Shown here: one piece after another, positions 1 through 64,000 of the stretch
Layout of the letters: every line of letters starts with the position of its first letter
Numbering within the stretch: the first letter of the stretch is position 1
Assembly (NCBI GenBank): GCA_021927905.1
Contig: BLLK01000020.1
Coordinates: 372,001-436,000 of the forward strand
Origin: Chaetoceros tenuissimus
Lineage: Eukaryota > Bacillariophyta > Thalassiosirophyceae > Chaetocerotales > Chaetocerotaceae
Length of the DNA stretch: 64,000 nt
Direction of reading: 5' to 3'
Notes under the pieces: generated by a model
What the model was told of the DNA's origin: nothing
Databases searched by the model: none
Seen by the model: the letters and a program-made list of their open reading frames with translations, nothing else
Made by a program: the position numbers and the translations under genes

Positions 1-3000
1 ACATGGGTGGAAACGGGAGTTGGGTAGAATGGCCTACAGTTGCTTCGAGAAGTGGAACATGCACTCTAATATTCAGATACGCGACTACAGATCAACGCCA
101 GGCTATGATTACTATCGATGGGAACAACGCTGGAATTGTTGAATTTGAAGCAGCAGGTACAACATGGACAGAATATGGTGAAGACTCCCTTGTAGTTGTA
201 GATTGTCCTTCCATAACAATGACTATTAGACTTCAAGCAATAACCTCAAATGGTGGCCCAAATGTGGATAGTATCAAAGTTATATTTGCAGAAAGCACTT
301 CAGAACCAAGTTCTCCATCTGTGACAACAAGTTCTCCGACAAACTCACCAAGTATGAACCAATCAGTTTCGCCTACAGCAATCGTAAGTTTCTTTCTTTA
401 CAATTTGAGCATTTGTTGATCATTCATCGCCGCTTATAAACTATATAAACTCTCAATTTTAATTATTCCTTTGTTAGGTTACAAACTCTCCTACAGTTTC
501 AAAAAGTGCACAACCTAGTAATAAACCTACGATTCAGAAATCCGAGTTGCCTTCTCAAAGTCCAGTTGCAATTACTAGTGAACCTAGTGCGAATACTAAT
601 TCACCAACCACAAGTCCGGTTGCCAGTCCAACATCTTCCCCTTCTTCACCTCCTAGTATTGCACAAGTTACAAGCGCGCCTACTACAGGTTCAGCTCCTA
701 CTGGAGGAGTATCGTCAGTCCCATACACTTTCCGTGAAGCTGAAGATCCAAGCAACATCATTTCTGGCGATGCAGTCGTATCTTCCACCAACCAAGGTTA
801 CACCGGCAGTGGATGGGTAGACATGGGTGGCAATGGATCCTTCGTGGAGTTTACCAATGTGAACTTTGGCGGTGGAGGATCATGTCAACTGAAGTTCCGC
901 TATGCACTCAAGAAAAGGCAGGCTCCTATCAAGCCATGCATGGTGAGTATCAATGGTGTTGATGCTGGCTACATGACCTTCCGTGCGACAGGACCAGGTG
1001 GAGAGTACTATGGATACGATGAGGTAGTGACGACATGTCCATCGGGAGTGTTCAATGTACGTTTGACGGGTATCAGTGATTATGGAGCACCGAATCTAGA
1101 CAATCTAGCAGTATCACCACTAGGAGTATCACCATTGGATGTCGCAGCAACAGTATACGAAGCTGAGGATCCCGTCAATGATATTCACAATGGAGTAGTG
1201 AAGACAAGCTATACAGGCTACACAGGTAGTGGGTCTGTGAGTATGGCTACTGAATTGGGTACATATTTGGAGTTTAAGAATGTCAACTTTGGTAGTGGAG
1301 GATCATGCAAGATTGATTTTCGATACTCTTTGCCGAAGCAGAGTGACTCTATCCGTACTTGTAAGGTTGAGATAGATGGTAATGAAGTTGGTATTGTGAA
1401 CTTCAGCGAGTCCGGTCCAAGCTACAATGAGTATACAAGTGAGATGATGTTTATTGATTGTCCATCTGGTGTTGGCAATGTGCGTATCACTTCGTTGTCA
1501 TCAAGTGGTGGAGCGAATATTGATCATATGTTGGTAGCATCTGTCGGAGCATCACCTTTGGATATTCCACTGACTGAGGTGTATGAGGCTGAGGCTGATG
1601 GCAATATCTTCTTTGATACAGCATTTTCGGATGTGTTTGCAGGGTATGGTGGTAGTGGGTTTGTAGGTTTATCGAATCAGTATTCTTGGTTGGAGTTTAC
1701 TGGTGTAGACTTCAAAAATGGAGGATCATGCAAGCTTGAGGTTCGATACACATTGAAGCAAAGCTCATCTTCTCCGCGTCCATGTGGAGTCTCAATCAAT
1801 GGTGAGGAAGTAGGTGTGTTGAGGTTTGATGGTACAGGTCCAGTGTGGGGGACATGGGGTACTGATATGTTGGTATTTGATTGTCCGGCAGGATTATGGA
1901 ATGTGAGAGTGACAGCATTGTCAACGTTTAGAGGACCAAACATTGATAGCATGCTTCTTTCTTCTTTAGGTGTCGCAGGCGAGAATCCTAGCTCGGGATC
2001 ACCGTCAAGCGAACCTACTTTTAGCCCTGTTACTCTTGATAGTTTCATGCCTAGTTCCAGACCAGTAGTTGAATTGTCAAATGCTCCAACGGAAAGTGTT
2101 ACAATCCCCCCAACAATTTCACTTACGAGCATTCCAACTTCAAGACCCTCAATGGAAGTATCCTCAAAGCCATCTTCAAGCCCTTCCAATACTAGCAGTG
2201 TCAAACCCAGTTCGAAGCCAACATTACAGAACAGCGAATACCCTTCCCAAACAACTACAAATGCCCCATCCATTTCTTTGAGTGAAAAGCCTAGCAATAA
2301 ACCAACAAGAAACATGTCGGACATGCCTTCCCTTTCACCAACAAGCTTTCCTACAGAGACATTGAGCAGTAAACCTAGTGCACAACCTTCCATCAAGAAG
2401 TCCGATCTACCTTCTCAAAGTCCAGTTTCCAGTCCAACATCTTCCCCTTCTTCCCCTTCTTCACCTCCTAGTATTGCACAAGTTACAAGCGCGCCTACTA
2501 CAGGTTCAGCTCCTACTGGAGGAGTATCGTCAGTCCCATACACTTTCCGTGAAGCTGAAGATCCAAGCAACATCATTTCTGGCGATGCAGTCGTATCTTC
2601 CACCAACCAAGGTTACACCGGCAGTGGATGGGTAGACATGGGTGGCAATGGATCCTTCGTGGAGTTTACCAATGTGAACTTTGGCGGTGGAGGATCATGT
2701 CAACTGAAGTTCCGCTATGCACTCAAGAAAAGGCAGGCTCCTATCAAGCCATGCATGGTGAGTATCAATGGTGTTGATGCTGGCTACATGACCTTCCGTG
2801 CGACAGGACCAGGTGGAGAGTACTATGGATACGATGAGGTAGTGACGACATGTCCATCGGGAGTGTTCAATGTACGTTTGACGGGTATCAGTGATTATGG
2901 AGCACCGAATCTAGACAATCTAGCAGTATCACCACTAGGAGTATCACCATTGGATGTCGCAGCAACAGTATACGAAGCTGAGGATCCCGTCAATGATATT

Positions 3001-3786
3001 CACAATGGAGTAGTGAAGACAAGCTATACAGGCTACACAGGTAGTGGGTCTGTGAGTATGGCTACTGGATTGGGTACATATTTGGAGTTTAAGAATGTCA
3101 ACTTTGGTAGTGGAGGATCATGCAAGATTGATTTTCGATACTCTTTGCCGAAGCAGAGTGACTCTGTGCGTACTTGTAAGGTTGAGATAGATGGTAATGA
3201 AGTTGGTATTGTGAACTTCAGCGAGTCCGGTCCAAGCTACAATGAGTATACAAGTGAGATGATGTTTATTGATTGTCCATCTGGTGTTGGCAATGTGCGT
3301 ATCACTTCGTTGTCATCAAGTGGTGGAGCGAATATTGATCATATGTTGGTAGCATCTGTCGGAGCATCACCTTTGGATATTCCACTGACTGAGGTGTATG
3401 AGGCTGAGGCAGATGGTAATATCTTCTTTGATACAGCATTTTCGGATGTGTTTGCAGGGTATGGTGGTAGTGGGTTTGTAGGTTTATCGAATCAGTATTC
3501 TTGGTTGGAGTTTACTGGTGTAGACTTCAAAAATGGAGGATCATGCAAGCTTGAGGTTCGATACACATTGAAGCAGAGTAAATCATCACCTCGTCCATGT
3601 GGAGTATCAATCAATGGTGAGGAAGTAGGTGTGTTGAGGTTTGATGGTACAGGTCCAGTGTGGGGGGCATGGGGTACGGATATGTTGGTATTTGATTGTC
3701 CAGCTGGAGGAGGTAATGTGAGAGTGACAGCATTGTCAACGTTTAGAGGACCAAACATCGATAGTATGAAGTTATCCAGCGTTTAA
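1..3786 (+). CDS. Secreted protein with tandem CBM6/CBM35-like modules (5' end outside window)
   Basis: This is the 3' part of a gene that starts before the window. Exon 1 runs to 383. A 94-bp intron (384-477, GTAAGT...TTAG, phase 0) follows, and exon 2 is 478-3786. The protein is a string of beta-sandwich modules that open with 'YEAED' or 'REAED', contain 'GYTGSG' and 'SCxxxFRY', and end in 'GxPNxDxxxxS', which resembles carbohydrate-binding families 6/35. One module is in exon 1; six are in exon 2, at about 721-1110, 1147-1540, 1573-1970, 2536-2925, 2962-3355 and 3388-3786. Ser/Pro/Thr linkers separate the blocks, at about 478-720 and 1980-2530. The last three modules are a near-exact copy of the preceding three. 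No catalytic domain is visible, so a glycan-binding wall or extracellular role is inferred. It converges on the next gene with a gap of 57 bp. Confidence 0.82.
652..3786 (+). repeat. Tandem ~1.3 kb direct duplication (period 1815 bp) inside the CBM gene
   Basis: Bases from about 652 to 1970 reappear at about 2467-3786 with a constant offset of 1815 bp (605 codons), so the frame is kept. By eye the first ~1.1 kb has only a handful of differences, for example GAA/GGA at 1252/3067 and ATC/GTG near 1351/3166. The final ~200 bp has drifted more, for example around 1760-1780 versus 3575-3595 and at 1890 versus 3705. Near identity at third-codon positions points to recent duplication or gene conversion. 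Confidence 0.9.
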
Positions 3787-3843
3787 GAAGAATACAAAGA
3801 TTTTATAAAACAAAGAATAAGTAAAAATTTACATTACTGTTTA

Positions 3844-5172
3844 CTATTGGTAAAGAAGACTTGGAGGCATAGGTAAAAACTCAATGTGACAAAATTGATT
3901 GTAGTTCATGAATTGCATGTAGCTATTTCTATCCACAAGAGTTGGATCTAGGTCAAGCTTAGCTACTGCATCTTTGAAAAGTTTCATATCATCTTCATTC
4001 AAATCAGGTCTCAATATAGGATGAGCAATATCTTCATTCAAATCGGTGGCAACCATGAAACCTCCTCTACTCTTTTTAGGTTCTGGCGATTCCTTAGCCA
4101 TGATTGGCGGTATCAATGGAGGAAATTCCGCATAAGTGACAATATTATTGAACAACCAGTCTCCCTCTTTTTTCCATTTACTAGCAGAAAGCATTTGTTT
4201 CGGTGTACTATTCCTATCAAGTCTAGTAGCTCCTTCCCCATTCTTATAATTATCTTCAACAAGCACATGTCGTACACCAAGTTTCATAACACTTGCAATT
4301 CGTTTGAAAGCATGCAAATGATCATCAAGAAAGACAAGAGTGGAATCAGGATCAATCTCTTTCTTGTCAACCATACTCTTCCAATCAAGATCCAAAATAT
4401 CTGTAAAGTTTTCCCCAGTATAATTGACAGTCAAATTAGATTGATCGATCCATCTCTCTCCTTGATCACAAATCGGTTTCTCCTTTGGATCAATTGCGAA
4501 TATTTTGGTAGTATTCGATGCAGCTCGAATGAAATATGTAGAAACACCCTGATTCACTCCAGATTCAATGACAAGACTTGGCTGCAAATGTTTCACAGCT
4601 AAAAATAATGCCATGGCATGATTGATTCGTATTCCGCACATGTTTACTGGATCAGGACGATCCTTGTACACATTCAAGAATTCATCAAATAAAGTCTGAC
4701 CATTTGACTGTGGTTGGAAATACAACTCTCTTGCATGATTGTAAAATGAATCTCCTTTGAATACTAACGGCTTGCCCACTTGTTCATACGCAACAGCTGG
4801 CCAATTATCCCATTTCTTTTGACGAACAGCATTTGATACTTGTGTAGCTTCCGACTGTTGCTGTTGGACTTGTCGAGACATAGATTCCAGTTCTTGATTT
4901 TTATTTCGTAAATCATTTTGCAATTTCTCATTTGCATCTCGAAGTTCGTCAATGTCATAGACTAAATTTTCATTCTTTTTTTTCAACTCTTCATTGGCCT
5001 TTTCTAAATCTCGATTTGTATTTTCTAGTCTCTGGATGGAAGAAGAGAGAGAATTACTTTCATTACTTGATGTGATGATGTAGTTGCAGAATAAAAAGGT
5101 GACAACTGTCAAGAGGCCAAAGATTGCTTTCAAGCCGCCAGTCGTATTCTTTGGTTTAGATACCAGAACCAT
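3844..5172 (-). CDS. Type II membrane protein with class I methyltransferase-like domain
   Basis: The 442-residue protein starts at the ATG at 5172. A single hydrophobic helix at about residues 14-33 follows a short basic N-terminus. A long Glu/Lys/Asn/Gln-rich coiled coil spans about 45-112. The C-terminal half holds a Rossmann-like domain: 'VIESGVNQGVST' at about 201-212 fits the SAM-binding glycine loop, 'IFAIDPK' at about 224-230 the second strand with its acidic residue, and 'LVFLDDHLH' a later strand. This topology suggests a Golgi or ER enzyme with a lumenal catalytic domain. The substrate is unknown. It is intronless and tail-to-tail with the CBM gene. A related non-methylating fold is possible. 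Confidence 0.7.
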   Translation of the reverse strand: MVLVSKPKNTTGGLKAIFGLLTVVTFLFCNYIITSSNESNSLSSSIQRLENTNRDLEKANEELKKKNENLVYDIDELRDANEKLQNDLRNKNQELESMSRQVQQQQSEATQVSNAVRQKKWDNWPAVAYEQVGKPLVFKGDSFYNHARELYFQPQSNGQTLFDEFLNVYKDRPDPVNMCGIRINHAMALFLAVKHLQPSLVIESGVNQGVSTYFIRAASNTTKIFAIDPKEKPICDQGERWIDQSNLTVNYTGENFTDILDLDWKSMVDKKEIDPDSTLVFLDDHLHAFKRIASVMKLGVRHVLVEDNYKNGEGATRLDRNSTPKQMLSASKWKKEGDWLFNNIVTYAEFPPLIPPIMAKESPEPKKSRGGFMVATDLNEDIAHPILRPDLNEDDMKLFKDAVAKLDLDPTLVDRNSYMQFMNYNQFCHIEFLPMPPSLLYQ

Positions 5173-5500
5173 ATTCAGCTATTTGTTATCTTTTGTGAAT
5201 CTTTTCTTTATTGTACAAGAGTCCAAGTACCTTTATGAATTCAAACATCTTTTCACTTCAACGTATTCATGTGTTGTGTTTTTGAACTGTGGTTTTGACC
5301 GTTACTTCGGATAAATATTACGTCATCGTCTGTTTGTAGTGCGAACTTAAAATATTTCATAACCTATTGTTCCATGATGACTCATTGGTTCTTTGGAAAA
5401 ATCACAAAAAAGTGAAACAGTGAAACGAAGAAAATGTTTTGACATGAATTGCAATAAATAATTGACTTGCACTGAATCCCTCTTCAAAAAAATACGAAAT
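5173..5500. other. Intergenic region between divergent genes
   Basis: These 328 bp separate the divergent methyltransferase-like and microprotein genes and probably hold both promoters. An ACGTCATCG sequence near 5321 resembles a CRE/bZIP-type site. No gene or RNA was recognised. Confidence 0.4.
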
Positions 5501-5710
5501 ATGCCTCCCCGATTACCACATGGACTAAAGAAGAATCCAATTCATATGAATGCTGGAGAGAAAGCAATGTTTGCAGTATTGGGTGCCTCTGTATTTGCTG
5601 GTTTGATGAATCTCGCTACTTCTCCTCTTTATTCCAAGGAAGAAAAAGGGAAACAGGCAACTGATGATGCTGCTGATAAGAAGAAGAAGATATATCCTTT
5701 TGCAGTTTGA
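5501..5710 (+). CDS. 69-residue single-pass membrane microprotein
   Basis: I chose the ATG at 5501 because the frame upstream contains only a non-ATG start at 5462. The protein has a short basic N-terminus (MPPRLPHGLKKNP), a hydrophobic Ala/Gly-rich helix at about residues 22-40 (MFAVLGASVFAGLMNLA), and a charged Lys/Asp-rich tail ending in IYPFAV. This resembles small inner-mitochondrial-membrane accessory subunits in size and layout. I do not recognise a specific family. The clean frame and plausible topology support a real gene, but it is short. Confidence 0.5.
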   Translation: MPPRLPHGLKKNPIHMNAGEKAMFAVLGASVFAGLMNLATSPLYSKEEKGKQATDDAADKKKKIYPFAV

Positions 5711-6054
5711 GTGATAGTGGCTTCATCATGACTCCTGGGTAGTTGTGTCTGCGAGTAGAAGCATGGTTTGCATTATCTATTCTTTCCCTGTCTGTAATAC
5801 TAGTGCTACCTACTAGTTGGTTGGGGTTGGATATTGCTTGCTTGCATTAGTATTCGCCCATCTTTGAGAAGAAAACGGCTCAAAATTTTGAATTCTCACA
5901 TCAGTTTACTGTAAACTGAAAATCTTTATGAGAAGAAAATGCTTATGAAATCCATTTTTGCTTGGCATTTTCAGAATCTACAGAGTTACAATTCTTTTCT
6001 TTATAATAAACACAAAATAAGATGAATTTGATCATACATATAGCTATTTTTTTA
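5711..6054. other. Intergenic region between convergent genes
   Basis: These 344 bp lie between the microprotein and the minus-strand HAD-like gene and must hold both 3' UTRs. A short palindrome (CAGTTTACTGTAAACTG, near 5901-5920) could be part of an RNA 3' structure. Nothing else was recognised. Confidence 0.35.
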
Positions 6055-7116
6055 CTATGATGAAAATACTGTATTGAATGAAATACCGACCAATTCATTG
6101 ACAACATCTTGGACTTCAGATACATTTTCAGTGGTAAAGTTTGTAGTGATGTTCCCTCTAGGTGCATTCTTTGGTCTTACACGGCATGTATAATATCCTT
6201 CGTCCCTAGCTGTTCGAAGATATGCATCTTGATCTGAAACTACAAGCGTTGCTATTGGATCAATATCTGACTGCTTTGTCAATTTATTCAATAGTTTCAA
6301 TGATACTTGTTCACTTTCAGTTTCACCTGCAAGTAGAAAATCAATTTTAATATTTGGTAATTGCCGCTGAAGACTTTCCATATCTTGTAGAACTTTATCT
6401 TTTTCTTCCAACGAAAGAGCCTTTGGTGGAGGGAGAAGTGCTATTTTCATCGATCGCATATGCAAAAAGGACAATAGAGTGCCTGATCCTGTTGTAGCTA
6501 ACCATTTCGAACCACTTTTGGATACAGTTTCAGCGGCTGCAATTTTACGAGCTACCAAGTGTCCTTTTGCATCTCCCATCTTTAATATTTCATCCTTTTT
6601 GCTATTTGCCAATTCAACGCCAGCAAGACCTCCATCTACTTTATCTCGCAACTTTTTTGCATATTTTGCTCTGATATCAGAATTGAAAGGGTTGGATTCT
6701 GTTTTGTTTTCATTTGCCTTTTCATCTTTCTTATTTGATTCATTATTCCTTTTTCCTAGTAACAAAGATAGATCATCGTCATCTTCGTCTTTTCGTTTAT
6801 TTTTTTGCATATCTCCACCAAGTTTGACGCCCAAAAGATTTGCAATATTATTCACAACATTTGTTCTTGGTTTTACATCTCCAATTTTCTGCTCTTCTTT
6901 CTTCTGCTGATTCTTGGATATAGATAGACCCTTATCTTTTCGATGAGCATCAATGTTACGAGTCAGTAAATGAAAATCTAGTGCTACGGCTCGGATCTTG
7001 TTATTTTTGCTCATATCTATTTTTGTGTTTGATGCAGCTGATTGAACACCGCCTAGATCCATCATGGATGAATATCTACCCTTGAGATTTAGCAGTACCC
7101 TACTCGCTCTATACAT
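6055..7116 (-). CDS. Protein with possible degenerate HAD-like fold, probably mitochondrial
   Basis: The frame is open further upstream, but the ATG at 7116 gives a 353-residue protein beginning with a basic, amphipathic presequence (MYRASRVLLNLKGRYSS) typical of mitochondrial import. After it comes 'IRAVALDFHLL', which resembles HAD motif I but lacks the second catalytic Asp of DxD. Residues ~75-160 are a Lys/Asp/Asn-rich low-complexity stretch. The C-terminal region 'ATLVVSDQDAYLRTARDEG' resembles the HAD motif-IV strand and helix. If this is a HAD relative, the catalytic residues look incomplete. The fold assignment is tentative and no substrate can be named. Confidence 0.5.
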   Translation of the reverse strand: MYRASRVLLNLKGRYSSMMDLGGVQSAASNTKIDMSKNNKIRAVALDFHLLTRNIDAHRKDKGLSISKNQQKKEEQKIGDVKPRTNVVNNIANLLGVKLGGDMQKNKRKDEDDDDLSLLLGKRNNESNKKDEKANENKTESNPFNSDIRAKYAKKLRDKVDGGLAGVELANSKKDEILKMGDAKGHLVARKIAAAETVSKSGSKWLATTGSGTLLSFLHMRSMKIALLPPPKALSLEEKDKVLQDMESLQRQLPNIKIDFLLAGETESEQVSLKLLNKLTKQSDIDPIATLVVSDQDAYLRTARDEGYYTCRVRPKNAPRGNITTNFTTENVSEVQDVVNELVGISFNTVFSS

Positions 7117-7909
7117 GATGATATGATAAATTGAATAAAAGTAGATACTTTCGTATATATTATGGTATATTATATGTAGAATAGATATGCGATGTAACGA
7201 TGCAATTAAAATCACGAGGCGAAAATAATCTTGTATGGTATTCTTATTGAATAGAATTGAATTTAGTGAAGAGAGATGAGATGAGAGATGAGAGGTGAGA
7301 GACACAAAAGAGAGAAAAGAGGGCGCGAGAGGGGGAGAGATTTCATTTTTACTTCTTAGCTGGAAAAACGACCCGACACCAATGAGGAGTAAGGCATGAT
7401 TAACTCATTCAACGTAAGCATGATTTAATAATGAGGATTTTCCTCGTACGTATAGTTGTTGATCTCAGACTTTTGATACGCCTCCTGACATGTCATCTGA
7501 TTGATGACGTGGTAAAGTGTTCCATATCATCACGGCCTTTTGAGTCTGTGCGTGGTGCACCCACTTTTGCTTTTGATAAGTCCTGGATCAGTCACTAGTC
7601 GCCCCCAAAAACACAACACTGCCAAAAACACACAAGTATGTGTTATATGGCTCAGTCATCACAATCACCCCTTGATGAACACACACAATCTACCTAGTGC
7701 TACATAGCTGACTGCTTCTTCACCCGCTTAGGATATATAACGTGCTGTTAATAGAATACATAGATAAGAGAAGGCGGACTAGTCTACTAGCTAGTACTAC
7801 TGCTGATAAAAACGTCAACAACGCACAAGAAAGAATAAAAGGAACAAGAAGCAAGAATAAGAAAAAGAAGTACTACTACTAGCTAGTCAAAGTTATTTAG
7901 CGAAAAATA
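7117..7909. promoter_or_regulatory. Divergent promoter region with polypurine tract
   Basis: This 793-bp region lies between divergent genes. From about 7263 to 7345 the plus strand is almost purely G/A with repeats of GAGATGAGA, a polypurine tract. The segment 7720-7900 holds several CTAGCTAG/ACTAGT-type short palindromes close to the start of the 7910 gene. No RNA gene was recognised. Confidence 0.4.
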
Positions 7910-9720
7910 ATGCCGCAGAAACGTTTAAAAATCACTAGCTTCCATAAAAGCGCCAAAGCTAGCAATACTCATAATGAAGAGCCGAATGACCGAGCTGCCG
8001 AAGGCAATTCAGGATTTCAAATTCGGATGACTAGCTTTTACTTGATTCCCACTACAGAATTGAAAAAACTTGTTACGTGTGATCACTCAAGTAGTAGCGG
8101 TAGTACATGCAGCTATATTGGTGAAAAAAGGAATAAACATTCCATTTCCGACTCTTTTAAACAATCTACTACTTGTTCCTTGCGCAAAACTAGTACGAAT
8201 GGTTCTTCCAGGAGCAGTACGAATGAATGTGCCCTCAGTAACATCAGTGACAGTCTCCTGCAAAGCCCTCATCGCAGAAATTCGAGTGCTGGTAGTAGTG
8301 GAAGAGCAAACTCTCCTTGTTCATCTACTGCAGATCCAAATGGTGAAGAGGTTGATAGTAGCACGCCCATCCGATCTAACACGATGCATTTCAAAACAAC
8401 TAGCAAAACCAGTGAATACGGAGAAGAAAATTCTCGGTCTACTAATTCTGATCTTGCCGATTCTACAATAGCGCAAGTTATTGATTACAACATCGGCGAA
8501 GAAAATCCCCACTCTACTGATGCTGATCTAGCTAACTCTACAATTTCACAGGCTATTGATACTTGGGAAGATCATGGTTTGTCAAGAAATAAAAAACTCT
8601 TGCCAAGAAAACCAAACATTGTAAAGGATCACCAAACTGTGGTAAGTTTTCGATATGTGTGATTCTAGCTAATTTGAAGACTTTTTTTAACGCTCCATCT
8701 ACAACAGATGAATACTCCACGAAGGTTTTATCAGGAACCTGTTTTGAACTTTCAGTATCCTCTTCAGAACTCACACAATTATATTGCCCCATTGAATAAA
8801 CCTCCTTCCTTCAATATCATTAATCATGGTCGTTCTAAAGAGACTGATAATTTTCTGGCTGACATCAATAAGACGACCACAAAGAAGACGACCACAAAGA
8901 AGATTGCGAAAAGTAGAAGCAACGGTTCTCAAGAATTGCCTATATTACCGACAAGCAATGACTTACCTCCATTGCCAAGAACCAATGACTCTCAATCACC
9001 GAGTACCAAACTCTACGCATCTTTAGGACAGTTTCAAGCTGACATACCAAAAGAAGAAAACCTCCCCGAGAAGCCACATGTGCCTCTTCAAGATGGACAC
9101 CCTCTTATCCCATCCAAAACAGATACTGATCCGTATGAGAGAAAATTGCATAGAGAGTTGAAAATGGAAGGGACCCGATTTCATTTTATTGTATTGGCAA
9201 ATCTCGATATTGCCACAATGAAAAGAGGAGACATTAGAGGAAAACGTATAGATTCAATGCCTTTGGGTTATCATGGTAAGCTCATGCAATGTCAACAGAA
9301 GCAATTAAGGATGCAAAAAATATACTGTGGATTAAGGTCTAATCATTGTTTGTCAACGCAGGTATGACGTGTAGATATTGTCGAGGGGTTACGAGACAAT
9401 CCAGCCAGAATACTACAGGACTCGGAAGAAGTGGGCGATACTTTCCACTCTCATTGAAAACTATGGCAGATTCCCAGAAAACTTTAGGTAGTATATATAA
9501 TCATCTGACACGTTGCCCAGATGTACCTTTGGAGGTAAAATCAGCTGTGATGACCGCAAAGGCTACGCATAACCATGACAGAAAAGCTTTAAGACGTGGA
9601 AGCCAACAGAAATTTTATCGAATTCTCTGGAAAAGGCTTCATGGTGTTAAGGATTGTAATGCTGATGCTCCCGGACCTGGGACTCAAAGAGGAGACTCGA
9701 AAATTATTGCACATATTTAA
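7910..9720 (+). CDS. Three-exon protein with C-terminal C2HC zinc-binding-like domain
   Basis: Exons are 7910-8641, 8708-9275 and 9362-9720. The introns are 66 bp (8642-8707, phase 0) and 86 bp (9276-9361, phase 1), both GTAAG...AG, and give a 552-residue protein. The first ~430 residues are low-complexity and Ser/Thr/Asn/Lys-rich. The C-terminal ~119 residues carry CRYC, then RYFPLSLKTMAD, then NHLTRC, consistent with one Cys2-His-Cys zinc site, followed by 'GSQQKFYRILWKRLHG'. I recall this C-terminal pattern from many lineage-specific diatom proteins of unknown role. A DNA- or protein-binding nuclear role is a guess from the metal site and disordered N-terminus. Confidence 0.68.
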
Positions 9721-9847
9721 AAATAAATCACGTTTGATATGTTTTCACTCTAGCATTTCGCATTTCAACATGTGGAAGTAAAAGTCTCAGGGATAGAGAA
9801 GTTAATTCACTATAGTTAGTATCTTTGTCTACTGGTTGTACAAGCTT

Positions 9848-11484
9848 CTACAAAGTTTCATTATTCGAACTCTGGTCATTGTCTTCATCAGACTCGACAG
9901 CTTTAATAGGAAATAAAGGAGAAGATTCATCGTCGGAAATTGTCTGGGCATTTGTTCCTGATAGCTTCGCGGTTTTGCAATCGCCGCCGTCTTTTGCATC
10001 CTCAAGTCGCTCCATCTGCGCGAGTGGAGTTTGTATCTTTTCTTTCGCCTCAATTGTATTTACGCCTAAAGCATTCAACGACCTCCAATCCCCTTTTTGG
10101 GATACTTTGTTTTGTTTATGAACAGTCTTAATTCCCAACGCTTTGAGTGATTTCCAATCACTGGCTCCTGGTGGAACTCTTATTGACGAAGGAGGCTCCA
10201 CGAAATCTTCAAGCACTGGTTCATAGTCTTTGTGATCATCTTCTGAGTCTGTATGATCAGTCAGAGATAAATTTTCCCCTACATTCTTTTTCTCACAACA
10301 TGGTTTGCAACATGGAAACAATACGTCTTGAATAATCTTCACAGTTGCAATGCCTCCTGCAGTTGGAGTTTCTTTCCGCATTCGTTTATATCTGAAACGA
10401 AAGTAGACTAGAGAATTCAAAAACCCAGCACTGCAAACGAGAAGGAGAGTAAATGATAAATAAGGCCCTGGTATAAGTTTACCTCCTCCAGCTCTGTTCA
10501 CAAAGTATACAATGACAAATATAGTTCCCGGAACAAAAAATACCATGGCAAAGTATCTGAATTGCGTCGCTACTTCTGCAGTTTTTACAAGCTGAGTTGC
10601 ATTTGCACTCTTCCAACGGAAGGATCTCATCTCAGTCTTTTTGACATGCTTGTAAATCGTTACGATACAAATAATATTCAGTAGAATGATGGAAAGATAC
10701 ATTGCAGCAAAAAGCGCCCATAATACAGTAATAACTCTGGTTTGAAATTTGTAGGCTTTGTCATCGGGGCCATTGGACTTTGAGAAATCAATATCGTATT
10801 GAACCGTGCAAAAGTTCGTCGCATAGTAATTCTCTGGAGCATTTTCAACATTGAAGGCAACTGCAAGTAATCCCCAAAATAGACCATTGAGAGGCGGAGC
10901 GAAATAAAACCACTTTTCAATTCCAGCTATTCGTCTTTGAAGTTTTATAAAATATGAGTACTATACGGTAGAGAAAATGCGCGAAGTTCGAATGTAACCA
11001 TATACGCTTACCTCGGCTTCCAGTTGTATTTGATAATCAATAGATATAGTAAATGGCTGTACGATATCATTTCCCAAATAAGTTAGTCCATGATCGCTAG
11101 GGATCCAGAGAAATCCCGTCAGTCTCAAGAAAGGTAAGAGGAAGTCAGATATGCTCATGAACCCCATTAGCTTTTGTTGTACATTTTTGCGGTTCGTTTT
11201 AGATCTGAATACGCTAAGAATAATCATTATTGCTATGGGGACAAAAACAGCGATTCATATGAGATCATAGGTTTCTCTTTGGAATGAAAAAAAGTAGTGG
11301 CGAGAGATCATACCTCCTAGACAAGAAAGGATGCATTCCTATTGTAAAGAATAAGAGGAAATATGAGATAAATATTTATACTATTCAAAGAGCTTACACG
11401 TGATATACTTACAGGTATTGCAATAAACCATTCAATTCTTAAAAGAGTTTCCCACAAAGTATTCTCATCTGTGTCTTGGCCCAT
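9848..11484 (-). CDS. Seven-transmembrane GPCR-like receptor with a 25-nt microexon
   Basis: Exons on the minus strand are 11484-11413, 11338-11314 (25 nt), 11232-11012 and 10960-9848, giving 476 residues. Introns are 74, 81 and 51 bp with GT-AG ends. Splicing joins '...FIAIP' to 'ECILSCLGAIMIILSVF', restoring a complete first helix. Seven hydrophobic helices follow the GPCR order: 'KLMGFMSISDFLLPF' is helix 2, 'WFYFAPPLNGLFWGLL' helix 4 and 'FLNSLVYFRFRY' helix 7, resembling an NPxxY-type end. The cytoplasmic tail contains two DW(K/R)SL(K/N)ALG(I/V)xT repeats and many acidic and Ser residues. It probably belongs to the cAMP-receptor-like GPCR group frequent in diatoms. The ligand is unknown. 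It is divergent from the broken membrane gene at 11909. Confidence 0.75.
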
Positions 11485-11908
11485 CTTTATAGTAGCTAGT
11501 TTGAGGAGGAGAGAAAAGGTTATTAAAATTGTTAGGGTTGTACGAATAGATTCGAATAGATGCAACTCTTTTTTTATAATCTATATCAAAGCTGCTGCAC
11601 TTCTACTTTCTACTGCAAAACAACGAACAAAGGTTCGGGTCTTCCTTTCCTTTTTGCTAGTTTTGTGTCTTCGTCTTCCTTTAGGACCACTGTGTTCCAT
11701 GTTTTTCAGAAAAGAGAGAAATAGAGTCTGGTCATTTGTCACTTTTTTCAAGAACGGTCTTCACTTTTTCGAAAAATGTAGATTAAAAAAACGCGAACCT
11801 TTGTACCTTTGTACTCGCTGTTCAAAAAGTAAAGGAACTCATAGATTATAGAGAGTTGTGTGATCTACAACTCTAAATCTAACACTCGTCACGATTCAAT
11901 TAAAAAAG
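11485..11908. promoter_or_regulatory. Shared upstream region of divergent membrane-protein genes
   Basis: These 424 bp separate the GPCR-like gene (minus) and the decayed membrane gene (plus). The only open frames through it start upstream in the receptor's first exon or look like chance frames. No motif was recognised beyond T-rich and AAAAAG-rich runs. Confidence 0.4.
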
Positions 11909-13584
11909 ATGAAGAGCTTCGCTACCAATGACAACAATGGCCAGTGGAATGAGGAGGAGGTTTGCCTTCCACTTGATTCTCCAGCTGAATGGAATAGATT
12001 TGATCTAGAGGGTATGTGTGAACAAGGAAGCCTCACTGCTCTCTTAGCATGTAAGTCAATTGATTTGTTTTGCTTAAATACCCTTGTCTTGAAGCTATGA
12101 GAGACTCATCTGAATAAACAATACTCCTTTTTTATATTTCATAGCCACGACTTTCCTTCTTGCTTTTGGTTTGAGTACATGGTGCTACCGAAGAACACTT
12201 GCAGTCGAACCAGGCAAAACATCAGCTCTTGAAATGGCCCAGTTTAAGGAAAAGAAAGGACCTCTTATATACTTCATTAAGCACCATTTGATCAATCCAT
12301 GGATCCCAAGTACCACTGAAATTTTTATTAGTATTTATTTCTTCCTGTGGTTTTGTCTAACCATTACTATTGGAGTAACAAGATTCTATGCAAAGAAATG
12401 GACACAAGAAGTTTTCTTCCAGCAAGGGCCTTTTAATTATCTTGCATTTGCCATGTTCAACTGTTCTACAGTGGTATGACTCTTGTAGATTACACTGACG
12501 AAATAAAGGATTATCACGTGAAAGATCCACCCAAGCAAAGTCCAGAGGAGCTCGATCCTTACTTTATGAAGCATCTAGCATATGGAATTCTATGGCTCTC
12601 CATTGGCTTTTACCACATTCTGAATGCTAAGGAGGGTTGGTCTAAGGAACCAGCAGTAAATAAGGCTATCCATCGCTGGTTTGGCAGACTTATTGTTATG
12701 CCCAGTTATTTGTTACATTACTACCATGCATGGAAAATGGTATTGCGCAATCCTGTGGCTCGAAAAAAATCATTACTTTTCAATACATTGGAACTCTAGG
12801 TATGTGCTTTCGTTTATTGTTTTCGAACAATTCATCATCTTGCTCACTTTTCATTCAGTTGACAATGTTGTTTTGTTTTACCTCGGTTTGAAATGCATCT
12901 TTCTTGCAAGAAAAGAAAACGATGAGGCGAAGAAAGAAGGGCTGGTTCAAAAACACAAGAATAGAATGGTATTTATGTACATTGAGTCCTTGTTTGGAGC
13001 TGGTACAATCCGTATTACAGCTTGAATCTTGTGGATCATTTCAAAGTTCTGTCCACATAGAGAATTGCCATGAAACTGGATAGAGGCATCTGCCAACAAA
13101 GTGCAGTTTGTCGTGATCAATTTCTCGGCAGTGCAGAGAGTTGCTGGATCTCAACCTATGTCAACCTCGCTCTTGGTATTTACCTCAATCTTTTGTGCGA
13201 ATATCTCTTTGCAAATATCAACTACAATAGTTTTGATGCAGATGACAAGAAAACTATCGAACGAAGAGTTAAGTCTGTTACCGGATCTCTTTTAGTGATT
13301 ATTCCTTTTGTCATTTTCGAAGGAGACGATGAAGGTACTTTGGGCAAGTTCATTTATTATGGAGCATTTGTCGTCTCCATTTATACTCGTTCACTAGTAA
13401 GTAATATATTGATTCAACAACATGCAACTATTGATTCATATTTGCTAATGCCCTTTTCTCGCTTCAACAAAAGACTGTTTGGAATTACATCAGTTGGACC
13501 CCAGATCCGGTGACTGGCGCTGCCAACAAATGGTTCTCTATCGCAATGGCACCACAAAAAGTTCTCAGAAAACTTGTTGGCTGA
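11909..13584 (+). pseudogene. Broken multi-pass membrane protein gene
   Basis: Exon 1 (11909-12050) and a 94-bp intron (12051-12144, GTAAGT...TTCATAG) look functional. So do a second candidate intron (12800-12858) and a last intron (13397-13473) leading to a sensible C-terminus with stop at 13582-13584. Between them the protein-like reading jumps frame near 12471-12488, meets TAG at 12797, TGA at 13023 and TGA at 13071, and jumps frame again near 13150. The pieces encode a membrane protein with at least five hydrophobic helices and the string 'HRWFGRLIVMPSYLLHYYHAW', vaguely like DUF2306-type proteins. I read it as a recent pseudogene. Assembly errors or further introns are alternatives. Confidence 0.6.
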
Positions 13585-13761
13585 GATAATATTTGAGATC
13601 AGATTGAAACATATTCGTTCGTATTTCATGGGAAAATAACAACAGCTCGATCTTACAGGGAAATTTACTAGAGTGTTGTGCGTAAATTAAAGTATTAAAA
13701 AAAACATTCTTTGCTATAGTAAGCATTTAATAATTCTGTTCTCTTTTTTCATTCTCATTAC

Positions 13762-15144
13762 CTATCGAAGATCAAGGTCATCATCGTCGTCTTCTTCTAC
13801 CTCATCGGATCCAAGACCCATTCCATTCATCAAATCATCCAATTCATTTTGCAATTGGTCTCCACCTTGATTTGTCGAAGGATTATTAGCAACTGGACCA
13901 CTGGTAGGAACACTCGCCTTCTTCTTGGCAGCACCACTAATCTTTAGAAATGCAACAAGATTTCGGAGTGTCGGATCCAAATTAGCAAGTGCAGCTCTAT
14001 TACTTCCATTTGGATCCCTTGCAACATCCAACTCATCAGGATCTCTCGACTTGATGGCTCGAATCAAATCTTCCGCCAATTTGCATTCTCTGGAAGAAAG
14101 GTAATTATTATTTTGCAAATGAATTTCGAGGAATTGTTTATCCGCTGCAACCACATCACCTTGTGCAAGCATCAAGACCGTTTCAGCACAATATGCTCTG
14201 GATAGTGTAATAGTAGAGAAACCATCCGCTTCCAGGATAGCTGTGACTGCACCAGCAGCATAGAGTGCACTTTTGTATTCTCCATATTGTACAAATTTAT
14301 GAATGGCTTTGGCAAGTGTTTCATGTGCAAAACTGGATTTGACCATATGATTCTTGCATAGATTCAGAGTAGCTTCATCCGGTTCCCAATCCCCTTGATA
14401 GTCACTCGGAGTACTATCTGGATCGACAAATGAACTCACACCCGTCTGTCGAAAACTTTTATATAGATTCAAAGGATCTGGTACATAACTCTCCACAGCC
14501 GCTTCGATGATGGTCATGGCATCCTTACTCATTTTTTCCAAATATTGTCCACCAACAGTTTCTTCTTCTGTAAGTAGTAAACTAAAACCAGAAAGTAGCA
14601 TACATTCTCCCGCTCTACCAAGTTCATTCTCCTCTTTCCAAGCTTTAGCCGCATCCGCATACAATTTGGTACATTCCGCCCGTTTTCTCTCCAAAGTTTC
14701 TTCACTGTCTTTGGATAATTCTGCAGCCTTTACATATTCCTGAGCAGCAGTGGCATAAGCTCCATGACCCAATTGACAATCAGCAGAAGCAATTCTATGA
14801 AGTCTTTCTAAGCGATTTTCTCCACAGAGTTTGTATGCTTCTGCAGCTCGATGATAAAACATTCCCCCTGCTATGGGGTCAGGTGAGGAGAATAGTCCAC
14901 GTTGGAGTGCTTTTTTAGCTTTGGTTCTGTACTCTTCTGCCTCCTTCATTTTATCAATTTTAGCCTGACCTGTGAGAGTACGGGTTAGAGGCTTTTTACT
15001 AGTTCTAGATGTAGTACTTGTACTAGTAGAAGTAGTAGTGGTAGATCGTGCAGCTGGTTTCTTGTTTAGGCTGCTGACTTTTGCTGATGCTGCATTTCCA
15101 AAGAGAGCATCTCTGTTTGATTCTGCATTGCGTCTATAAGCCAT
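13762..15144 (-). CDS. NAPG: SNAP-family NSF adaptor, gamma-SNAP-like
   Basis: The 460-residue single-exon protein is a soluble NSF attachment protein, an adaptor that loads the NSF ATPase on SNARE complexes so they can be disassembled after membrane fusion. After a Ser/Thr-rich N-terminal ~55 residues, the TPR-like helical array starts at about 60, with family blocks such as 'AGGMFYHRAAEAYKL', 'AQEYVKAAEL', 'KLYADAAKAWKEE' and 'LVAFLKISGAA'. It ends in the acidic tail 'EEDDDDDLDLR'. It is longer than animal gamma-SNAP (about 310 residues) because of the N-terminal extension and a longer acidic C-terminus. The start is the ATG at 15144. Confidence 0.88.
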   Translation of the reverse strand: MAYRRNAESNRDALFGNAASAKVSSLNKKPAARSTTTTSTSTSTTSRTSKKPLTRTLTGQAKIDKMKEAEEYRTKAKKALQRGLFSSPDPIAGGMFYHRAAEAYKLCGENRLERLHRIASADCQLGHGAYATAAQEYVKAAELSKDSEETLERKRAECTKLYADAAKAWKEENELGRAGECMLLSGFSLLLTEEETVGGQYLEKMSKDAMTIIEAAVESYVPDPLNLYKSFRQTGVSSFVDPDSTPSDYQGDWEPDEATLNLCKNHMVKSSFAHETLAKAIHKFVQYGEYKSALYAAGAVTAILEADGFSTITLSRAYCAETVLMLAQGDVVAADKQFLEIHLQNNNYLSSRECKLAEDLIRAIKSRDPDELDVARDPNGSNRAALANLDPTLRNLVAFLKISGAAKKKASVPTSGPVANNPSTNQGGDQLQNELDDLMNGMGLGSDEVEEDDDDDLDLR

Positions 15145-15532
15145 GTTAGTGCTTTAGTGTATATAATGTATAACTGGATCGAGAATGGCTGGTAATGGTG
15201 GTATATTGAATGAAAGAATCAATAAGAAAGAGGCTTCGTTTATTCTTTGAAAAAGAGGGTTCTTGTGTGTTCTTTTCACACAAAAAGATCGCAGAAAAAG
15301 ATGCAGAAAAATGTGAGTAGCTCGTTGGCTAGCCCATGATGTCATGATACTGTTAAATGGCTATTTACAATCTCCCAAGCCGACATTGAACACAAGATGT
15401 GTTTGTAGCCCTTCACACATTTTTTCATTTTTTTCATTTTTCCACTCTTTTTTCTTTCAATTGAAATACGCATTTGATCATCTATCCTTCCAATCTACCA
15501 TCTAATAATATACTAATAGATCTCCATCAATC
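15145..15532. promoter_or_regulatory. Divergent promoter between gamma-SNAP and eIF2A genes
   Basis: This 388-bp region precedes two divergent housekeeping genes. Near 15420-15465 the plus strand has a pyrimidine-rich run of repeated CATTTTT. No RNA gene or conserved element was recognised. Confidence 0.4.
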
Positions 15533-17596
15533 ATGTCATCAGATAATACAAAGCGTCCTCCGTGCCACATTTTGTTTCGATCTAAAAAGGTAGTGGAGCT
15601 CTTTACAATTGATGAAAATGGATCAGACAACGATAGCAAGAAAAAGTCCATCAAACTCGCCAATGGAATGAGTACTCTTCACTCCTTCTCTCCGTCAGGA
15701 TCGAAACTCATTGTTCATCTTCCTTCTTCTGGAGTACAGCTGTTTGACATTGCAGCAATTACTGACAGCAGTAGTTCTACAGAGACAGCAGCTCCAATTG
15801 CTACCCTTGGTAACTCCAAGGGGGTCCAATTCATGAGCTTTTCTTCCAAAGGAACTTACATTGTAACGTATGAAAAAGCAACCAAACCGACAGAAGGACA
15901 AACACCACTTCCCAACCTTAAAATTTGGAGTAGCAAAGATGGTTCATTCCTATATGGATTCTACATGAAAAACATTAGACGATCACAATGGCCACCAGTA
16001 CAATGGACTCACGATGAACAACTCGCTTTTCATCTCGCCAACTCGAATGAAATTCATGTTTACAATGGAAACTGCTTTTCCACAAATGAAAAGAGATTTA
16101 CAAACAAAATTAAATGTCCTGGAACTTTTTCATTTCAACTTCCACAGACATTTGTGCCAACTATCGGTAGTGAAGAAGATAAATACCTCCTAAGTACTTT
16201 TGTACAAGAATCCAAAGGGAAACCGGCCAAAGTATCTCTCATGCGTTATCCAGATTATCTAGGGACAGAAAATAAATCCAAACCAATGTTAGTCAACAAG
16301 TCATTTTATCAAGCGGAAGAATGTTCGATAAAGTTCTCACCCAAGGGTGATTCGGCGTTGGTATTGACTACTACTTCGGTGGATACCTCCGGTGATTCCT
16401 ATTATGGATCGACCAACCTCTATTTATTACTATCGGAAAATCGATCTGGTTTGAATGGAGAAGCTTTATCGGTTCCACTTCCTGGTGCCTCGAAAGGAAA
16501 TGTGACTGGTCCGGTATTGGATGTAGCATGGATGCCGAATCCTACCAAACCGGCGGCATTTTGTGTCATTTCTGGACGGATGCCTGCAATGGCTTCTTTG
16601 CATAATGGATTGACGGCAGAACCTACCTTTTTATTTGGTAATGCACATCGTAACACCATTGTCTTTTCACCACATGGAAGATTTGTGACTTTGGGTGGAT
16701 TTGGGAATCTTGCGGGTGGAATGGACTTTTACGATCGGAACAAACTAAAGAAAATTCCACAATATTGTCCAAATACTGGTGCGGATCTTGGTGCGAATGG
16801 CAATACTGCTTCTTGTGCTGTAGGGTATGGTTGGTCTCCTAGTTCACGTTATTTCATGGTGTCGACTACCACACCGAGAATGAATGTGGATAATGGTGTT
16901 AGATTGTACAAATACAATGGACTTGAAATTTGTGATCCAAAGATTGTTTCTTGGGATAATTCGAATTATGCTCCTGATCAATTGTTGGCGGCGGAATTTG
17001 TTCCAGCGCTTTTTGAGAAGTATCCAGATCGTTCACAGTCTCCTGCTCCGAAGCGAAAGGAAGGTGAACCTGGGACTGCACCAGAAGCAGCAGCTGCGGC
17101 TGCTGCAGCTCCAGCTGCATATGTTCCTCCAGTAGGTCGTTATGTTCCTCCAGGAGCACGCAAAGGAGGTGGATTGAGTCTTGCAGAAAGAATGAGAAAG
17201 GAACGAGAAGGAAGTACCATCGGTGCAACAAAGGTAACTGCTAAAACAAGTGTTCCAGGTCTACCAGGAAAGAAACTTCCAGTGGGAATGGCTGCATCGA
17301 ATGCAAATGATGGAGGTAAATCCAAGAATGCTCTTAAAAAGGAACGTCAAAGGTTGACAAAACAGAAGAAGGAACAAGAAGAAAAAGAAGAAAAGGAACG
17401 TTTAGAAAAGGAAGAAAAGGAAAGATTGGAAGCAACACGAAACGATCCAGCAAAGCAAGCGAAGAAGTTGAAAAAGACTTTGAAGCAAATTGAAGAGTTG
17501 AAGAAGAAAGACCCGTTTACTTTGAATGAAGATCAAAAGAAGAAGGTTGCTTCAGAATCTGAATTGTTGGAGAAACTTGCGGCGTTGAATGTTTGA
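15533..17596 (+). CDS. EIF2A: Translation initiation factor eIF2A
   Basis: The 687-residue single-exon protein matches eIF2A, a beta-propeller factor that can deliver initiator tRNA to 40S subunits independently of eIF2. The N-terminal ~430 residues carry WD-like blade sequences, including 'GVQFMSFSSKGTYIVTYEK', 'NLKIWSSKDGSFLYGF' and 'RHPVFSPHGRFVTLGGFGN'-like strings (here 'TIVFSPHGRFVTLGGFGN'), and 'GYGWSPSSRYFMVSTTTPR'. An Ala/Pro-rich linker follows. The C-terminus is a Lys/Glu-rich coiled coil ('ALKKERQRLTKQKKEQEE'), the region that in other species contacts mRNA and eIF2B. The start is the ATG at 15533. Confidence 0.93.
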   Translation: MSSDNTKRPPCHILFRSKKVVELFTIDENGSDNDSKKKSIKLANGMSTLHSFSPSGSKLIVHLPSSGVQLFDIAAITDSSSSTETAAPIATLGNSKGVQFMSFSSKGTYIVTYEKATKPTEGQTPLPNLKIWSSKDGSFLYGFYMKNIRRSQWPPVQWTHDEQLAFHLANSNEIHVYNGNCFSTNEKRFTNKIKCPGTFSFQLPQTFVPTIGSEEDKYLLSTFVQESKGKPAKVSLMRYPDYLGTENKSKPMLVNKSFYQAEECSIKFSPKGDSALVLTTTSVDTSGDSYYGSTNLYLLLSENRSGLNGEALSVPLPGASKGNVTGPVLDVAWMPNPTKPAAFCVISGRMPAMASLHNGLTAEPTFLFGNAHRNTIVFSPHGRFVTLGGFGNLAGGMDFYDRNKLKKIPQYCPNTGADLGANGNTASCAVGYGWSPSSRYFMVSTTTPRMNVDNGVRLYKYNGLEICDPKIVSWDNSNYAPDQLLAAEFVPALFEKYPDRSQSPAPKRKEGEPGTAPEAAAAAAAAPAAYVPPVGRYVPPGARKGGGLSLAERMRKEREGSTIGATKVTAKTSVPGLPGKKLPVGMAASNANDGGKSKNALKKERQRLTKQKKEQEEKEEKERLEKEEKERLEATRNDPAKQAKKLKKTLKQIEELKKKDPFTLNEDQKKKVASESELLEKLAALNV

Positions 17597-17859
17597 TTTA
17601 AAAATACTAATTATACTCAATAAACAAAAATTTATTGCTTTTTCTAGTAGTACTATAATTAAATTAGTGCCTTTCCAAATAACATTGGGGTGTTCTTCGA
17701 TCCTCATTGACTTGAGCTAGGTCCAATCATAAGAAGGCTTGTACAATTACTTCAAACAGAGCTAGAAGTCAATGTCTGAAAAGTGTTGTTATTGTATTAT
17801 CTCTATGCTTTACAAATATTTTGAATTCGAGTGAGCAAACGAAAGACCTATTGGATGAT
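17597..17859. other. Short convergent intergenic region
   Basis: These 263 bp lie between the 3' ends of the eIF2A gene and the TPR gene. AATAAA at about 17620 is a plausible polyadenylation signal for eIF2A. Nothing else was recognised. Confidence 0.4.
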
Positions 17860-20349
17860 TCACGCAGCAGCTGCATGAATTGGAAAGATCTTCTCATTAG
17901 TACATAGTTGAGCAAGTATTATGCGTAGCCCATTTTCTCCAGCTGCATAAAGAGTATCATCATCTACTCCACCAAACAACTCGCAACCTTCACAGTAATA
18001 TTTGAATCCATCCGTGACTTCATGAGTAAAAGACAAGTATTCTCCCATCAGAAAGAAAGTACCTCGACCTAAGCCAATGTCGATCTTATCCTTGTATTGT
18101 CTACAAAGATCTACTGCCTCTAGAAGATAGTTCAGCCCATCCTGTGGTAAACCTTGCTCCTTGTAGATCTGAAATATATGCCTCAAAGTATGAATGAGAT
18201 CCTTTGGCTGCTGGGATCTCCTGCCTTCCTGTTCCTTCAAAGTTTGACGCTCGTAGGTGAGAACCTTGTGGTAGATTCTAAGTGCTTCTTCGGTCGTTCC
18301 CATTGCCTTGTAGACTGTTGCTACATTGTACATCACAGCGATGATTTGCCTTTTGTTATTCTTCTTGCAATGAGTACGGATGTGGAGGCATTCAATAAAC
18401 GCCGAAAGAGCTGTCTCATACTCTTCTTCCCTATAGTACATTAGACCTAGCTGGTTCAAATACGTTGAAACATGAGAGTCTAGAGGTCCATAGAACGTCT
18501 TTGCAATGGCAACAACCTTTTCGAGATTCATGATACAGATAGAATAGTTCCCAATAGACTCATAGATACTTGCCATATTCATATGGATCTCAATGAGTAA
18601 CTTGGAGAATTGTACTTGATTGTCAAATGTCTCAATCTTTGCAAGAGCCTTGTGAAACATAATCACTGCCTTCTCGATCTTTTGGTTTTTCGAAAGGATC
18701 ACAGCAATGTTACAGCAGTTTGTGATGTAGCTTCTAGCGGTAGACTCATCTTGAGGCAGCGCCAAGATGATATTACGAGCTTGGGTAAGAGTCTCGAGGG
18801 TATCCTGTAGCTTATTCTGGTAGTTAAGGACAGCACTGAGAGAGTTCAAAAGAGTGAGCTTAGCCTGTAAGCTCTCGGTGGAGACGAATGCAGAAGAAGA
18901 CGAAAGATATTCTCGAAGTAGAGCTTCAGCTCCGTCATAGTCTTCCATATCAATGTAGAGATCAATAACAGTAATGACTGCTCCAATAATGATTGCATGA
19001 TCAAATCCAAGTATTGGTGTTGCGTCAGAGAGGAAAACATGATAGTGCTCTAGCGCCTCTTCGTTTTCATTGAGGGTAGCCAATGATTGTGCTACATTGA
19101 AATGAGTGACACTAAGATCCAAATGAGCAGAAGGCAAGCAAGCTGATCGTTCTCGAAGACACGCTCCTTGGTAATGAAGAGCTTGAGAGAAGTCATTGAT
19201 GATATAGTAAACCCTGCCAAGATTGTTTAGAGTCGTTGCCATATTTGCTCTGAAAGTCATCATACAATCATCATCAGGACGAATAACAGCATTGGACTTG
19301 CAATCTTGTTCGTAGATGGCAAGTGATGCCTCAAGGTATTTTATACAGATTTCGGCTTGTGGCAACAAGTTATGTGTATCAGACTCAGCTTGACAAGGCA
19401 ACACTCTTTCATACATGAAAGCCATACCAATACAATTGAGACATGCAGCCTTGATATATCTCCTATAGATACGGACTTCATTGTCCTCTACCTCTCCCGA
19501 CGACTCGATACCCTGCTTTAGACTCTCCAAGCATTGCTGATAAGAACGAATGCTATCATCAGGAGCAGAGAGATACCAGCTCACGTGTCCAAGATTGAGC
19601 AATGTAATCGAGGTCAATAATGTATGAGTATCAAGAACCTTTTTCTTAATATGTGCTGTACTAGTACCAGAAGCAGTGATCGAGTTAAGGACATGCAATT
19701 TCACTTCAACAAGTACCTCAAGTGCCTGCTGGAAGTACGTCTTTGCAGCAGTGTAATCATAGTCACGAATCTTGAGTATACCCATGTTGAAGAGTAAGGT
19801 AGCAGTAATCATTTGGAATGAATAGGTCTCATGAATGGACGATGCTGAAGAAGCGATTGTACAACCACTGTCTTTGTGACTAACATTCTCGTCTAGCAGA
19901 GACAAAGTAATATGGCTTGTGAAAGCAGACGTGCCTTCCTCGAAGAATGTATTTCTCTTGTTCTTGTTTTTGCTGCAAGTTAAAAGAGAGCAGCATATTC
20001 TTCGTGCTGGTAGCTTTTCGGAGAAGCTACTACTGAAGTCGATCACTGGAATAGTAGTAGAGTAAGGGGATGATGTAACAGGGTCAAATGGTCGACAGTT
20101 TTCTTGCTGGGCAATGTTGATTGCATGAGATAATCTTGCTTCAATGCTATCCTCGACCTCACTACTGAAAGAGGAAGCACCTTCTGATGTTCCTCTTTTT
20201 GACGATGTTGAAACAATACTAGATAATGATGTCGATCTTTGTCTGGTTTGCTTGCTGTCGTGCAACTCCTGCTCTTCTCCTTCACAGTGGCAGGAGGAGT
20301 CTTTTCCTGCAAGATTGTTTTGTTGAACTAGAAATTGAATCAATACCAT
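17860..20349 (-). CDS. Large tetratricopeptide-repeat protein, kinesin-light-chain type
   Basis: The 829-residue protein starts at the ATG at 20349. The first ~170 residues are Ser-rich and disordered. The rest is a run of TPR units, recognisable by 'LFNMGILKIRDYDYTAAKTYFQQAL', written here as a 34-residue helix pair, and later 'LNNLGRVYYIINDFSQAL', 'LNQLGLMYYREEEYETAL' and 'MYNVATVYKAMGTTEEAL'. The spacing and 'LxNLGxxYxxxxxxxxAL' pattern resemble kinesin light chain and NB-ARC-associated TPRs. It is probably a scaffold or adaptor with unknown partners. An upstream coding exon cannot be excluded, because another frame is open just 5' of the start. Confidence 0.72.
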   Translation of the reverse strand: MVLIQFLVQQNNLAGKDSSCHCEGEEQELHDSKQTRQRSTSLSSIVSTSSKRGTSEGASSFSSEVEDSIEARLSHAINIAQQENCRPFDPVTSSPYSTTIPVIDFSSSFSEKLPARRICCSLLTCSKNKNKRNTFFEEGTSAFTSHITLSLLDENVSHKDSGCTIASSASSIHETYSFQMITATLLFNMGILKIRDYDYTAAKTYFQQALEVLVEVKLHVLNSITASGTSTAHIKKKVLDTHTLLTSITLLNLGHVSWYLSAPDDSIRSYQQCLESLKQGIESSGEVEDNEVRIYRRYIKAACLNCIGMAFMYERVLPCQAESDTHNLLPQAEICIKYLEASLAIYEQDCKSNAVIRPDDDCMMTFRANMATTLNNLGRVYYIINDFSQALHYQGACLRERSACLPSAHLDLSVTHFNVAQSLATLNENEEALEHYHVFLSDATPILGFDHAIIIGAVITVIDLYIDMEDYDGAEALLREYLSSSSAFVSTESLQAKLTLLNSLSAVLNYQNKLQDTLETLTQARNIILALPQDESTARSYITNCCNIAVILSKNQKIEKAVIMFHKALAKIETFDNQVQFSKLLIEIHMNMASIYESIGNYSICIMNLEKVVAIAKTFYGPLDSHVSTYLNQLGLMYYREEEYETALSAFIECLHIRTHCKKNNKRQIIAVMYNVATVYKAMGTTEEALRIYHKVLTYERQTLKEQEGRRSQQPKDLIHTLRHIFQIYKEQGLPQDGLNYLLEAVDLCRQYKDKIDIGLGRGTFFLMGEYLSFTHEVTDGFKYYCEGCELFGGVDDDTLYAAGENGLRIILAQLCTNEKIFPIHAAAA

Positions 20350-20634
20350 TTAGAATATTTTTTAATGATGATGTATGAAGAGTATGGAACACCATTCCCG
20401 AAAGGTCGCAGCATATTATTACACACAAGTTAAAAGTTCCTTCCTTTCCGTCTTGTTGTCCATCGCATACTAGAGTACGTACAGTCCTGCATCGTTTCAA
20501 CCCGGATTTTGAAGGTCTGCATGACACAAAGGGAAAGAAAGAGAGAAAAACAGAACATCTGCGAATCTCGTACGTAGGTACTAACTACTTCTGATTTTGT
20601 ATCGTATGTAGAGATCAAACAGAAGATTATGAAA

Positions 20635-20906
20635 GTCACTCAGAAAAGAGGAATGATAAAGTTCAAGCGAGATTGAAGTGATACCTTCTCAAAATAATGA
20701 AGGGATTCTCAGTCTGGTAGTTTTTTTCATTATTTAAGATTTTTCCAAACAAAAGAGCCCTTCCGCTAATGATAAAAAAGTGCCTTATTCAATTCTTCTA
20801 CTTCTTCAAAATATTGTAGGTTTTCACAAAAAATACTGGGGTATTCTTTGCAAGAAGTTTCACTTCAAGCTCGCTTGAACTTCATCATTCCTCTTTTCTG
20901 AGTGAC
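20635..20906. repeat. ~272-bp element with ~50-bp terminal inverted repeats
   Basis: The left arm (about 20635-20685, beginning GTCACTCAGAAAAGAGGAAT) is the reverse complement of the right arm (about 20856-20906) with about five mismatches. About 170 bp lie between them. The outer match ends sharply at 20635 and 20906. I see no clear target-site duplication. It could be a MITE-like element or a hairpin RNA locus. Confidence 0.65.
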
Positions 20907-21250
20907 ACGGACAATTATCTCTGTTCTTGACTTCTCTTTTTGTACCTATTGCCCTTGCGGAAGTAACCATTTCTCATGTAATAGTTCAGGGCAGCCAGTT
21001 TCAATACTTACTTTAAAGATTTAACGGATCCAAATAATCAAAATAACAAAACAATCAATGCTCATACCACTACTAAATTGAAACGGGAGGATTGCGTAGG
21101 CTCTTGTAGTCTAACATGAAAAATTACGAAAAAGACGTCAGAGGAACAGTGCTATACTGTAACCTGTACATACATGTATAGGAAGGTCTGCATGGCTTTG
21201 ACCTTTTTGTGACTTGAAGAAGTGAGGAATGCGAGAAATCTCCTCACCGA

Positions 21251-21796
21251 AGATCTACGCGTGTGGAAAACTCGTCGGACGAGTTTTTTTCCGGGTCTTT
21301 GCAAGCGTTGTTGAAGCAAGTACACTACTAACGGATACAGCAAATCTCTATGCACAATTCATAAAAAAAATGTTGTAGAAATACAAAACTATGGGACATA
21401 TGTCTTCTTCTTGCATAAATATAAATATTTTGTATGGGATGAATATTGTTTTCATGGATTCTTCGACCACTAATGAAATCGTCCGAGTTTGAGATTTCTG
21501 GTATGTGCAAGTACGAGGAAAACACGTAGAAAATAGGCCAAAAATCAAGAAATATTGAATGGCTTAGTAGTGCAATAAACGTGCTACAGAGTCCGTTGAG
21601 CAGCCTAATATGATTTTCTAGAGTGTATACAAGACTTGGGCAACGGTAGTTTCAATGAAAATTATGTATGTTGAAGTCTAATTGGGGTTCATTTAGACTT
21701 GTATGAATTGAGTCTTTTCTGGATTTTGCGCGACGAAGCTACCAAAAACTTGTCGGACGAGTTTTCCACGCGGACGAGTTTTCCACGCGCGTAGAA
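21251..21796. repeat. Inverted-repeat pair built on a GGACGAGTTTTCCACGCG motif
   Basis: The sequence at 21251-21290 is, in reverse complement, nearly the same as 21745-21796: both read AAAACT(C/T)GTC(C/G)GACGAGTTTTCCAC(G/A)CGCGTAGA in outline. The right side carries an extra tandem 17-bp unit, at 21754-21770 and 21771-21787. The left side contains a perfect palindrome, AAAACTCGTCGGACGAGTTTT, read here as two arms of 10 bp around one base. About 450 bp separate the two sides. Confidence 0.6.
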
Positions 21797-22118
21797 GATA
21801 AACCCAATCGAAATCAGATCAAGAAGGAGGAAGAGTTTTTCTTGCGACACACCAGCGTCTTTATGAACGCAGATACAAGAAACAATCGCGCGCACAATTA
21901 ATTTCGACTGATAGATAATATCTAAATTTCATTCAAGAGACGAGAAATTCTAGATTCTTAGAATATTCTTCTTGCATGTGAAGGAGCAAGTTGTACATTG
22001 TTGGCAAAAGAAGAGTTGAACTTCTAAATTATTTCTGAAAAATAAGTCAGTGAAATATGTCTCATCCATGTATCTGTAGGTCTATTCATATGATTCGTTC
22101 GTACTTTATTTCAACATA

Positions 22119-23333
22119 TCACAAAACCAAACCAAAATTATTCACATCCCAACTAGAAGATGGCCATCCTAATTCTTTACTTGCTCGTTGATGCATCACT
22201 CGAGTCCAACTCACCCAAGCTCCAAAAGCCATTCTTTTATCATAGCTGGTTCCCCATGTTTTTATCAATTCTAATGCCTTCTCAGCAGATTTCAGTGCCA
22301 ATATATTATCATTTGCGTGCAAATATTTTTGAGCAAGCATGACATGTCCCTCAAAGAAATATGGATGAAGGGTCACAGCCATTTGCAATTTATCAATAAT
22401 GTCTTCATCACTTTGATGAGCTTCATTCGTGACAACATTCCAATATAATTCAATGGCAGCAATTTCTAATTCTCTAGATAAAATCTGAGTACAATTTCCA
22501 AACACTGGAGGTATCTTACGATCTAAATTTGAATCTTTTGGATTGTACGTGCTTGCAACCATACCAAGTTGAGAAACATAGCTCATCCAAATACCTGGAG
22601 AAGATCTCCCCGGCCAGATACTTTTACTTTGATGCTTGGAAATATTGTCTGTACCAGGGACTAGCATTGAATTGATCTTGTCTGATCCGCCAAACAAGAC
22701 ATCTTGCCATTCAAAGTATTGATCGGCTACATCTGCCATGGTGAACACTAGCAATATTCTCAAAATTTCTGGTGACAAGTATACAGTCTCATCTTCGTTT
22801 CTCAAATGAGGCACATGTAATCCTTGCATTGGTATAACTCCTTGCACCAGTAATGTCTCAACTACTACTTTCTGTCGATCCACAATGCAAAATAGATGTA
22901 CAATCTCTTCCGCTTCAGGTCCAATCAATTCCTTCATAATGTTTCTATCTTTGGACGGATCAAAGAGTGCTAAGTTGACATAGCTATTCGAATACGCGCT
23001 ATGAAATAAACCTACTCGAGCCACTACTTCACTCTCACCCCAAAAGCGAAGAATATTATGTACGCCTAATAGATGATCTAAAAACGTAGAATGTTTATGC
23101 CAACATCTATGTGCTCCTCTTTTCTTGAGTTCTTTTATACAGTTTGGAAGATAAGGATCTATAGTCTCGTATTCTTCAGCTAGTATCAATTCGAATATAT
23201 CATGAGATTGATTTCCGTCTTCTGGTGTACAACTTGTAGCTAGTATTTCAGAATCACATGTTTGAGATTCTTCATCTGACAAAGCTATGCAAATTAGCAA
23301 AGCCAAGAAAAGTACAATTGCTAATCTTTTCAT
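22119..23333 (-). CDS. Secreted HD-like (DUF6817-type) protein
   Basis: I chose the ATG at 23333 because upstream in-frame codons lack ATG. It gives 404 residues with a classical signal peptide (MKRLAIVLFLALLICIALS). The central region has 'FLDHLLGVHNILRFWG', 'GLFHSAYSNSYVNLALFD' and 'FTMADVADQYFEWQD'. These His/Asp positions resemble an HD-fold domain that I associate with the DUF6817 family in algae and plants. The C-terminal third has TPR-like 'FEGHVMLAQKYLHANDNILALKSAEKAL'-style helices. No reaction is known. It is divergent from the GH128 gene across a 538-bp spacer, which might mean shared control. Confidence 0.6.
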   Translation of the reverse strand: MKRLAIVLFLALLICIALSDEESQTCDSEILATSCTPEDGNQSHDIFELILAEEYETIDPYLPNCIKELKKRGAHRCWHKHSTFLDHLLGVHNILRFWGESEVVARVGLFHSAYSNSYVNLALFDPSKDRNIMKELIGPEAEEIVHLFCIVDRQKVVVETLLVQGVIPMQGLHVPHLRNEDETVYLSPEILRILLVFTMADVADQYFEWQDVLFGGSDKINSMLVPGTDNISKHQSKSIWPGRSSPGIWMSYVSQLGMVASTYNPKDSNLDRKIPPVFGNCTQILSRELEIAAIELYWNVVTNEAHQSDEDIIDKLQMAVTLHPYFFEGHVMLAQKYLHANDNILALKSAEKALELIKTWGTSYDKRMAFGAWVSWTRVMHQRASKELGWPSSSWDVNNFGLVL

Positions 23334-23871
23334 AGCTAGACTCAATGTAAGTCTAATTGACTGTGTAAAGGATTACTTGAACAAGCTATTAAGGTATTAT
23401 GTACACTATCATGAAGAATCTGCTGATGATGCACTCTTATCAGTTGCTTCGTTTTGCTCGTTGCTCGTTGCACGTCGATCGAAAGAAAAATGAGATAATA
23501 CCAACATGAGAAGGATTATTCTAACTTGAAGTTTGTTTTATGATCATACCTCCTGTCTATTTATTCTTTTTACCACCAATACTTTTATCAACCTCTTCAC
23601 TCACTCTTCATTTTTGTGAGAGGCAGTTAATTATTAATTGAAGAAAATGAAAGGTTGTCCTATCTTTTTTATAGAAATATAAGGAAAAGTTGTGTTGACA
23701 TCTTGACTCGTGTCAATCAATGAAATGAAGAGACATTAGCTGCCTATGACCTGCGTGATAGTCATCGTCATAATATATCTTCTCTGCATACTGCACAATG
23801 TATTGAGTTAAGTGCGAAATAGATAGTCTCGTCTATCTATTCTGTGCTGCTATTGTTATTTTAAGAATATC
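23334..23871. promoter_or_regulatory. Divergent spacer between two secreted-protein genes
   Basis: This 538-bp spacer separates the HD-like and GH128 genes. I see no coding frame of substance. A short symmetrical run, AGATAGTCTCGTCTATCT at about 23821-23838, precedes the GH128 ATG and could bind a dimeric factor. Confidence 0.35.
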
Positions 23872-25386
23872 ATGGTTATTGCTCTTACTACTATCGCTGT
23901 TATCCTATCCTCAAACTTCTACCTCTCTTCGGCAGTTGTCTCGACTCCTCGCAATCCGAAGAAAGGCCTGAGTTTTAGTGGAGCTCAATCTTGTGCTACT
24001 CTAGAATCTCACACCGATTCTAGCTGGTGGTATACTTGGGAATATCGCAATGGATTTTCAGGATCTCTCAAGAGCTTTTGTGCAGATGGTGATAATGCTG
24101 TTACCAACGCTCGTGCATCAGGCATGGAATTTGTTCCAATGTTTTGGGGTGCAACAAGCATCCCATCTCAGCCTTTTGCCCAGGCAACCCATGAAGAATT
24201 CGTTGCTGCTTCCAATCTTTTGACTTTTAACGAACCTGAACGAATGGATCAAGCAAATATGACACCTGCACAAGCGGCAGCGCTTTGGCCTCAAATTGAA
24301 GCTATTGCATTCACTTATGATTTGAAAATTGTCGGACCTTGCATGACTAAAGATGCATACAGTTGGTACAATGACTTTTTGGCAGTGTGTACTAATTGTC
24401 GCGTCGATTACACATGTATTCATACTTATTATCAGCCTATGCCATGCACCGGACCAGATTGGGAGTGTATAGGAACAACTGATCCTTCCAAATCCGAGAC
24501 TTTTTGGCTTGAGAATGTGTTGAATAATTGGTACAATAATTATGGAAAACCAATTTGGGTGACTGAATACGGTTGCTATCCATGGGATATTGCAAAGGAA
24601 GGGTGTGATGCTGCCAAGCATGAGGCAATTATGGAACAGCAAACAAGAGTCTTTGAAGCCGACGACAGGGTAGAGAGATATAATTGGTATTCCACTTATG
24701 CCTTTGATGATGGTTTTAGAGATGGAGCTCTGAACGTACCGAATTATGATGTAAAGCATGGAACTACATGTCTAAATAACCTATGGTTAGAGGGTATCTT
24801 TGAAAGCAGAGGCTGGGGAATTCATCAATATCATGAATGTGTTGCCTCAGCAGAAGCAAATACAAACTGTCATAAACCATTGCGTCTCTCATTTGATGAT
24901 GAATCTTGCTACTGTTCAACAGATGCATGCGATTTGCCCATAGTATCATATCCACAGATGCATCTGTATGTGGAAAGCTCTACTTTATCTAGAGATTCTT
25001 CTGCTTTGACTGTCATTGGACAACAATACGATTCCTTTGGTGGAAATCCTCCGGCTACTCCGGCACCATCCAAGTTGGCTTCATCTTCACCTTCTATAAG
25101 AGCAACTACCTCTCCATCTCAAGTTACTTCTCCGACTAAAGCACCTACTGTGACCCCGCCATTGAATTGTGGAGCAATTGACAATAGTAAAGTATGTAAT
25201 AATGAAACAGGTGGCTTGTGTACTTGGTCTGGAAAAAACAAAGTCTGCACGTCAACCAATCCAGCACCATCACCACATTCGACTCCAGCTCCAGCTCCGT
25301 CAGGAGGAGGTGGCTGCAGCTCTTATTCAGATGCAAAACCCTGCAAAAATGCAGGATGCGCATGGAGCAAAGGAATATGTGTTTAG
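23872..25386 (+). CDS. Secreted GH128-type glycoside hydrolase (probable endo-beta-1,3-glucanase) with Cys repeats
   Basis: The 504-residue precursor starts at the ATG at 23872 with a signal peptide cut near residue 21. The catalytic TIM-barrel of the Glyco_hydro_cc/GH128 family spans about 28-310. The acid/base motif 'TFNEPE' places Glu121 and the nucleophile motif 'WVTEYG' places Glu232; aromatic residues (SWWYTWEY) line the first strand. The family cleaves beta-1,3-glucan, which is relevant to chrysolaminarin or callose-like polymers. After it come a Ser/Pro/Thr linker (~385-430) and two short Cys modules, one ending 'CTWSGKNKVC' and one ending 'CAWSKGIC'. Extracellular action is inferred from the signal peptide. 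Confidence 0.85.
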   Translation: MVIALTTIAVILSSNFYLSSAVVSTPRNPKKGLSFSGAQSCATLESHTDSSWWYTWEYRNGFSGSLKSFCADGDNAVTNARASGMEFVPMFWGATSIPSQPFAQATHEEFVAASNLLTFNEPERMDQANMTPAQAAALWPQIEAIAFTYDLKIVGPCMTKDAYSWYNDFLAVCTNCRVDYTCIHTYYQPMPCTGPDWECIGTTDPSKSETFWLENVLNNWYNNYGKPIWVTEYGCYPWDIAKEGCDAAKHEAIMEQQTRVFEADDRVERYNWYSTYAFDDGFRDGALNVPNYDVKHGTTCLNNLWLEGIFESRGWGIHQYHECVASAEANTNCHKPLRLSFDDESCYCSTDACDLPIVSYPQMHLYVESSTLSRDSSALTVIGQQYDSFGGNPPATPAPSKLASSSPSIRATTSPSQVTSPTKAPTVTPPLNCGAIDNSKVCNNETGGLCTWSGKNKVCTSTNPAPSPHSTPAPAPSGGGGCSSYSDAKPCKNAGCAWSKGICV

Positions 25387-25627
25387 TGTCTTTGTCCATT
25401 TGAACAATTGAAATTTCAACGATCAAAAATAAGAAATAAAAAAGCTTATAAGGTATTTAGATAGCATCAGAGCATCATAGAATAGAAAAGAATCCGAGAA
25501 TTGTTTTGGGAGAGTTAAGGAGTTGACAAGCATTCAACGTACATGGTGGTAGCATCACGGAAATAGTAGGTGAAATGTGTTTGCAGACGCTTGTTGTTGT
25601 AGAGCAACAAACTCACATCATAAATGA

Positions 25628-26329
25628 ATGTGGATTGCCCGTTTGACTTTTCCAATGAATAATCAAGTAAGCGGAGCACATCGCTTCAAGTACTTTTCCA
25701 ATGCCTTCGCTTTGCCACATTCTCCTCCTTCGTCGATATTCTGTATCGAGAATGAAAAAGGAAAAGAACAAGATCAAGAATTGAATTCATGTCCTCAATC
25801 AAAGTTTCGAACCACAGCAGTTCAAACGAAACTAAAGCTTGTTGATCCAAGTATCAAAAAATGCAAGAAAAAACAGAAAGCAAATCCAAAAGAACCTTTG
25901 GGAGGAAATCATGTACGCAAAGAAAGAAAAATACCACCAGTATCAGAATTTCGCTCAATAGAGGAGTATAAAGCTTTTCTAATCCAATCGCAAATGGAAG
26001 ACATAAAGTGTCGAGAAGAAGAAATCAATAAAGACATTGAGCATCGACTTCAAGAAAAGAAGAAAGAGTTGGAAGAGCGCTATTCGAAGCAAGTTGTGAA
26101 AACCTTTGAAAAAATAGAGACAAGAGTAGTCCAAAAGCAAAAACAGAAATGCGAGGAACAAATAACCCAAAATAATAGCACTGATGACATGAAAGGGCAG
26201 GCAAAAGTAAAGTCTTGCGGAACTCTATTTCCCTCAAGACGTTATCCAACTCGCGAAAGGAGAGAAACAAGCAAACGAAAGATTGACGAACACAAGAATA
26301 GCTTAGAATATATAGAATCGATTATGTAA
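25628..26329 (+). CDS. Basic coiled-coil protein of unknown function
   Basis: The 233-residue frame starts at the ATG at 25628. Residues ~80-105 are very Lys-rich ('KKCKKKQKANPK'), ~108-190 form a Glu/Lys/Gln-rich coiled coil ('IEHRLQEKKKELEERYSKQ'), and the C-terminus has 'FPSRRYPTRERRETSKRK'. No catalytic motif or known family is recognised. Composition suggests a nuclear or cytoskeletal binding protein, but that is a guess. Its stop lies 20 bp from the stop of the convergent EF-hand gene, so the two transcripts must overlap at their 3' ends. Confidence 0.5.
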   Translation: MWIARLTFPMNNQVSGAHRFKYFSNAFALPHSPPSSIFCIENEKGKEQDQELNSCPQSKFRTTAVQTKLKLVDPSIKKCKKKQKANPKEPLGGNHVRKERKIPPVSEFRSIEEYKAFLIQSQMEDIKCREEEINKDIEHRLQEKKKELEERYSKQVVKTFEKIETRVVQKQKQKCEEQITQNNSTDDMKGQAKVKSCGTLFPSRRYPTRERRETSKRKIDEHKNSLEYIESIM

Positions 26330-26349
26330 GATTCGAATGTACTTTATTT

Positions 26350-26886
26350 CTATGCACTCGTGCTTGATGTCTTTGCTTTTGACTGTTTTGGCCTTGAAAG
26401 CAAGCGAAAATCTTCACTACCAATTTTCCCATCTCTATCGGAATCAGCTAATTCAATCAAAAGAATCAGTTCCTCGTCTGTCAAGTCTCCAAATTCTAAA
26501 TTGGTAAGTATCTTTCGAAGACGATCTTCTGATAGGAATGAATTAGTTCCTCCGGTAAGAATCGAGAAAGCCTCGTCAATTGGATCTTTTGTGATTGGAT
26601 TATCCTTCAAAAGAGTCTTGAGGTCATCTAATGTAAATGATTTCTTATCAAGAAACAAGCCGTCCACGTCTTTCTTTTGCAAAGGTTTGCAGAGAGTCGC
26701 AAAGCCTTTTTTGACATCCGTCACGTTTATTTTTACTTTGGGACTGTTTTCTTCAGCGCTGAATCTCTGAAAGAATTTGAAGGCAAGTTCGATTTCTTCT
26801 TCACTAACATGAACTCCTCCATTACCATTGCGTGGTATTATTGTTTTTACATCGATAATTGCATTTCTTTTTTTTGGACGTTCCAT
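26350..26886 (-). CDS. EF-hand calcium-binding protein
   Basis: The 178-residue protein starts at the ATG at 26884-26886. A C-terminal EF-hand loop, DSDRDGKIGSED (residues 148-159), has Asp at positions 1, 3 and 5, Gly at 6 and Ile at 8. Position 12 is Asp instead of the usual Glu, which may alter calcium/magnesium preference. Three earlier helix-loop-helix segments ('EEEIELAFKFFQRFS', 'KDVDGLFLDKKSFTLDDLK', 'IDEAFSILTGGTNSFLSED') look like EF-hands with degenerate loops, giving a calmodulin/centrin-like four-hand layout with one working site. Target and location are unknown. Confidence 0.78.
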   Translation of the reverse strand: MERPKKRNAIIDVKTIIPRNGNGGVHVSEEEIELAFKFFQRFSAEENSPKVKINVTDVKKGFATLCKPLQKKDVDGLFLDKKSFTLDDLKTLLKDNPITKDPIDEAFSILTGGTNSFLSEDRLRKILTNLEFGDLTDEELILLIELADSDRDGKIGSEDFRLLSRPKQSKAKTSSTSA

Positions 26887-27001
26887 TGGTAATTGCTTGA
26901 TTATTAGAAGTCAGAACGTTGTTGTGGAGCATTTTGACAGCGTTTGTTGCATCCCATTGAATCAGTGAGCGATGCCTAGGTTCATGGCAAATATTTCAAC
27001 T

Positions 27002-28885
27002 TTAGTTTAGCTTTTCCAATACTTCAAGTGCAGTTGTCTTCATCAACGCAATATTTGCAGCTACTGGAATGGTCGCAACATAATCTACATCTGCAAAGTA
27101 AATATCAAAGCCTAGATATTTACAAAACTCCAATCCTCCCTTTGCAGTGACGACATCATCAAACATTATATTTGCAAACTTTAGAAATCGAAACTTTGGT
27201 GTACATGGATTCTCCTCTACATTTTGTATATATTTCAAGACAAGTTCAATAGTTGCCTTTTCCAATCCAATATGTTTTGGATCAAAGACGGCCTTTTCTT
27301 CCAAACGTTTTTGTGCATTTGCAATCTTTGCTTTCAAAAGAGCAAGTTCCTTACTCAATGCAAGGATTGCTTGTCTACCGGCTTCATTCGGTGCCATTCC
27401 GTCCTTGACAAATGTAGCAAATAATTCCTTGACTCTATTAGCTTGTTCTTCTTTAGTCAACATTTTAGGAGGCTCTGACTTAGTCTCCTCATTTTCATTG
27501 TCTACATCCATGGCTTCTCCATCTGCCGAAATCTTTTCATCCTCGACAGAAAGCGAAGATGGAACGAGATGATATGTATCCCAGTCCATTTTCTTTTGAA
27601 AAGGATAGGAATCCTTGGTCAATAGATAGATTGGCTTATTGGGTTTGGTACAATATCCAATGACTTGCGACCACCGTTCATCATCACTTGTTTCTTGAAT
27701 GAATTTCATGAATATTTCCTTTTTCGTAGAAGGTGATGCATTCATTTGATCTACAAAAGACATGTTGTTTTCTGGTAATCTTGTATACACATTGGTGGGT
27801 ACAGTATCAACTTCTTTTCGTAAAGTCAATGTCGAACGATTTGCCATTTCTTGTTTCGTCAGTGCAATGGTGGATGTAGTCACAACTGAAACTACATCCT
27901 TTCCATCAGTAGCACTACTCCTACTACCCATGGCATTCAAATCACCCGCTTCCCCTCTTGCAAGTTTCCATTCCATATTTCCACTTTGTCTGCCTAGATT
28001 ATAATCATCATTCCATTCCATCATATTTTCCGTTGCATCCAAGAATTCCGTCTCATTTGCAATTCTCAAATCAAGTTCTTCCAACTGCTTCTCATTCAAC
28101 CCAGAAGAAAGTCTAAGTTCGTAATTAAATTGTGCAATCAACATGGCAGAATGCACCTCCCCACTGGGACAAACTTCTCTTCGCCTTTGTTGAAATTCTG
28201 GACTCGTAAATTGCCTCGTGTATCTTCTAGTCACGTCTGCAATATAAGTAGTCGTAAAGGCCAAGACACAATTCAATTTCTTGCCCCAACCCTTTTCATA
28301 CATACTTTCCGCATCAATCACTCCTTCACATGAATCACACATGATCCATCTCCCAAGTCTCGGAGAATAAACTTCGGTCCATACATGATCTGTAAAATCT
28401 AGAATATACCGAACTTGAAAGCCAAGAGCACGACAAGTAAATCCAAATAAATTGGCATATTCTCCACATCTGCCTTTCTTGGTCTTCATGAGAGTTTTGG
28501 GTGAATTGTATCTTGGAAAATTTGTAGTTTCTGCATTGCAATTCTTGCAATAATAAATTTCAACTCTGGACGCCTCTCCTTCGTGTTCTTCCTTCAATAA
28601 AGCAGGTCGTACATTACGACAAGTTGTATTTTCCGAGGAACATAATTCACAAGGAGGGTTATTGACCCACGTCATGGTAGATTGAAAATAAACTGTGAGA
28701 CGTTTTAATAGTAATTCATCTCCTTGATAGTTTTTATCAGATGGTTTGGCATATGAACTGTTGGGTGCTGTGAGTTCATCTATTGGAATTTGTTGACGAC
28801 ATTGGAGGAGGAGTGAAGGGTTTTCTTCCCATTTACGGACTGTAGAGAGTCCCGATCTGATTTTAGTTGTTAATTGATCATTCAT
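27002..28885 (-). CDS. PNG1: Peptide:N-glycanase (PNGase) with C-terminal PUB-like domain
   Basis: The ATG at 28885 gives 627 residues. This cytosolic enzyme removes N-glycans from misfolded glycoproteins during ER-associated degradation. The transglutaminase-like core shows the triad Cys140 (GRCGEYANLF), His167 (DHVWTEVYS) and Asp184 (MCDSCEG). Two CxxC pairs (Cys79/82 and Cys113/116) fit the structural zinc site. The C-terminal ~100 residues ('ATIELVLKYIQNVEENP', 'FRFLKFANIMFDDVV', 'ALEVLEKLN') resemble a PUB domain, which binds the p97/Cdc48 tail. In animal NGLY1 the PUB domain is N-terminal, so a C-terminal position is unusual. A ~200-residue linker lies between. Confidence 0.9.
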   Translation of the reverse strand: MNDQLTTKIRSGLSTVRKWEENPSLLLQCRQQIPIDELTAPNSSYAKPSDKNYQGDELLLKRLTVYFQSTMTWVNNPPCELCSSENTTCRNVRPALLKEEHEGEASRVEIYYCKNCNAETTNFPRYNSPKTLMKTKKGRCGEYANLFGFTCRALGFQVRYILDFTDHVWTEVYSPRLGRWIMCDSCEGVIDAESMYEKGWGKKLNCVLAFTTTYIADVTRRYTRQFTSPEFQQRRREVCPSGEVHSAMLIAQFNYELRLSSGLNEKQLEELDLRIANETEFLDATENMMEWNDDYNLGRQSGNMEWKLARGEAGDLNAMGSRSSATDGKDVVSVVTTSTIALTKQEMANRSTLTLRKEVDTVPTNVYTRLPENNMSFVDQMNASPSTKKEIFMKFIQETSDDERWSQVIGYCTKPNKPIYLLTKDSYPFQKKMDWDTYHLVPSSLSVEDEKISADGEAMDVDNENEETKSEPPKMLTKEEQANRVKELFATFVKDGMAPNEAGRQAILALSKELALLKAKIANAQKRLEEKAVFDPKHIGLEKATIELVLKYIQNVEENPCTPKFRFLKFANIMFDDVVTAKGGLEFCKYLGFDIYFADVDYVATIPVAANIALMKTTALEVLEKLN

Positions 28886-29298
28886 TTCTTTGGATGAATG
28901 AGTGGTTGAAGTAAAGAGACTGATTGAATGGAAAGTAGAATTATGCAATCAATGTATGCAATGAATGAATAGGAATAGACAAAAGAGACAAATATGAAAT
29001 AGAAAGAGATCTTTCATTTTTGTTCATGCGTAACATATCTTTTCAATGGCTAGTCATCTTTCATAAATGGCTCTTTAAAAAAGTTCTGGCGATATTTGAA
29101 CTAAATTGTTATCATTTACACAAGACTGTAACATATTTGGATCGGAGTTGTCCTTTTGAGCGATTATTTTATCATAAATTTAGCCAAACAGGCGATATCC
29201 TCTCTTAAATTGAAATTGCTTCTATATTTCATTTCTCATTAGGTTGACCATCAGTACCATAAGTACCATCATCATCTCACAATACATCTATACACATC
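28886..29298. promoter_or_regulatory. Divergent spacer between PNGase and Pro/His-rich genes
   Basis: These 413 bp separate divergent genes. No RNA gene or known element was recognised. CCATCAGTACCATAAGTACCATCATCATC lies just before the downstream ATG and is a short imperfect direct repeat of GTACCAT. Confidence 0.35.
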
Positions 29299-29964
29299 AT
29301 GACTACCACAGCTAGAAAAAGCTATCCTTCTCCACCTCCTCCTCATGCAATGCCGCATCCTAATATGCATCCGGCACACTTTAGTCCACCGCCTGCTGCT
29401 CAACCTCCTTCGAGAAATCATCATCATTGGAACTACCCTCATCCACCACATGCTCATCCTGCTGCATATGCACATCCAGCTTCATCGGCATATAATCCTC
29501 ATCACAATCCTCATCAGCAGTACCCACACCCGCATCCTCATTCGCCGCCACCAACAACACCACAAAAACACTTGACAGAAATGCAAATCATTCAAAGAGA
29601 CTTTCCAAACATTCATCGTCTCATGGAACATCAAACGAAAGCTCTTGATCTACAAACACAAGAAATGAATCGACTTGCTTTGGAATTACATAAAATACAA
29701 CAAAAACTCAATTCCTATAAAACAAAGGAGAAGGTACCTCCCGTCATTCTGGTTGGGAAATCATCTGATTCATCTTCGAGTAAAAGTGAAGTTTCCATCA
29801 ACAAACGGACTGTTTCCAGAGAAGAAAGTGTGAATGACGATGTTGCGAAAAGTATGCCTTGTAAAAAACGTTTCAAGAGAATGGAAAGGGATGCGAATAT
29901 TGATCATGTACTTCAAACTTTGCAAGCTGCTACTTGTAAAACCTTTGCATCGGAATGTGTGTAA
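29299..29964 (+). CDS. Pro/His-rich low-complexity protein with coiled coil
   Basis: The 221-residue frame starts at the ATG at 29299. The first ~90 residues are almost entirely Pro, His, Ala and Tyr with runs such as 'HPHPHSPPP', an intrinsically disordered, potentially metal-binding or phase-separating segment. Residues ~95-140 form a helix ('MEHQTKALDLQTQEMNRLAL') that is probably a coiled coil. The tail is Ser/Lys-rich with 'CKKRFKRMERD', a possible nuclear localisation signal. No family is recognised. A nuclear scaffolding role is inference only. Confidence 0.5.
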   Translation: MTTTARKSYPSPPPPHAMPHPNMHPAHFSPPPAAQPPSRNHHHWNYPHPPHAHPAAYAHPASSAYNPHHNPHQQYPHPHPHSPPPTTPQKHLTEMQIIQRDFPNIHRLMEHQTKALDLQTQEMNRLALELHKIQQKLNSYKTKEKVPPVILVGKSSDSSSSKSEVSINKRTVSREESVNDDVAKSMPCKKRFKRMERDANIDHVLQTLQAATCKTFASECV

Positions 29965-30087
29965 ACATGTGGAATATGAATATGAAATATTGTGCTACAT
30001 TTGTATATAGAATGAGGGAATCAATAATACAATCTAAACATTCAAAAATGATATTCATTATTTATATATAATATATATTCATAAATG

Positions 30088-32454
30088 TTAGACATCGCGT
30101 CCAGATTGCCAACTTTGTTCCACAATACGTCTCATTGGTTTGATGGGATCTCCATCAAATGTTGCAACTTCACGAGGTTTCTTTTCTTCCTCCTTCTTCT
30201 TTTTCTTTCGACGTTGTCTTGGTTTCTTTTCTTGGACATTGATCTTCCAGGATTTAGGTAAATCTCGGAGTTCCATTCTATGCAACGGTTTCTTTCGTCT
30301 AGAATGTTGCAGTGCATGTGCCTCTGCCAATAGTTGTTTCACAGTGTTGGAAGATACTGCTCTTCGGATTTCATCAAATACCAATCCATTCACCAAACCT
30401 TCTTCTGTGCATTTTGTAAATATTTCCGATGCCATTTTGTTACGGATCTTACCTTGTGGAACTAGATTGGCAAAACATTTAATGACCATTCCATGTGTGA
30501 TTGCATCAGGTTTGACAATTGTAGATGATTTCATTTCATCAAATACTTTGACTGCTATACTCATTGCTTGCTTCTTTTCCTTTTCGGGAGTGTAGGCTGA
30601 GAAGGCACATGCGTTGAGAACTGTATTGTATGTGACTGCATTAGGTTTGATCTTTTCATTTCCAGTAGATTCATAGTATTCCAACATCTTTTGAAGAATA
30701 GTGTAAGCTTGTTGTGCCTTGTTGGGTTCTTTGCTCTTGGCCCATACATCCAATACTGTAGAAAAACTAATGACATCTGGTTGGATTGGTTTATCCTTGG
30801 TTTGTAGCATGTGTGTCAATATCAGATCTGCCCTTTGTGCTGATCCTGCTGTATTTCCTTTGGCATATGCTTTGAGTACTTGATTGTACGAACTCGTATT
30901 GGGTTGAATTCTACAAGACGACTCATCATCACAATTGTTCTCAGAGGCAGCTTTTTCCATCTTGACCAAAATCTTTTCTGCATTTCTTCCTGCATTCATG
31001 TGACCTGAATTCGCAATTGCATTAATGACTGAATTGTATGTAATTGTATCCGGAGCAACCTTCTCATCACCCAATCTAGCCTTTTCTTCCATTTCAAATA
31101 ATAATTCTTCTGCTTTTGTACCGGAAATTGGATCCGTTGATCTCGCCCAAGCATCAATGACGGAATTATACAACACAGCATCGGCTTGAAGTTGCTGGGA
31201 GTAAAGAACAACATCATTATCCTCACCATCCTGATCCAACCCTTGTTTCTTTTCTTCCAATTCAATTTTTCGTCGAAAATCATTCATTTTATTCAAAATA
31301 AATTGGGCCCGTTCCGCATTCTCCTTCCCCACCAACCGATCGGTAAATCGACACTTGGCCCAAGCCGAAATGACAGTCGCAAAAGAATAACTCGTCGGTT
31401 GAATACTAGATATCCGTCCATTAGTCCTCATATACTCCATCCGATCTAAAATCACTTCCGCACGTTCTGCAGCAGCCACCGTCCCCTGTTTTGCCCATGC
31501 ATTGAGTACAGCATCACAAGTAATACTCGTCGGTGCAAGTTTTTCATCCATACTTCCATCAGGACGTTCTGCAGCAGTCATCATACGAAATAACAATTCT
31601 TCCGCTTTTTCCGCTGCATTGCGTGTATTACTTTTGGCATAGGCGTCAATCACTTCAGTATACGAAATCACGGAAGGACGTATATCTTCCTCGTCAGTAT
31701 CTTTGTACAATTGTTCCAATTCCATCAACACCTCTAGAGCTTTTGTTGGAGAAGTCAATTTCCCATGTGCACGAATTAAAAGGTTATAATCAATCGTTTT
31801 GGGTTTGTAATCCGAATTGCCTTCTTGATTGTATAAAACAGTGAGACGATCTATATTCTCCAAAGCTTTGGCGATTGCGGTTGTATTCTTGTCTTGAATG
31901 AGTTGTTCGACATCTTGCTGCATTAGAAATTTGAGTTTTTTAATTTGTGCCTTGGTTCGTTGCTTTGGTTTCGATTTACGTTTTCTTTTTGGAGACGACT
32001 CTTTTTCTTTTTGGGTTTCGAGTGTATCTTCATTGAGAATATCAGAGAGGGTATCCGATAGGAGCGATGATACAGGAGTCGCATCTTCTTGTTCATCTTC
32101 TTCAAGTGATTCAATATTTTCATTTAATTCTTGAATAGCTGATTCGATATCACTTTGAACAACTGTCTCTTCTTCTGTCTCTTCTTCCTTTGATTCATGT
32201 TGATGATATTCTTGCAAACGTTCAATCAATTCCATTTTCTTTCCGCCAACTTTGAGACCTCTCGATCGAAGTTCATCTTTCAGCGCAGCCACAGTGAGAC
32301 AAGAATAGTCTACTTTTGATTCTTTTTCAATACTGGATGAATAGAGAGGCGTTATTGAGTCAACTGATCTGGAAATGGAAAAGGTTGGACCTACAAATGC
32401 ATTACATGCATTCAGATAAGTCGATACGATGAAGCTCAGCAATAAGACCCTCAT
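30088..32454 (-). CDS. Plastid-targeted PPR protein with SAP domain
   Basis: The ATG at 32454 gives 788 residues. The N-terminus MRVLLLSFIVSTYLNACNA is a signal peptide, and the next residue is Phe20, matching the diatom 'A-F' plastid-import rule. A SAP-type nucleic-acid-binding motif follows at about 52-84 ('LTVAALKDELRSRGLKVGG'). After an acidic and Lys/Arg-rich linker, a run of at least eight pentatricopeptide units spans about 190-690, with typical 'TYNSVINAxA' and 'ISFSTVLDVWAK' helices. The C-terminus is Lys/Arg-rich. PPR proteins bind organellar RNA in processing, stability or translation. It resembles SAP-containing PPR proteins of plastid nucleoids. The RNA target is unknown. Confidence 0.85.
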   Translation of the reverse strand: MRVLLLSFIVSTYLNACNAFVGPTFSISRSVDSITPLYSSSIEKESKVDYSCLTVAALKDELRSRGLKVGGKKMELIERLQEYHQHESKEEETEEETVVQSDIESAIQELNENIESLEEDEQEDATPVSSLLSDTLSDILNEDTLETQKEKESSPKRKRKSKPKQRTKAQIKKLKFLMQQDVEQLIQDKNTTAIAKALENIDRLTVLYNQEGNSDYKPKTIDYNLLIRAHGKLTSPTKALEVLMELEQLYKDTDEEDIRPSVISYTEVIDAYAKSNTRNAAEKAEELLFRMMTAAERPDGSMDEKLAPTSITCDAVLNAWAKQGTVAAAERAEVILDRMEYMRTNGRISSIQPTSYSFATVISAWAKCRFTDRLVGKENAERAQFILNKMNDFRRKIELEEKKQGLDQDGEDNDVVLYSQQLQADAVLYNSVIDAWARSTDPISGTKAEELLFEMEEKARLGDEKVAPDTITYNSVINAIANSGHMNAGRNAEKILVKMEKAASENNCDDESSCRIQPNTSSYNQVLKAYAKGNTAGSAQRADLILTHMLQTKDKPIQPDVISFSTVLDVWAKSKEPNKAQQAYTILQKMLEYYESTGNEKIKPNAVTYNTVLNACAFSAYTPEKEKKQAMSIAVKVFDEMKSSTIVKPDAITHGMVIKCFANLVPQGKIRNKMASEIFTKCTEEGLVNGLVFDEIRRAVSSNTVKQLLAEAHALQHSRRKKPLHRMELRDLPKSWKINVQEKKPRQRRKKKKKEEEKKPREVATFDGDPIKPMRRIVEQSWQSGRDV

Positions 32455-32840
32455 TTTGATTTTACAAAAAAAGGCTGTCAAGTAGAGAAAAGATTTGTCT
32501 TGCCTTGCTTAAATTCACTTTAGGGTTTAGAATAGATGTTTCTATCTAGAGAGAGTAGTTCATTTAATTATAAAGATACGTAATGTACAAAAAAGATGAG
32601 ATGAAATCAACTTCAATGACGTTCACACGTTTTTGACACCTATTTCTCTGTCTTTCCCCTTCTTTTCTCTTTTGAAGTATCTTTTCATCTTTTCGATCTT
32701 CGATCTTTCATTTTTTTGTTTCCTTTTTCCTTTTCGTGTCGAAAGTCGACAGTTCTAACCGGGAAGTATTATAGTACAAGTACTCATAATACCCTTCAGT
32801 CCATAAAGCTCTATTGAATCTTTACCTACTCATATTTAGC
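32455..32840. promoter_or_regulatory. Promoter region of LRR/ankyrin paralogue 1
   Basis: This 386-bp spacer lies between the PPR gene (minus) and LRR copy 1 (plus). It contains CAATGACGTT near 32624 and TCTCTTTTGAAGTATCTTTT at 32666-32685, about 155 bp before the ATG. The same two blocks recur upstream of the other family members. Confidence 0.6.
32666..32685 (+). promoter_or_regulatory. Family promoter element, copy 1
   Basis: The 20-bp sequence TCTCTTTTGAAGTATCTTTT is identical at four of the five family members and has one change at the fifth. It sits about 155 bp before the start of copy 1, is followed by repeated GATCTTT, and is preceded by a pyrimidine-rich run. A transcription-factor or core-promoter site is the natural reading. 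Confidence 0.6.
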
Positions 32841-33635
32841 ATGAGAGTGCAGACAGAAGAATGGCGGCGGTTCATTCCCGGAGTACGAATGTACAAAGGA
32901 AAGATGACTCTCTTTTACAATGGAGAGAAACTGTGGGATGTTGAGAATGGTAATCCTGTTATCTATGATGAAAAGGAGAGAAACTCGTGGGAAGTCATCA
33001 TCGTTCTACCAGGTGTAGAAGTGATTCATGAGCGGACTTTTGATAGTTGTTTTGAAATTAAGACTGTCATCATGAGTGATTCTGTACGAAGAATTGAAAA
33101 TGAAGCTTTCTATAATTGCTACAGTCTCGAGTTTGTAAAGCTCTCTAGAAATCTCGAATTCATTGGAGAATTTGCATTCGGTTATTGTTCTTCTTTGACT
33201 TCAATATTCATTCCGCCATCCTGTCGAGAGATTGGTGATTACGCATTTGCTAAATGTCATAAGTTGATCATTTTTCAAGTACCTCACCAAACTCAACTTG
33301 GACAACATGTGATTGGTGATACTGAATTGATTGAAGCATCTTCCTTTCCTACCGATGAAGATGGCTTTTATGACAATAATGAGGAAGTGAATGAATGGAT
33401 TAAAAATCACCATGAAAACAATCAATACTCTCTACATCGAGCTTGTGTATCATACAACCCGTTAGATGAAGTGATTTTCGATATTATTAAAAGACAAGGA
33501 CTAAAAGCATTCAAGAAGTCAGATAGAATTGGAGTCACTGCATCGCAATATCTTTCAGAGAATCCATTTGCAGAAATAAAGGAACAAAATATTATCAGAC
33601 GTTACATTCTTGACATGATGGGTGAAGTGATCTAA
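32841..33635 (+). CDS. LRR/ankyrin-like family protein, paralogue 1
   Basis: The 264-residue protein starts at the family-conserved MRVQTEEWRRFIPGVRMY. Residues ~1-55 form a conserved N-terminal module. About 55-165 are BspA/LRR_5-type leucine-rich repeats with 'VETVIM', 'SVRRIENEAFYNC' and 'LEFIGEFAFGYC' units. The last ~80 residues ('SLHRACVSYNPLDEVIFDI', 'GVTASQYLSENP') resemble one or two degenerate ankyrin units. There is no signal peptide in this reading, so it is probably intracellular. A protein-binding role is inferred. It is intronless, as are all copies. Confidence 0.85.
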   Translation: MRVQTEEWRRFIPGVRMYKGKMTLFYNGEKLWDVENGNPVIYDEKERNSWEVIIVLPGVEVIHERTFDSCFEIKTVIMSDSVRRIENEAFYNCYSLEFVKLSRNLEFIGEFAFGYCSSLTSIFIPPSCREIGDYAFAKCHKLIIFQVPHQTQLGQHVIGDTELIEASSFPTDEDGFYDNNEEVNEWIKNHHENNQYSLHRACVSYNPLDEVIFDIIKRQGLKAFKKSDRIGVTASQYLSENPFAEIKEQNIIRRYILDMMGEVI

Positions 33636-33954
33636 ATGATGGTTGTAACAACTTGGATAGTTTGAACTACAAATAAAATTCTATTTATTATTTCCAGCTG
33701 CTTGGATTTCAATCCTAGATTCTATTTGCGTAATCATAAAGATATATTCGCATTTTAATGATTGATCCAATGACGTTTGCGACACCTATTCCTCTCTTCT
33801 TTCCTTTCCTCTCTCTTTTGAAGTATCTTTTCAGATTTATGGATATTGGATCTTTCCATCTTTCTCATGTCAAATGAGAATACAAGTATTACTCATACTG
33901 GCACTACCCTTCAGTCTCAATCTCTTCATTGGATCTATTGAATATATTGAAGTG
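33636..33954. promoter_or_regulatory. Promoter region of LRR/ankyrin paralogue 2
   Basis: These 319 bp hold CCAATGACGTTTGCGACACC near 33766 and the family 20-mer at 33812-33831, followed by GGATCTTTCCATC. The order matches copy 1, with a shorter distance to the ATG (about 123 bp). Confidence 0.6.
33812..33831 (+). promoter_or_regulatory. Family promoter element, copy 2
   Basis: TCTCTTTTGAAGTATCTTTT is identical to the copy-1 element and lies about 123 bp before the family-conserved ATG at 33955. Confidence 0.6.
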
Positions 33955-34764
33955 ATGAGGGTTCAGACGGAAGAATGGCGGAGATTCATCCCGGGAGTGA
34001 GAATGTACAAAGGAAAGAAGACTTTCTTTTACAACGGAGAGAAACTTTATGATGAAGAGAATGAGGAGCCTCTCATCTACGATTGGAAAGAGAGAGATTC
34101 TTGGCAGGTCATCATTGTACTTCCCGGAGTGGAAGTGATTTCTAAACTTGCTATCTGGGACTGTAATAATGTAGAGACTGTCATCATGACCGATTCTGTA
34201 CGAAGAATTGAAGATGGAGCTTTCTGGCGTTGCTGGAGTCTCGAAAATGTTCGACTTTCAATAAACCTTGAGCACATTGGAGATTGTACATTCAGTGCAT
34301 GTTACTCTCTGACTTCAATCTTCATTCCGCCATCCTGTAGAAAGATTGGCGAATGCGCATTTCATGGTTGTGAAAAGCTGATCATCTTACAAATACCTCA
34401 ACACACTGAACTTGGTGAATATGTTATTGAACGTACAGCATTGATGAAAGCATCTCCATTTACAACTGATAGCTTGGGAGGTTATGAAGTCAATGATGCA
34501 ATACATCATGAGGAAGTGAATGACTGGATTAAAAACCGGCATGCGGATGATGAATTCTCTTTGCATCGAGCTTGTTCCTCATACAACCCATTGGATGAAG
34601 TCATTTTCGATATAGTGAAAAGACAAGGACTAAAAGCCTTCAAGAAACAAGATAGTGTTGGAGTTACTGCATCACGATATTTATCAGAAAATCCATATAC
34701 TGAAATAAAAGAGCAAAATATGATCAAACGTTATATTCTTGATATGATGGGTGGAGCGATCTAA
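33955..34764 (+). CDS. LRR/ankyrin-like family protein, paralogue 2
   Basis: The start at 33955 is the family-conserved MRVQTEEWRRF and gives 269 residues. An in-frame ATG at 33874 would add 27 mostly hydrophobic residues (MRIQVLLILALPFSLNLF...). Because other copies lack an ATG there, I treat it as 5' UTR, although it could make a signal-anchored form. The LRR_5 core has 'RRIEDGAFWRC', 'LEHIGDCTFSAC' and 'CRKIGECAFHGC'. The C-terminal ankyrin-like part has 'SLHRACSSYNPLDEVIFDIV'. Role unknown, probably protein binding. Confidence 0.85.
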   Translation: MRVQTEEWRRFIPGVRMYKGKKTFFYNGEKLYDEENEEPLIYDWKERDSWQVIIVLPGVEVISKLAIWDCNNVETVIMTDSVRRIEDGAFWRCWSLENVRLSINLEHIGDCTFSACYSLTSIFIPPSCRKIGECAFHGCEKLIILQIPQHTELGEYVIERTALMKASPFTTDSLGGYEVNDAIHHEEVNDWIKNRHADDEFSLHRACSSYNPLDEVIFDIVKRQGLKAFKKQDSVGVTASRYLSENPYTEIKEQNMIKRYILDMMGGAI

Positions 34765-35086
34765 CTTCGGTTCTATCAACTATCTGAACTAAAAACAAAT
34801 TTATTCGTACATTTCATATGTCAAAGCTATAATCTATGTACATTTCCATGTTAAAGATGGGTCCGTCACTATTGAAATTAGTAAAATCAATCCAATGACG
34901 CCCGTTTTTCATGACAATTCTTACTTTCTCTTCTCCTTTTTCTCTCTTTTGAAGTATCTTTTCTGCGATCTCTCAATTTTTTCATTTAGACCATTTAGAC
35001 TACTTTTTAGTTGATGCCATTGCAATCAATACAGAGTTCCAAAAGATATCTACTAAGCCATTACATGAGCATTCCTAATATATACA
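34765..35086. promoter_or_regulatory. Promoter region of LRR/ankyrin paralogue 3
   Basis: These 322 bp include CCAATGACGCCCG near 34893 and the family 20-mer at 34943-34962, about 124 bp before the ATG. The promoter resembles those of the other copies much more closely than the coding sequence does. Confidence 0.6.
34943..34962 (+). promoter_or_regulatory. Family promoter element, copy 3
   Basis: TCTCTTTTGAAGTATCTTTT is identical to copies 1 and 2, although the gene it precedes is a strongly diverged family member. Confidence 0.6.
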
Positions 35087-35941
35087 ATGAGATTTGCACG
35101 TGTTGATGGTCTAATGACTCTCTTTTACGACGGGTCGGCAGACCAAGTCTACAATCAGTTACTTGCAAGTCAACTCGATCACGCATTTATGTACTACCAA
35201 GATTACGAAAATGATGAGGCATTTCTGGAGGAGTGTGTATTCAAATATCCTATTGAACGCATGACAGAGGCAGTTCTAAAATACTGGAGAAACCTTTTCA
35301 AAATAGAACAGCTAATCATCTTGGAAGGAGTGACGGAAATTCCAGAAAACACATTTTTTGGATGTGTCAACCTCAAGCGAGTCATCTTTGCCAATACAGT
35401 CAGAAGAATTGAAAAATGTGCTTTTATGTACTGTTATAGGCTTGCTTGTATAAAACTTTCTACTGCATTGGAATACATTGGAGTTTGTGCATTTGATTCT
35501 TGTGATATTTATAGCGTATATATTCCTCCAAGTTGTAGAGAAATCTGCGACCACTCATTTGCATGGAATTTTGACTTGGAAATCTTTCATGTTCCGCAAC
35601 AGACTCTGCTTGGTGAATGTATTATGATTGGTTCGTCATTGCTAAGTCATTCATCTTTTGAAGAATATGAGATAGAATATGAGAGTGAAGAAACTATCAA
35701 CCCTTGGATCAAGAATATCAATGACGAAGAGGAGTATGCTCTACATCGAGCTTGCTTGTCGTATCATCCATTGAAAGAAATCATTTTTGCCATCGTCAAC
35801 GAGAAAGGACTTGGATGTTTTACTGAGAAGAATGATGTTGGTATCAGCCCTTCCGAGTACTTGAAAGAAAATCCGTATACAGAGCTGACTGAGAAGGAAA
35901 TTATTCATGATTACATCATGAGCAAAATGTGTCCAGTTTAG
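35087..35941 (+). CDS. Diverged LRR/ankyrin-like family protein, paralogue 3
   Basis: The 284-residue protein lacks the MRVQTEEW block and starts MRFARVDGLMTLFYDG, aligning with the 'KTLFYNGEKL' part of its relatives. It keeps the LRR_5 units ('RRIEKCAFMYC', 'LEYIGVCAFDSC', 'CREICDHSFAW') and the C-terminal module ('ALHRACLSYHPLKEIIFAIV', 'GISPSEYLKENPYTEL'). A longer acidic insert lies at about 20-70. Sequence outside these anchors differs widely from the other four, so it is an older paralogue, although its promoter element is unchanged. Confidence 0.82.
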   Translation: MRFARVDGLMTLFYDGSADQVYNQLLASQLDHAFMYYQDYENDEAFLEECVFKYPIERMTEAVLKYWRNLFKIEQLIILEGVTEIPENTFFGCVNLKRVIFANTVRRIEKCAFMYCYRLACIKLSTALEYIGVCAFDSCDIYSVYIPPSCREICDHSFAWNFDLEIFHVPQQTLLGECIMIGSSLLSHSSFEEYEIEYESEETINPWIKNINDEEEYALHRACLSYHPLKEIIFAIVNEKGLGCFTEKNDVGISPSEYLKENPYTELTEKEIIHDYIMSKMCPV

Positions 35942-36416
35942 TATAGAAATCTTTGGATTGTTGTATTGTTGTCTCTTCCCTCAAAGTATCTATTAGTGCA
36001 ATAGATGCATGATAAACTAGAACCAAAGAAATCTCACATGGATATTATTCCGTCGTCAGTGTGCTGCCTATCACTTCCTATCTTCTTCCCAATCTCCCAA
36101 TCCAACAAATCCGAAAGAAGATCTTATCTACTATGAACAGCTGTTTCGGATCAGCGAGATGTTCGATGAGCTTCTAGTGGGAACAGCTTTAGATGACACA
36201 TCTCTCTCTTCACTTTATTCGCAACATCAACAATAGAAGGTATTCATCACCTCGTTATAATTCTGATTGATTGACGACTCGTAAAAAGAGAGATAGAGAG
36301 ACTATTCTGAAGTCATACATATTTAGAAGAATCGACTGGAAAGACTCAACAAGACACATTACACAAGAAAGCATTCCAAGAAAGACACATCACTCTCGAA
36401 CAGCCATCACTTGAAA
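35942..36416. other. Intergenic region before the dioxygenase-like gene
   Basis: This 475-bp stretch contains the 3' end of LRR copy 3 and the promoter of the cupin gene. The family 20-mer is absent. Nothing else was recognised. Confidence 0.35.
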
Positions 36417-38036
36417 ATGAAAATTCCGAAAGTGTCAATCATTCAATATGTGTTGACAGTCTCTACTGCCAATGTTTTTACTAATAGTAACAGTTATTCT
36501 GGTCAAGTATCAGCATTCAGTTTCACTCCTTCCTTGTTCAGGTTCAATCTAAAGGAAGTTGGCAGCAATCAGGGTTGGATGCAAACTGCACTAAAGATGG
36601 CAAATCTGGATCCAGAATTCTATCGACGCCGCAGAGAAACAAAGAATATTAATGATTGTGTACAGCTAGACGATGATGACAATCAAGAAGCCTTTAACGC
36701 ACTTGGGGATCTCGCAATCGAAGGTCAAGGTGCTGTGGGTTTCAAATTTGTAATGGATGACAATGCCAAAGAAGTTCGATTTCGCTTTGATCCTGCTAAA
36801 GGTAATGATATTGACAGTGGTGAATCAAGTCCTCATCCAATCTTCCACACAATTAGCAATGAAAAGGGGTGGGTCATAACGGATCTTGTCACATGCGAAG
36901 AGTTAGCTGGGCCAGTTTATGATGATCGTGGCCTACCCTTGCTCAATCCTGGTAGAAACCAAACATTTTGGATGTCGTTTGATAAAGAAAATTTATCTAT
37001 CAAGGGTGGAAGTGGTTACATGCTTACTGCCCTGCAATTGGTAGAAAAGAGATTTGAAGAACCGCAAGACGTATACAACCAAACTGTGCATGAAAAGAAA
37101 TTGAAGGAGTATCAAAACAAGTATGGGAAGATATCAAAATATTCCATGGACCCATCTTCCATCAAGCAGGATGAGGACGGATGCAAAATTGTTGAGTTGA
37201 TAACATCAAAGTATCCAATTACTCAGGATCTCCCGCCCATTGTAAAGGACCATCAAGATATCACATTGGAGGATCTTGATACAAGAACTGCCATCTCTAT
37301 TAAAGAATTATCACCTGAGTGTCAGAGGCTTTACGAGAATGTAGCTGGAGCGAGCATAAAAATCAGCCCGCCTGACTTTCCAGACTTTGCGCAAGCAATT
37401 GACTACTCCATCAACTTTGGGTTTTGTAAAGAAACTCTAGCTAGGAAAGCACAGGGTGAATTTGAAGGGGGTAAAAGCGACTATGATGCCAACCAGGCAT
37501 ACCTTCGTGTTACTTTGGGATCTAATTTAGGCGATAGTCCTGGTATCCCTTATGTTATGGAAATTTGGCCCGCTGGATGCTATAGTCCTATTCATGATCA
37601 TAGCCAAGCAAATGCCATCATCAAGGTTCTTCATGGATCACTTACAACTCGCTGGTTTGAAAGTCTTGACCGTGTACAACAACAGAAAGAATTATTAACA
37701 TCTACTTGTAACCCAGTACCATATAAGCAAGCAGTGATATCCGAAGGGGATGTTACATGGCTTGACGATAGGCAGTTCCAAACACATCAACTGTTTAATC
37801 ATAACGTTGATGGAACGGCATGTATTACGATTCAATGTTACATGTACAATAATCGGGATGTATCTCATTATGAGAACTTTGATTACATCGGTGGCACTGA
37901 TAATGAGATTATCGGATTTGTGCCAAATTCAGATTGGGATTATGAGTGTTTCAAACAGCTACTGAAAGAAGAATTTTCGAAATATAAGGAAAATGCTGCA
38001 CCTGTACCTGATTTAAAACCCAGAGGCGGCACATAG
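36417..38036 (+). CDS. Cysteine-dioxygenase-like cupin protein with long N-terminal extension
   Basis: The ATG at 36417 gives 539 residues. The C-terminal ~210 residues look like a cysteine dioxygenase type I domain: 'WPAGCYSPIHDHSQANAIIKVL' in outline supplies the two iron-binding His (393 and 395) and the 'SPIHDH' signature. A later 'HQLFNH' supplies candidates for the third His. Known members oxidise cysteine or small thiols to sulfinates using Fe(II). The ~330-residue N-terminal part is not recognised and is far longer than animal enzymes (about 200 residues). A hydrophobic segment near residues 5-20 could be a weak targeting signal. Substrate is uncertain. Confidence 0.72.
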   Translation: MKIPKVSIIQYVLTVSTANVFTNSNSYSGQVSAFSFTPSLFRFNLKEVGSNQGWMQTALKMANLDPEFYRRRRETKNINDCVQLDDDDNQEAFNALGDLAIEGQGAVGFKFVMDDNAKEVRFRFDPAKGNDIDSGESSPHPIFHTISNEKGWVITDLVTCEELAGPVYDDRGLPLLNPGRNQTFWMSFDKENLSIKGGSGYMLTALQLVEKRFEEPQDVYNQTVHEKKLKEYQNKYGKISKYSMDPSSIKQDEDGCKIVELITSKYPITQDLPPIVKDHQDITLEDLDTRTAISIKELSPECQRLYENVAGASIKISPPDFPDFAQAIDYSINFGFCKETLARKAQGEFEGGKSDYDANQAYLRVTLGSNLGDSPGIPYVMEIWPAGCYSPIHDHSQANAIIKVLHGSLTTRWFESLDRVQQQKELLTSTCNPVPYKQAVISEGDVTWLDDRQFQTHQLFNHNVDGTACITIQCYMYNNRDVSHYENFDYIGGTDNEIIGFVPNSDWDYECFKQLLKEEFSKYKENAAPVPDLKPRGGT

Positions 38037-38492
38037 GTGGTACATAGGTAGACGATGACGATTACCCAGATATTGATGACATGGAAGGAGGATTCTCACC
38101 TCGTGATCAGAAACGAGAAAATAAAATTTAATTGCAAAAGGTGAGAAGAAGTGTTCTAAAGCTTTGGTAAGAGAGCTAATATTATTATTCTGAAAAATGA
38201 AAAATCAAGTGTGAAGTCATGGAAACGAAGGAATTTAGAGAGGAGGAAAAGGTTCAGTCGCAAGGACAGAAGAACATATAAAAATGATTTCATCAACTTC
38301 TTTTTCTACTGTATGAATTGAAAGACCAATTCACGAGTTTCCTAGATTTTCCAATGACAAACATCATTCTCATTGTAGGCTATTTATGGAAAGAGCCTAA
38401 TTTCGAAGGGATATCTTTTTCTTTCCAAGTTATCTAAAAAAGCAAATGAATGATATAAATTTGAATATGTAACCATATGAGGAATTGAAAGC
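38037..38492. other. Intergenic region, no feature recognised
   Basis: These 456 bp separate two plus-strand genes. GGCGGCACATAGGTGGTACATAGGTAG at the start is a short direct repeat around the upstream stop codon. No RNA gene, conserved promoter element or coding frame of substance was seen. Confidence 0.35.
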
Positions 38493-39776
38493 ATGAGTAA
38501 TCTAATGTACTCCACGTTATCAAGATCTTCTGTACTCATAACATCACGAGCAAAGAGACCTTTCTCCTCATTTCTTCTTTCAACAAACAAATCATCGCCG
38601 TCTCAAGCTTTGTTTCCACATGTAGAAGATTCAATGCATAACAGAAAAAGTAAGCTACAATATCCAATCAGGTCATTGAGTACGGATGAAAGCGCGAACG
38701 ATCTACTTAAAAATCTAGATTTCAAATGGACCAAAATCAATCCTGAACCCGATTCAAAATATGGTCTACCCTGCGAAAGATCCTCGCATGGTCTCTCTAT
38801 ACTCAAGAATGGCTCACTTTTGATTCTACATGGTGGAGAACAAATTGCTAGAACTCCATTAGACAATTCGCAAATGACTTGGGCTGCACAACAAACAAAA
38901 GATGGGACATGGCATTGGAAATTGATTTCGACACTTGAATCTATTGGTTTGAATCCCCCCCCACGTGTAGCGCATGCTCAAGCTGTATACAAAGATTCCG
39001 TGTATTTATTTGGCGGTAGACAAGGTGTTGCAATGGAAGAAAGTGCACTTTCTGATTTATGGCGATTGGATTGTACCAATGATACTTTTACATGGCACAA
39101 AATTCAACCAGATGGTGATGATGTCCCTGAAGCGAGATCATTTCATCAAATGATTAGTGTCGGTTCATCATTGTATATATTTGGTGGTTGCGGTGAAAAT
39201 GGTAGACTTGCAGATCTTCATAGATACGATATTGAAGCAAATACGTGGCATACGCTACCATCGTCGAGTCTTTTAGAGGGTAGAGGAGGTGCTAATTTGA
39301 TGACATTTGATTCTAGCAAGTATATAGGAGTCACTGCAGGCTTTTGTGGTCGAGAAGCCAATGATGGACATTTGTTTGATGTTGCAAAAGGTTCATGGCA
39401 AAATATTGGCATCAATGACAGACTGAATGGATTGAGACCTAGAAGCGTTTGCATAAATGCAAGTTTTCCATCCATGGACATGTCCCTTATATTCGGAGGA
39501 GAAGTAGATCCAAGCGAAAAAGGACATGAGGGTGCAGGAGGTTTTGAAAATGATTTAGTCATTTTAGATGAAAATACTGCAACGTATCAAGCTACGTTGG
39601 TGGCTCCAGCTTCTTCTTCAGAGTCGTGGCCGGAAACGAGAGGATGGTCGGATGGAGATTCTATAGAAAACGGAGGCAGGTCAGCGCAGTTGTATGTTTA
39701 TGGTGGTTTAGCAGGAGATGACAATTCTCCTAAAAGATTGAATGACTTGTGGTGCTTGGATGTGAGAAAAAGTTGA
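38493..39776 (+). CDS. Kelch-repeat beta-propeller protein, probably organellar
   Basis: The 427-residue protein starts at the ATG at 38493. The first ~70 residues are Ser/Arg/Lys-rich with few acids ('SRSSVLITSRAKRPFSSFLL'), suggesting a mitochondrial or plastid transit peptide. Kelch blades follow, with the double-glycine strands 'LLILHGGEQ', 'VYLFGGRQG', 'LYIFGGCGENG', 'SLIFGGEV' and 'LYVYGGLAGDD' and the partner motif 'LWRLDxxxxxxTWHKI'. Six or so blades would form a closed propeller. Such proteins bind other proteins, and in plants some steer thiocyanate formation. No enzyme role can be assigned. Confidence 0.78.
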   Translation: MSNLMYSTLSRSSVLITSRAKRPFSSFLLSTNKSSPSQALFPHVEDSMHNRKSKLQYPIRSLSTDESANDLLKNLDFKWTKINPEPDSKYGLPCERSSHGLSILKNGSLLILHGGEQIARTPLDNSQMTWAAQQTKDGTWHWKLISTLESIGLNPPPRVAHAQAVYKDSVYLFGGRQGVAMEESALSDLWRLDCTNDTFTWHKIQPDGDDVPEARSFHQMISVGSSLYIFGGCGENGRLADLHRYDIEANTWHTLPSSSLLEGRGGANLMTFDSSKYIGVTAGFCGREANDGHLFDVAKGSWQNIGINDRLNGLRPRSVCINASFPSMDMSLIFGGEVDPSEKGHEGAGGFENDLVILDENTATYQATLVAPASSSESWPETRGWSDGDSIENGGRSAQLYVYGGLAGDDNSPKRLNDLWCLDVRKS

Positions 39777-40156
39777 ACAAAATGACGATTGTAAAGAAAT
39801 AAAGTGGGGACTTAAAAATAACTCGAAAGGGATCAGAAATCTAAGTTCATTTGGTTTCACACATTCAACATAGTCTTGTTTTTTCCTATTGAAAAATCCT
39901 ACTATGGGCCAAAAAAATTGATTGGATTTGCGTCATTGGTAACGTGATATTTTGGTTTGTCACTCAAATACAATGACTTTCAAGTTTTGTGACACCTATT
40001 TCTCTCCCCTCCTCTTCCTTCTCTCTTTTGGAGTATCTTTTTTCGATGTGATGGATGATAGATCGTTCAACTTTCTTTTAACGTGATTATTATTAGATAG
40101 GAGAACTATTGTATTACTATCTTTCAATCTCTATCTCTTTATTGAATTTACTTACG
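39777..40156. promoter_or_regulatory. Promoter region of LRR/ankyrin paralogue 4
   Basis: This 380-bp spacer carries GCGTCATTGG near 39929, the reverse orientation of the CCAATGACG element seen upstream of copies 1-3. It also has ACACCTATTTCTCTCC near 39993 and the family 20-mer at 40022-40041. Confidence 0.6.
40022..40041 (+). promoter_or_regulatory. Family promoter element, copy 4
   Basis: TCTCTTTTGGAGTATCTTTT differs from the other four copies by one base (GGAG for GAAG) and lies about 115 bp before the ATG at 40157. Confidence 0.6.
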
Positions 40157-40951
40157 ATGAGGGTTCAGACAGAAGAATGGCGGCGGTTCATTCCCGGAGT
40201 GCGAATGTACAAAGGCAAGAAAACCTGTTTTTACAACGGAGAGAAACTATGGGATGAAGAGAATCGAGAGAATCTTATCTATGATGAAGAAGAGCTTCAC
40301 TCGTGGGAAGTCATTATCGTATTGCCAGGAGTTGAAGTGATTCCTGTTGGAACTTTCAGTGGCTGTGAAAACCTCAAAACAGTCATCATGTCAGATTCTG
40401 TCAGAAGAATTGAAAATTGTGCTTTCGAAAAGTGCAAGAGTCTCGCATTTGTCAAACTCTCGAGACATGTTGAATACATTAGAGGGTGGGCATTCCATTT
40501 CTGTGAATCGCTGACTTCCATCTTTATTCCGCCATCCTGTCGAGAGATTGGTGATAAAGCCTTTCAAGGTTGTAAAAAGTTGATCATCTTACATGTTCCT
40601 CAACACACTCAACTTGGTAAAAATGTGATTGCTGATACAGCATTGATTAAAGCATCTTTTTTCCAAACTGATGATGATGGCGAGTATATCACCCGTGAGG
40701 AAGTGAATGACTGGATTAAATCCCACCATGATGACAATCAATTCTCTCTACACCGAGCTTGTTCCACTTTTAATCCATTAGATGAAGTGATTTTTGATAT
40801 AGTCAAAAGACAAGGCTTGAAAGCATTTAATAAAACGGATAGCATTGGAGTTACACCATCGCAGTATCTCTCAAACAATTCATATAGTGAAATCAAAGAG
40901 CAAAAGATTATAAAACGTTATATTCTTCACATGATGGGTGAAATTATCTAA
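40157..40951 (+). CDS. LRR/ankyrin-like family protein, paralogue 4
   Basis: The 264-residue protein begins MRVQTEEWRRFIPGVRMYKG, as in copies 1, 2 and 5. The LRR_5 core has 'RRIENCAFEKC', 'VEYIRGWAFHFC' and 'CREIGDKAFQGC'. The C-terminal module has 'SLHRACSTFNPLDEVIFDIV', 'GVTPSQYLSNNSYSEI' and 'YILHMMGEII'. It matches copy 1 in length exactly. Upstream in-frame sequence to 40109 is hydrophobic but is not conserved among copies, so I keep the family start. Confidence 0.85.
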   Translation: MRVQTEEWRRFIPGVRMYKGKKTCFYNGEKLWDEENRENLIYDEEELHSWEVIIVLPGVEVIPVGTFSGCENLKTVIMSDSVRRIENCAFEKCKSLAFVKLSRHVEYIRGWAFHFCESLTSIFIPPSCREIGDKAFQGCKKLIILHVPQHTQLGKNVIADTALIKASFFQTDDDGEYITREEVNDWIKSHHDDNQFSLHRACSTFNPLDEVIFDIVKRQGLKAFNKTDSIGVTPSQYLSNNSYSEIKEQKIIKRYILHMMGEII

Positions 40952-41614
40952 CCTCGTTCTATGCATCAATAGCAGTTGTAATATTAGTGCACATTTTAAA
41001 TAAAATCATTTTTATAAATACTATGACTTTTACATCATCATTTCATCTATGAATATACGTACTCCTTGATTTCTCCTATAAAAAACAAAAGAAATGAAAC
41101 AGCGATCTTTTGAATCATTTCTTTTCTCGAGCCGTTTTTGAGCCTTCTTTTAAAAAGCCATATTCTCTACACTTTCATGCAAATACAGATATTCAATAAA
41201 ATTATTCTGGAATAAATGAAGTAGTTTGTTCCGCATTGGATGGGTGTAGCATAGGTATTTGATGTCAAATATAAAATTTCGTAACAAGCTAGAGAGTTGA
41301 CTTTTTGTAAGTTCGACAGCTTCTAGAACATATAAATTTACTATCTAACTTACTCATTGATTTTCTTTCTACTGTTCAGTGTTGAAGAGTGTAATAATAC
41401 CAATGCTTTGCCAATGTTGAGACACGACAGACGTAAGGGGCAAAACAGGACAGACGTAGGACAGACGAAGAAAAGAAGAACTCTTTTCTTTTAGTTATGG
41501 TACACATCTTGATCCATGACCACTACACTAGCACTTATCATCATCGCATCTTTTTATATCATCTAGTCTTTTGTAACCCTATCAATAGATATCGAATATC
41601 GAAGGTTAATAGAT
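40952..41614. other. Intergenic region with short ACAGACG repeats
   Basis: These 663 bp precede the sorting-receptor gene. Near 41424-41470 the unit ACAGACG(T/A)A occurs three times at irregular spacing (GACAGACGTAAGG, GACAGACGTAGG, GACAGACGAAG). No coding frame or RNA gene was recognised. Confidence 0.4.
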
Positions 41615-43377
41615 ATGTTCAAGTCCGTGGCGATGAAAGGCCTTGTAGCTACAGCACTTTATGTATCTTCGGCTGCAGCTAGTAAGATGTCCTCGTCGGT
41701 CAAGGTTTATGTAAGTTGAAAGAACATTACGAGGGGCTGATTAGACAAGTGAAAGTATGATGAGTTATTTCGTACTAAATGCAGCAGAAGAGGATTATTA
41801 ATGGCTTTCACATTTTTCTACAATATGTGCTACCATGGCAGGCATACTTCATTCTTGTTTCAATGTGATTAAATTCGAACTGGAAATGAAATCTCAATCA
41901 TTAAAATACTTACGTTCATCCGAATTTCGCTAACTTTTCTTTTCTACTTTTTAATGACTAAAACATACCAATGCCTCATTGTTCAACATACCAATCTATT
42001 TCGATATCGTGCTCCAATTCAATGTAGCTACCAAAAGAACTTTCGAGGCCAGCAGGATATGATCATCGTGAAGCACTCTTTGGTATCCCACCCTACGGAG
42101 AATCCATTCTAGAAAACGTCATTTACGCCAACCACGACATGTGTTACCCAATAGAAAAAAGCGGTTGGAAAGCACCATTCATTCTACTTGTCGATCGAGG
42201 CGGATGTACGTTCGTGCAGAAAGTACGTAATGCCCAACATGCAGGTGCAACAGCCGTCATTATTGCCGATAATAGATGCCAATGCAAACATGAAAAGATA
42301 TGTAGACATGAATCGAATCAAGTCTGCGAAAGGCAAGAACCCATCATGGCCGATGATGAATCTGGGTATGATATCACCATTCCGTCAGTGTTGATGTTCA
42401 AACAGGATGCAGATCCTATCAAGGCAGCTTTGGAGGATTATAAATCTGTACGAATGGAGTTGACTTGGTCTCTTCCGAATCCAGATTCACATGTCGAATG
42501 GTATTTGTGGACTTCTCCTACAGATTATATGAGTAGTGAGTTTAATTATGAGTTTGGTGTTGCTGTCGAGGCTTTTGGTGGTCAAGCGAGTTTTACTCCA
42601 AACATGTATATTTATGATGGTATTACTGAAGGCAAATGTCGTAATGCAGAGGGCAAGTCAGAATGTTATACTTTGTGTACCAATGAAGGAAGATATTGTG
42701 CGGCGGATCCAGATCTTGACTTGGATTATGGAATCAGTGGTGCGGATGTTGTCGCGGAATCTCTTCGTAGATTGTGTATTTGGGAATTGTATGGAAAGGA
42801 TGACGGAGTTGGCATGAAATATTGGAACTATGTCAAGGAGTTCATCAATATTTGTGATACCTCGGAATTGTTCATGAAGGAAGATTGTGTCAAGAGAGTT
42901 ATGGCAAAGGATACTGTACAAATTGACTATGATGCAGTAGATCAATGTGCATACAACCACGGAGGACTTGAGAGGCCAGAGGAAAATGATTTGCTTCAAA
43001 AGCAGTTGGATGAGAAAGAGGCCAATGAAATTGCTATCATGCCTGCAGTTTACGTCAATGGAGTAGCTATTCGTGGAGAACTACAATTTGCAACTGTATT
43101 CAAAGCAATATGTGCTGGGTATGCACCTGGAACTGAACCAAGAATCTGTACAAAGTGTAGCAATTGTCATGAAGAAAAGGCGTGTGTTGTACATGGAGGC
43201 AAGTGCCCTGGTGATGGAGCAACCGTTGGGTCATCTACCTTTGTTGCAAGCATGGCAAGTTTAGTCCTCGTCTTTTCTGGAATTGGAGCAAGTTATTACA
43301 TTAGGCGACAGAGAATAATGAAGGAACAAGTCTCTCCTAAAGATTCCTATTACTATGAGCTTGTTGACTTCAGTTAA
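41615..43377 (+). CDS. Vacuolar-sorting-receptor-like protein (PA domain, type I membrane)
   Basis: Exon 1 (41615-41710) encodes a signal peptide (MFKSVAMKGLVATALYVSSAAA). A 317-bp intron (41711-42027, GTAAGT...TGTAG, phase 0) follows, and exon 2 is 42028-43377, giving 481 residues. 'LPKELSRPAGYDHREALFG' and 'LVDRGGCTFVQKVRNAQHAGA' mark the protease-associated domain. A Cys-rich region with 'YVNGVAIRGEL' follows, as in plant vacuolar sorting receptors and related proteins. A transmembrane helix near 440-460 ('FVASMASLVLVFSGIGASYY') precedes a short cytosolic tail ending YYYELVDFS, where Tyr motifs could direct sorting. Cargo binding in the Golgi or endosome is inferred. The intron is the longest in the window. 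Confidence 0.85.
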
Positions 43378-43460
43378 ATCTCTTGTAAAATTCGAATCAT
43401 ACCAAAACGGGAGAATACATTGAAAACAACACCTGATTCAAATGCTCACTATTATCTTTA

Positions 43461-43846
43461 CTAAGCCTGAGTTGAGTCAAATTTCTTGAACAGTTTCATT
43501 ATTTCTGGCCAAGATCTATTTCTTATTTCCAATGAAATGAAATCCTTTCTCCGGATGTGATTGAGACAATGAAGTTCAGTATCAGAGAGAAGACAAATAG
43601 GGACAATGTGAACATTCTCTCTGCAAAATAAAGAAATGGCTCTTTCCACAATGATAAAGTCGTTGGGTAGGTTGTAGACAAAAGAAGAAGCACTCTTTCT
43701 CTTACTATGTATGAACCCAAGACAGAAATTAAATGGTTGACAAAGCAACAAGCGATAGTGATTTCAACTAAGATACCAATTCTAGGAGGGTGTTTGACTG
43801 CTTGTCCAAAAGATTCAGGAACCGTGCAATTCAAATCTGTTTTCAA
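43461..43846 (-). pseudogene. Possible minus-strand gene remnant
   Basis: Two overlapping minus-strand frames (to 43751 and 43846) contain protein-like stretches, including 'NLPNDFIIVERAISLFC' and 'HIRRKDFISLEIRNRSWPEI'. Neither has a good start or a recognisable family. It overlaps the plus-strand fragment next to it. It may be a decayed gene end, or chance. Confidence 0.2.
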
Positions 43847-43885
43847 ATATCACCAGAAAGAATTACTTTTCCCAATTTGAAAGGT

Positions 43886-44410
43886 ATGGCGACAAGCGTG
43901 AAGGAAATCAATAAAGCGTATGGTGTCAAGAAAATCGATTTGAATGTACAGTTGGAAACAAGGCTTGTGGATTATAAACCAATGATTGCGGGTATGCCTC
44001 CCATCAATCCTTTGAGAAAGTTTTTGCATTTGAATACGCAACGATATTTACATGTTTATTTTATGAGAAGGTTTCATGGGCATTTTTATGACAGGTGGAT
44101 GTTTTGCAAGGATTGCAACTAATTGACGTGTGAGTTTTATACTTTTGGAAGGATATTCTATAGGAGGTTCGAAAATGAAATCAGGTCGACACCAACAAGT
44201 GCGCGTGGTGGAGGAGCATACATTATATCAAAGGGAATAGGAGCATTCTATGTCCAAGAGAAACATGACATGAATGAGGAAGTAACGATTGAATTGGGTG
44301 TATTGTATTGTAATTCAAAAGAAATTGTTGGTTCGCTCAAAAGTGATAATATTCCTTTTATCATTTGGTTTCTTATCATAGTTTCTTATATTATTACTGA
44401 TAATACGTAA
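43886..44410 (+). pseudogene. Small gene interrupted by one in-frame TAA
   Basis: From the ATG at 43886 a frame with varied protein-like composition ('DYKPMIAGMPPINPLRKFL', 'YFMRRFHGHFYDRWMF') runs to TAA at 44120-44122. It then continues in the same frame to 44410 with 'FYTFGRIFYRRFENEIR' and 'GAYIISKGIGAFYVQ'. A single-base change would give one ~174-residue protein. No family is recognised. It is either a 78-residue gene with a chance downstream frame, or a freshly inactivated gene. Confidence 0.3.
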
Positions 44411-44699
44411 ATAAGTATGGTATAAGAATAATCAGATTTGCGTCATTGGAAAGGTGACAACCGTAGTTCACCACTCGACAACAATAACAATACGAGTAGG
44501 TACGTCGGTTTGTTTGGAGTCTCTTCCTCTCTTCTCCTCTTCCTTTTCTCTTTTGAAGTATCTTTTTTGGTGATGGATCTTTCGATCTTTCATTTTACAT
44601 TTTACTGTACTTGTATTGCATCAATACCCTACTCGTAGATGTATTGTACACTAAATATTTTGTCTTTTCTCTATTGAATCTATCAATTTAATTTCATGT
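44411..44699. promoter_or_regulatory. Promoter region of LRR/ankyrin paralogue 5
   Basis: This spacer contains GCGTCATTGGAAAGGTGACA near 44440 (same orientation as in copy 4), the family 20-mer at 44547-44566, and GATGGATCTTTCGATCTTTC directly after it. It is closest to the copy-4 and copy-1 promoters. Confidence 0.6.
44547..44566 (+). promoter_or_regulatory. Family promoter element, copy 5
   Basis: TCTCTTTTGAAGTATCTTTT is identical to copies 1-3 and lies about 133 bp before the ATG at 44700. Confidence 0.6.
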
Positions 44700-45497
44700 A
44701 TGAGGGTTCAGACGGAGGAATGGCGGCGGTTCATACCGGGAGTGAGAATGTATAAAGGGAAGAAGACTCTCTTTTATAATGGAGAGACACTGTATGATGA
44801 TGAGAATGGAGAATTTCTTGTTTATGATGAGCAAGAGAGATTTTCGTGGCAAGTCATCATCATATTACCTGGAGTTGAAGTGATTCCTGATTCTACCTTT
44901 TGTAGCTGTTGTTGTAATGTCGAGACAGTCATCATGAGTGACACTGTACGAAGAGTTGAAGATGGAGCTTTCTCTCAATGCTGGAGTCTCGAATATGTTA
45001 GACTTTCAAGAAATCTGGAATACATTGGAGAATCCGCATTCTTTGAATGTAGATCTCTGACGTCAATCTTCATTCCGCCATCCTGTAGGGAAATTGGTAA
45101 ATGGGCATTTAACGATTGTGAAATGTTGATCATATTGAGTGTCCCTCGACACACTCAACTCGGACAAGATGTGATTGGTGGCACTTCATTGATTAAAGCT
45201 TCTCCATTTGAAACAAATGATTATGGGGAATACGAAGATTCAAACGGTGTCAATGAATGGATTAAATGCCACCATGATGACAATCAATTTTCTCTACACC
45301 GAGCATGCGCATCTTACAACCCTTTAGATGAAGTCATTTTCAATATCATCAAAAGTCAAGGGTTGAAAGCTTTCAAGAAGCAAGATAGCGTTGGAGTTAC
45401 TGTGTTGCAATATCTTTCAGAGAATCCATATACTGAAATCAAAGAGCAAAACATCATCAAACGTTATATTCTTGATATGATAGGAGAAATCATTTAA
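44700..45497 (+). CDS. LRR/ankyrin-like family protein, paralogue 5
   Basis: The 265-residue protein begins MRVQTEEWRRFIPGVRMYKG. It has one extra residue against copies 1 and 4, in a Cys-rich stretch (CSCCCNVETVIM). The LRR_5 units are 'RRVEDGAFSQC', 'LEYIGESAFFEC' and 'CREIGKWAFNDC'. The C-terminal module has 'SLHRACASYNPLDEVIFNII' and 'YILDMIGEII'. Structure and inferred protein-binding role are as in the other copies. Confidence 0.85.
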   Translation: MRVQTEEWRRFIPGVRMYKGKKTLFYNGETLYDDENGEFLVYDEQERFSWQVIIILPGVEVIPDSTFCSCCCNVETVIMSDTVRRVEDGAFSQCWSLEYVRLSRNLEYIGESAFFECRSLTSIFIPPSCREIGKWAFNDCEMLIILSVPRHTQLGQDVIGGTSLIKASPFETNDYGEYEDSNGVNEWIKCHHDDNQFSLHRACASYNPLDEVIFNIIKSQGLKAFKKQDSVGVTVLQYLSENPYTEIKEQNIIKRYILDMIGEII

Positions 45498-45873
45498 AAC
45501 TCATTCCATGAAAGCAAAGAATCATCTATGGATAGTGTAGGTATGATATAACATATAATATTATAGCATAGCAGTTATCTCAGCTCTTCTCATAGCTCTT
45601 TATTTATCCAATAATAAACACAAGAATAAACGAAAAATAATGCAGCTTGCGTCATTGGAAGAGGAACCTTTTTCTTTCCTTCTCTTTTCTATCTTTTGAA
45701 TCAATCAATGGATACAAACATGCAAAAGATTTTTTGTGACATGAAAAAGAAGCAACCCATCTTCTAATGCAATTGCTATTTCAATTTCACTACAGCAGTT
45801 CATAGATTACTTTTCAAATAGAAATCAATAGCTAGCTACAACTTTACTTATTCAACACTAAGCGATAAACATC
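45498..45873. promoter_or_regulatory. RRF upstream region with a partial family promoter
   Basis: Between LRR copy 5 and the RRF gene, the sequence GCGTCATTGGAAGAGG near 45649 and TTCTCTTTTCTATCTTTTGAA near 45681 (one base longer than my 20-base limit allows me to quote exactly) resemble the two family promoter blocks in degenerate form. It may be a remnant of a sixth family promoter now serving another gene. Confidence 0.4.
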
Positions 45874-46824
45874 ATGAATAGCCTTTTGCGAACTTCTTCA
45901 AGATCTCTCGTGTCTAAAGTACAATCGACAGCATCGAGAAAGATTGCATCAAGAACAGTTTCATCGCTGATTTCAAATTCTACCTTTTCTTCTCAAAAAA
46001 CATCTGCTAACAATGAAAATGTATCAAATTTGTCAGCTAGTACTTCCATTTCATATATTCAAATGAGATCATTCGGCCGTAAAGCAGGTAAAATGGGAAA
46101 ACATTTACAAAATCTCGATGAAATGGCTCATCGCGAAAATCGTAAAAAGAAAAAAGGAAAGAATACCGCACAAGCATCTCACGAAATAGAAGAAATTACC
46201 ATCGCAGAAGATGAAAATGAAACAAAATTTGATCATGGATCGGAAGAAGAGGAAGTATCTCTGCCTCAAAAGGAAGATGTACAAGCTCGTATGATGAAAG
46301 TTGTGACTGCCACGGAAGACTCTTTTAAAGCGATTCGTGGTGCAGAGCCATCGGCGGAATTATTTGATTCTGTTCAAGTGAAAGCGTATGGTGCCATGAC
46401 TCCTTTGAATGCTGTAGCACAGGTGGTGATTACTACCCCTACTTTAGCGACTATCACTTGTTTTGATCCAGAGACTTGTTCAGCGGTACGAGATGCAGTA
46501 AGAGATATGCAGGGGATGAATTTCAATCCAAGAGTGGAAGATGGAGCTGTACTCGTTCCAATTCCAAGAGTGAGTGCAGAGACTCGTCAAGCGATTGTAA
46601 AACAACTTGGAAAAGTTGCAGAAAGTACTAGATTGAGGATTCGTAGAATTCGAAGAGCGGCACAAGATGTTGTCAAGCTTGGAAAAGATGGAAAACTTGG
46701 ACCTGGAATTTCAGAAGATGATGCTTTTAGAGCTGGAAAGGAGATTGATGCTGTTACTGAAGAAAGTATCAATGCTTTGAATGATATTGTTGAAAAGAAG
46801 CAGCAAAGTGTCATGGCTGTGTAA
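45874..46824 (+). CDS. RRF: Ribosome recycling factor, mitochondrial type
   Basis: The 316-residue precursor starts at the ATG at 45874. Residues 1-~70 are rich in Ser, Arg, Lys and Thr with no early acids ('LLRTSSRSLVSKVQSTASRK'), a typical mitochondrial presequence. A Lys-rich then acidic linker precedes the RRF domain from ~140. This shows 'YGAMTPLNAVAQVVITTPT', 'MNFNPRVEDGAVLVPIPRVSAETR' in outline, and 'RLRIRRIRRAAQD', the arginine helix that inserts between ribosomal subunits. RRF splits post-termination ribosomes with EF-G2. A plastid location is less likely because no signal peptide is visible. Confidence 0.92.
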   Translation: MNSLLRTSSRSLVSKVQSTASRKIASRTVSSLISNSTFSSQKTSANNENVSNLSASTSISYIQMRSFGRKAGKMGKHLQNLDEMAHRENRKKKKGKNTAQASHEIEEITIAEDENETKFDHGSEEEEVSLPQKEDVQARMMKVVTATEDSFKAIRGAEPSAELFDSVQVKAYGAMTPLNAVAQVVITTPTLATITCFDPETCSAVRDAVRDMQGMNFNPRVEDGAVLVPIPRVSAETRQAIVKQLGKVAESTRLRIRRIRRAAQDVVKLGKDGKLGPGISEDDAFRAGKEIDAVTEESINALNDIVEKKQQSVMAV

Positions 46825-46994
46825 AGTGCATTGAAAACAAGTTTTCACCAACAATACACTAAAGATATGATAAAAGGTTCTTGTAGAAATACAGTACGTG
46901 ATAGATATTTGATTATCTTTACTTTCTTCTTTTTATTAACACATAAAACTTTCAAAACAAATAGCACAAAACAAATAACACAAAACAAAAACTT

Positions 46995-51552
<4,558 letters not shown>

Positions 51553-53344
51553 GATAGCTCCTCTCAGCAAGTAAATAGTTTCAAGATTGAATAAAAAAGC
51601 AAGTGTAGCTAAAAGAAAAGAAAGATTAGTTCAAGATATTATGCATAAAATAAAAACACTTATGGTATGTACTTACTCGTATGGCAACAAATGAAGCTGT
51701 TGTGAAATATGAGATGTTTGGATTTTATGAAAAGAACAAGTACCCACATTAATTGTCAACCATGCGACTACGAAGCCAGCGATTATAATCTAATAATTTA
51801 GATCAAAACAAGATCAAATCCTTGCCGTTGAATACATCATATTTTATTCGTTTGGTCAAAATAGTCAGAAAAAGACCAAAATATTAAAGAGTCTTCTAAA
51901 TTTGGATTCTCTTTTATCCGTTGGACATTAAAAGTATTATCATTTTGTCCCAAAAATGTATACACAGGCGTTGAGAAGTGAGAAAATATTGCACTAATGT
52001 TGGGCTCGTGTCGCAATCACATTTCTCATTTATAAAGGCAATTGCAGTCTAATTCTGTATAATTATATTTAACCGTTGGACAGTGAATACATCATTCGTG
52101 TTTTGATAAATGTAGATTGCACACCATGCAGCTCTTTCTTCATCGCAACTCTGCCTTTGCAAACGCAGCAGAAGGATCAGCATTATGCGAGACTCTCGAA
52201 TTTTTCTTCGCGCCCCTTAATTATGATTGAAACATGCATATAGGAATCTTGTCAAACCCCAGGAAAAGTACTCAGCAGCCACACCTCAAGAATTATAGTT
52301 CATTGCTGCTGTTCAGCTGCAAGCTGTCGTCAATCAGAAGGCATCAAGTTGGTGCAACACTATGATAGTGCAACCCCAAGGCGATGGATTGAAGGATAAT
52401 ATTTGCACCGAAGGTGATGGTGCTATCTTCACCACGCACAGCAGTGTATCCTGATAATGCTTCTTTTGCTTGATATCTCATGATGTGCCATTTGAGTTCT
52501 GGAAACCATTACAGTAATTTTAGGGATGATGCTGAATGGGAAAACGGTCGATGATTTCTACTGTCTCATTCACGAGTCTGCTCCTAACAACAAGTACAAG
52601 CAAGTGCAAGGGAGTTGACAAAGGCAAATCCGCTGCAGCAGCTTCCATGCTGCTTAGCTTTGATTCTTGTCTCAACAATGATAATGAGACAGATAGATAC
52701 CTTGGTGTCTGCAACAATTACAGAGAGCTTTGTGTGTTCTTGTTTCTATGTTTGGCAAATCAATAATTAGCAAATGATATCAAGACGAATGAGTGACGAA
52801 AAATAAATTTGTCTTGTTCCAAATAGGATGGTCGTGCTCTTTATTGTTGCATCGAAGACTTTGCTGACTGTGATACTTTGTGTGCAGATGATTTTTGTAA
52901 CTCAGCTCATAGTGTCTGCGAATGCAATAACGGAAGTGGATGAATGCCATAGTACTACTACCACTAGTGATCGCTCGCTCTCTCGCTCAGCCACTTACTC
53001 TCGTAAGTTTCTTGCTTTGTTTCTCATCCAGCATCTTCTTCGTATTAAAAATAACAAGGTGTAGATTCGTCTCTCCTTTCTTCATGTGAATCCATATTGT
53101 ATATTTACAAAAATAAAATTGTTGAAAGAGAATATTATTTCACTCTTGGGAAACGCAAAAGTAAAATAAGAAAGCCTAAAGTTTAATTACACAATTATTG
53201 CTTTGTCTAGCTAGGTACATTGCTATCGAGAGAAGAATCCTTTCTTACTTGATGTTGAACGAAAGATCGAACGATCGAACGATCGCATCATCATCAATCT
53301 TCACTATCTCACTTAATCAGAATTCTAATGAAGCAAAATAGACT
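51553..53344. other. Long intergenic region between protease and PFK genes
   Basis: This ~1.8-kb stretch contains no gene I can support. Short frames at 52536-52766 and 52828-53064 have hydrophobic starts but no family and are poor candidates. The string CCGTTG...GAATACATCAT occurs at ~51825 and ~52073, and a related CCGTTGGACA at ~51919 and ~52074, a weak dispersed repeat. Near 53263, GATCGAAC recurs three times in tandem, probably in the PFK promoter. Confidence 0.4.
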
Positions 53345-54622
53345 ATGCTAAAAACCAATATGAGAATCCTTCTGTATTTCCTTCTAGTAGGACAAACACA
53401 ATCCTTCACTTTATCTTCTTCAAGGAGTTTTCATCATGATTGTCATGATTCTGCACTCTCTTCTTCAAAATCAAGCGACGATGAAAATAATTCTTGTTCG
53501 TCTTCAACAAGAAACAAGATATCTCGTATCGGTGTACTATGCAGTGGCGGAGACTGCCCCTCTCTAAATGCCTGTCTACGAGCCATTTATAAATCTGCAA
53601 CACAAAATGAGATTGAAGTCATTGGACTCCCAAGAGGATTTCCTGGTCTATTATTAGATCCACCTTTACAAATTACATGTGAGAAAGATACATTTGCAAG
53701 TCCCATGATGCTCACCAAGGGAGGATCGAAATTAGGCGGATCAGTGGGGAGCGACTATAAACTCATTGATTCCTTATCATTGGATGAAAAAGCTTCTAGA
53801 ATCTCTGCAGCTTTGCAAAATTTATCTATAGATGGAATCATTGCGACAGGAGGGGATACTTCCATGAATTTAATTTCGCAAATGCTTCAACATGCAGATC
53901 AAGATTCGCCCATTCCTTTTATTGGTATTCCCAAAAGTATAGATAATGATATTCCAGCTACGATTTATTCACTTGGGTTTCAATCGGCTGTTACTACTGC
54001 TTCTCAAGCCATTGCTGCTGTGCGAGATACAGCGGAAAGTCATAGAAGAGTCATTGTTGTGGAATGTATGGGAAGGGATGCAGGTTATTTGACTTTACAT
54101 ACTGGTATTGCTGGAGGAGCTGATACTATTCTTATACCAGAATTTTCATTTGATAATGAAAAGTTATTGCAACATGTATCAAATGTATACAAAGAAAATC
54201 AATGTGCAGTCATTGCTGTTAGTGAAGCAGCGACCTTACCCGATAGTGGCAAGTCTGCATATTATACAACTGCGGATGGAAAAAGTAGACTTGGAGGAAG
54301 TGCGGAAGTGATTGCAAGATATATTTCTGAATCATTGGAGTTGGATGCTCGGCATGTAGTGTTGGGACATGTACAGCGTGGTGGTCCACCAAATGCATTT
54401 GATCAAGTACTTGCATCGACATTGGGGGCACATGCAGTCAAGGCTATTTGTGAAGGATACGATCAGAAAATGGTGAATTGGAACGGGACAGGAGTAGAGT
54501 TGCTATCTTTGGAACAAGTTCGCAATGTTCCGCCAAAGTCTATTGGACCAGATTATCCAGAGCTTGTAGCAGCGGTGCAAATGGGTATCTACTGTGGTGA
54601 AATTACCAAGAATGATTCATAG
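53345..54622 (+). CDS. PFK: 6-phosphofructokinase, probably plastid-targeted
   Basis: The 425-residue protein starts at the ATG at 53345; a second in-frame ATG at 53360 is equally plausible. The enzyme phosphorylates fructose 6-phosphate at C1. The nucleotide loop is 'VLCSGGDCPSLNA', the catalytic base is Asp200 in 'GIPKSIDND', and substrate loops include 'ECMGRDAGYL' and 'LGHVQRGGPPNAFD'. Two positions that set the phosphate donor (E. coli 104 and 124) are Thr172 and Lys197. Lys at 124 is found in PPi enzymes and some ATP enzymes, so the donor is uncertain. The hydrophobic N-terminus 'ILLYFLLVGQTQSFTLSSS' fits a diatom signal-plus-transit peptide with Phe at the cut site. Confidence 0.88.
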   Translation: MLKTNMRILLYFLLVGQTQSFTLSSSRSFHHDCHDSALSSSKSSDDENNSCSSSTRNKISRIGVLCSGGDCPSLNACLRAIYKSATQNEIEVIGLPRGFPGLLLDPPLQITCEKDTFASPMMLTKGGSKLGGSVGSDYKLIDSLSLDEKASRISAALQNLSIDGIIATGGDTSMNLISQMLQHADQDSPIPFIGIPKSIDNDIPATIYSLGFQSAVTTASQAIAAVRDTAESHRRVIVVECMGRDAGYLTLHTGIAGGADTILIPEFSFDNEKLLQHVSNVYKENQCAVIAVSEAATLPDSGKSAYYTTADGKSRLGGSAEVIARYISESLELDARHVVLGHVQRGGPPNAFDQVLASTLGAHAVKAICEGYDQKMVNWNGTGVELLSLEQVRNVPPKSIGPDYPELVAAVQMGIYCGEITKNDS

Positions 54623-54726
54623 GTTGGAAAAATCTAATAGTACATAAAAGTAAGAATGTATTTATTCTTATACAATAGCTATTCATCATGTAATTATTCT
54701 TTATACACTAGCTCATCATCATGTCA

Positions 54727-56280
54727 TTATTCTCCCTTTTGTTTCTTTGCTTGAACGTCACTTCTTTTGCACCATTCAAAATCTTTCAATTGATCATCAT
54801 CACTATTGTCTTGACCTCTACTATCACTGCTCTTCCCAGTCAAATCATAGTCTAACCCTTCTAACTCCATAGCATCTAAAACCATGGCCTTTCTCTTTTT
54901 CAACTTTTCTTCCACTTCATCCAAAGAATAGTATAATTCTGCAGCATCGGTTGATCCAAATTTACACCTTGATTTAATCAAAAGCTCAATACACTTTTGT
55001 CGAAATTGCTTTTGTTTTTGAATAATTTCTTTGTGCAAAACAACATTGGAAAGAGAACTTTTTACATCTAAATCCAGCACATCATCGGGGATACCTTCTA
55101 CCAATGGAACATCTTCCGGACTGACATCCTTGGAAAGTGACCGACATGTATCAAGTACACTGTCTGGAATAGTCGCTAAAACCGTGGATAAATTATGCGA
55201 AGTATCATTTCTTAAATCTCTTGTAATTTGAAGAGTAGCAATGGATTTACAAGGCACACTCAATTCATGAATGGATACCTTTGCTTCCGGTATATCATAT
55301 TTATCAAAGTCAAACTCTGCAAGTTTCGCTTCTTCTTCTTTTTTCATACTTTCGGCAGTTTGAGCTGTGGTACTTTCTTTACTTTCTTTTGTATCTTCTT
55401 TATCACTTTCTTGCATGGCAACATCGGTTCCAAAACTAGAAGCGGAAAGGGTCGAATGTTCCGTAGATCCAAGTTTATCTTCTGGTTCACTCTGCTCTTG
55501 CACTTCTTTTTCTGCATTTAGAGGAGTAGACTCTTGCATGTCTACATCTTCATCATTACCATTTGTATTTGTTTCAAATTCAACGGAAGCCTCTTCTTGT
55601 TCTTGCGTCTCTTCCGACACAGCTTCCTTCGATACTTGAGACGTACCATCACTTTCATTACCAATTTTTGCAATCAAACGTTTGATACCCTTTACAAAGG
55701 TCGGACTATCAAATGAATTCTCCTCTTGCCAAATCTGTACCATGTGAGATATCTTTTCTTGCATAGTTTTCAAGGCTGTAAACGATGCTTGAGATTGTAG
55801 AGAAAGGTTGGCAATGTCACTTGCTGTTTGTGTAAAATAGTGATGAAGTGATGTTTGCATGGCTTCTAATCCTGGTTGAATGACTGTTTCACCTAGTGCT
55901 TCACGAAGAGAAGCGGTGGCTGTCCATTTTTCTTTTTCTTCTTGTGATGTTTCAGGATTAGGAGGAGTATTGGCGGGTGTTTGAATGGAAGAAGGAGAAT
56001 GAGCGAGACATAATTCATGAATGATATTCCATGCGATGCGATATTGCGAAGAATACATGTGTTTACTGCTGCTGCTGCTAGTGTCTTTATTTTCATCTTG
56101 AATCGGAGTCACGAATTGATGGAGAGTTTGTTGAATTGCATTTGGATGATTCTCGACATGAAATAGGATCCATTTGACGAGTGTCTGTATCGACTCTTTT
56201 GAAGCTGCGATGGATAAATTATTGATGCGTTGAATCAGTTTGTCTGATATTCTCTCTTTTGTCTCCTTTTCTTGACTCAT
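54727..56280 (-). CDS. CID-domain protein (RNA polymerase II CTD-binding type)
   Basis: The 517-residue protein starts at the ATG at 56280. Residues ~10-215 form an all-helical CTD-interacting domain of the RPRD1/SCAF/Pcf11 type: 'SIQTLVKWILFHVENHP', 'YRIAWNIIHELCLAH', 'LREALGETVIQPGLEAM' and 'KISHMVQIWQEENSF' correspond to its successive helices. A long acidic Glu/Ser/Thr linker (~225-345) follows, then a helical C-terminus with 'DEVEEKLKKRKAMVLDAMELEG'. Such proteins bind phosphorylated CTD repeats during termination or CTD dephosphorylation. Assignment rests on helix pattern, so moderate. Confidence 0.62.
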   Translation of the reverse strand: MSQEKETKERISDKLIQRINNLSIAASKESIQTLVKWILFHVENHPNAIQQTLHQFVTPIQDENKDTSSSSSKHMYSSQYRIAWNIIHELCLAHSPSSIQTPANTPPNPETSQEEKEKWTATASLREALGETVIQPGLEAMQTSLHHYFTQTASDIANLSLQSQASFTALKTMQEKISHMVQIWQEENSFDSPTFVKGIKRLIAKIGNESDGTSQVSKEAVSEETQEQEEASVEFETNTNGNDEDVDMQESTPLNAEKEVQEQSEPEDKLGSTEHSTLSASSFGTDVAMQESDKEDTKESKESTTAQTAESMKKEEEAKLAEFDFDKYDIPEAKVSIHELSVPCKSIATLQITRDLRNDTSHNLSTVLATIPDSVLDTCRSLSKDVSPEDVPLVEGIPDDVLDLDVKSSLSNVVLHKEIIQKQKQFRQKCIELLIKSRCKFGSTDAAELYYSLDEVEEKLKKRKAMVLDAMELEGLDYDLTGKSSDSRGQDNSDDDQLKDFEWCKRSDVQAKKQKGE

Positions 56281-56842
56281 TATATTATATAATTATTAGG
56301 ATCGTAGGTATGCTAGTTGAGTTGGTGTTGAATATCTAGGTCTAAAGATGTATTTAGATAACAACAGATAAAACTATGCACTATGCATAAAAGCAGAGAG
56401 CTGGATGTTTGCTCTTTCCCTTCTCTTGTTGGCTCTGTGATCATTCCCATGCCAACTTGGGAGAAGGAAAGAATGCTTGGAATTTTATCTTCCAATTTTC
56501 ATTCACTTCTGTCGTTATACTCGCAAATGTTAAAAATAGCACAATGATAATAGTATGAAAATATTATATATATTATATAATATGAAAAAGCATGTATTGA
56601 CTGCTACAAATCGCATACAAACACTCGGAAAGAAAGAAATGTGATTGAAGTGAAATTTGCGCAAAAATAAGAGAAGGGTAAAGTGTCATTGGTGTCATCT
56701 AAAGAGTTGCTGCGGCTTCGCGGCTTCTACAGAATTGTTTTGAATTCTTCTTCTCTGAAATATCAAGAGAGGAAAAAAGTGTATATCATGCACACGATTG
56801 ATGATTGCATTCATACTAATTTTAAAATACAACTAATACACA
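56281..56842. promoter_or_regulatory. Divergent spacer with A/T palindrome
   Basis: This 562-bp spacer separates the CID gene (minus) and the RCC1 gene (plus). An A/T-only palindrome with ATATTATATATATTATATAA lies around 56559-56580, and GTCATTGGTGTCATC occurs near 56684. No gene is supported. Confidence 0.4.
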
Positions 56843-58153
56843 ATGAATCAGCATCATGGAAAATCTTATGCAGGTGGAGATCACACCTTGCACATAACTT
56901 TTAACGGGAGGGTGAAATCAGCAGGGGTATGTGGTCTTGGCTGGTCAGGAATGCATGACCACATCTATCCATCTCACTTCCGATTTCGACAAGTATACTT
57001 ACCTGACAGTAATATCAAACAAGTTTATGCGTCATATTGTCACAATCTTGCACTGGGTGAATCAGGTACACTATACTCTTGGGGATGTGGTAATTTTGAC
57101 TATGTAAATTGGAGTCTAAAAGTATATGAGAATGCTGAAAGTGGAATCATACCAGCTTTAGGACAAGGTAAGCGTGTATACTATGACGTGGGTGATAATC
57201 CTAAAGTGGTCAACCTGCCTCTGAAGAAGGACAAGAATGGCGATCGAGAGCAAATTGTTGATATAAGCGGAGGTGTGCTTCACTCAGCTGTGCTGCTGAA
57301 TACTGGACGTGTATTGACATTTGGTCAAAATGTGTACGGTGAGCTTGGCCGATCTTCATGGCGAGATCATGAACCCAAGGAAGCTTATATACCTTCCATC
57401 AATGGAAAGAAAGAAAGAAAGATTGTCAAACTCGGGCCTGGATACCACAACATTTTTGCCATAAGCAGTGATGGCAAACTATTTTGCGCTGGGGACAATG
57501 AAAGTAAGCAATGTGGAGAAGGGCCAGAGATTTTGAAGTCTTTTTCTCACGTAGAGGAACTTGACCAAGATGAAATTGTCGATCAGGTCGAAGGTGGCTT
57601 TTGCCATACATTGGTAAAAACTACCAGCGGAAAAGTGTATACATTGGGCTGTCAATCGTACGGAGTGCGGGGTGTCAGTCTTGCTGAAAATAGAACATTA
57701 CCCATTGTAACTACAAAAGGTATCATTTTTTCTAAAGATGAGAAATTACCCGTTGTCACTCAGGTTGAACTGCCAACAGAAGCAATGCAAATTGCAGCTG
57801 GAAAGTTTCATAATGTCATCTTAGGAAAGGACGGCAACGTATATACATTTGGACTGAATTATTGTGGCCAATGCAGTGGTAAGGAGAGTACAACTGATCT
57901 TTATGTCGGTCAAAATGTCACCTTGGGGAAGGAAAGCAACGACTCTGATCTTTATTTCCCCGTCCCCCAAAAAGTGAAACTACCAGAAAATGCAGGTAAA
58001 ATCGTCAATGTTAGCGCTGGATTCAATCATACAATTCTAGATGATGATACAGGCAAAACATTTTATGCGTTCGGAGATAACAGAATGGGTCAACTTGGCT
58101 TTGGTGGGGATGGATACTATGTATGTGATCCTGTTACTGTGAAAAGAGAATGA
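56843..58153 (+). CDS. RCC1-repeat beta-propeller protein
   Basis: The 436-residue single-exon protein starts at the ATG at 56843. It is built from RCC1-type blades with the Gly/Leu-rich signature: 'AGVCGLGWSGMHDH', 'LALGESGTLYSWGCGNF', 'VLTFGQNVYGELGRSS', 'KLFCAGDNESKQCGEG', 'VYTLGCQSYGVRGVS', 'VYTFGLNYCGQCSGK' and 'FYAFGDNRMGQLGFGGDG'. That makes about seven blades, enough for a closed propeller and little else. Members include guanine-exchange factors and light-signalling proteins such as UVR8, but the tryptophan clusters of UVR8 are not evident. The function is unassigned. Confidence 0.82.
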   Translation: MNQHHGKSYAGGDHTLHITFNGRVKSAGVCGLGWSGMHDHIYPSHFRFRQVYLPDSNIKQVYASYCHNLALGESGTLYSWGCGNFDYVNWSLKVYENAESGIIPALGQGKRVYYDVGDNPKVVNLPLKKDKNGDREQIVDISGGVLHSAVLLNTGRVLTFGQNVYGELGRSSWRDHEPKEAYIPSINGKKERKIVKLGPGYHNIFAISSDGKLFCAGDNESKQCGEGPEILKSFSHVEELDQDEIVDQVEGGFCHTLVKTTSGKVYTLGCQSYGVRGVSLAENRTLPIVTTKGIIFSKDEKLPVVTQVELPTEAMQIAAGKFHNVILGKDGNVYTFGLNYCGQCSGKESTTDLYVGQNVTLGKESNDSDLYFPVPQKVKLPENAGKIVNVSAGFNHTILDDDTGKTFYAFGDNRMGQLGFGGDGYYVCDPVTVKRE

Positions 58154-58244
58154 GCAATTAGTCAATTCATAGATCACTTTGACTTCGTCTAAATTTTGAC
58201 TTCGTCTAAAGAGCTAGAAATGTTAATTTTAAATTGCATCATTT

Positions 58245-58530
58245 ACAATATAGGGACTCCACATATAGCTAACTTTTCTACAAATGTGTAAGACATATTC
58301 AAATGGTCTGGACATTTTTACTAGCAAGATTTCTGCAATACTCAATTTTTTCCAAATCAAAATTTTTCTCGAAACTTAAAATAGCGGTTGAAAACCCGTT
58401 AAAGAATAATCAAGAATCCATTAGAAAAATAAACGCTGAAACTGGAAAGTGGAAAAGAGATGACATCTTGTCACTTTGTAAGAAACAGGTACAATATGTA
58501 CCATACAATATTCTACGAAATGCCTAGCTG
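58245..58530 (-). pseudogene. Possible remnant of an F-box-family C-terminus
   Basis: Read on the minus strand, 58249-58315 encodes a string ending 'KLAICGVPIL' and stop, which parallels 'RVAIRGVPLL' at the end of the intact F-box gene at 60053. The DNA is also similar (GGACTCCACATAT versus GGAACTCCACGTAT on the plus strand). Upstream the match fades. It is probably a decayed tandem copy of that gene's 3' end. Confidence 0.45.
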
Positions 58531-59794
58531 ACGAAGACAAGCGCTATGATGAAGATTATCCAAATGAAATTGTTTATCAAAACAATATCTGGGAAGATTT
58601 CTCTGGCTATTGGATCCTTACTGAAAGATCTTACGACAAAACGGTGATCCACAGCAGCCGACTCCTTTCAACTCGAGAGATATAAGCGGATTTGTTGGTG
58701 TTCCATACACAAGAAGCGAGAGAAAGAAGTTCTACAACAACACTATTGTTGGATCTCGTCTTTATGAGCATTAATATAGTATGTTTGCACAAGCGCCTCA
58801 GTCCTTCTATGATGAGCCTCTTGAGCCAGGATATATGAATGCTCTGAATGGAGGTACTTGTGGAGTGAACGAATACGCGACATATGTTGAATCTTACTCA
58901 GTCAGTAGATATGAGAAAGATGGTTCTCTTCAACAATTCCTCACTACTCTTGGATACGTATACCAACCAAAACCTGGCCATCCTTTGGTTATTCCATCAT
59001 CAATGGAAACAGAACTATTTTCAAACAACAGGACGGTGCTAGTTCAGGTGGAACTGCGAGTGTCTCGGATACATTTCAGTTTACTAATGCTGAAAAGACT
59101 ACTGCAACTGAAAATACCATGAACTTTAACACTGCAAACGAGGTCAGTATGCTCACATCTATGCAAACTCGACAGTATACTAAGGTCACGAAGGAAGAGT
59201 GGCTCGCTGCGATCGAAGCTGCATGGGAAGAGTACAAAGTCAAGCCTATGAATAGAGGAGGTAATGGTGTTCTTTCTAGGTATGGCTACTGACTGCTTGG
59301 CAGGAAATATCGCTGATGGCAAATGTCCTACAGAAGAAGATTGGTGTGCATTTGATCCTTCCTGTAGTGAAAGTCCGTATCAGGAACCATCTGCTTCTTT
59401 CTTGGCTGGCCCTATTGTTGGTATCGTTGTTGCATGCTTTGCAGTTCTTCTCTGTGGACTCTATGTATTGTACAAGAAGAAAATAGCGGATCAAGTTGAG
59501 AGAGTAAAGTCTATTTTTGCTTGTCAAATTGCAAGTAACGTATCCTCTTTGGACATGGATGATCTTGCTAAGGAGTTCAAGAGAATCGATAGATCCGGGA
59601 TGGATTGGTTAGCAGAGAGGAACTTCATGTCTTCATTTCTGATAAATCTCTTATGCATGAAAAAGATTTTGAAGCAATGTTTTCTATTTTGGATGGTGAT
59701 AACTCTGGAGAAATCTCATTTTACTGAGTTCGTCTCTTTATTTAACTTGTGCCAAGACAAGTTTGAGGAAATTGGAGTTCACGCAGAATCTTAA
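58530..59794 (+). pseudogene. Decayed single-pass membrane protein gene with EF-hands
   Basis: Protein-like fragments lie in changing frames: 'YQNNIWEDFSGYW', then 'GFVGVPYTRSERKKFYN', then 58781-59040 ('EPLEPGYMNALNGG', 'TLGYVYQPKPGHPLV'), then another frame with 'TASVSDTFQFTNAEKT', then 59282-59590 with the helix 'AGPIVGIVVACFAVLLCGLYV'. The last ~200 bp read as EF-hand sequence only if the frame shifts near 59595 and back near 59725. In between, the canonical loop DGDNSGEISFTE is visible. Several stops and shifts mark it as a pseudogene. I recall the membrane-plus-EF-hand arrangement from other diatom proteins. Confidence 0.68.
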
Positions 59795-60052
59795 AAAGCG
59801 TCTAGTACCTCCTCTCGCTTATTTAACTCTGATTCTTCCTCACTAAATGATGCATCGGGTGAATATTTTGTTTCCAAATAGCTTCAATACTAACTGTGAT
59901 GCGATAATCGTTACTATTTACATCATTTGGCTAAACAATAAAGTAGTGATTGACAATCAAAAAGATCTGTGCCTACTTTATCAGCAAATGAATGCATAAA
60001 AATTATCGAAAGGGGTAAATGATTTCCTTTCTTTTGTCCATGCAACTTGCGT

Positions 60053-61321
60053 TTACAATAAAGGAACTCCACGTATTGCTACCCGTTCTACGCATGCGTA
60101 AAACATATTGTCTACGGGATGGCTTACATCTTTTCCATAAAGAATAATCTCCACAACATTTCCAATGGTACCTTTGGGAATCGAATATACTTGCCAGTTG
60201 TTCTTTCTTCGTATGTCTTTATCCACATCCATAATTGGAGATGCATATACAGGGACTTGATTACCAACAATATTCTGTATAATACACTGATGATTTAATC
60301 TTCCATCTAGTGTTCGAACAGAATCAAAATCAGAGTGCTCGAATATGACCGGTCGATGGGACGAGAATTGATTTCTATAATCTAAAAATAAAATTGGCTG
60401 CTGTTGAGGATTTTGAGGTAAACAATATATTCGAATGGAGATTTGTGGCCACGAATATACTTTAGGTTCGTCTACTCCAAAGAATATATCTTCTGGATCA
60501 ATTTCAGGTTTGATGGCGAGTTCAGTAATGACTGCTTCACCAAACTTTGAACCAAATAATAAGACATCATTTGTCTTGGACGGTTCACTATGGACTGATG
60601 GTGCAGAAGACCAGGAGCTATCTGACCATAGAAAAGAGGGTTGTCTACTTTCAGGTTGTCTTGTTATGATTTCCTTCGACCAATCTTCCTCTTCAGTTGC
60701 AAGAACATTGGATATCTCCTCTACTTCACGATCTTGAGTAGATGCTAAGCATATTCTTTTAAATCTAGAATGAAAATATTGACATTCGTCTTGAGTCGGT
60801 AATAAACTCCGTGGAATGGAACACTTGAGAAGCGGTGGGTTTGGTAGATACCAAAGTTTCTTTATATCTCTATGTTCCTCCATATTCGCCACAACTATAC
60901 AACATTGCTGAAGATGCTTTAGTTCTGGAGTATTCAAAGTCTGTTCAGGAAGTGAAAACGTTGGACCATATTTTCTTCTCCAGAATTCTTCTTGGTCAAC
61001 TAGTGATTTCCACTTTTTGGAAATATATCTAACTTGAAATATGTCATGCGTATCTAGGTGAATCAGAATATGCATGACAATTTCATCTGGAATCTTTTTA
61101 ATTCCATTTCGTCTATCTACTAGCGACTTCCAGTTCTTGGATATACATCTTGCTTCTAATGTTTCCTGTTTATTGAGGCAAATCAAAGTTTGGTCGAGAA
61201 TCTCGTCTGGAAGCTCCATCTCTTTACTTCTAGTGGTCATCTCTTGTTTCCTCCTCTTTGTTTTGTAGTACTGTGGTTTTGGATCAGCTGTAGTTATTTC
61301 CGGAGTTGACGGTTTATTCAT
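60053..61321 (-). CDS. Double F-box protein
   Basis: The 422-residue protein starts at the ATG at 61321. Two F-box motifs stand in tandem: 'LPDEILDQTLICLNKQETLEARCISKNW' in outline at ~37-70, and 'IPDEIVMHILIHLDTHDIFQVRYISKKW' in outline at ~77-118, the second ending 'EEFWRRKYG' as usual. F-boxes bind Skp1 in SCF ubiquitin ligases. The C-terminal ~190 residues ('WPQISIRIYCLP', 'NNWQVYSIPKGTIGNVVEIILYG', 'RVAIRGVPLL') look like a beta-rich, galactose-binding-like (FBA-type) substrate domain. Two F-boxes in one chain are rare. A tandem duplication of the first box is likely. Confidence 0.75.
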   Translation of the reverse strand: MNKPSTPEITTADPKPQYYKTKRRKQEMTTRSKEMELPDEILDQTLICLNKQETLEARCISKNWKSLVDRRNGIKKIPDEIVMHILIHLDTHDIFQVRYISKKWKSLVDQEEFWRRKYGPTFSLPEQTLNTPELKHLQQCCIVVANMEEHRDIKKLWYLPNPPLLKCSIPRSLLPTQDECQYFHSRFKRICLASTQDREVEEISNVLATEEEDWSKEIITRQPESRQPSFLWSDSSWSSAPSVHSEPSKTNDVLLFGSKFGEAVITELAIKPEIDPEDIFFGVDEPKVYSWPQISIRIYCLPQNPQQQPILFLDYRNQFSSHRPVIFEHSDFDSVRTLDGRLNHQCIIQNIVGNQVPVYASPIMDVDKDIRRKNNWQVYSIPKGTIGNVVEIILYGKDVSHPVDNMFYACVERVAIRGVPLL

Positions 61322-61751
61322 AATTCTAAAAAGAATAAAGGAGTCGATAAATGAAAGTAGATTGTGGAATCATCAATCTGCTTCTCTGATGAGATCTCTC
61401 TAGCTAGATCTGTCTACTACTTCTTATTTGTTCATTGAGTTCTTATGTCGCATCACTCTCATCTTCATCTTATCTTCCCGGGAGTCTCTCATCAGTAGGC
61501 TAATAGTCTTACAAAGAAGGATTTAGTCGTGTTGCAGGAATTGAAATAGGTTGAAGACAATGATGACGTAATGATTTTTGACGAGATATGAGACATGAGA
61601 CGGTGAATGCACGAGAAACGAGAAACGAGAAACAAACCTCAGCTAACAAGCAAGTGTTGATTGAAACAAAATCCATCTGTGAACTACTGCCCCAAATTCA
61701 GTGACACTAAATGAAGAAAGGCTAAATCTATGTCGAAGAGATATTGAAAGA
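61322..61751. promoter_or_regulatory. Divergent spacer between F-box and membrane-protein genes
   Basis: These 430 bp separate divergent genes. Near 61590-61635 short units GAGACGG, GAGAAACGAGAAACGAGAAAC form a small tandem repeat. No gene was recognised. Confidence 0.35.
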
Positions 61752-63004
61752 ATGGCGATTGAAAATAAGACAACTACAACGAAAGCTACTACCAAAGCAC
61801 AATCTACACATCGGAGTTTCAATTCCTCGAAACGGAAAAAGAGGAATCTTTTTCCAAAACGATTCAAAATATTTCAGAGGCGATCCAAGGAGAAGGTAAA
61901 GGTGAGCATACTATATCCCGTCATTGATACATATGTATATGGCTGATTGACACTAATTCATATCTTCTAGACGCACAAGACGAAAGCCTATAGATGTGAA
62001 TCTCCAACAAGATCAATGCCTCATGAAATTCATGTTCAAGAATGCCAAGGATCACCAATGTCTCAAATATCTGGAACAACAGGATTAGATCCACTTCCAT
62101 TCATGAGAAAGAATGGACAAAGTATGATGTCGTCCAAATTACCTCCTCTCCTTCAACCACGATACGAAATCGGAGAAGATAGCGTGTTTAGTCATTCCAC
62201 TGAAAATGAATCCATGAATTCCTTATTTCAAAAAGATGAATATGTATTTCGACCAAAGAGATTCTTTGCAATGGGAGGTAGAAAGGAGAGTGCAACTTTT
62301 ACAATTGAGAAAAAGTCCAATTCACTTTGTAGACAATTGGACGCAGATTTCAAACGAGGTGAAAAGTTTAATTTCATCAATTATATTTTAGGTTCGGCAA
62401 AGTTTCAAAGAATGCTCTCTGAAGTGCTATCCATTGTTGCAAAGAATCCAGATGGAGTTTTTACGAAAGAGCAGGTATATTGCGCATTGCTACTGTGCAA
62501 TTAAAGTTTGCAACTTATTTCGGTGCAAGTGCAAGTAGGATTGCAAGTCAAGATTATGTCGATGATGTTTTTGCGTATTTAGGATCTATCAATGATGGTT
62601 GTATCCGCAAGAATGAATTTACAGTGGCCATGGCTGTATTTACATCAAAATTGATTATTCGCTCAATGAAACAAGTAGCGGTGGTACTGTTTGTTGTACC
62701 ATTCATTGCTCAGTATGTTAAAACAGCCGTTTTCGACCTTGGAAAGGTATGTTTGGCGGTCTTTCAGTCTGTGGATTCAAATAGACAAATAGAGGAACAG
62801 ATAGGAATTATATTCGAGAACTTTGTTGAATTGTTTGTCCCTCGGTTTATGCAACACTTGGCTTCCTATACTAGTAATATGATTCAAGACCTTTGGGAGT
62901 CCATTGTTCTAGCTATGGTGTCATGTTTGCTATGTATGTTTGCAGTACCTTGGATTCTTTCAAGACAAGAATCTTCCACCATTGAGAAATCGCGACGGCT
63001 ATGA
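61752..63004 (+). CDS. Two-helix membrane protein with EF-hand-like segment
   Basis: I chose the ATG at 61752 because upstream in-frame codons lack ATG. Exon 1 ends at 61901 (GTGAGC donor; GTAAAG at 61896 is an alternative in the same phase) and exon 2 starts at 61971. Exon 2 reads through 'SIVAKNPDGVFTKEQ', then changes frame at 62475-62506. Either a 32-nt intron (GTATAT...AAAG) lies there, or one base was lost in an AATTAAAG run. The following frame has 'YVDDVFAYLGSINDGCIRKNEF' and two membrane helices, 'VAVVLFVVPFIAQYV' and 'IVLAMVSCLLCMFAVPWIL'. N-terminal ~70 residues are very basic. Function unknown. Confidence 0.5.
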
Positions 63005-63144
63005 GCTAAATATAGATTTAGGATAGAAAAATATATATTAATTATACTACGTTCATTTTGAACACCTATTTTTCAAGGTTCACCACTTTTGTTATAAAAT
63101 GCAACATGTAAAATGTAGATAAATATTCTTTCTGAAGACTATTT
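63005..63144. other. Short convergent intergenic region
   Basis: These 140 A/T-rich bp lie between the 3' ends of the membrane-protein gene and the beta-propeller gene and must contain both poly(A) sites. Nothing else was recognised. Confidence 0.4.
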
Positions 63145-64000
63145 CTAAAAGTCTCTAAAGTAATAAACTTGAACATAACCATCATTGTCGCCATTTGATG
63201 GATATGGAGCTCCTACAACTAGCACATTACCATCTGTAGATAAAGCCATGGATGAACCAAATAATGCATCAGGTTCAACTCCTTTGAGTTCTTTACCAAC
63301 CTGATTCCACGAAGTCCCATCGTACTTATAAACCTTAGCAATGCCGGTCTTGTCATTATCATTGGCCTCACTAACTGCAATGGACAATCCATCGCTTGAT
63401 AAACTGCCAAAATGTCCACGTAAACCTGAAAGAATCTCCACCCATGAATCGGCCGTAGAGTCATATTTATAAATTTCATAATATTTTCCATAGCCTTCTG
63501 AAAGTGCAACAACATTCCCATCACCGGATAGAGATATTGGTCTAGATTCATCTTCATTCCAATGCGACACATCTGGACCCTTCGTATTCCATGTAGTTCC
63601 ATCAAATTGGTAAACTCGAACGTAACCTTCTTCACACCAATCTTGACCATAGCCATCATCACCGTAACCAATACTAGCGACTTGAAAGCCCATTGCAAAA
63701 GTAAATCCATCTCCAGACAAAGAAATGGAATAACCTCCATAGATTTCACCACCGTGTATTGTCTTTCCTCTCTTTGTCCATTGAGTTGCATCATATTGAT
63801 AAACACGAACTCTACCTCCATAAAATATTCTTCCACGATATTTCATGTCTGATATTGCAATAGTTAAACCATCCGATGACAGGGATATTGATGAACCTAC
63901 ATAAGGATATTCATCCCCATCTTCATGTCCTAGATTTTGGCCTAGTTGATTCCAGACTCCATCGACAAATTGATATACTTGTACATAACCAGAGGTTCCA
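63145..64000 (-). CDS. FG-GAP/integrin-like beta-propeller protein (5' end outside window)
   Basis: This is the 3' part of a minus-strand gene that continues past the window edge. The reading frame is open to 64000. Each blade carries 'VxVYQ(F/Y)DxTxWxxxG' followed by 'GxSxSLSxDGxxxA', for example 'VRVYQYDATQWTKRGKTIHGG' in outline, 'ISLSGDGFTFAMG', 'AKVYKYDGTSWNQVGKEL' and 'MALSTDGNVLVVGAPYPSNGDNDG'. These are FG-GAP-type repeats, about 55-75 residues each, with Asp-rich calcium-type loops. The C-terminus is 'VQVYYFRDF'. Such proteins are abundant in diatoms and probably act at the surface, but location cannot be judged without the N-terminus. Confidence 0.78.
   Translation of the reverse strand, partial: GTSGYVQVYQFVDGVWNQLGQNLGHEDGDEYPYVGSSISLSSDGLTIAISDMKYRGRIFYGGRVRVYQYDATQWTKRGKTIHGGEIYGGYSISLSGDGFTFAMGFQVASIGYGDDGYGQDWCEEGYVRVYQFDGTTWNTKGPDVSHWNEDESRPISLSGDGNVVALSEGYGKYYEIYKYDSTADSWVEILSGLRGHFGSLSSDGLSIAVSEANDNDKTGIAKVYKYDGTSWNQVGKELKGVEPDALFGSSMALSTDGNVLVVGAPYPSNGDNDGYVQVYYFRDF

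Follow-up and report, generated by a model that had tools for sequence, protein, structure and literature searches.

A candidate cis-regulatory 20-mer specific to one promoter type of the BspA-type LRR gene family in the diatom Chaetoceros tenuissimus

Introduction

The var genes of Plasmodium falciparum fall into upsA, upsB, and upsC groups according to their upstream sequence, and these groups are tied to chromosomal place (PMC11793742). In clustered protocadherin promoters, a CGCT box has been described within the conserved sequence element (CSE; PMC7811963). The oomycete INR+FPR motif lies close to the transcription start site (TSS) in an estimated 13% of P. infestans promoters and was reported to be absent from the diatom Thalassiosira pseudonana. 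For the diatom C. tenuissimus, an expansion of LRR_5 genes is on record (OG0000, with 385 paralogs, of which 376 carry the LRR_5 domain), and the word "promoter" does not occur in the main text of that report (PMC8613185). The words leucine, LRR, ankyrin, and BspA are likewise absent from the text of a later transcriptome paper on this species (PMC12305248), and our search, in literature mostly outside subscription journals, found no published description of the promoters of this LRR family. A short element that is stable amid drifting coding and noncoding DNA would offer a direct handle on how and when a large LRR repertoire is turned on.

Results

A 20-mer precedes all five LRR genes of the window

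The window, a 64-kb stretch of C. tenuissimus DNA, holds five LRR_5 genes, and the 20-mer TCTCTTTTGAAGTATCTTTT occurs in it five times, with four exact copies and one carrying a single change (Table 1). By chance, 0.02 copies would be expected, and none of 100 shuffles reached five. The original prediction had placed such an element ahead of all five genes at a variable spacing of about 115 to 155 bp, and both points were borne out by the five plus-strand copies, which end 155, 123, 124, 115, and 133 bp before the ATGs of genes 1 to 5 (that of gene 2 being the MRVQ ATG). The three non-LRR ORFs of at least 150 aa that lie between the LRR genes (36417, 38493, and 42139) have no copy; therefore, the 20-mer tracks the LRR genes rather than the region.

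Table 1. Coordinates of LRR genes and promoter features in the window
Feature	Position	Strand	Remarks
LRR_5 gene 1	32841..33635	+	264 aa, subfamily A
LRR_5 gene 2	33955..34764	+	subfamily A, MRVQ start; further in-frame ATG at 33874
LRR_5 gene 3	35087..35941	+	284 aa, subfamily B; most of its nearest relatives on contigs C13 and C59
LRR_5 gene 4	40157..40951	+	264 aa, subfamily A
LRR_5 gene 5	44700..45497	+	265 aa, subfamily A
20-mer copy 1	32666..32685	+	exact
20-mer copy 2	33812..33831	+	exact
20-mer copy 3	34943..34962	+	exact; ahead of gene 3 (other subfamily)
20-mer copy 4	40022..40041	+	one change, position 10 G for A
20-mer copy 5	44547..44566	+	exact
Pyrimidine tract, copy 1	32641..32665	+	92% C/T, abuts 20-mer
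Pyrimidine tract, copy 2	33787..33811	+	96% C/T, abuts 20-mer
Pyrimidine tract, copy 3	34918..34942	+	96% C/T, abuts 20-mer
Pyrimidine tract, copy 4	39997..40021	+	96% C/T, abuts 20-mer
Pyrimidine tract, copy 5	44522..44546	+	100% C/T, abuts 20-mer
CAATGACG	32614..32621	+	CRE-half/CCAAT-like element, also in other family promoters
CCAATGACG	33767..33775	+	upstream of copy 2
CCAATGACG	34892..34900	+	upstream of copy 3
CAATGACT	39971..39978	+	upstream of copy 4
CCAATGACG	39931..39939	-	upstream of gene 4
CCAATGACG	44441..44449	-	upstream of gene 5

All five genes match the BspA-type Pfam family LRR_5 (64 to 82 bits; cut-off, 27.7), and the predicted model of gene 1, which has helices between residues 180 and 261, finds its best structure matches among solved bacterial LRR proteins (top match 6mlx, Z 16.2). 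These genes had been announced as LRR/ankyrin genes; the LRR part of that name stands, and the ankyrin part finds no backing in Pfam, where the C-terminal parts of all five genes lack an ankyrin match at E ≤ 10. Neither of two structure searches had an ankyrin structure among the 50 matches listed, but those for the gene 1 model mostly cover residues 8 to 192, and an ankyrin domain may still be present. Identity to gene 1 is 69%, 72%, and 71% for genes 2, 4, and 5, respectively, and 45% for gene 3. The coding sequence of gene 3 had been described as widely diverged, which its identity confirms, but the divergence is not a simple one: gene 3 is a subfamily B coding body behind a local promoter of the type defined by the 20-mer (T1), that is, a mismatch of promoter and coding sequence.

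The 20-mer is confined to one promoter type

Across the 41-Mb genome, nine copies with at most one change were found, all on the contig of the window (C14), and a reversed control pattern gave no match at this threshold. The original prediction had named genome-wide occurrence without a link to gene starts as the contrary outcome; what we found is that eight of the nine copies precede same-strand genes of the same LRR family, starting 135 to 175 bp ahead of them. The genes behind copies 330184- and 342521- are frame-broken and stop after 14 and 31 codons in the assembly. The ninth copy (341225-, hereafter the orphan) has no family gene behind it and is followed by a repeated element instead. 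Three further family genes, near 494 to 498 kb on C14, are preceded by altered versions of the 20-mer, with an indel (with or without one change) or with three changes, and all T1 copies lie within 170 kb. The exact 16-mer core occurs eight times in the genome, each time at a T1 promoter. A general core promoter and a genome-wide repeat were both rejected, as copies with at most one change occur only at T1 promoters or at the orphan, and the exact core is similarly restricted.

At up to four mismatches, the 20-mer is present in 10 of 165 family upstream regions, all on C14, and in no family promoter outside the T1 set. An element of the whole family was rejected on these grounds; as judged from the 165 promoters, the 20-mer is not family-wide and marks one among several promoter types. 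Looser patterns gave about twice as many near-matches in the genome as the reversed control (66 vs 32 and 35 vs 13, T1 sites included), and none of the 70 near-matches listed (one site twice) lies within 3 kb of the 175 tabulated family genes. At 331989-, where a segment designated T2 sits closer to the ATG, a 20-mer-like site with five mismatches lies 304 bp upstream. This is a probable relic of the 20-mer, an assignment that depends on a 45-bp alignment because chance alone would also give a five-mismatch site to about 2.4 of 165 regions.

The family promoters form 23 groups of at least two at E < 1e-6, plus 54 singletons. The grouping was made after masking the 3′ coding ends of preceding tandem genes, which the 420-bp upstream windows overlap. 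Upstream regions were taken for 165 of the 175 genes in the family table, with 10 left out. In one search for family genes, 145 of 148 matches were used, three second pieces of split genes being omitted; for the relatives of gene 3, regions came from 30 of the first 31 of 141 matches, and 43 more served for a distance check alone. A CGTCATTG-type element is widespread among the family promoters, and several other promoter groups or subfamilies have conserved blocks of their own, including TTGTCCTTTGCTTCCCTTTC on C27 and CTTACTTACAAAACTATT on C13, C59, and others. Since several subfamilies own such blocks, whether promoter class equals expression class is a testable question for a protist receptor-like family. 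A tie between T1 and C27 promoters through a shared GRAGTATCTT, present in a few C27 genes, was judged too thin to claim, and a genome-wide dispersal of the T2-type promoter was rejected with two copies found.

Constraint on the 20-mer and layout of the T1 promoter

Ungapped pairwise identity, computed without the orphan, is 0.97 within the 20-mer and about 0.3 over the next 10 bases downstream, and it is 0.22 to 0.38 outside the pyrimidine tract. From four-fold sites in seven genes (the two frame-broken ones being read in frame past the break, as in the coding tree), 42.9 changes would be expected in the 20-mer vs 2 seen; with the five unbroken subfamily A genes alone, the figures are 28.3 and 1. 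When 10 of the 11 regions of the T1 group, a group that the 20-mer itself defines, were searched without guidance for the 20 bp they share best, the result was exactly this sequence. The coding tree is a star on which the T1 label is unclustered (five changes, with 157 of 500 shuffles equally low).

The 25 bases 5′ of the 20-mer vary in sequence and keep their pyrimidine composition, with 190 transitions and 14 transversions in the tract vs 971 and 2222 in the flanks. Farther upstream, a CAATGAC-type element lies 44 to 52 bp ahead of the 20-mer in six of nine copies and is missing from its usual place in three; anywhere in the promoter and in either orientation, it is present in 9 of 11 T1 promoters. 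In family promoters (157 regions), ATGs occur at 5 to 9 per kb in the last 60 nt before the start codon and at about 17 to 24 per kb more than 100 nt away from it. Elements were counted in 148 non-T1 and 11 T1 regions, the latter unfiltered; regions without a clear ATG or shorter than 100 bp were omitted from the non-T1 element count and from the ATG count. The controls for the element count were 29 of 39 ORFs chosen by length only, LRR ORFs and those overlapping them being omitted.

Discussion

The observations in hand are the sequence of the 20-mer, its specificity, constraint, and position, and the mismatch of promoter and coding sequence at gene 3. In our reading, the 20-mer lies upstream of the transcription start as a subfamily-specific promoter site and is likely to be a cis-regulatory element under purifying selection, private to promoter type T1 of the BspA-type LRR family. 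Because the 20-mer is nearly unchanged while most of the nearby DNA has drifted, a regulator of this gene subset probably binds there. In the proposed layout, a CAATGAC-type element would be followed by some 25 bp of mostly pyrimidines that run directly into the 20-mer, which sits 115 to 155 bp before the ATGs in the window. Most likely, a sequence-specific factor would bind the 20-mer jointly with the tract, upstream of a transcription start that we place no more than about 100 bp from the ATG, and would thereby put the paralog subset under a shared expression programme. A family gene landing in the array could fall under T1 control, as gene 3, from the other subfamily, appears to have done. 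The suggestion of a selected regulatory site is thus supported by sequence constraint and by the link to family gene starts.

The original prediction had also offered repeated promoter conversion, in which the promoters stay similar through gene conversion or recent duplication and the 20-mer merely lies within the copied tract. This is an unlikely explanation, although the confinement of T1 to one stretch of a single contig would suit it, the copies designated W2 and M2 share 20 exact bp left of the 20-mer, and the 139 bp that M2 and the orphan have in common at 91% are a real recent duplication. Gapped alignments of many pairs show 75 to 92% similarity spanning about 40 to 95 bp, some 40 bp either side of the 20-mer, which makes its edges blurrier than the ungapped profile implies. 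However, ungapped identity drops to background just downstream, and exact matching extends past the 20-mer by a median of 0 bp to the left and 0.5 bp to the right (36 pairs, orphan included). Copies M1 and M3 differ by one base in the 20-mer while their flanks show 69% identity across 286 columns, and pS in the adjoining coding sequence is about 0.4 to 0.6 throughout, with 0.54 in the first 22 codons. Copying also leaves unexplained a tract that keeps composition without sequence. Purifying selection on the 20-mer fits these data better than gene conversion; at the two frame-broken genes and the orphan, selection need not act now, or the breaks may be recent or assembly errors.

It is similarly doubtful that the 20-mer is itself a core promoter spanning the transcription start, in the manner of an extended initiator preceded by a pyrimidine patch and resembling the 16-nt oomycete INR+FPR. 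Its fixed orientation, the abutting tract, and the lack of TATA[AT]A in 9 of 11 T1 promoters would agree with such a role. Against it, at least one ATG lies between the 20-mer and the start codon in 10 of 11 T1 promoters (29 ATGs in about 1.6 kb, one of them probably the real start codon of a frame-broken gene), whereas family-wide ATG depletion starts only within about 60 to 100 nt of the start codon. That the 20-mer is not a general core element follows from its restriction, at up to one change, to T1 promoters. As to the INR+FPR consensus, the 20-mer has no CATT core. Far less probable still is that a 5′ leader intron has its 3′ splice site here, with the tract, its composition kept without its sequence, leading to an AG invariant in 12 of 12 copies and the upstream TGAC possibly serving as branch site. 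Usual acceptors are CAG or TAG, but all 12 copies would offer AAG or GAG instead; the eight bases past the AG, unneeded for splicing, are almost as conserved as those ahead of it, and ATGs are not depleted directly downstream. A heat shock element, whose consensus consists of inverted nGAAn units (GAAnnTTC), was rejected as well, as the 20-mer reads GAAGTATC and has no GAAnnTTC.

Beyond the preferred reading of a T1-specific regulatory site, the several hundred LRR genes might form a variable, receptor-like repertoire divided by expression class, each class with its own promoter code of about 20 bp, in which promoter swaps change class and class-wise or exclusive expression is encoded. We regard this as a rather improbable extension. 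It would place T1 on C14, TTGTCCTTTGCTTCCCTTTC on C27, and CTTACTTACAAAACTATT on C13, C59, and others over the common CGTCATTG-type element, with gene 3 and two T2 genes apparently promoter-swapped, and would liken the repertoire to the ups types of var genes or to the CSE of protocadherins. Like the CSE, which stands at a similar distance ahead of each start codon in its array, the 20-mer lies 115 to 155 bp ahead of all five window LRR genes; the CSE, however, contains a CGCT box and is bound by CTCF, whereas the 20-mer has no CGCT, and stochastic promoter choice is a feature described for protocadherins. As with var genes, the diatom LRR family falls into groups that differ in their upstream sequence. 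In contrast to the ups types, a 20-bp block stands out in the diatom amid flanks that are mostly unalignable. Unlike the oomycete INR+FPR, the 20-mer belongs to a single gene subset.

The 20-mer and its distribution

As the original prediction had it, a 20-mer stands ahead of five LRR genes in the window, four of the copies being exact, where 0.02 occurrences would be expected by chance. All five genes encode an LRR_5 protein and have the element 115-155 bp before the start codon; in the window scan, it was absent ahead of the intervening long ORFs. Gene 2 also has an upstream ATG in frame (window 33874-33954), which extends the ORF N-terminally from the usual MRVQ start by 27 residues, most of them hydrophobic; among the five window genes, only its ORF has such an extension.

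The proposed genome-wide search covered one genome, an assembly of 41,027,912 bases in 68 contigs, and returned nine sites with at most one mismatch, every one on contig C14, which holds the window at 372001-436000, compared with none for the reversed control pattern. Four of these cluster on the minus strand between 330 and 342 kb, where family genes stand behind three copies (329243, 332658, and 341595), and the remaining copy (the orphan) is the only one of the nine without a family gene behind it. Eight genome positions match the 16-mer core TTTTGAAGTATCTTTT exactly, all of them at promoters of the type bearing the 20-mer (T1), one near 494.9 kb. Ahead of the genes 494809-, 497088-, and 498215-, the element carries either an indel or three changes. 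T1 membership is put at 11 genes and one orphan; behind two T1 copies, the genes are frame-broken, with frames of 14 and 31 codons. At up to four mismatches, the 20-mer was present in 10 of the 165 family upstream regions, all on C14; these family counts are lower bounds, and further, weaker T1 relatives may exist outside this set. Allowing three mismatches gave 66 genome sites (reversed control, 32), and allowing one mismatch to the core gave 35 (control, 13); none of the 70 listed looser near-matches outside T1 (one site twice) lay within 3 kb of the 175 tabulated family genes.

At the orphan, repeated DNA begins 14-18 bp after the 20-mer. This repeat recurs at four other genome places (98-99% over about 280 bp) and gives 28 match rows altogether, with its own locus counted and weaker matches among them, and the gene of the orphan seems to have been replaced or displaced by it. 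The same locus (L002) holds an exact 300-bp direct repeat at 1630-1929 and 3124-3423, 1494 bp apart, and the same 175-aa ORF twice at this spacing.

Coordinates of promoter elements and intervening ORFs
Feature	Position	Strand	Remark
20-mer copies	window 32666, 33812, 34943, 40022, 44547	+	sequence scan of window; 4/5 exact
Intervening ORF	window 36417		weak CDO match
Intervening ORF	window 38493		kelch
Intervening ORF	window 42139		VSR/PA
Orphan T1 promoter (341225-)	L002:4250-4725 (C14:340750-341225)	-	without family gene
T2 segment	L001:5064-5219 and L005 (C14:495977-496048)		common to two genes only
Palindrome GCCATGTTTACAAACATGGC or shortened forms	L108 (C16:3139031)	-	
Same	L117 (C16:3325915)	+	
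Same	L113 (between C16:3215146- and 3215758+)		
Same	L120, L020, L141		

Selection or conversion

When 8 genes were aligned on the 20-mer without gaps (28 pairs), identity was 0.97 within the element, 0.53-0.66 over the 30 bp preceding it, and 0.22-0.38 in the remaining 10-bp bins from -180 to +199. In every one of the nine copies, pyrimidines make up 92-100% of the 25 bp before the 20-mer; within the last 22 bp of this tract, transitions outnumber transversions by 190 to 14, whereas the flanks show 971 transitions and 2222 transversions. Gapped local alignments of many pairs extend from about -50 to +45 at 75-92%, and a weaker GATGGATCTTTC-like block follows downstream at variable spacing. 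Given this similarity beyond the element, the conserved module extends past the 20-mer, with the 20-mer as its best-preserved part.

The original prediction left a choice between a selected regulatory site and repeated promoter conversion, and the former is the part that held up better. From a tree of four-fold degenerate sites in seven subfamily-A genes (length 2.14), 42.9 changes were predicted over the 20 bp and two were observed; for the five genes with unbroken frames alone, 28.3 were expected and one was observed, although neutral four-fold sites and Poisson changes are assumed in both, and the P-values are therefore rough. Among ten genes, synonymous divergence is about 0.4-0.6 throughout the coding sequence, and the first 22 residues are nearly unchanged (pN 0.02). 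Gene conversion would copy tracts exceeding the element, with edges varying by pair, but exact matching past the 20-mer had median lengths of 0 bp (left) and 0.5 bp (right) across 36 pairs (longest, 20 and 12 bp), and the T1 promoters M1 and M3, whose flanks still align at 69% identity over 286 columns, have 20-mers one base apart. The pair M2 and orphan, which share 139 bp at 91%, is a genuine recent duplication. Short conversion tracts spanning the wider module may be another account of the pattern; overall, purifying selection fits it better than conversion.

Position relative to the transcription start

Across 157 family leaders, ATGs are sparsest near the start codon: 5.4-8.6 per kb in the nearest 60 nt, 13-14 per kb at 60-100 nt, and about 17-24 per kb beyond 100 nt. 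In 10 of 11 T1 promoters, ATGs follow the 20-mer ahead of the start codon; the script counted 29 in total, of which one probably represents the real start codon of the frame-broken M1. This distribution suggests that transcription begins downstream of the 20-mer, which would make the element promoter DNA and not leader RNA.

Exchange of promoters and coding bodies

The wide divergence originally ascribed to the gene 3 coding sequence is real in that the gene is unlike subfamily A (genes 1, 2, 4, and 5), but it is not mere divergence. Its best matches are to relatives carried on C13, C59, and further contigs, most of them spanning the whole length of gene 3 and the best about 50% identical, with subfamily-A genes scoring far below them, mostly across residues 60-281. 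Several of these relatives bear a different promoter block, GCTTACTTACAAAACTATT; therefore, gene 3 is a subfamily-B coding body joined to the local T1 promoter. Another promoter segment, T2, was found in two C14 subfamily-A genes only (331989- and 495894-) and replaces or displaces the T1 element in both. A T1-like sequence 304 bp upstream of 331989-, with five mismatches to the 20-mer, is probably a remnant T1 element, judging from a 45-bp alignment at 80%; by chance, about 2.4 of 165 regions would carry five mismatches. From gene 3 and the T2 genes, promoters and coding bodies therefore seem to have been exchanged between genes; the coding tree is star-shaped, without clustering of the T1 label, and it gives no evidence either way on exchange.

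Other family promoters

The motif GTCATTG/CAATGAC was present in 9/11 T1 promoters, 64/148 non-T1 family promoters, and 5/29 control ORFs of the window (reversed string, 3/148 non-T1 promoters and 0/29 controls), and 61 of its 81 occurrences in non-T1 promoters fall 120-240 bp ahead of the ATG. Of the CCAATGACG copies in the window, the fifth (45650-45658, minus strand) precedes a gene for ribosome recycling factor (45874), so that LRR genes are not the only ones with this element. T1 is marked by runs of 20 pyrimidines (10/11 promoters, versus 5/148 non-T1 and 2/29 controls).

An unguided search for the best shared 20-mer yielded the same 20-mer for the T1 group, itself delimited by that element, with a mean of 1.67 mismatches (shuffled, about 6.6), and different blocks for other groups, such as TTGTCCTTTGCTTCCCTTTC on C27 (1.89); two other groups of at least five were weaker (5.09 and 3.50). 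With up to two mismatches, the C27 block has 12 genome sites (control, 0), eight of them 169-226 bp ahead of same-strand tabulated family genes, three more near opposite-strand family genes, and one without a tabulated gene nearby. For CTTACTTACAAAACTATT, there are 50 sites (control, 13), 19 of which lie within 400 bp ahead of tabulated family genes; the C13/C59 block is less exclusive. The conserved blocks in other promoter groups therefore extend the phenomenon beyond T1.

In a further LRR group, the palindrome GCCATGTTTACAAACATGGC, in full or shortened, occurs in promoters, some of which separate divergent genes. The aligned position in C43 relatives reads GGTATC...GATACC, which looks like a joint change of both arms. 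In the C43 array, L063 and L066 (149120-149599 and 153874-154353) have identical upstream regions over the compared block, as do those at 150832 and 155585, which suggests a recent segmental duplication.

The encoded proteins

An expanded family of 385 paralogs, of which 376 contain an LRR_5 domain, has been reported in C. tenuissimus NIES-3715 (PMC8613185). In the subfamily-A LRR repeats (window 32841-45497), non-synonymous change at "xx" positions is about four times that of the framework: pN was 0.51 at 28 "xx" positions and 0.12 at 67 framework positions (ten genes), a partly circular comparison since the "xx" positions were chosen from the repeat pattern, and pS was 0.60 and 0.47. This pattern would fit a variable recognition surface. 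For gene 1, the predicted model (mean pLDDT, 81.9) has C-terminal helices, and its best matches are solved bacterial LRR proteins (6mlx, Z 16.2 over 161 residues, rmsd 3.8).
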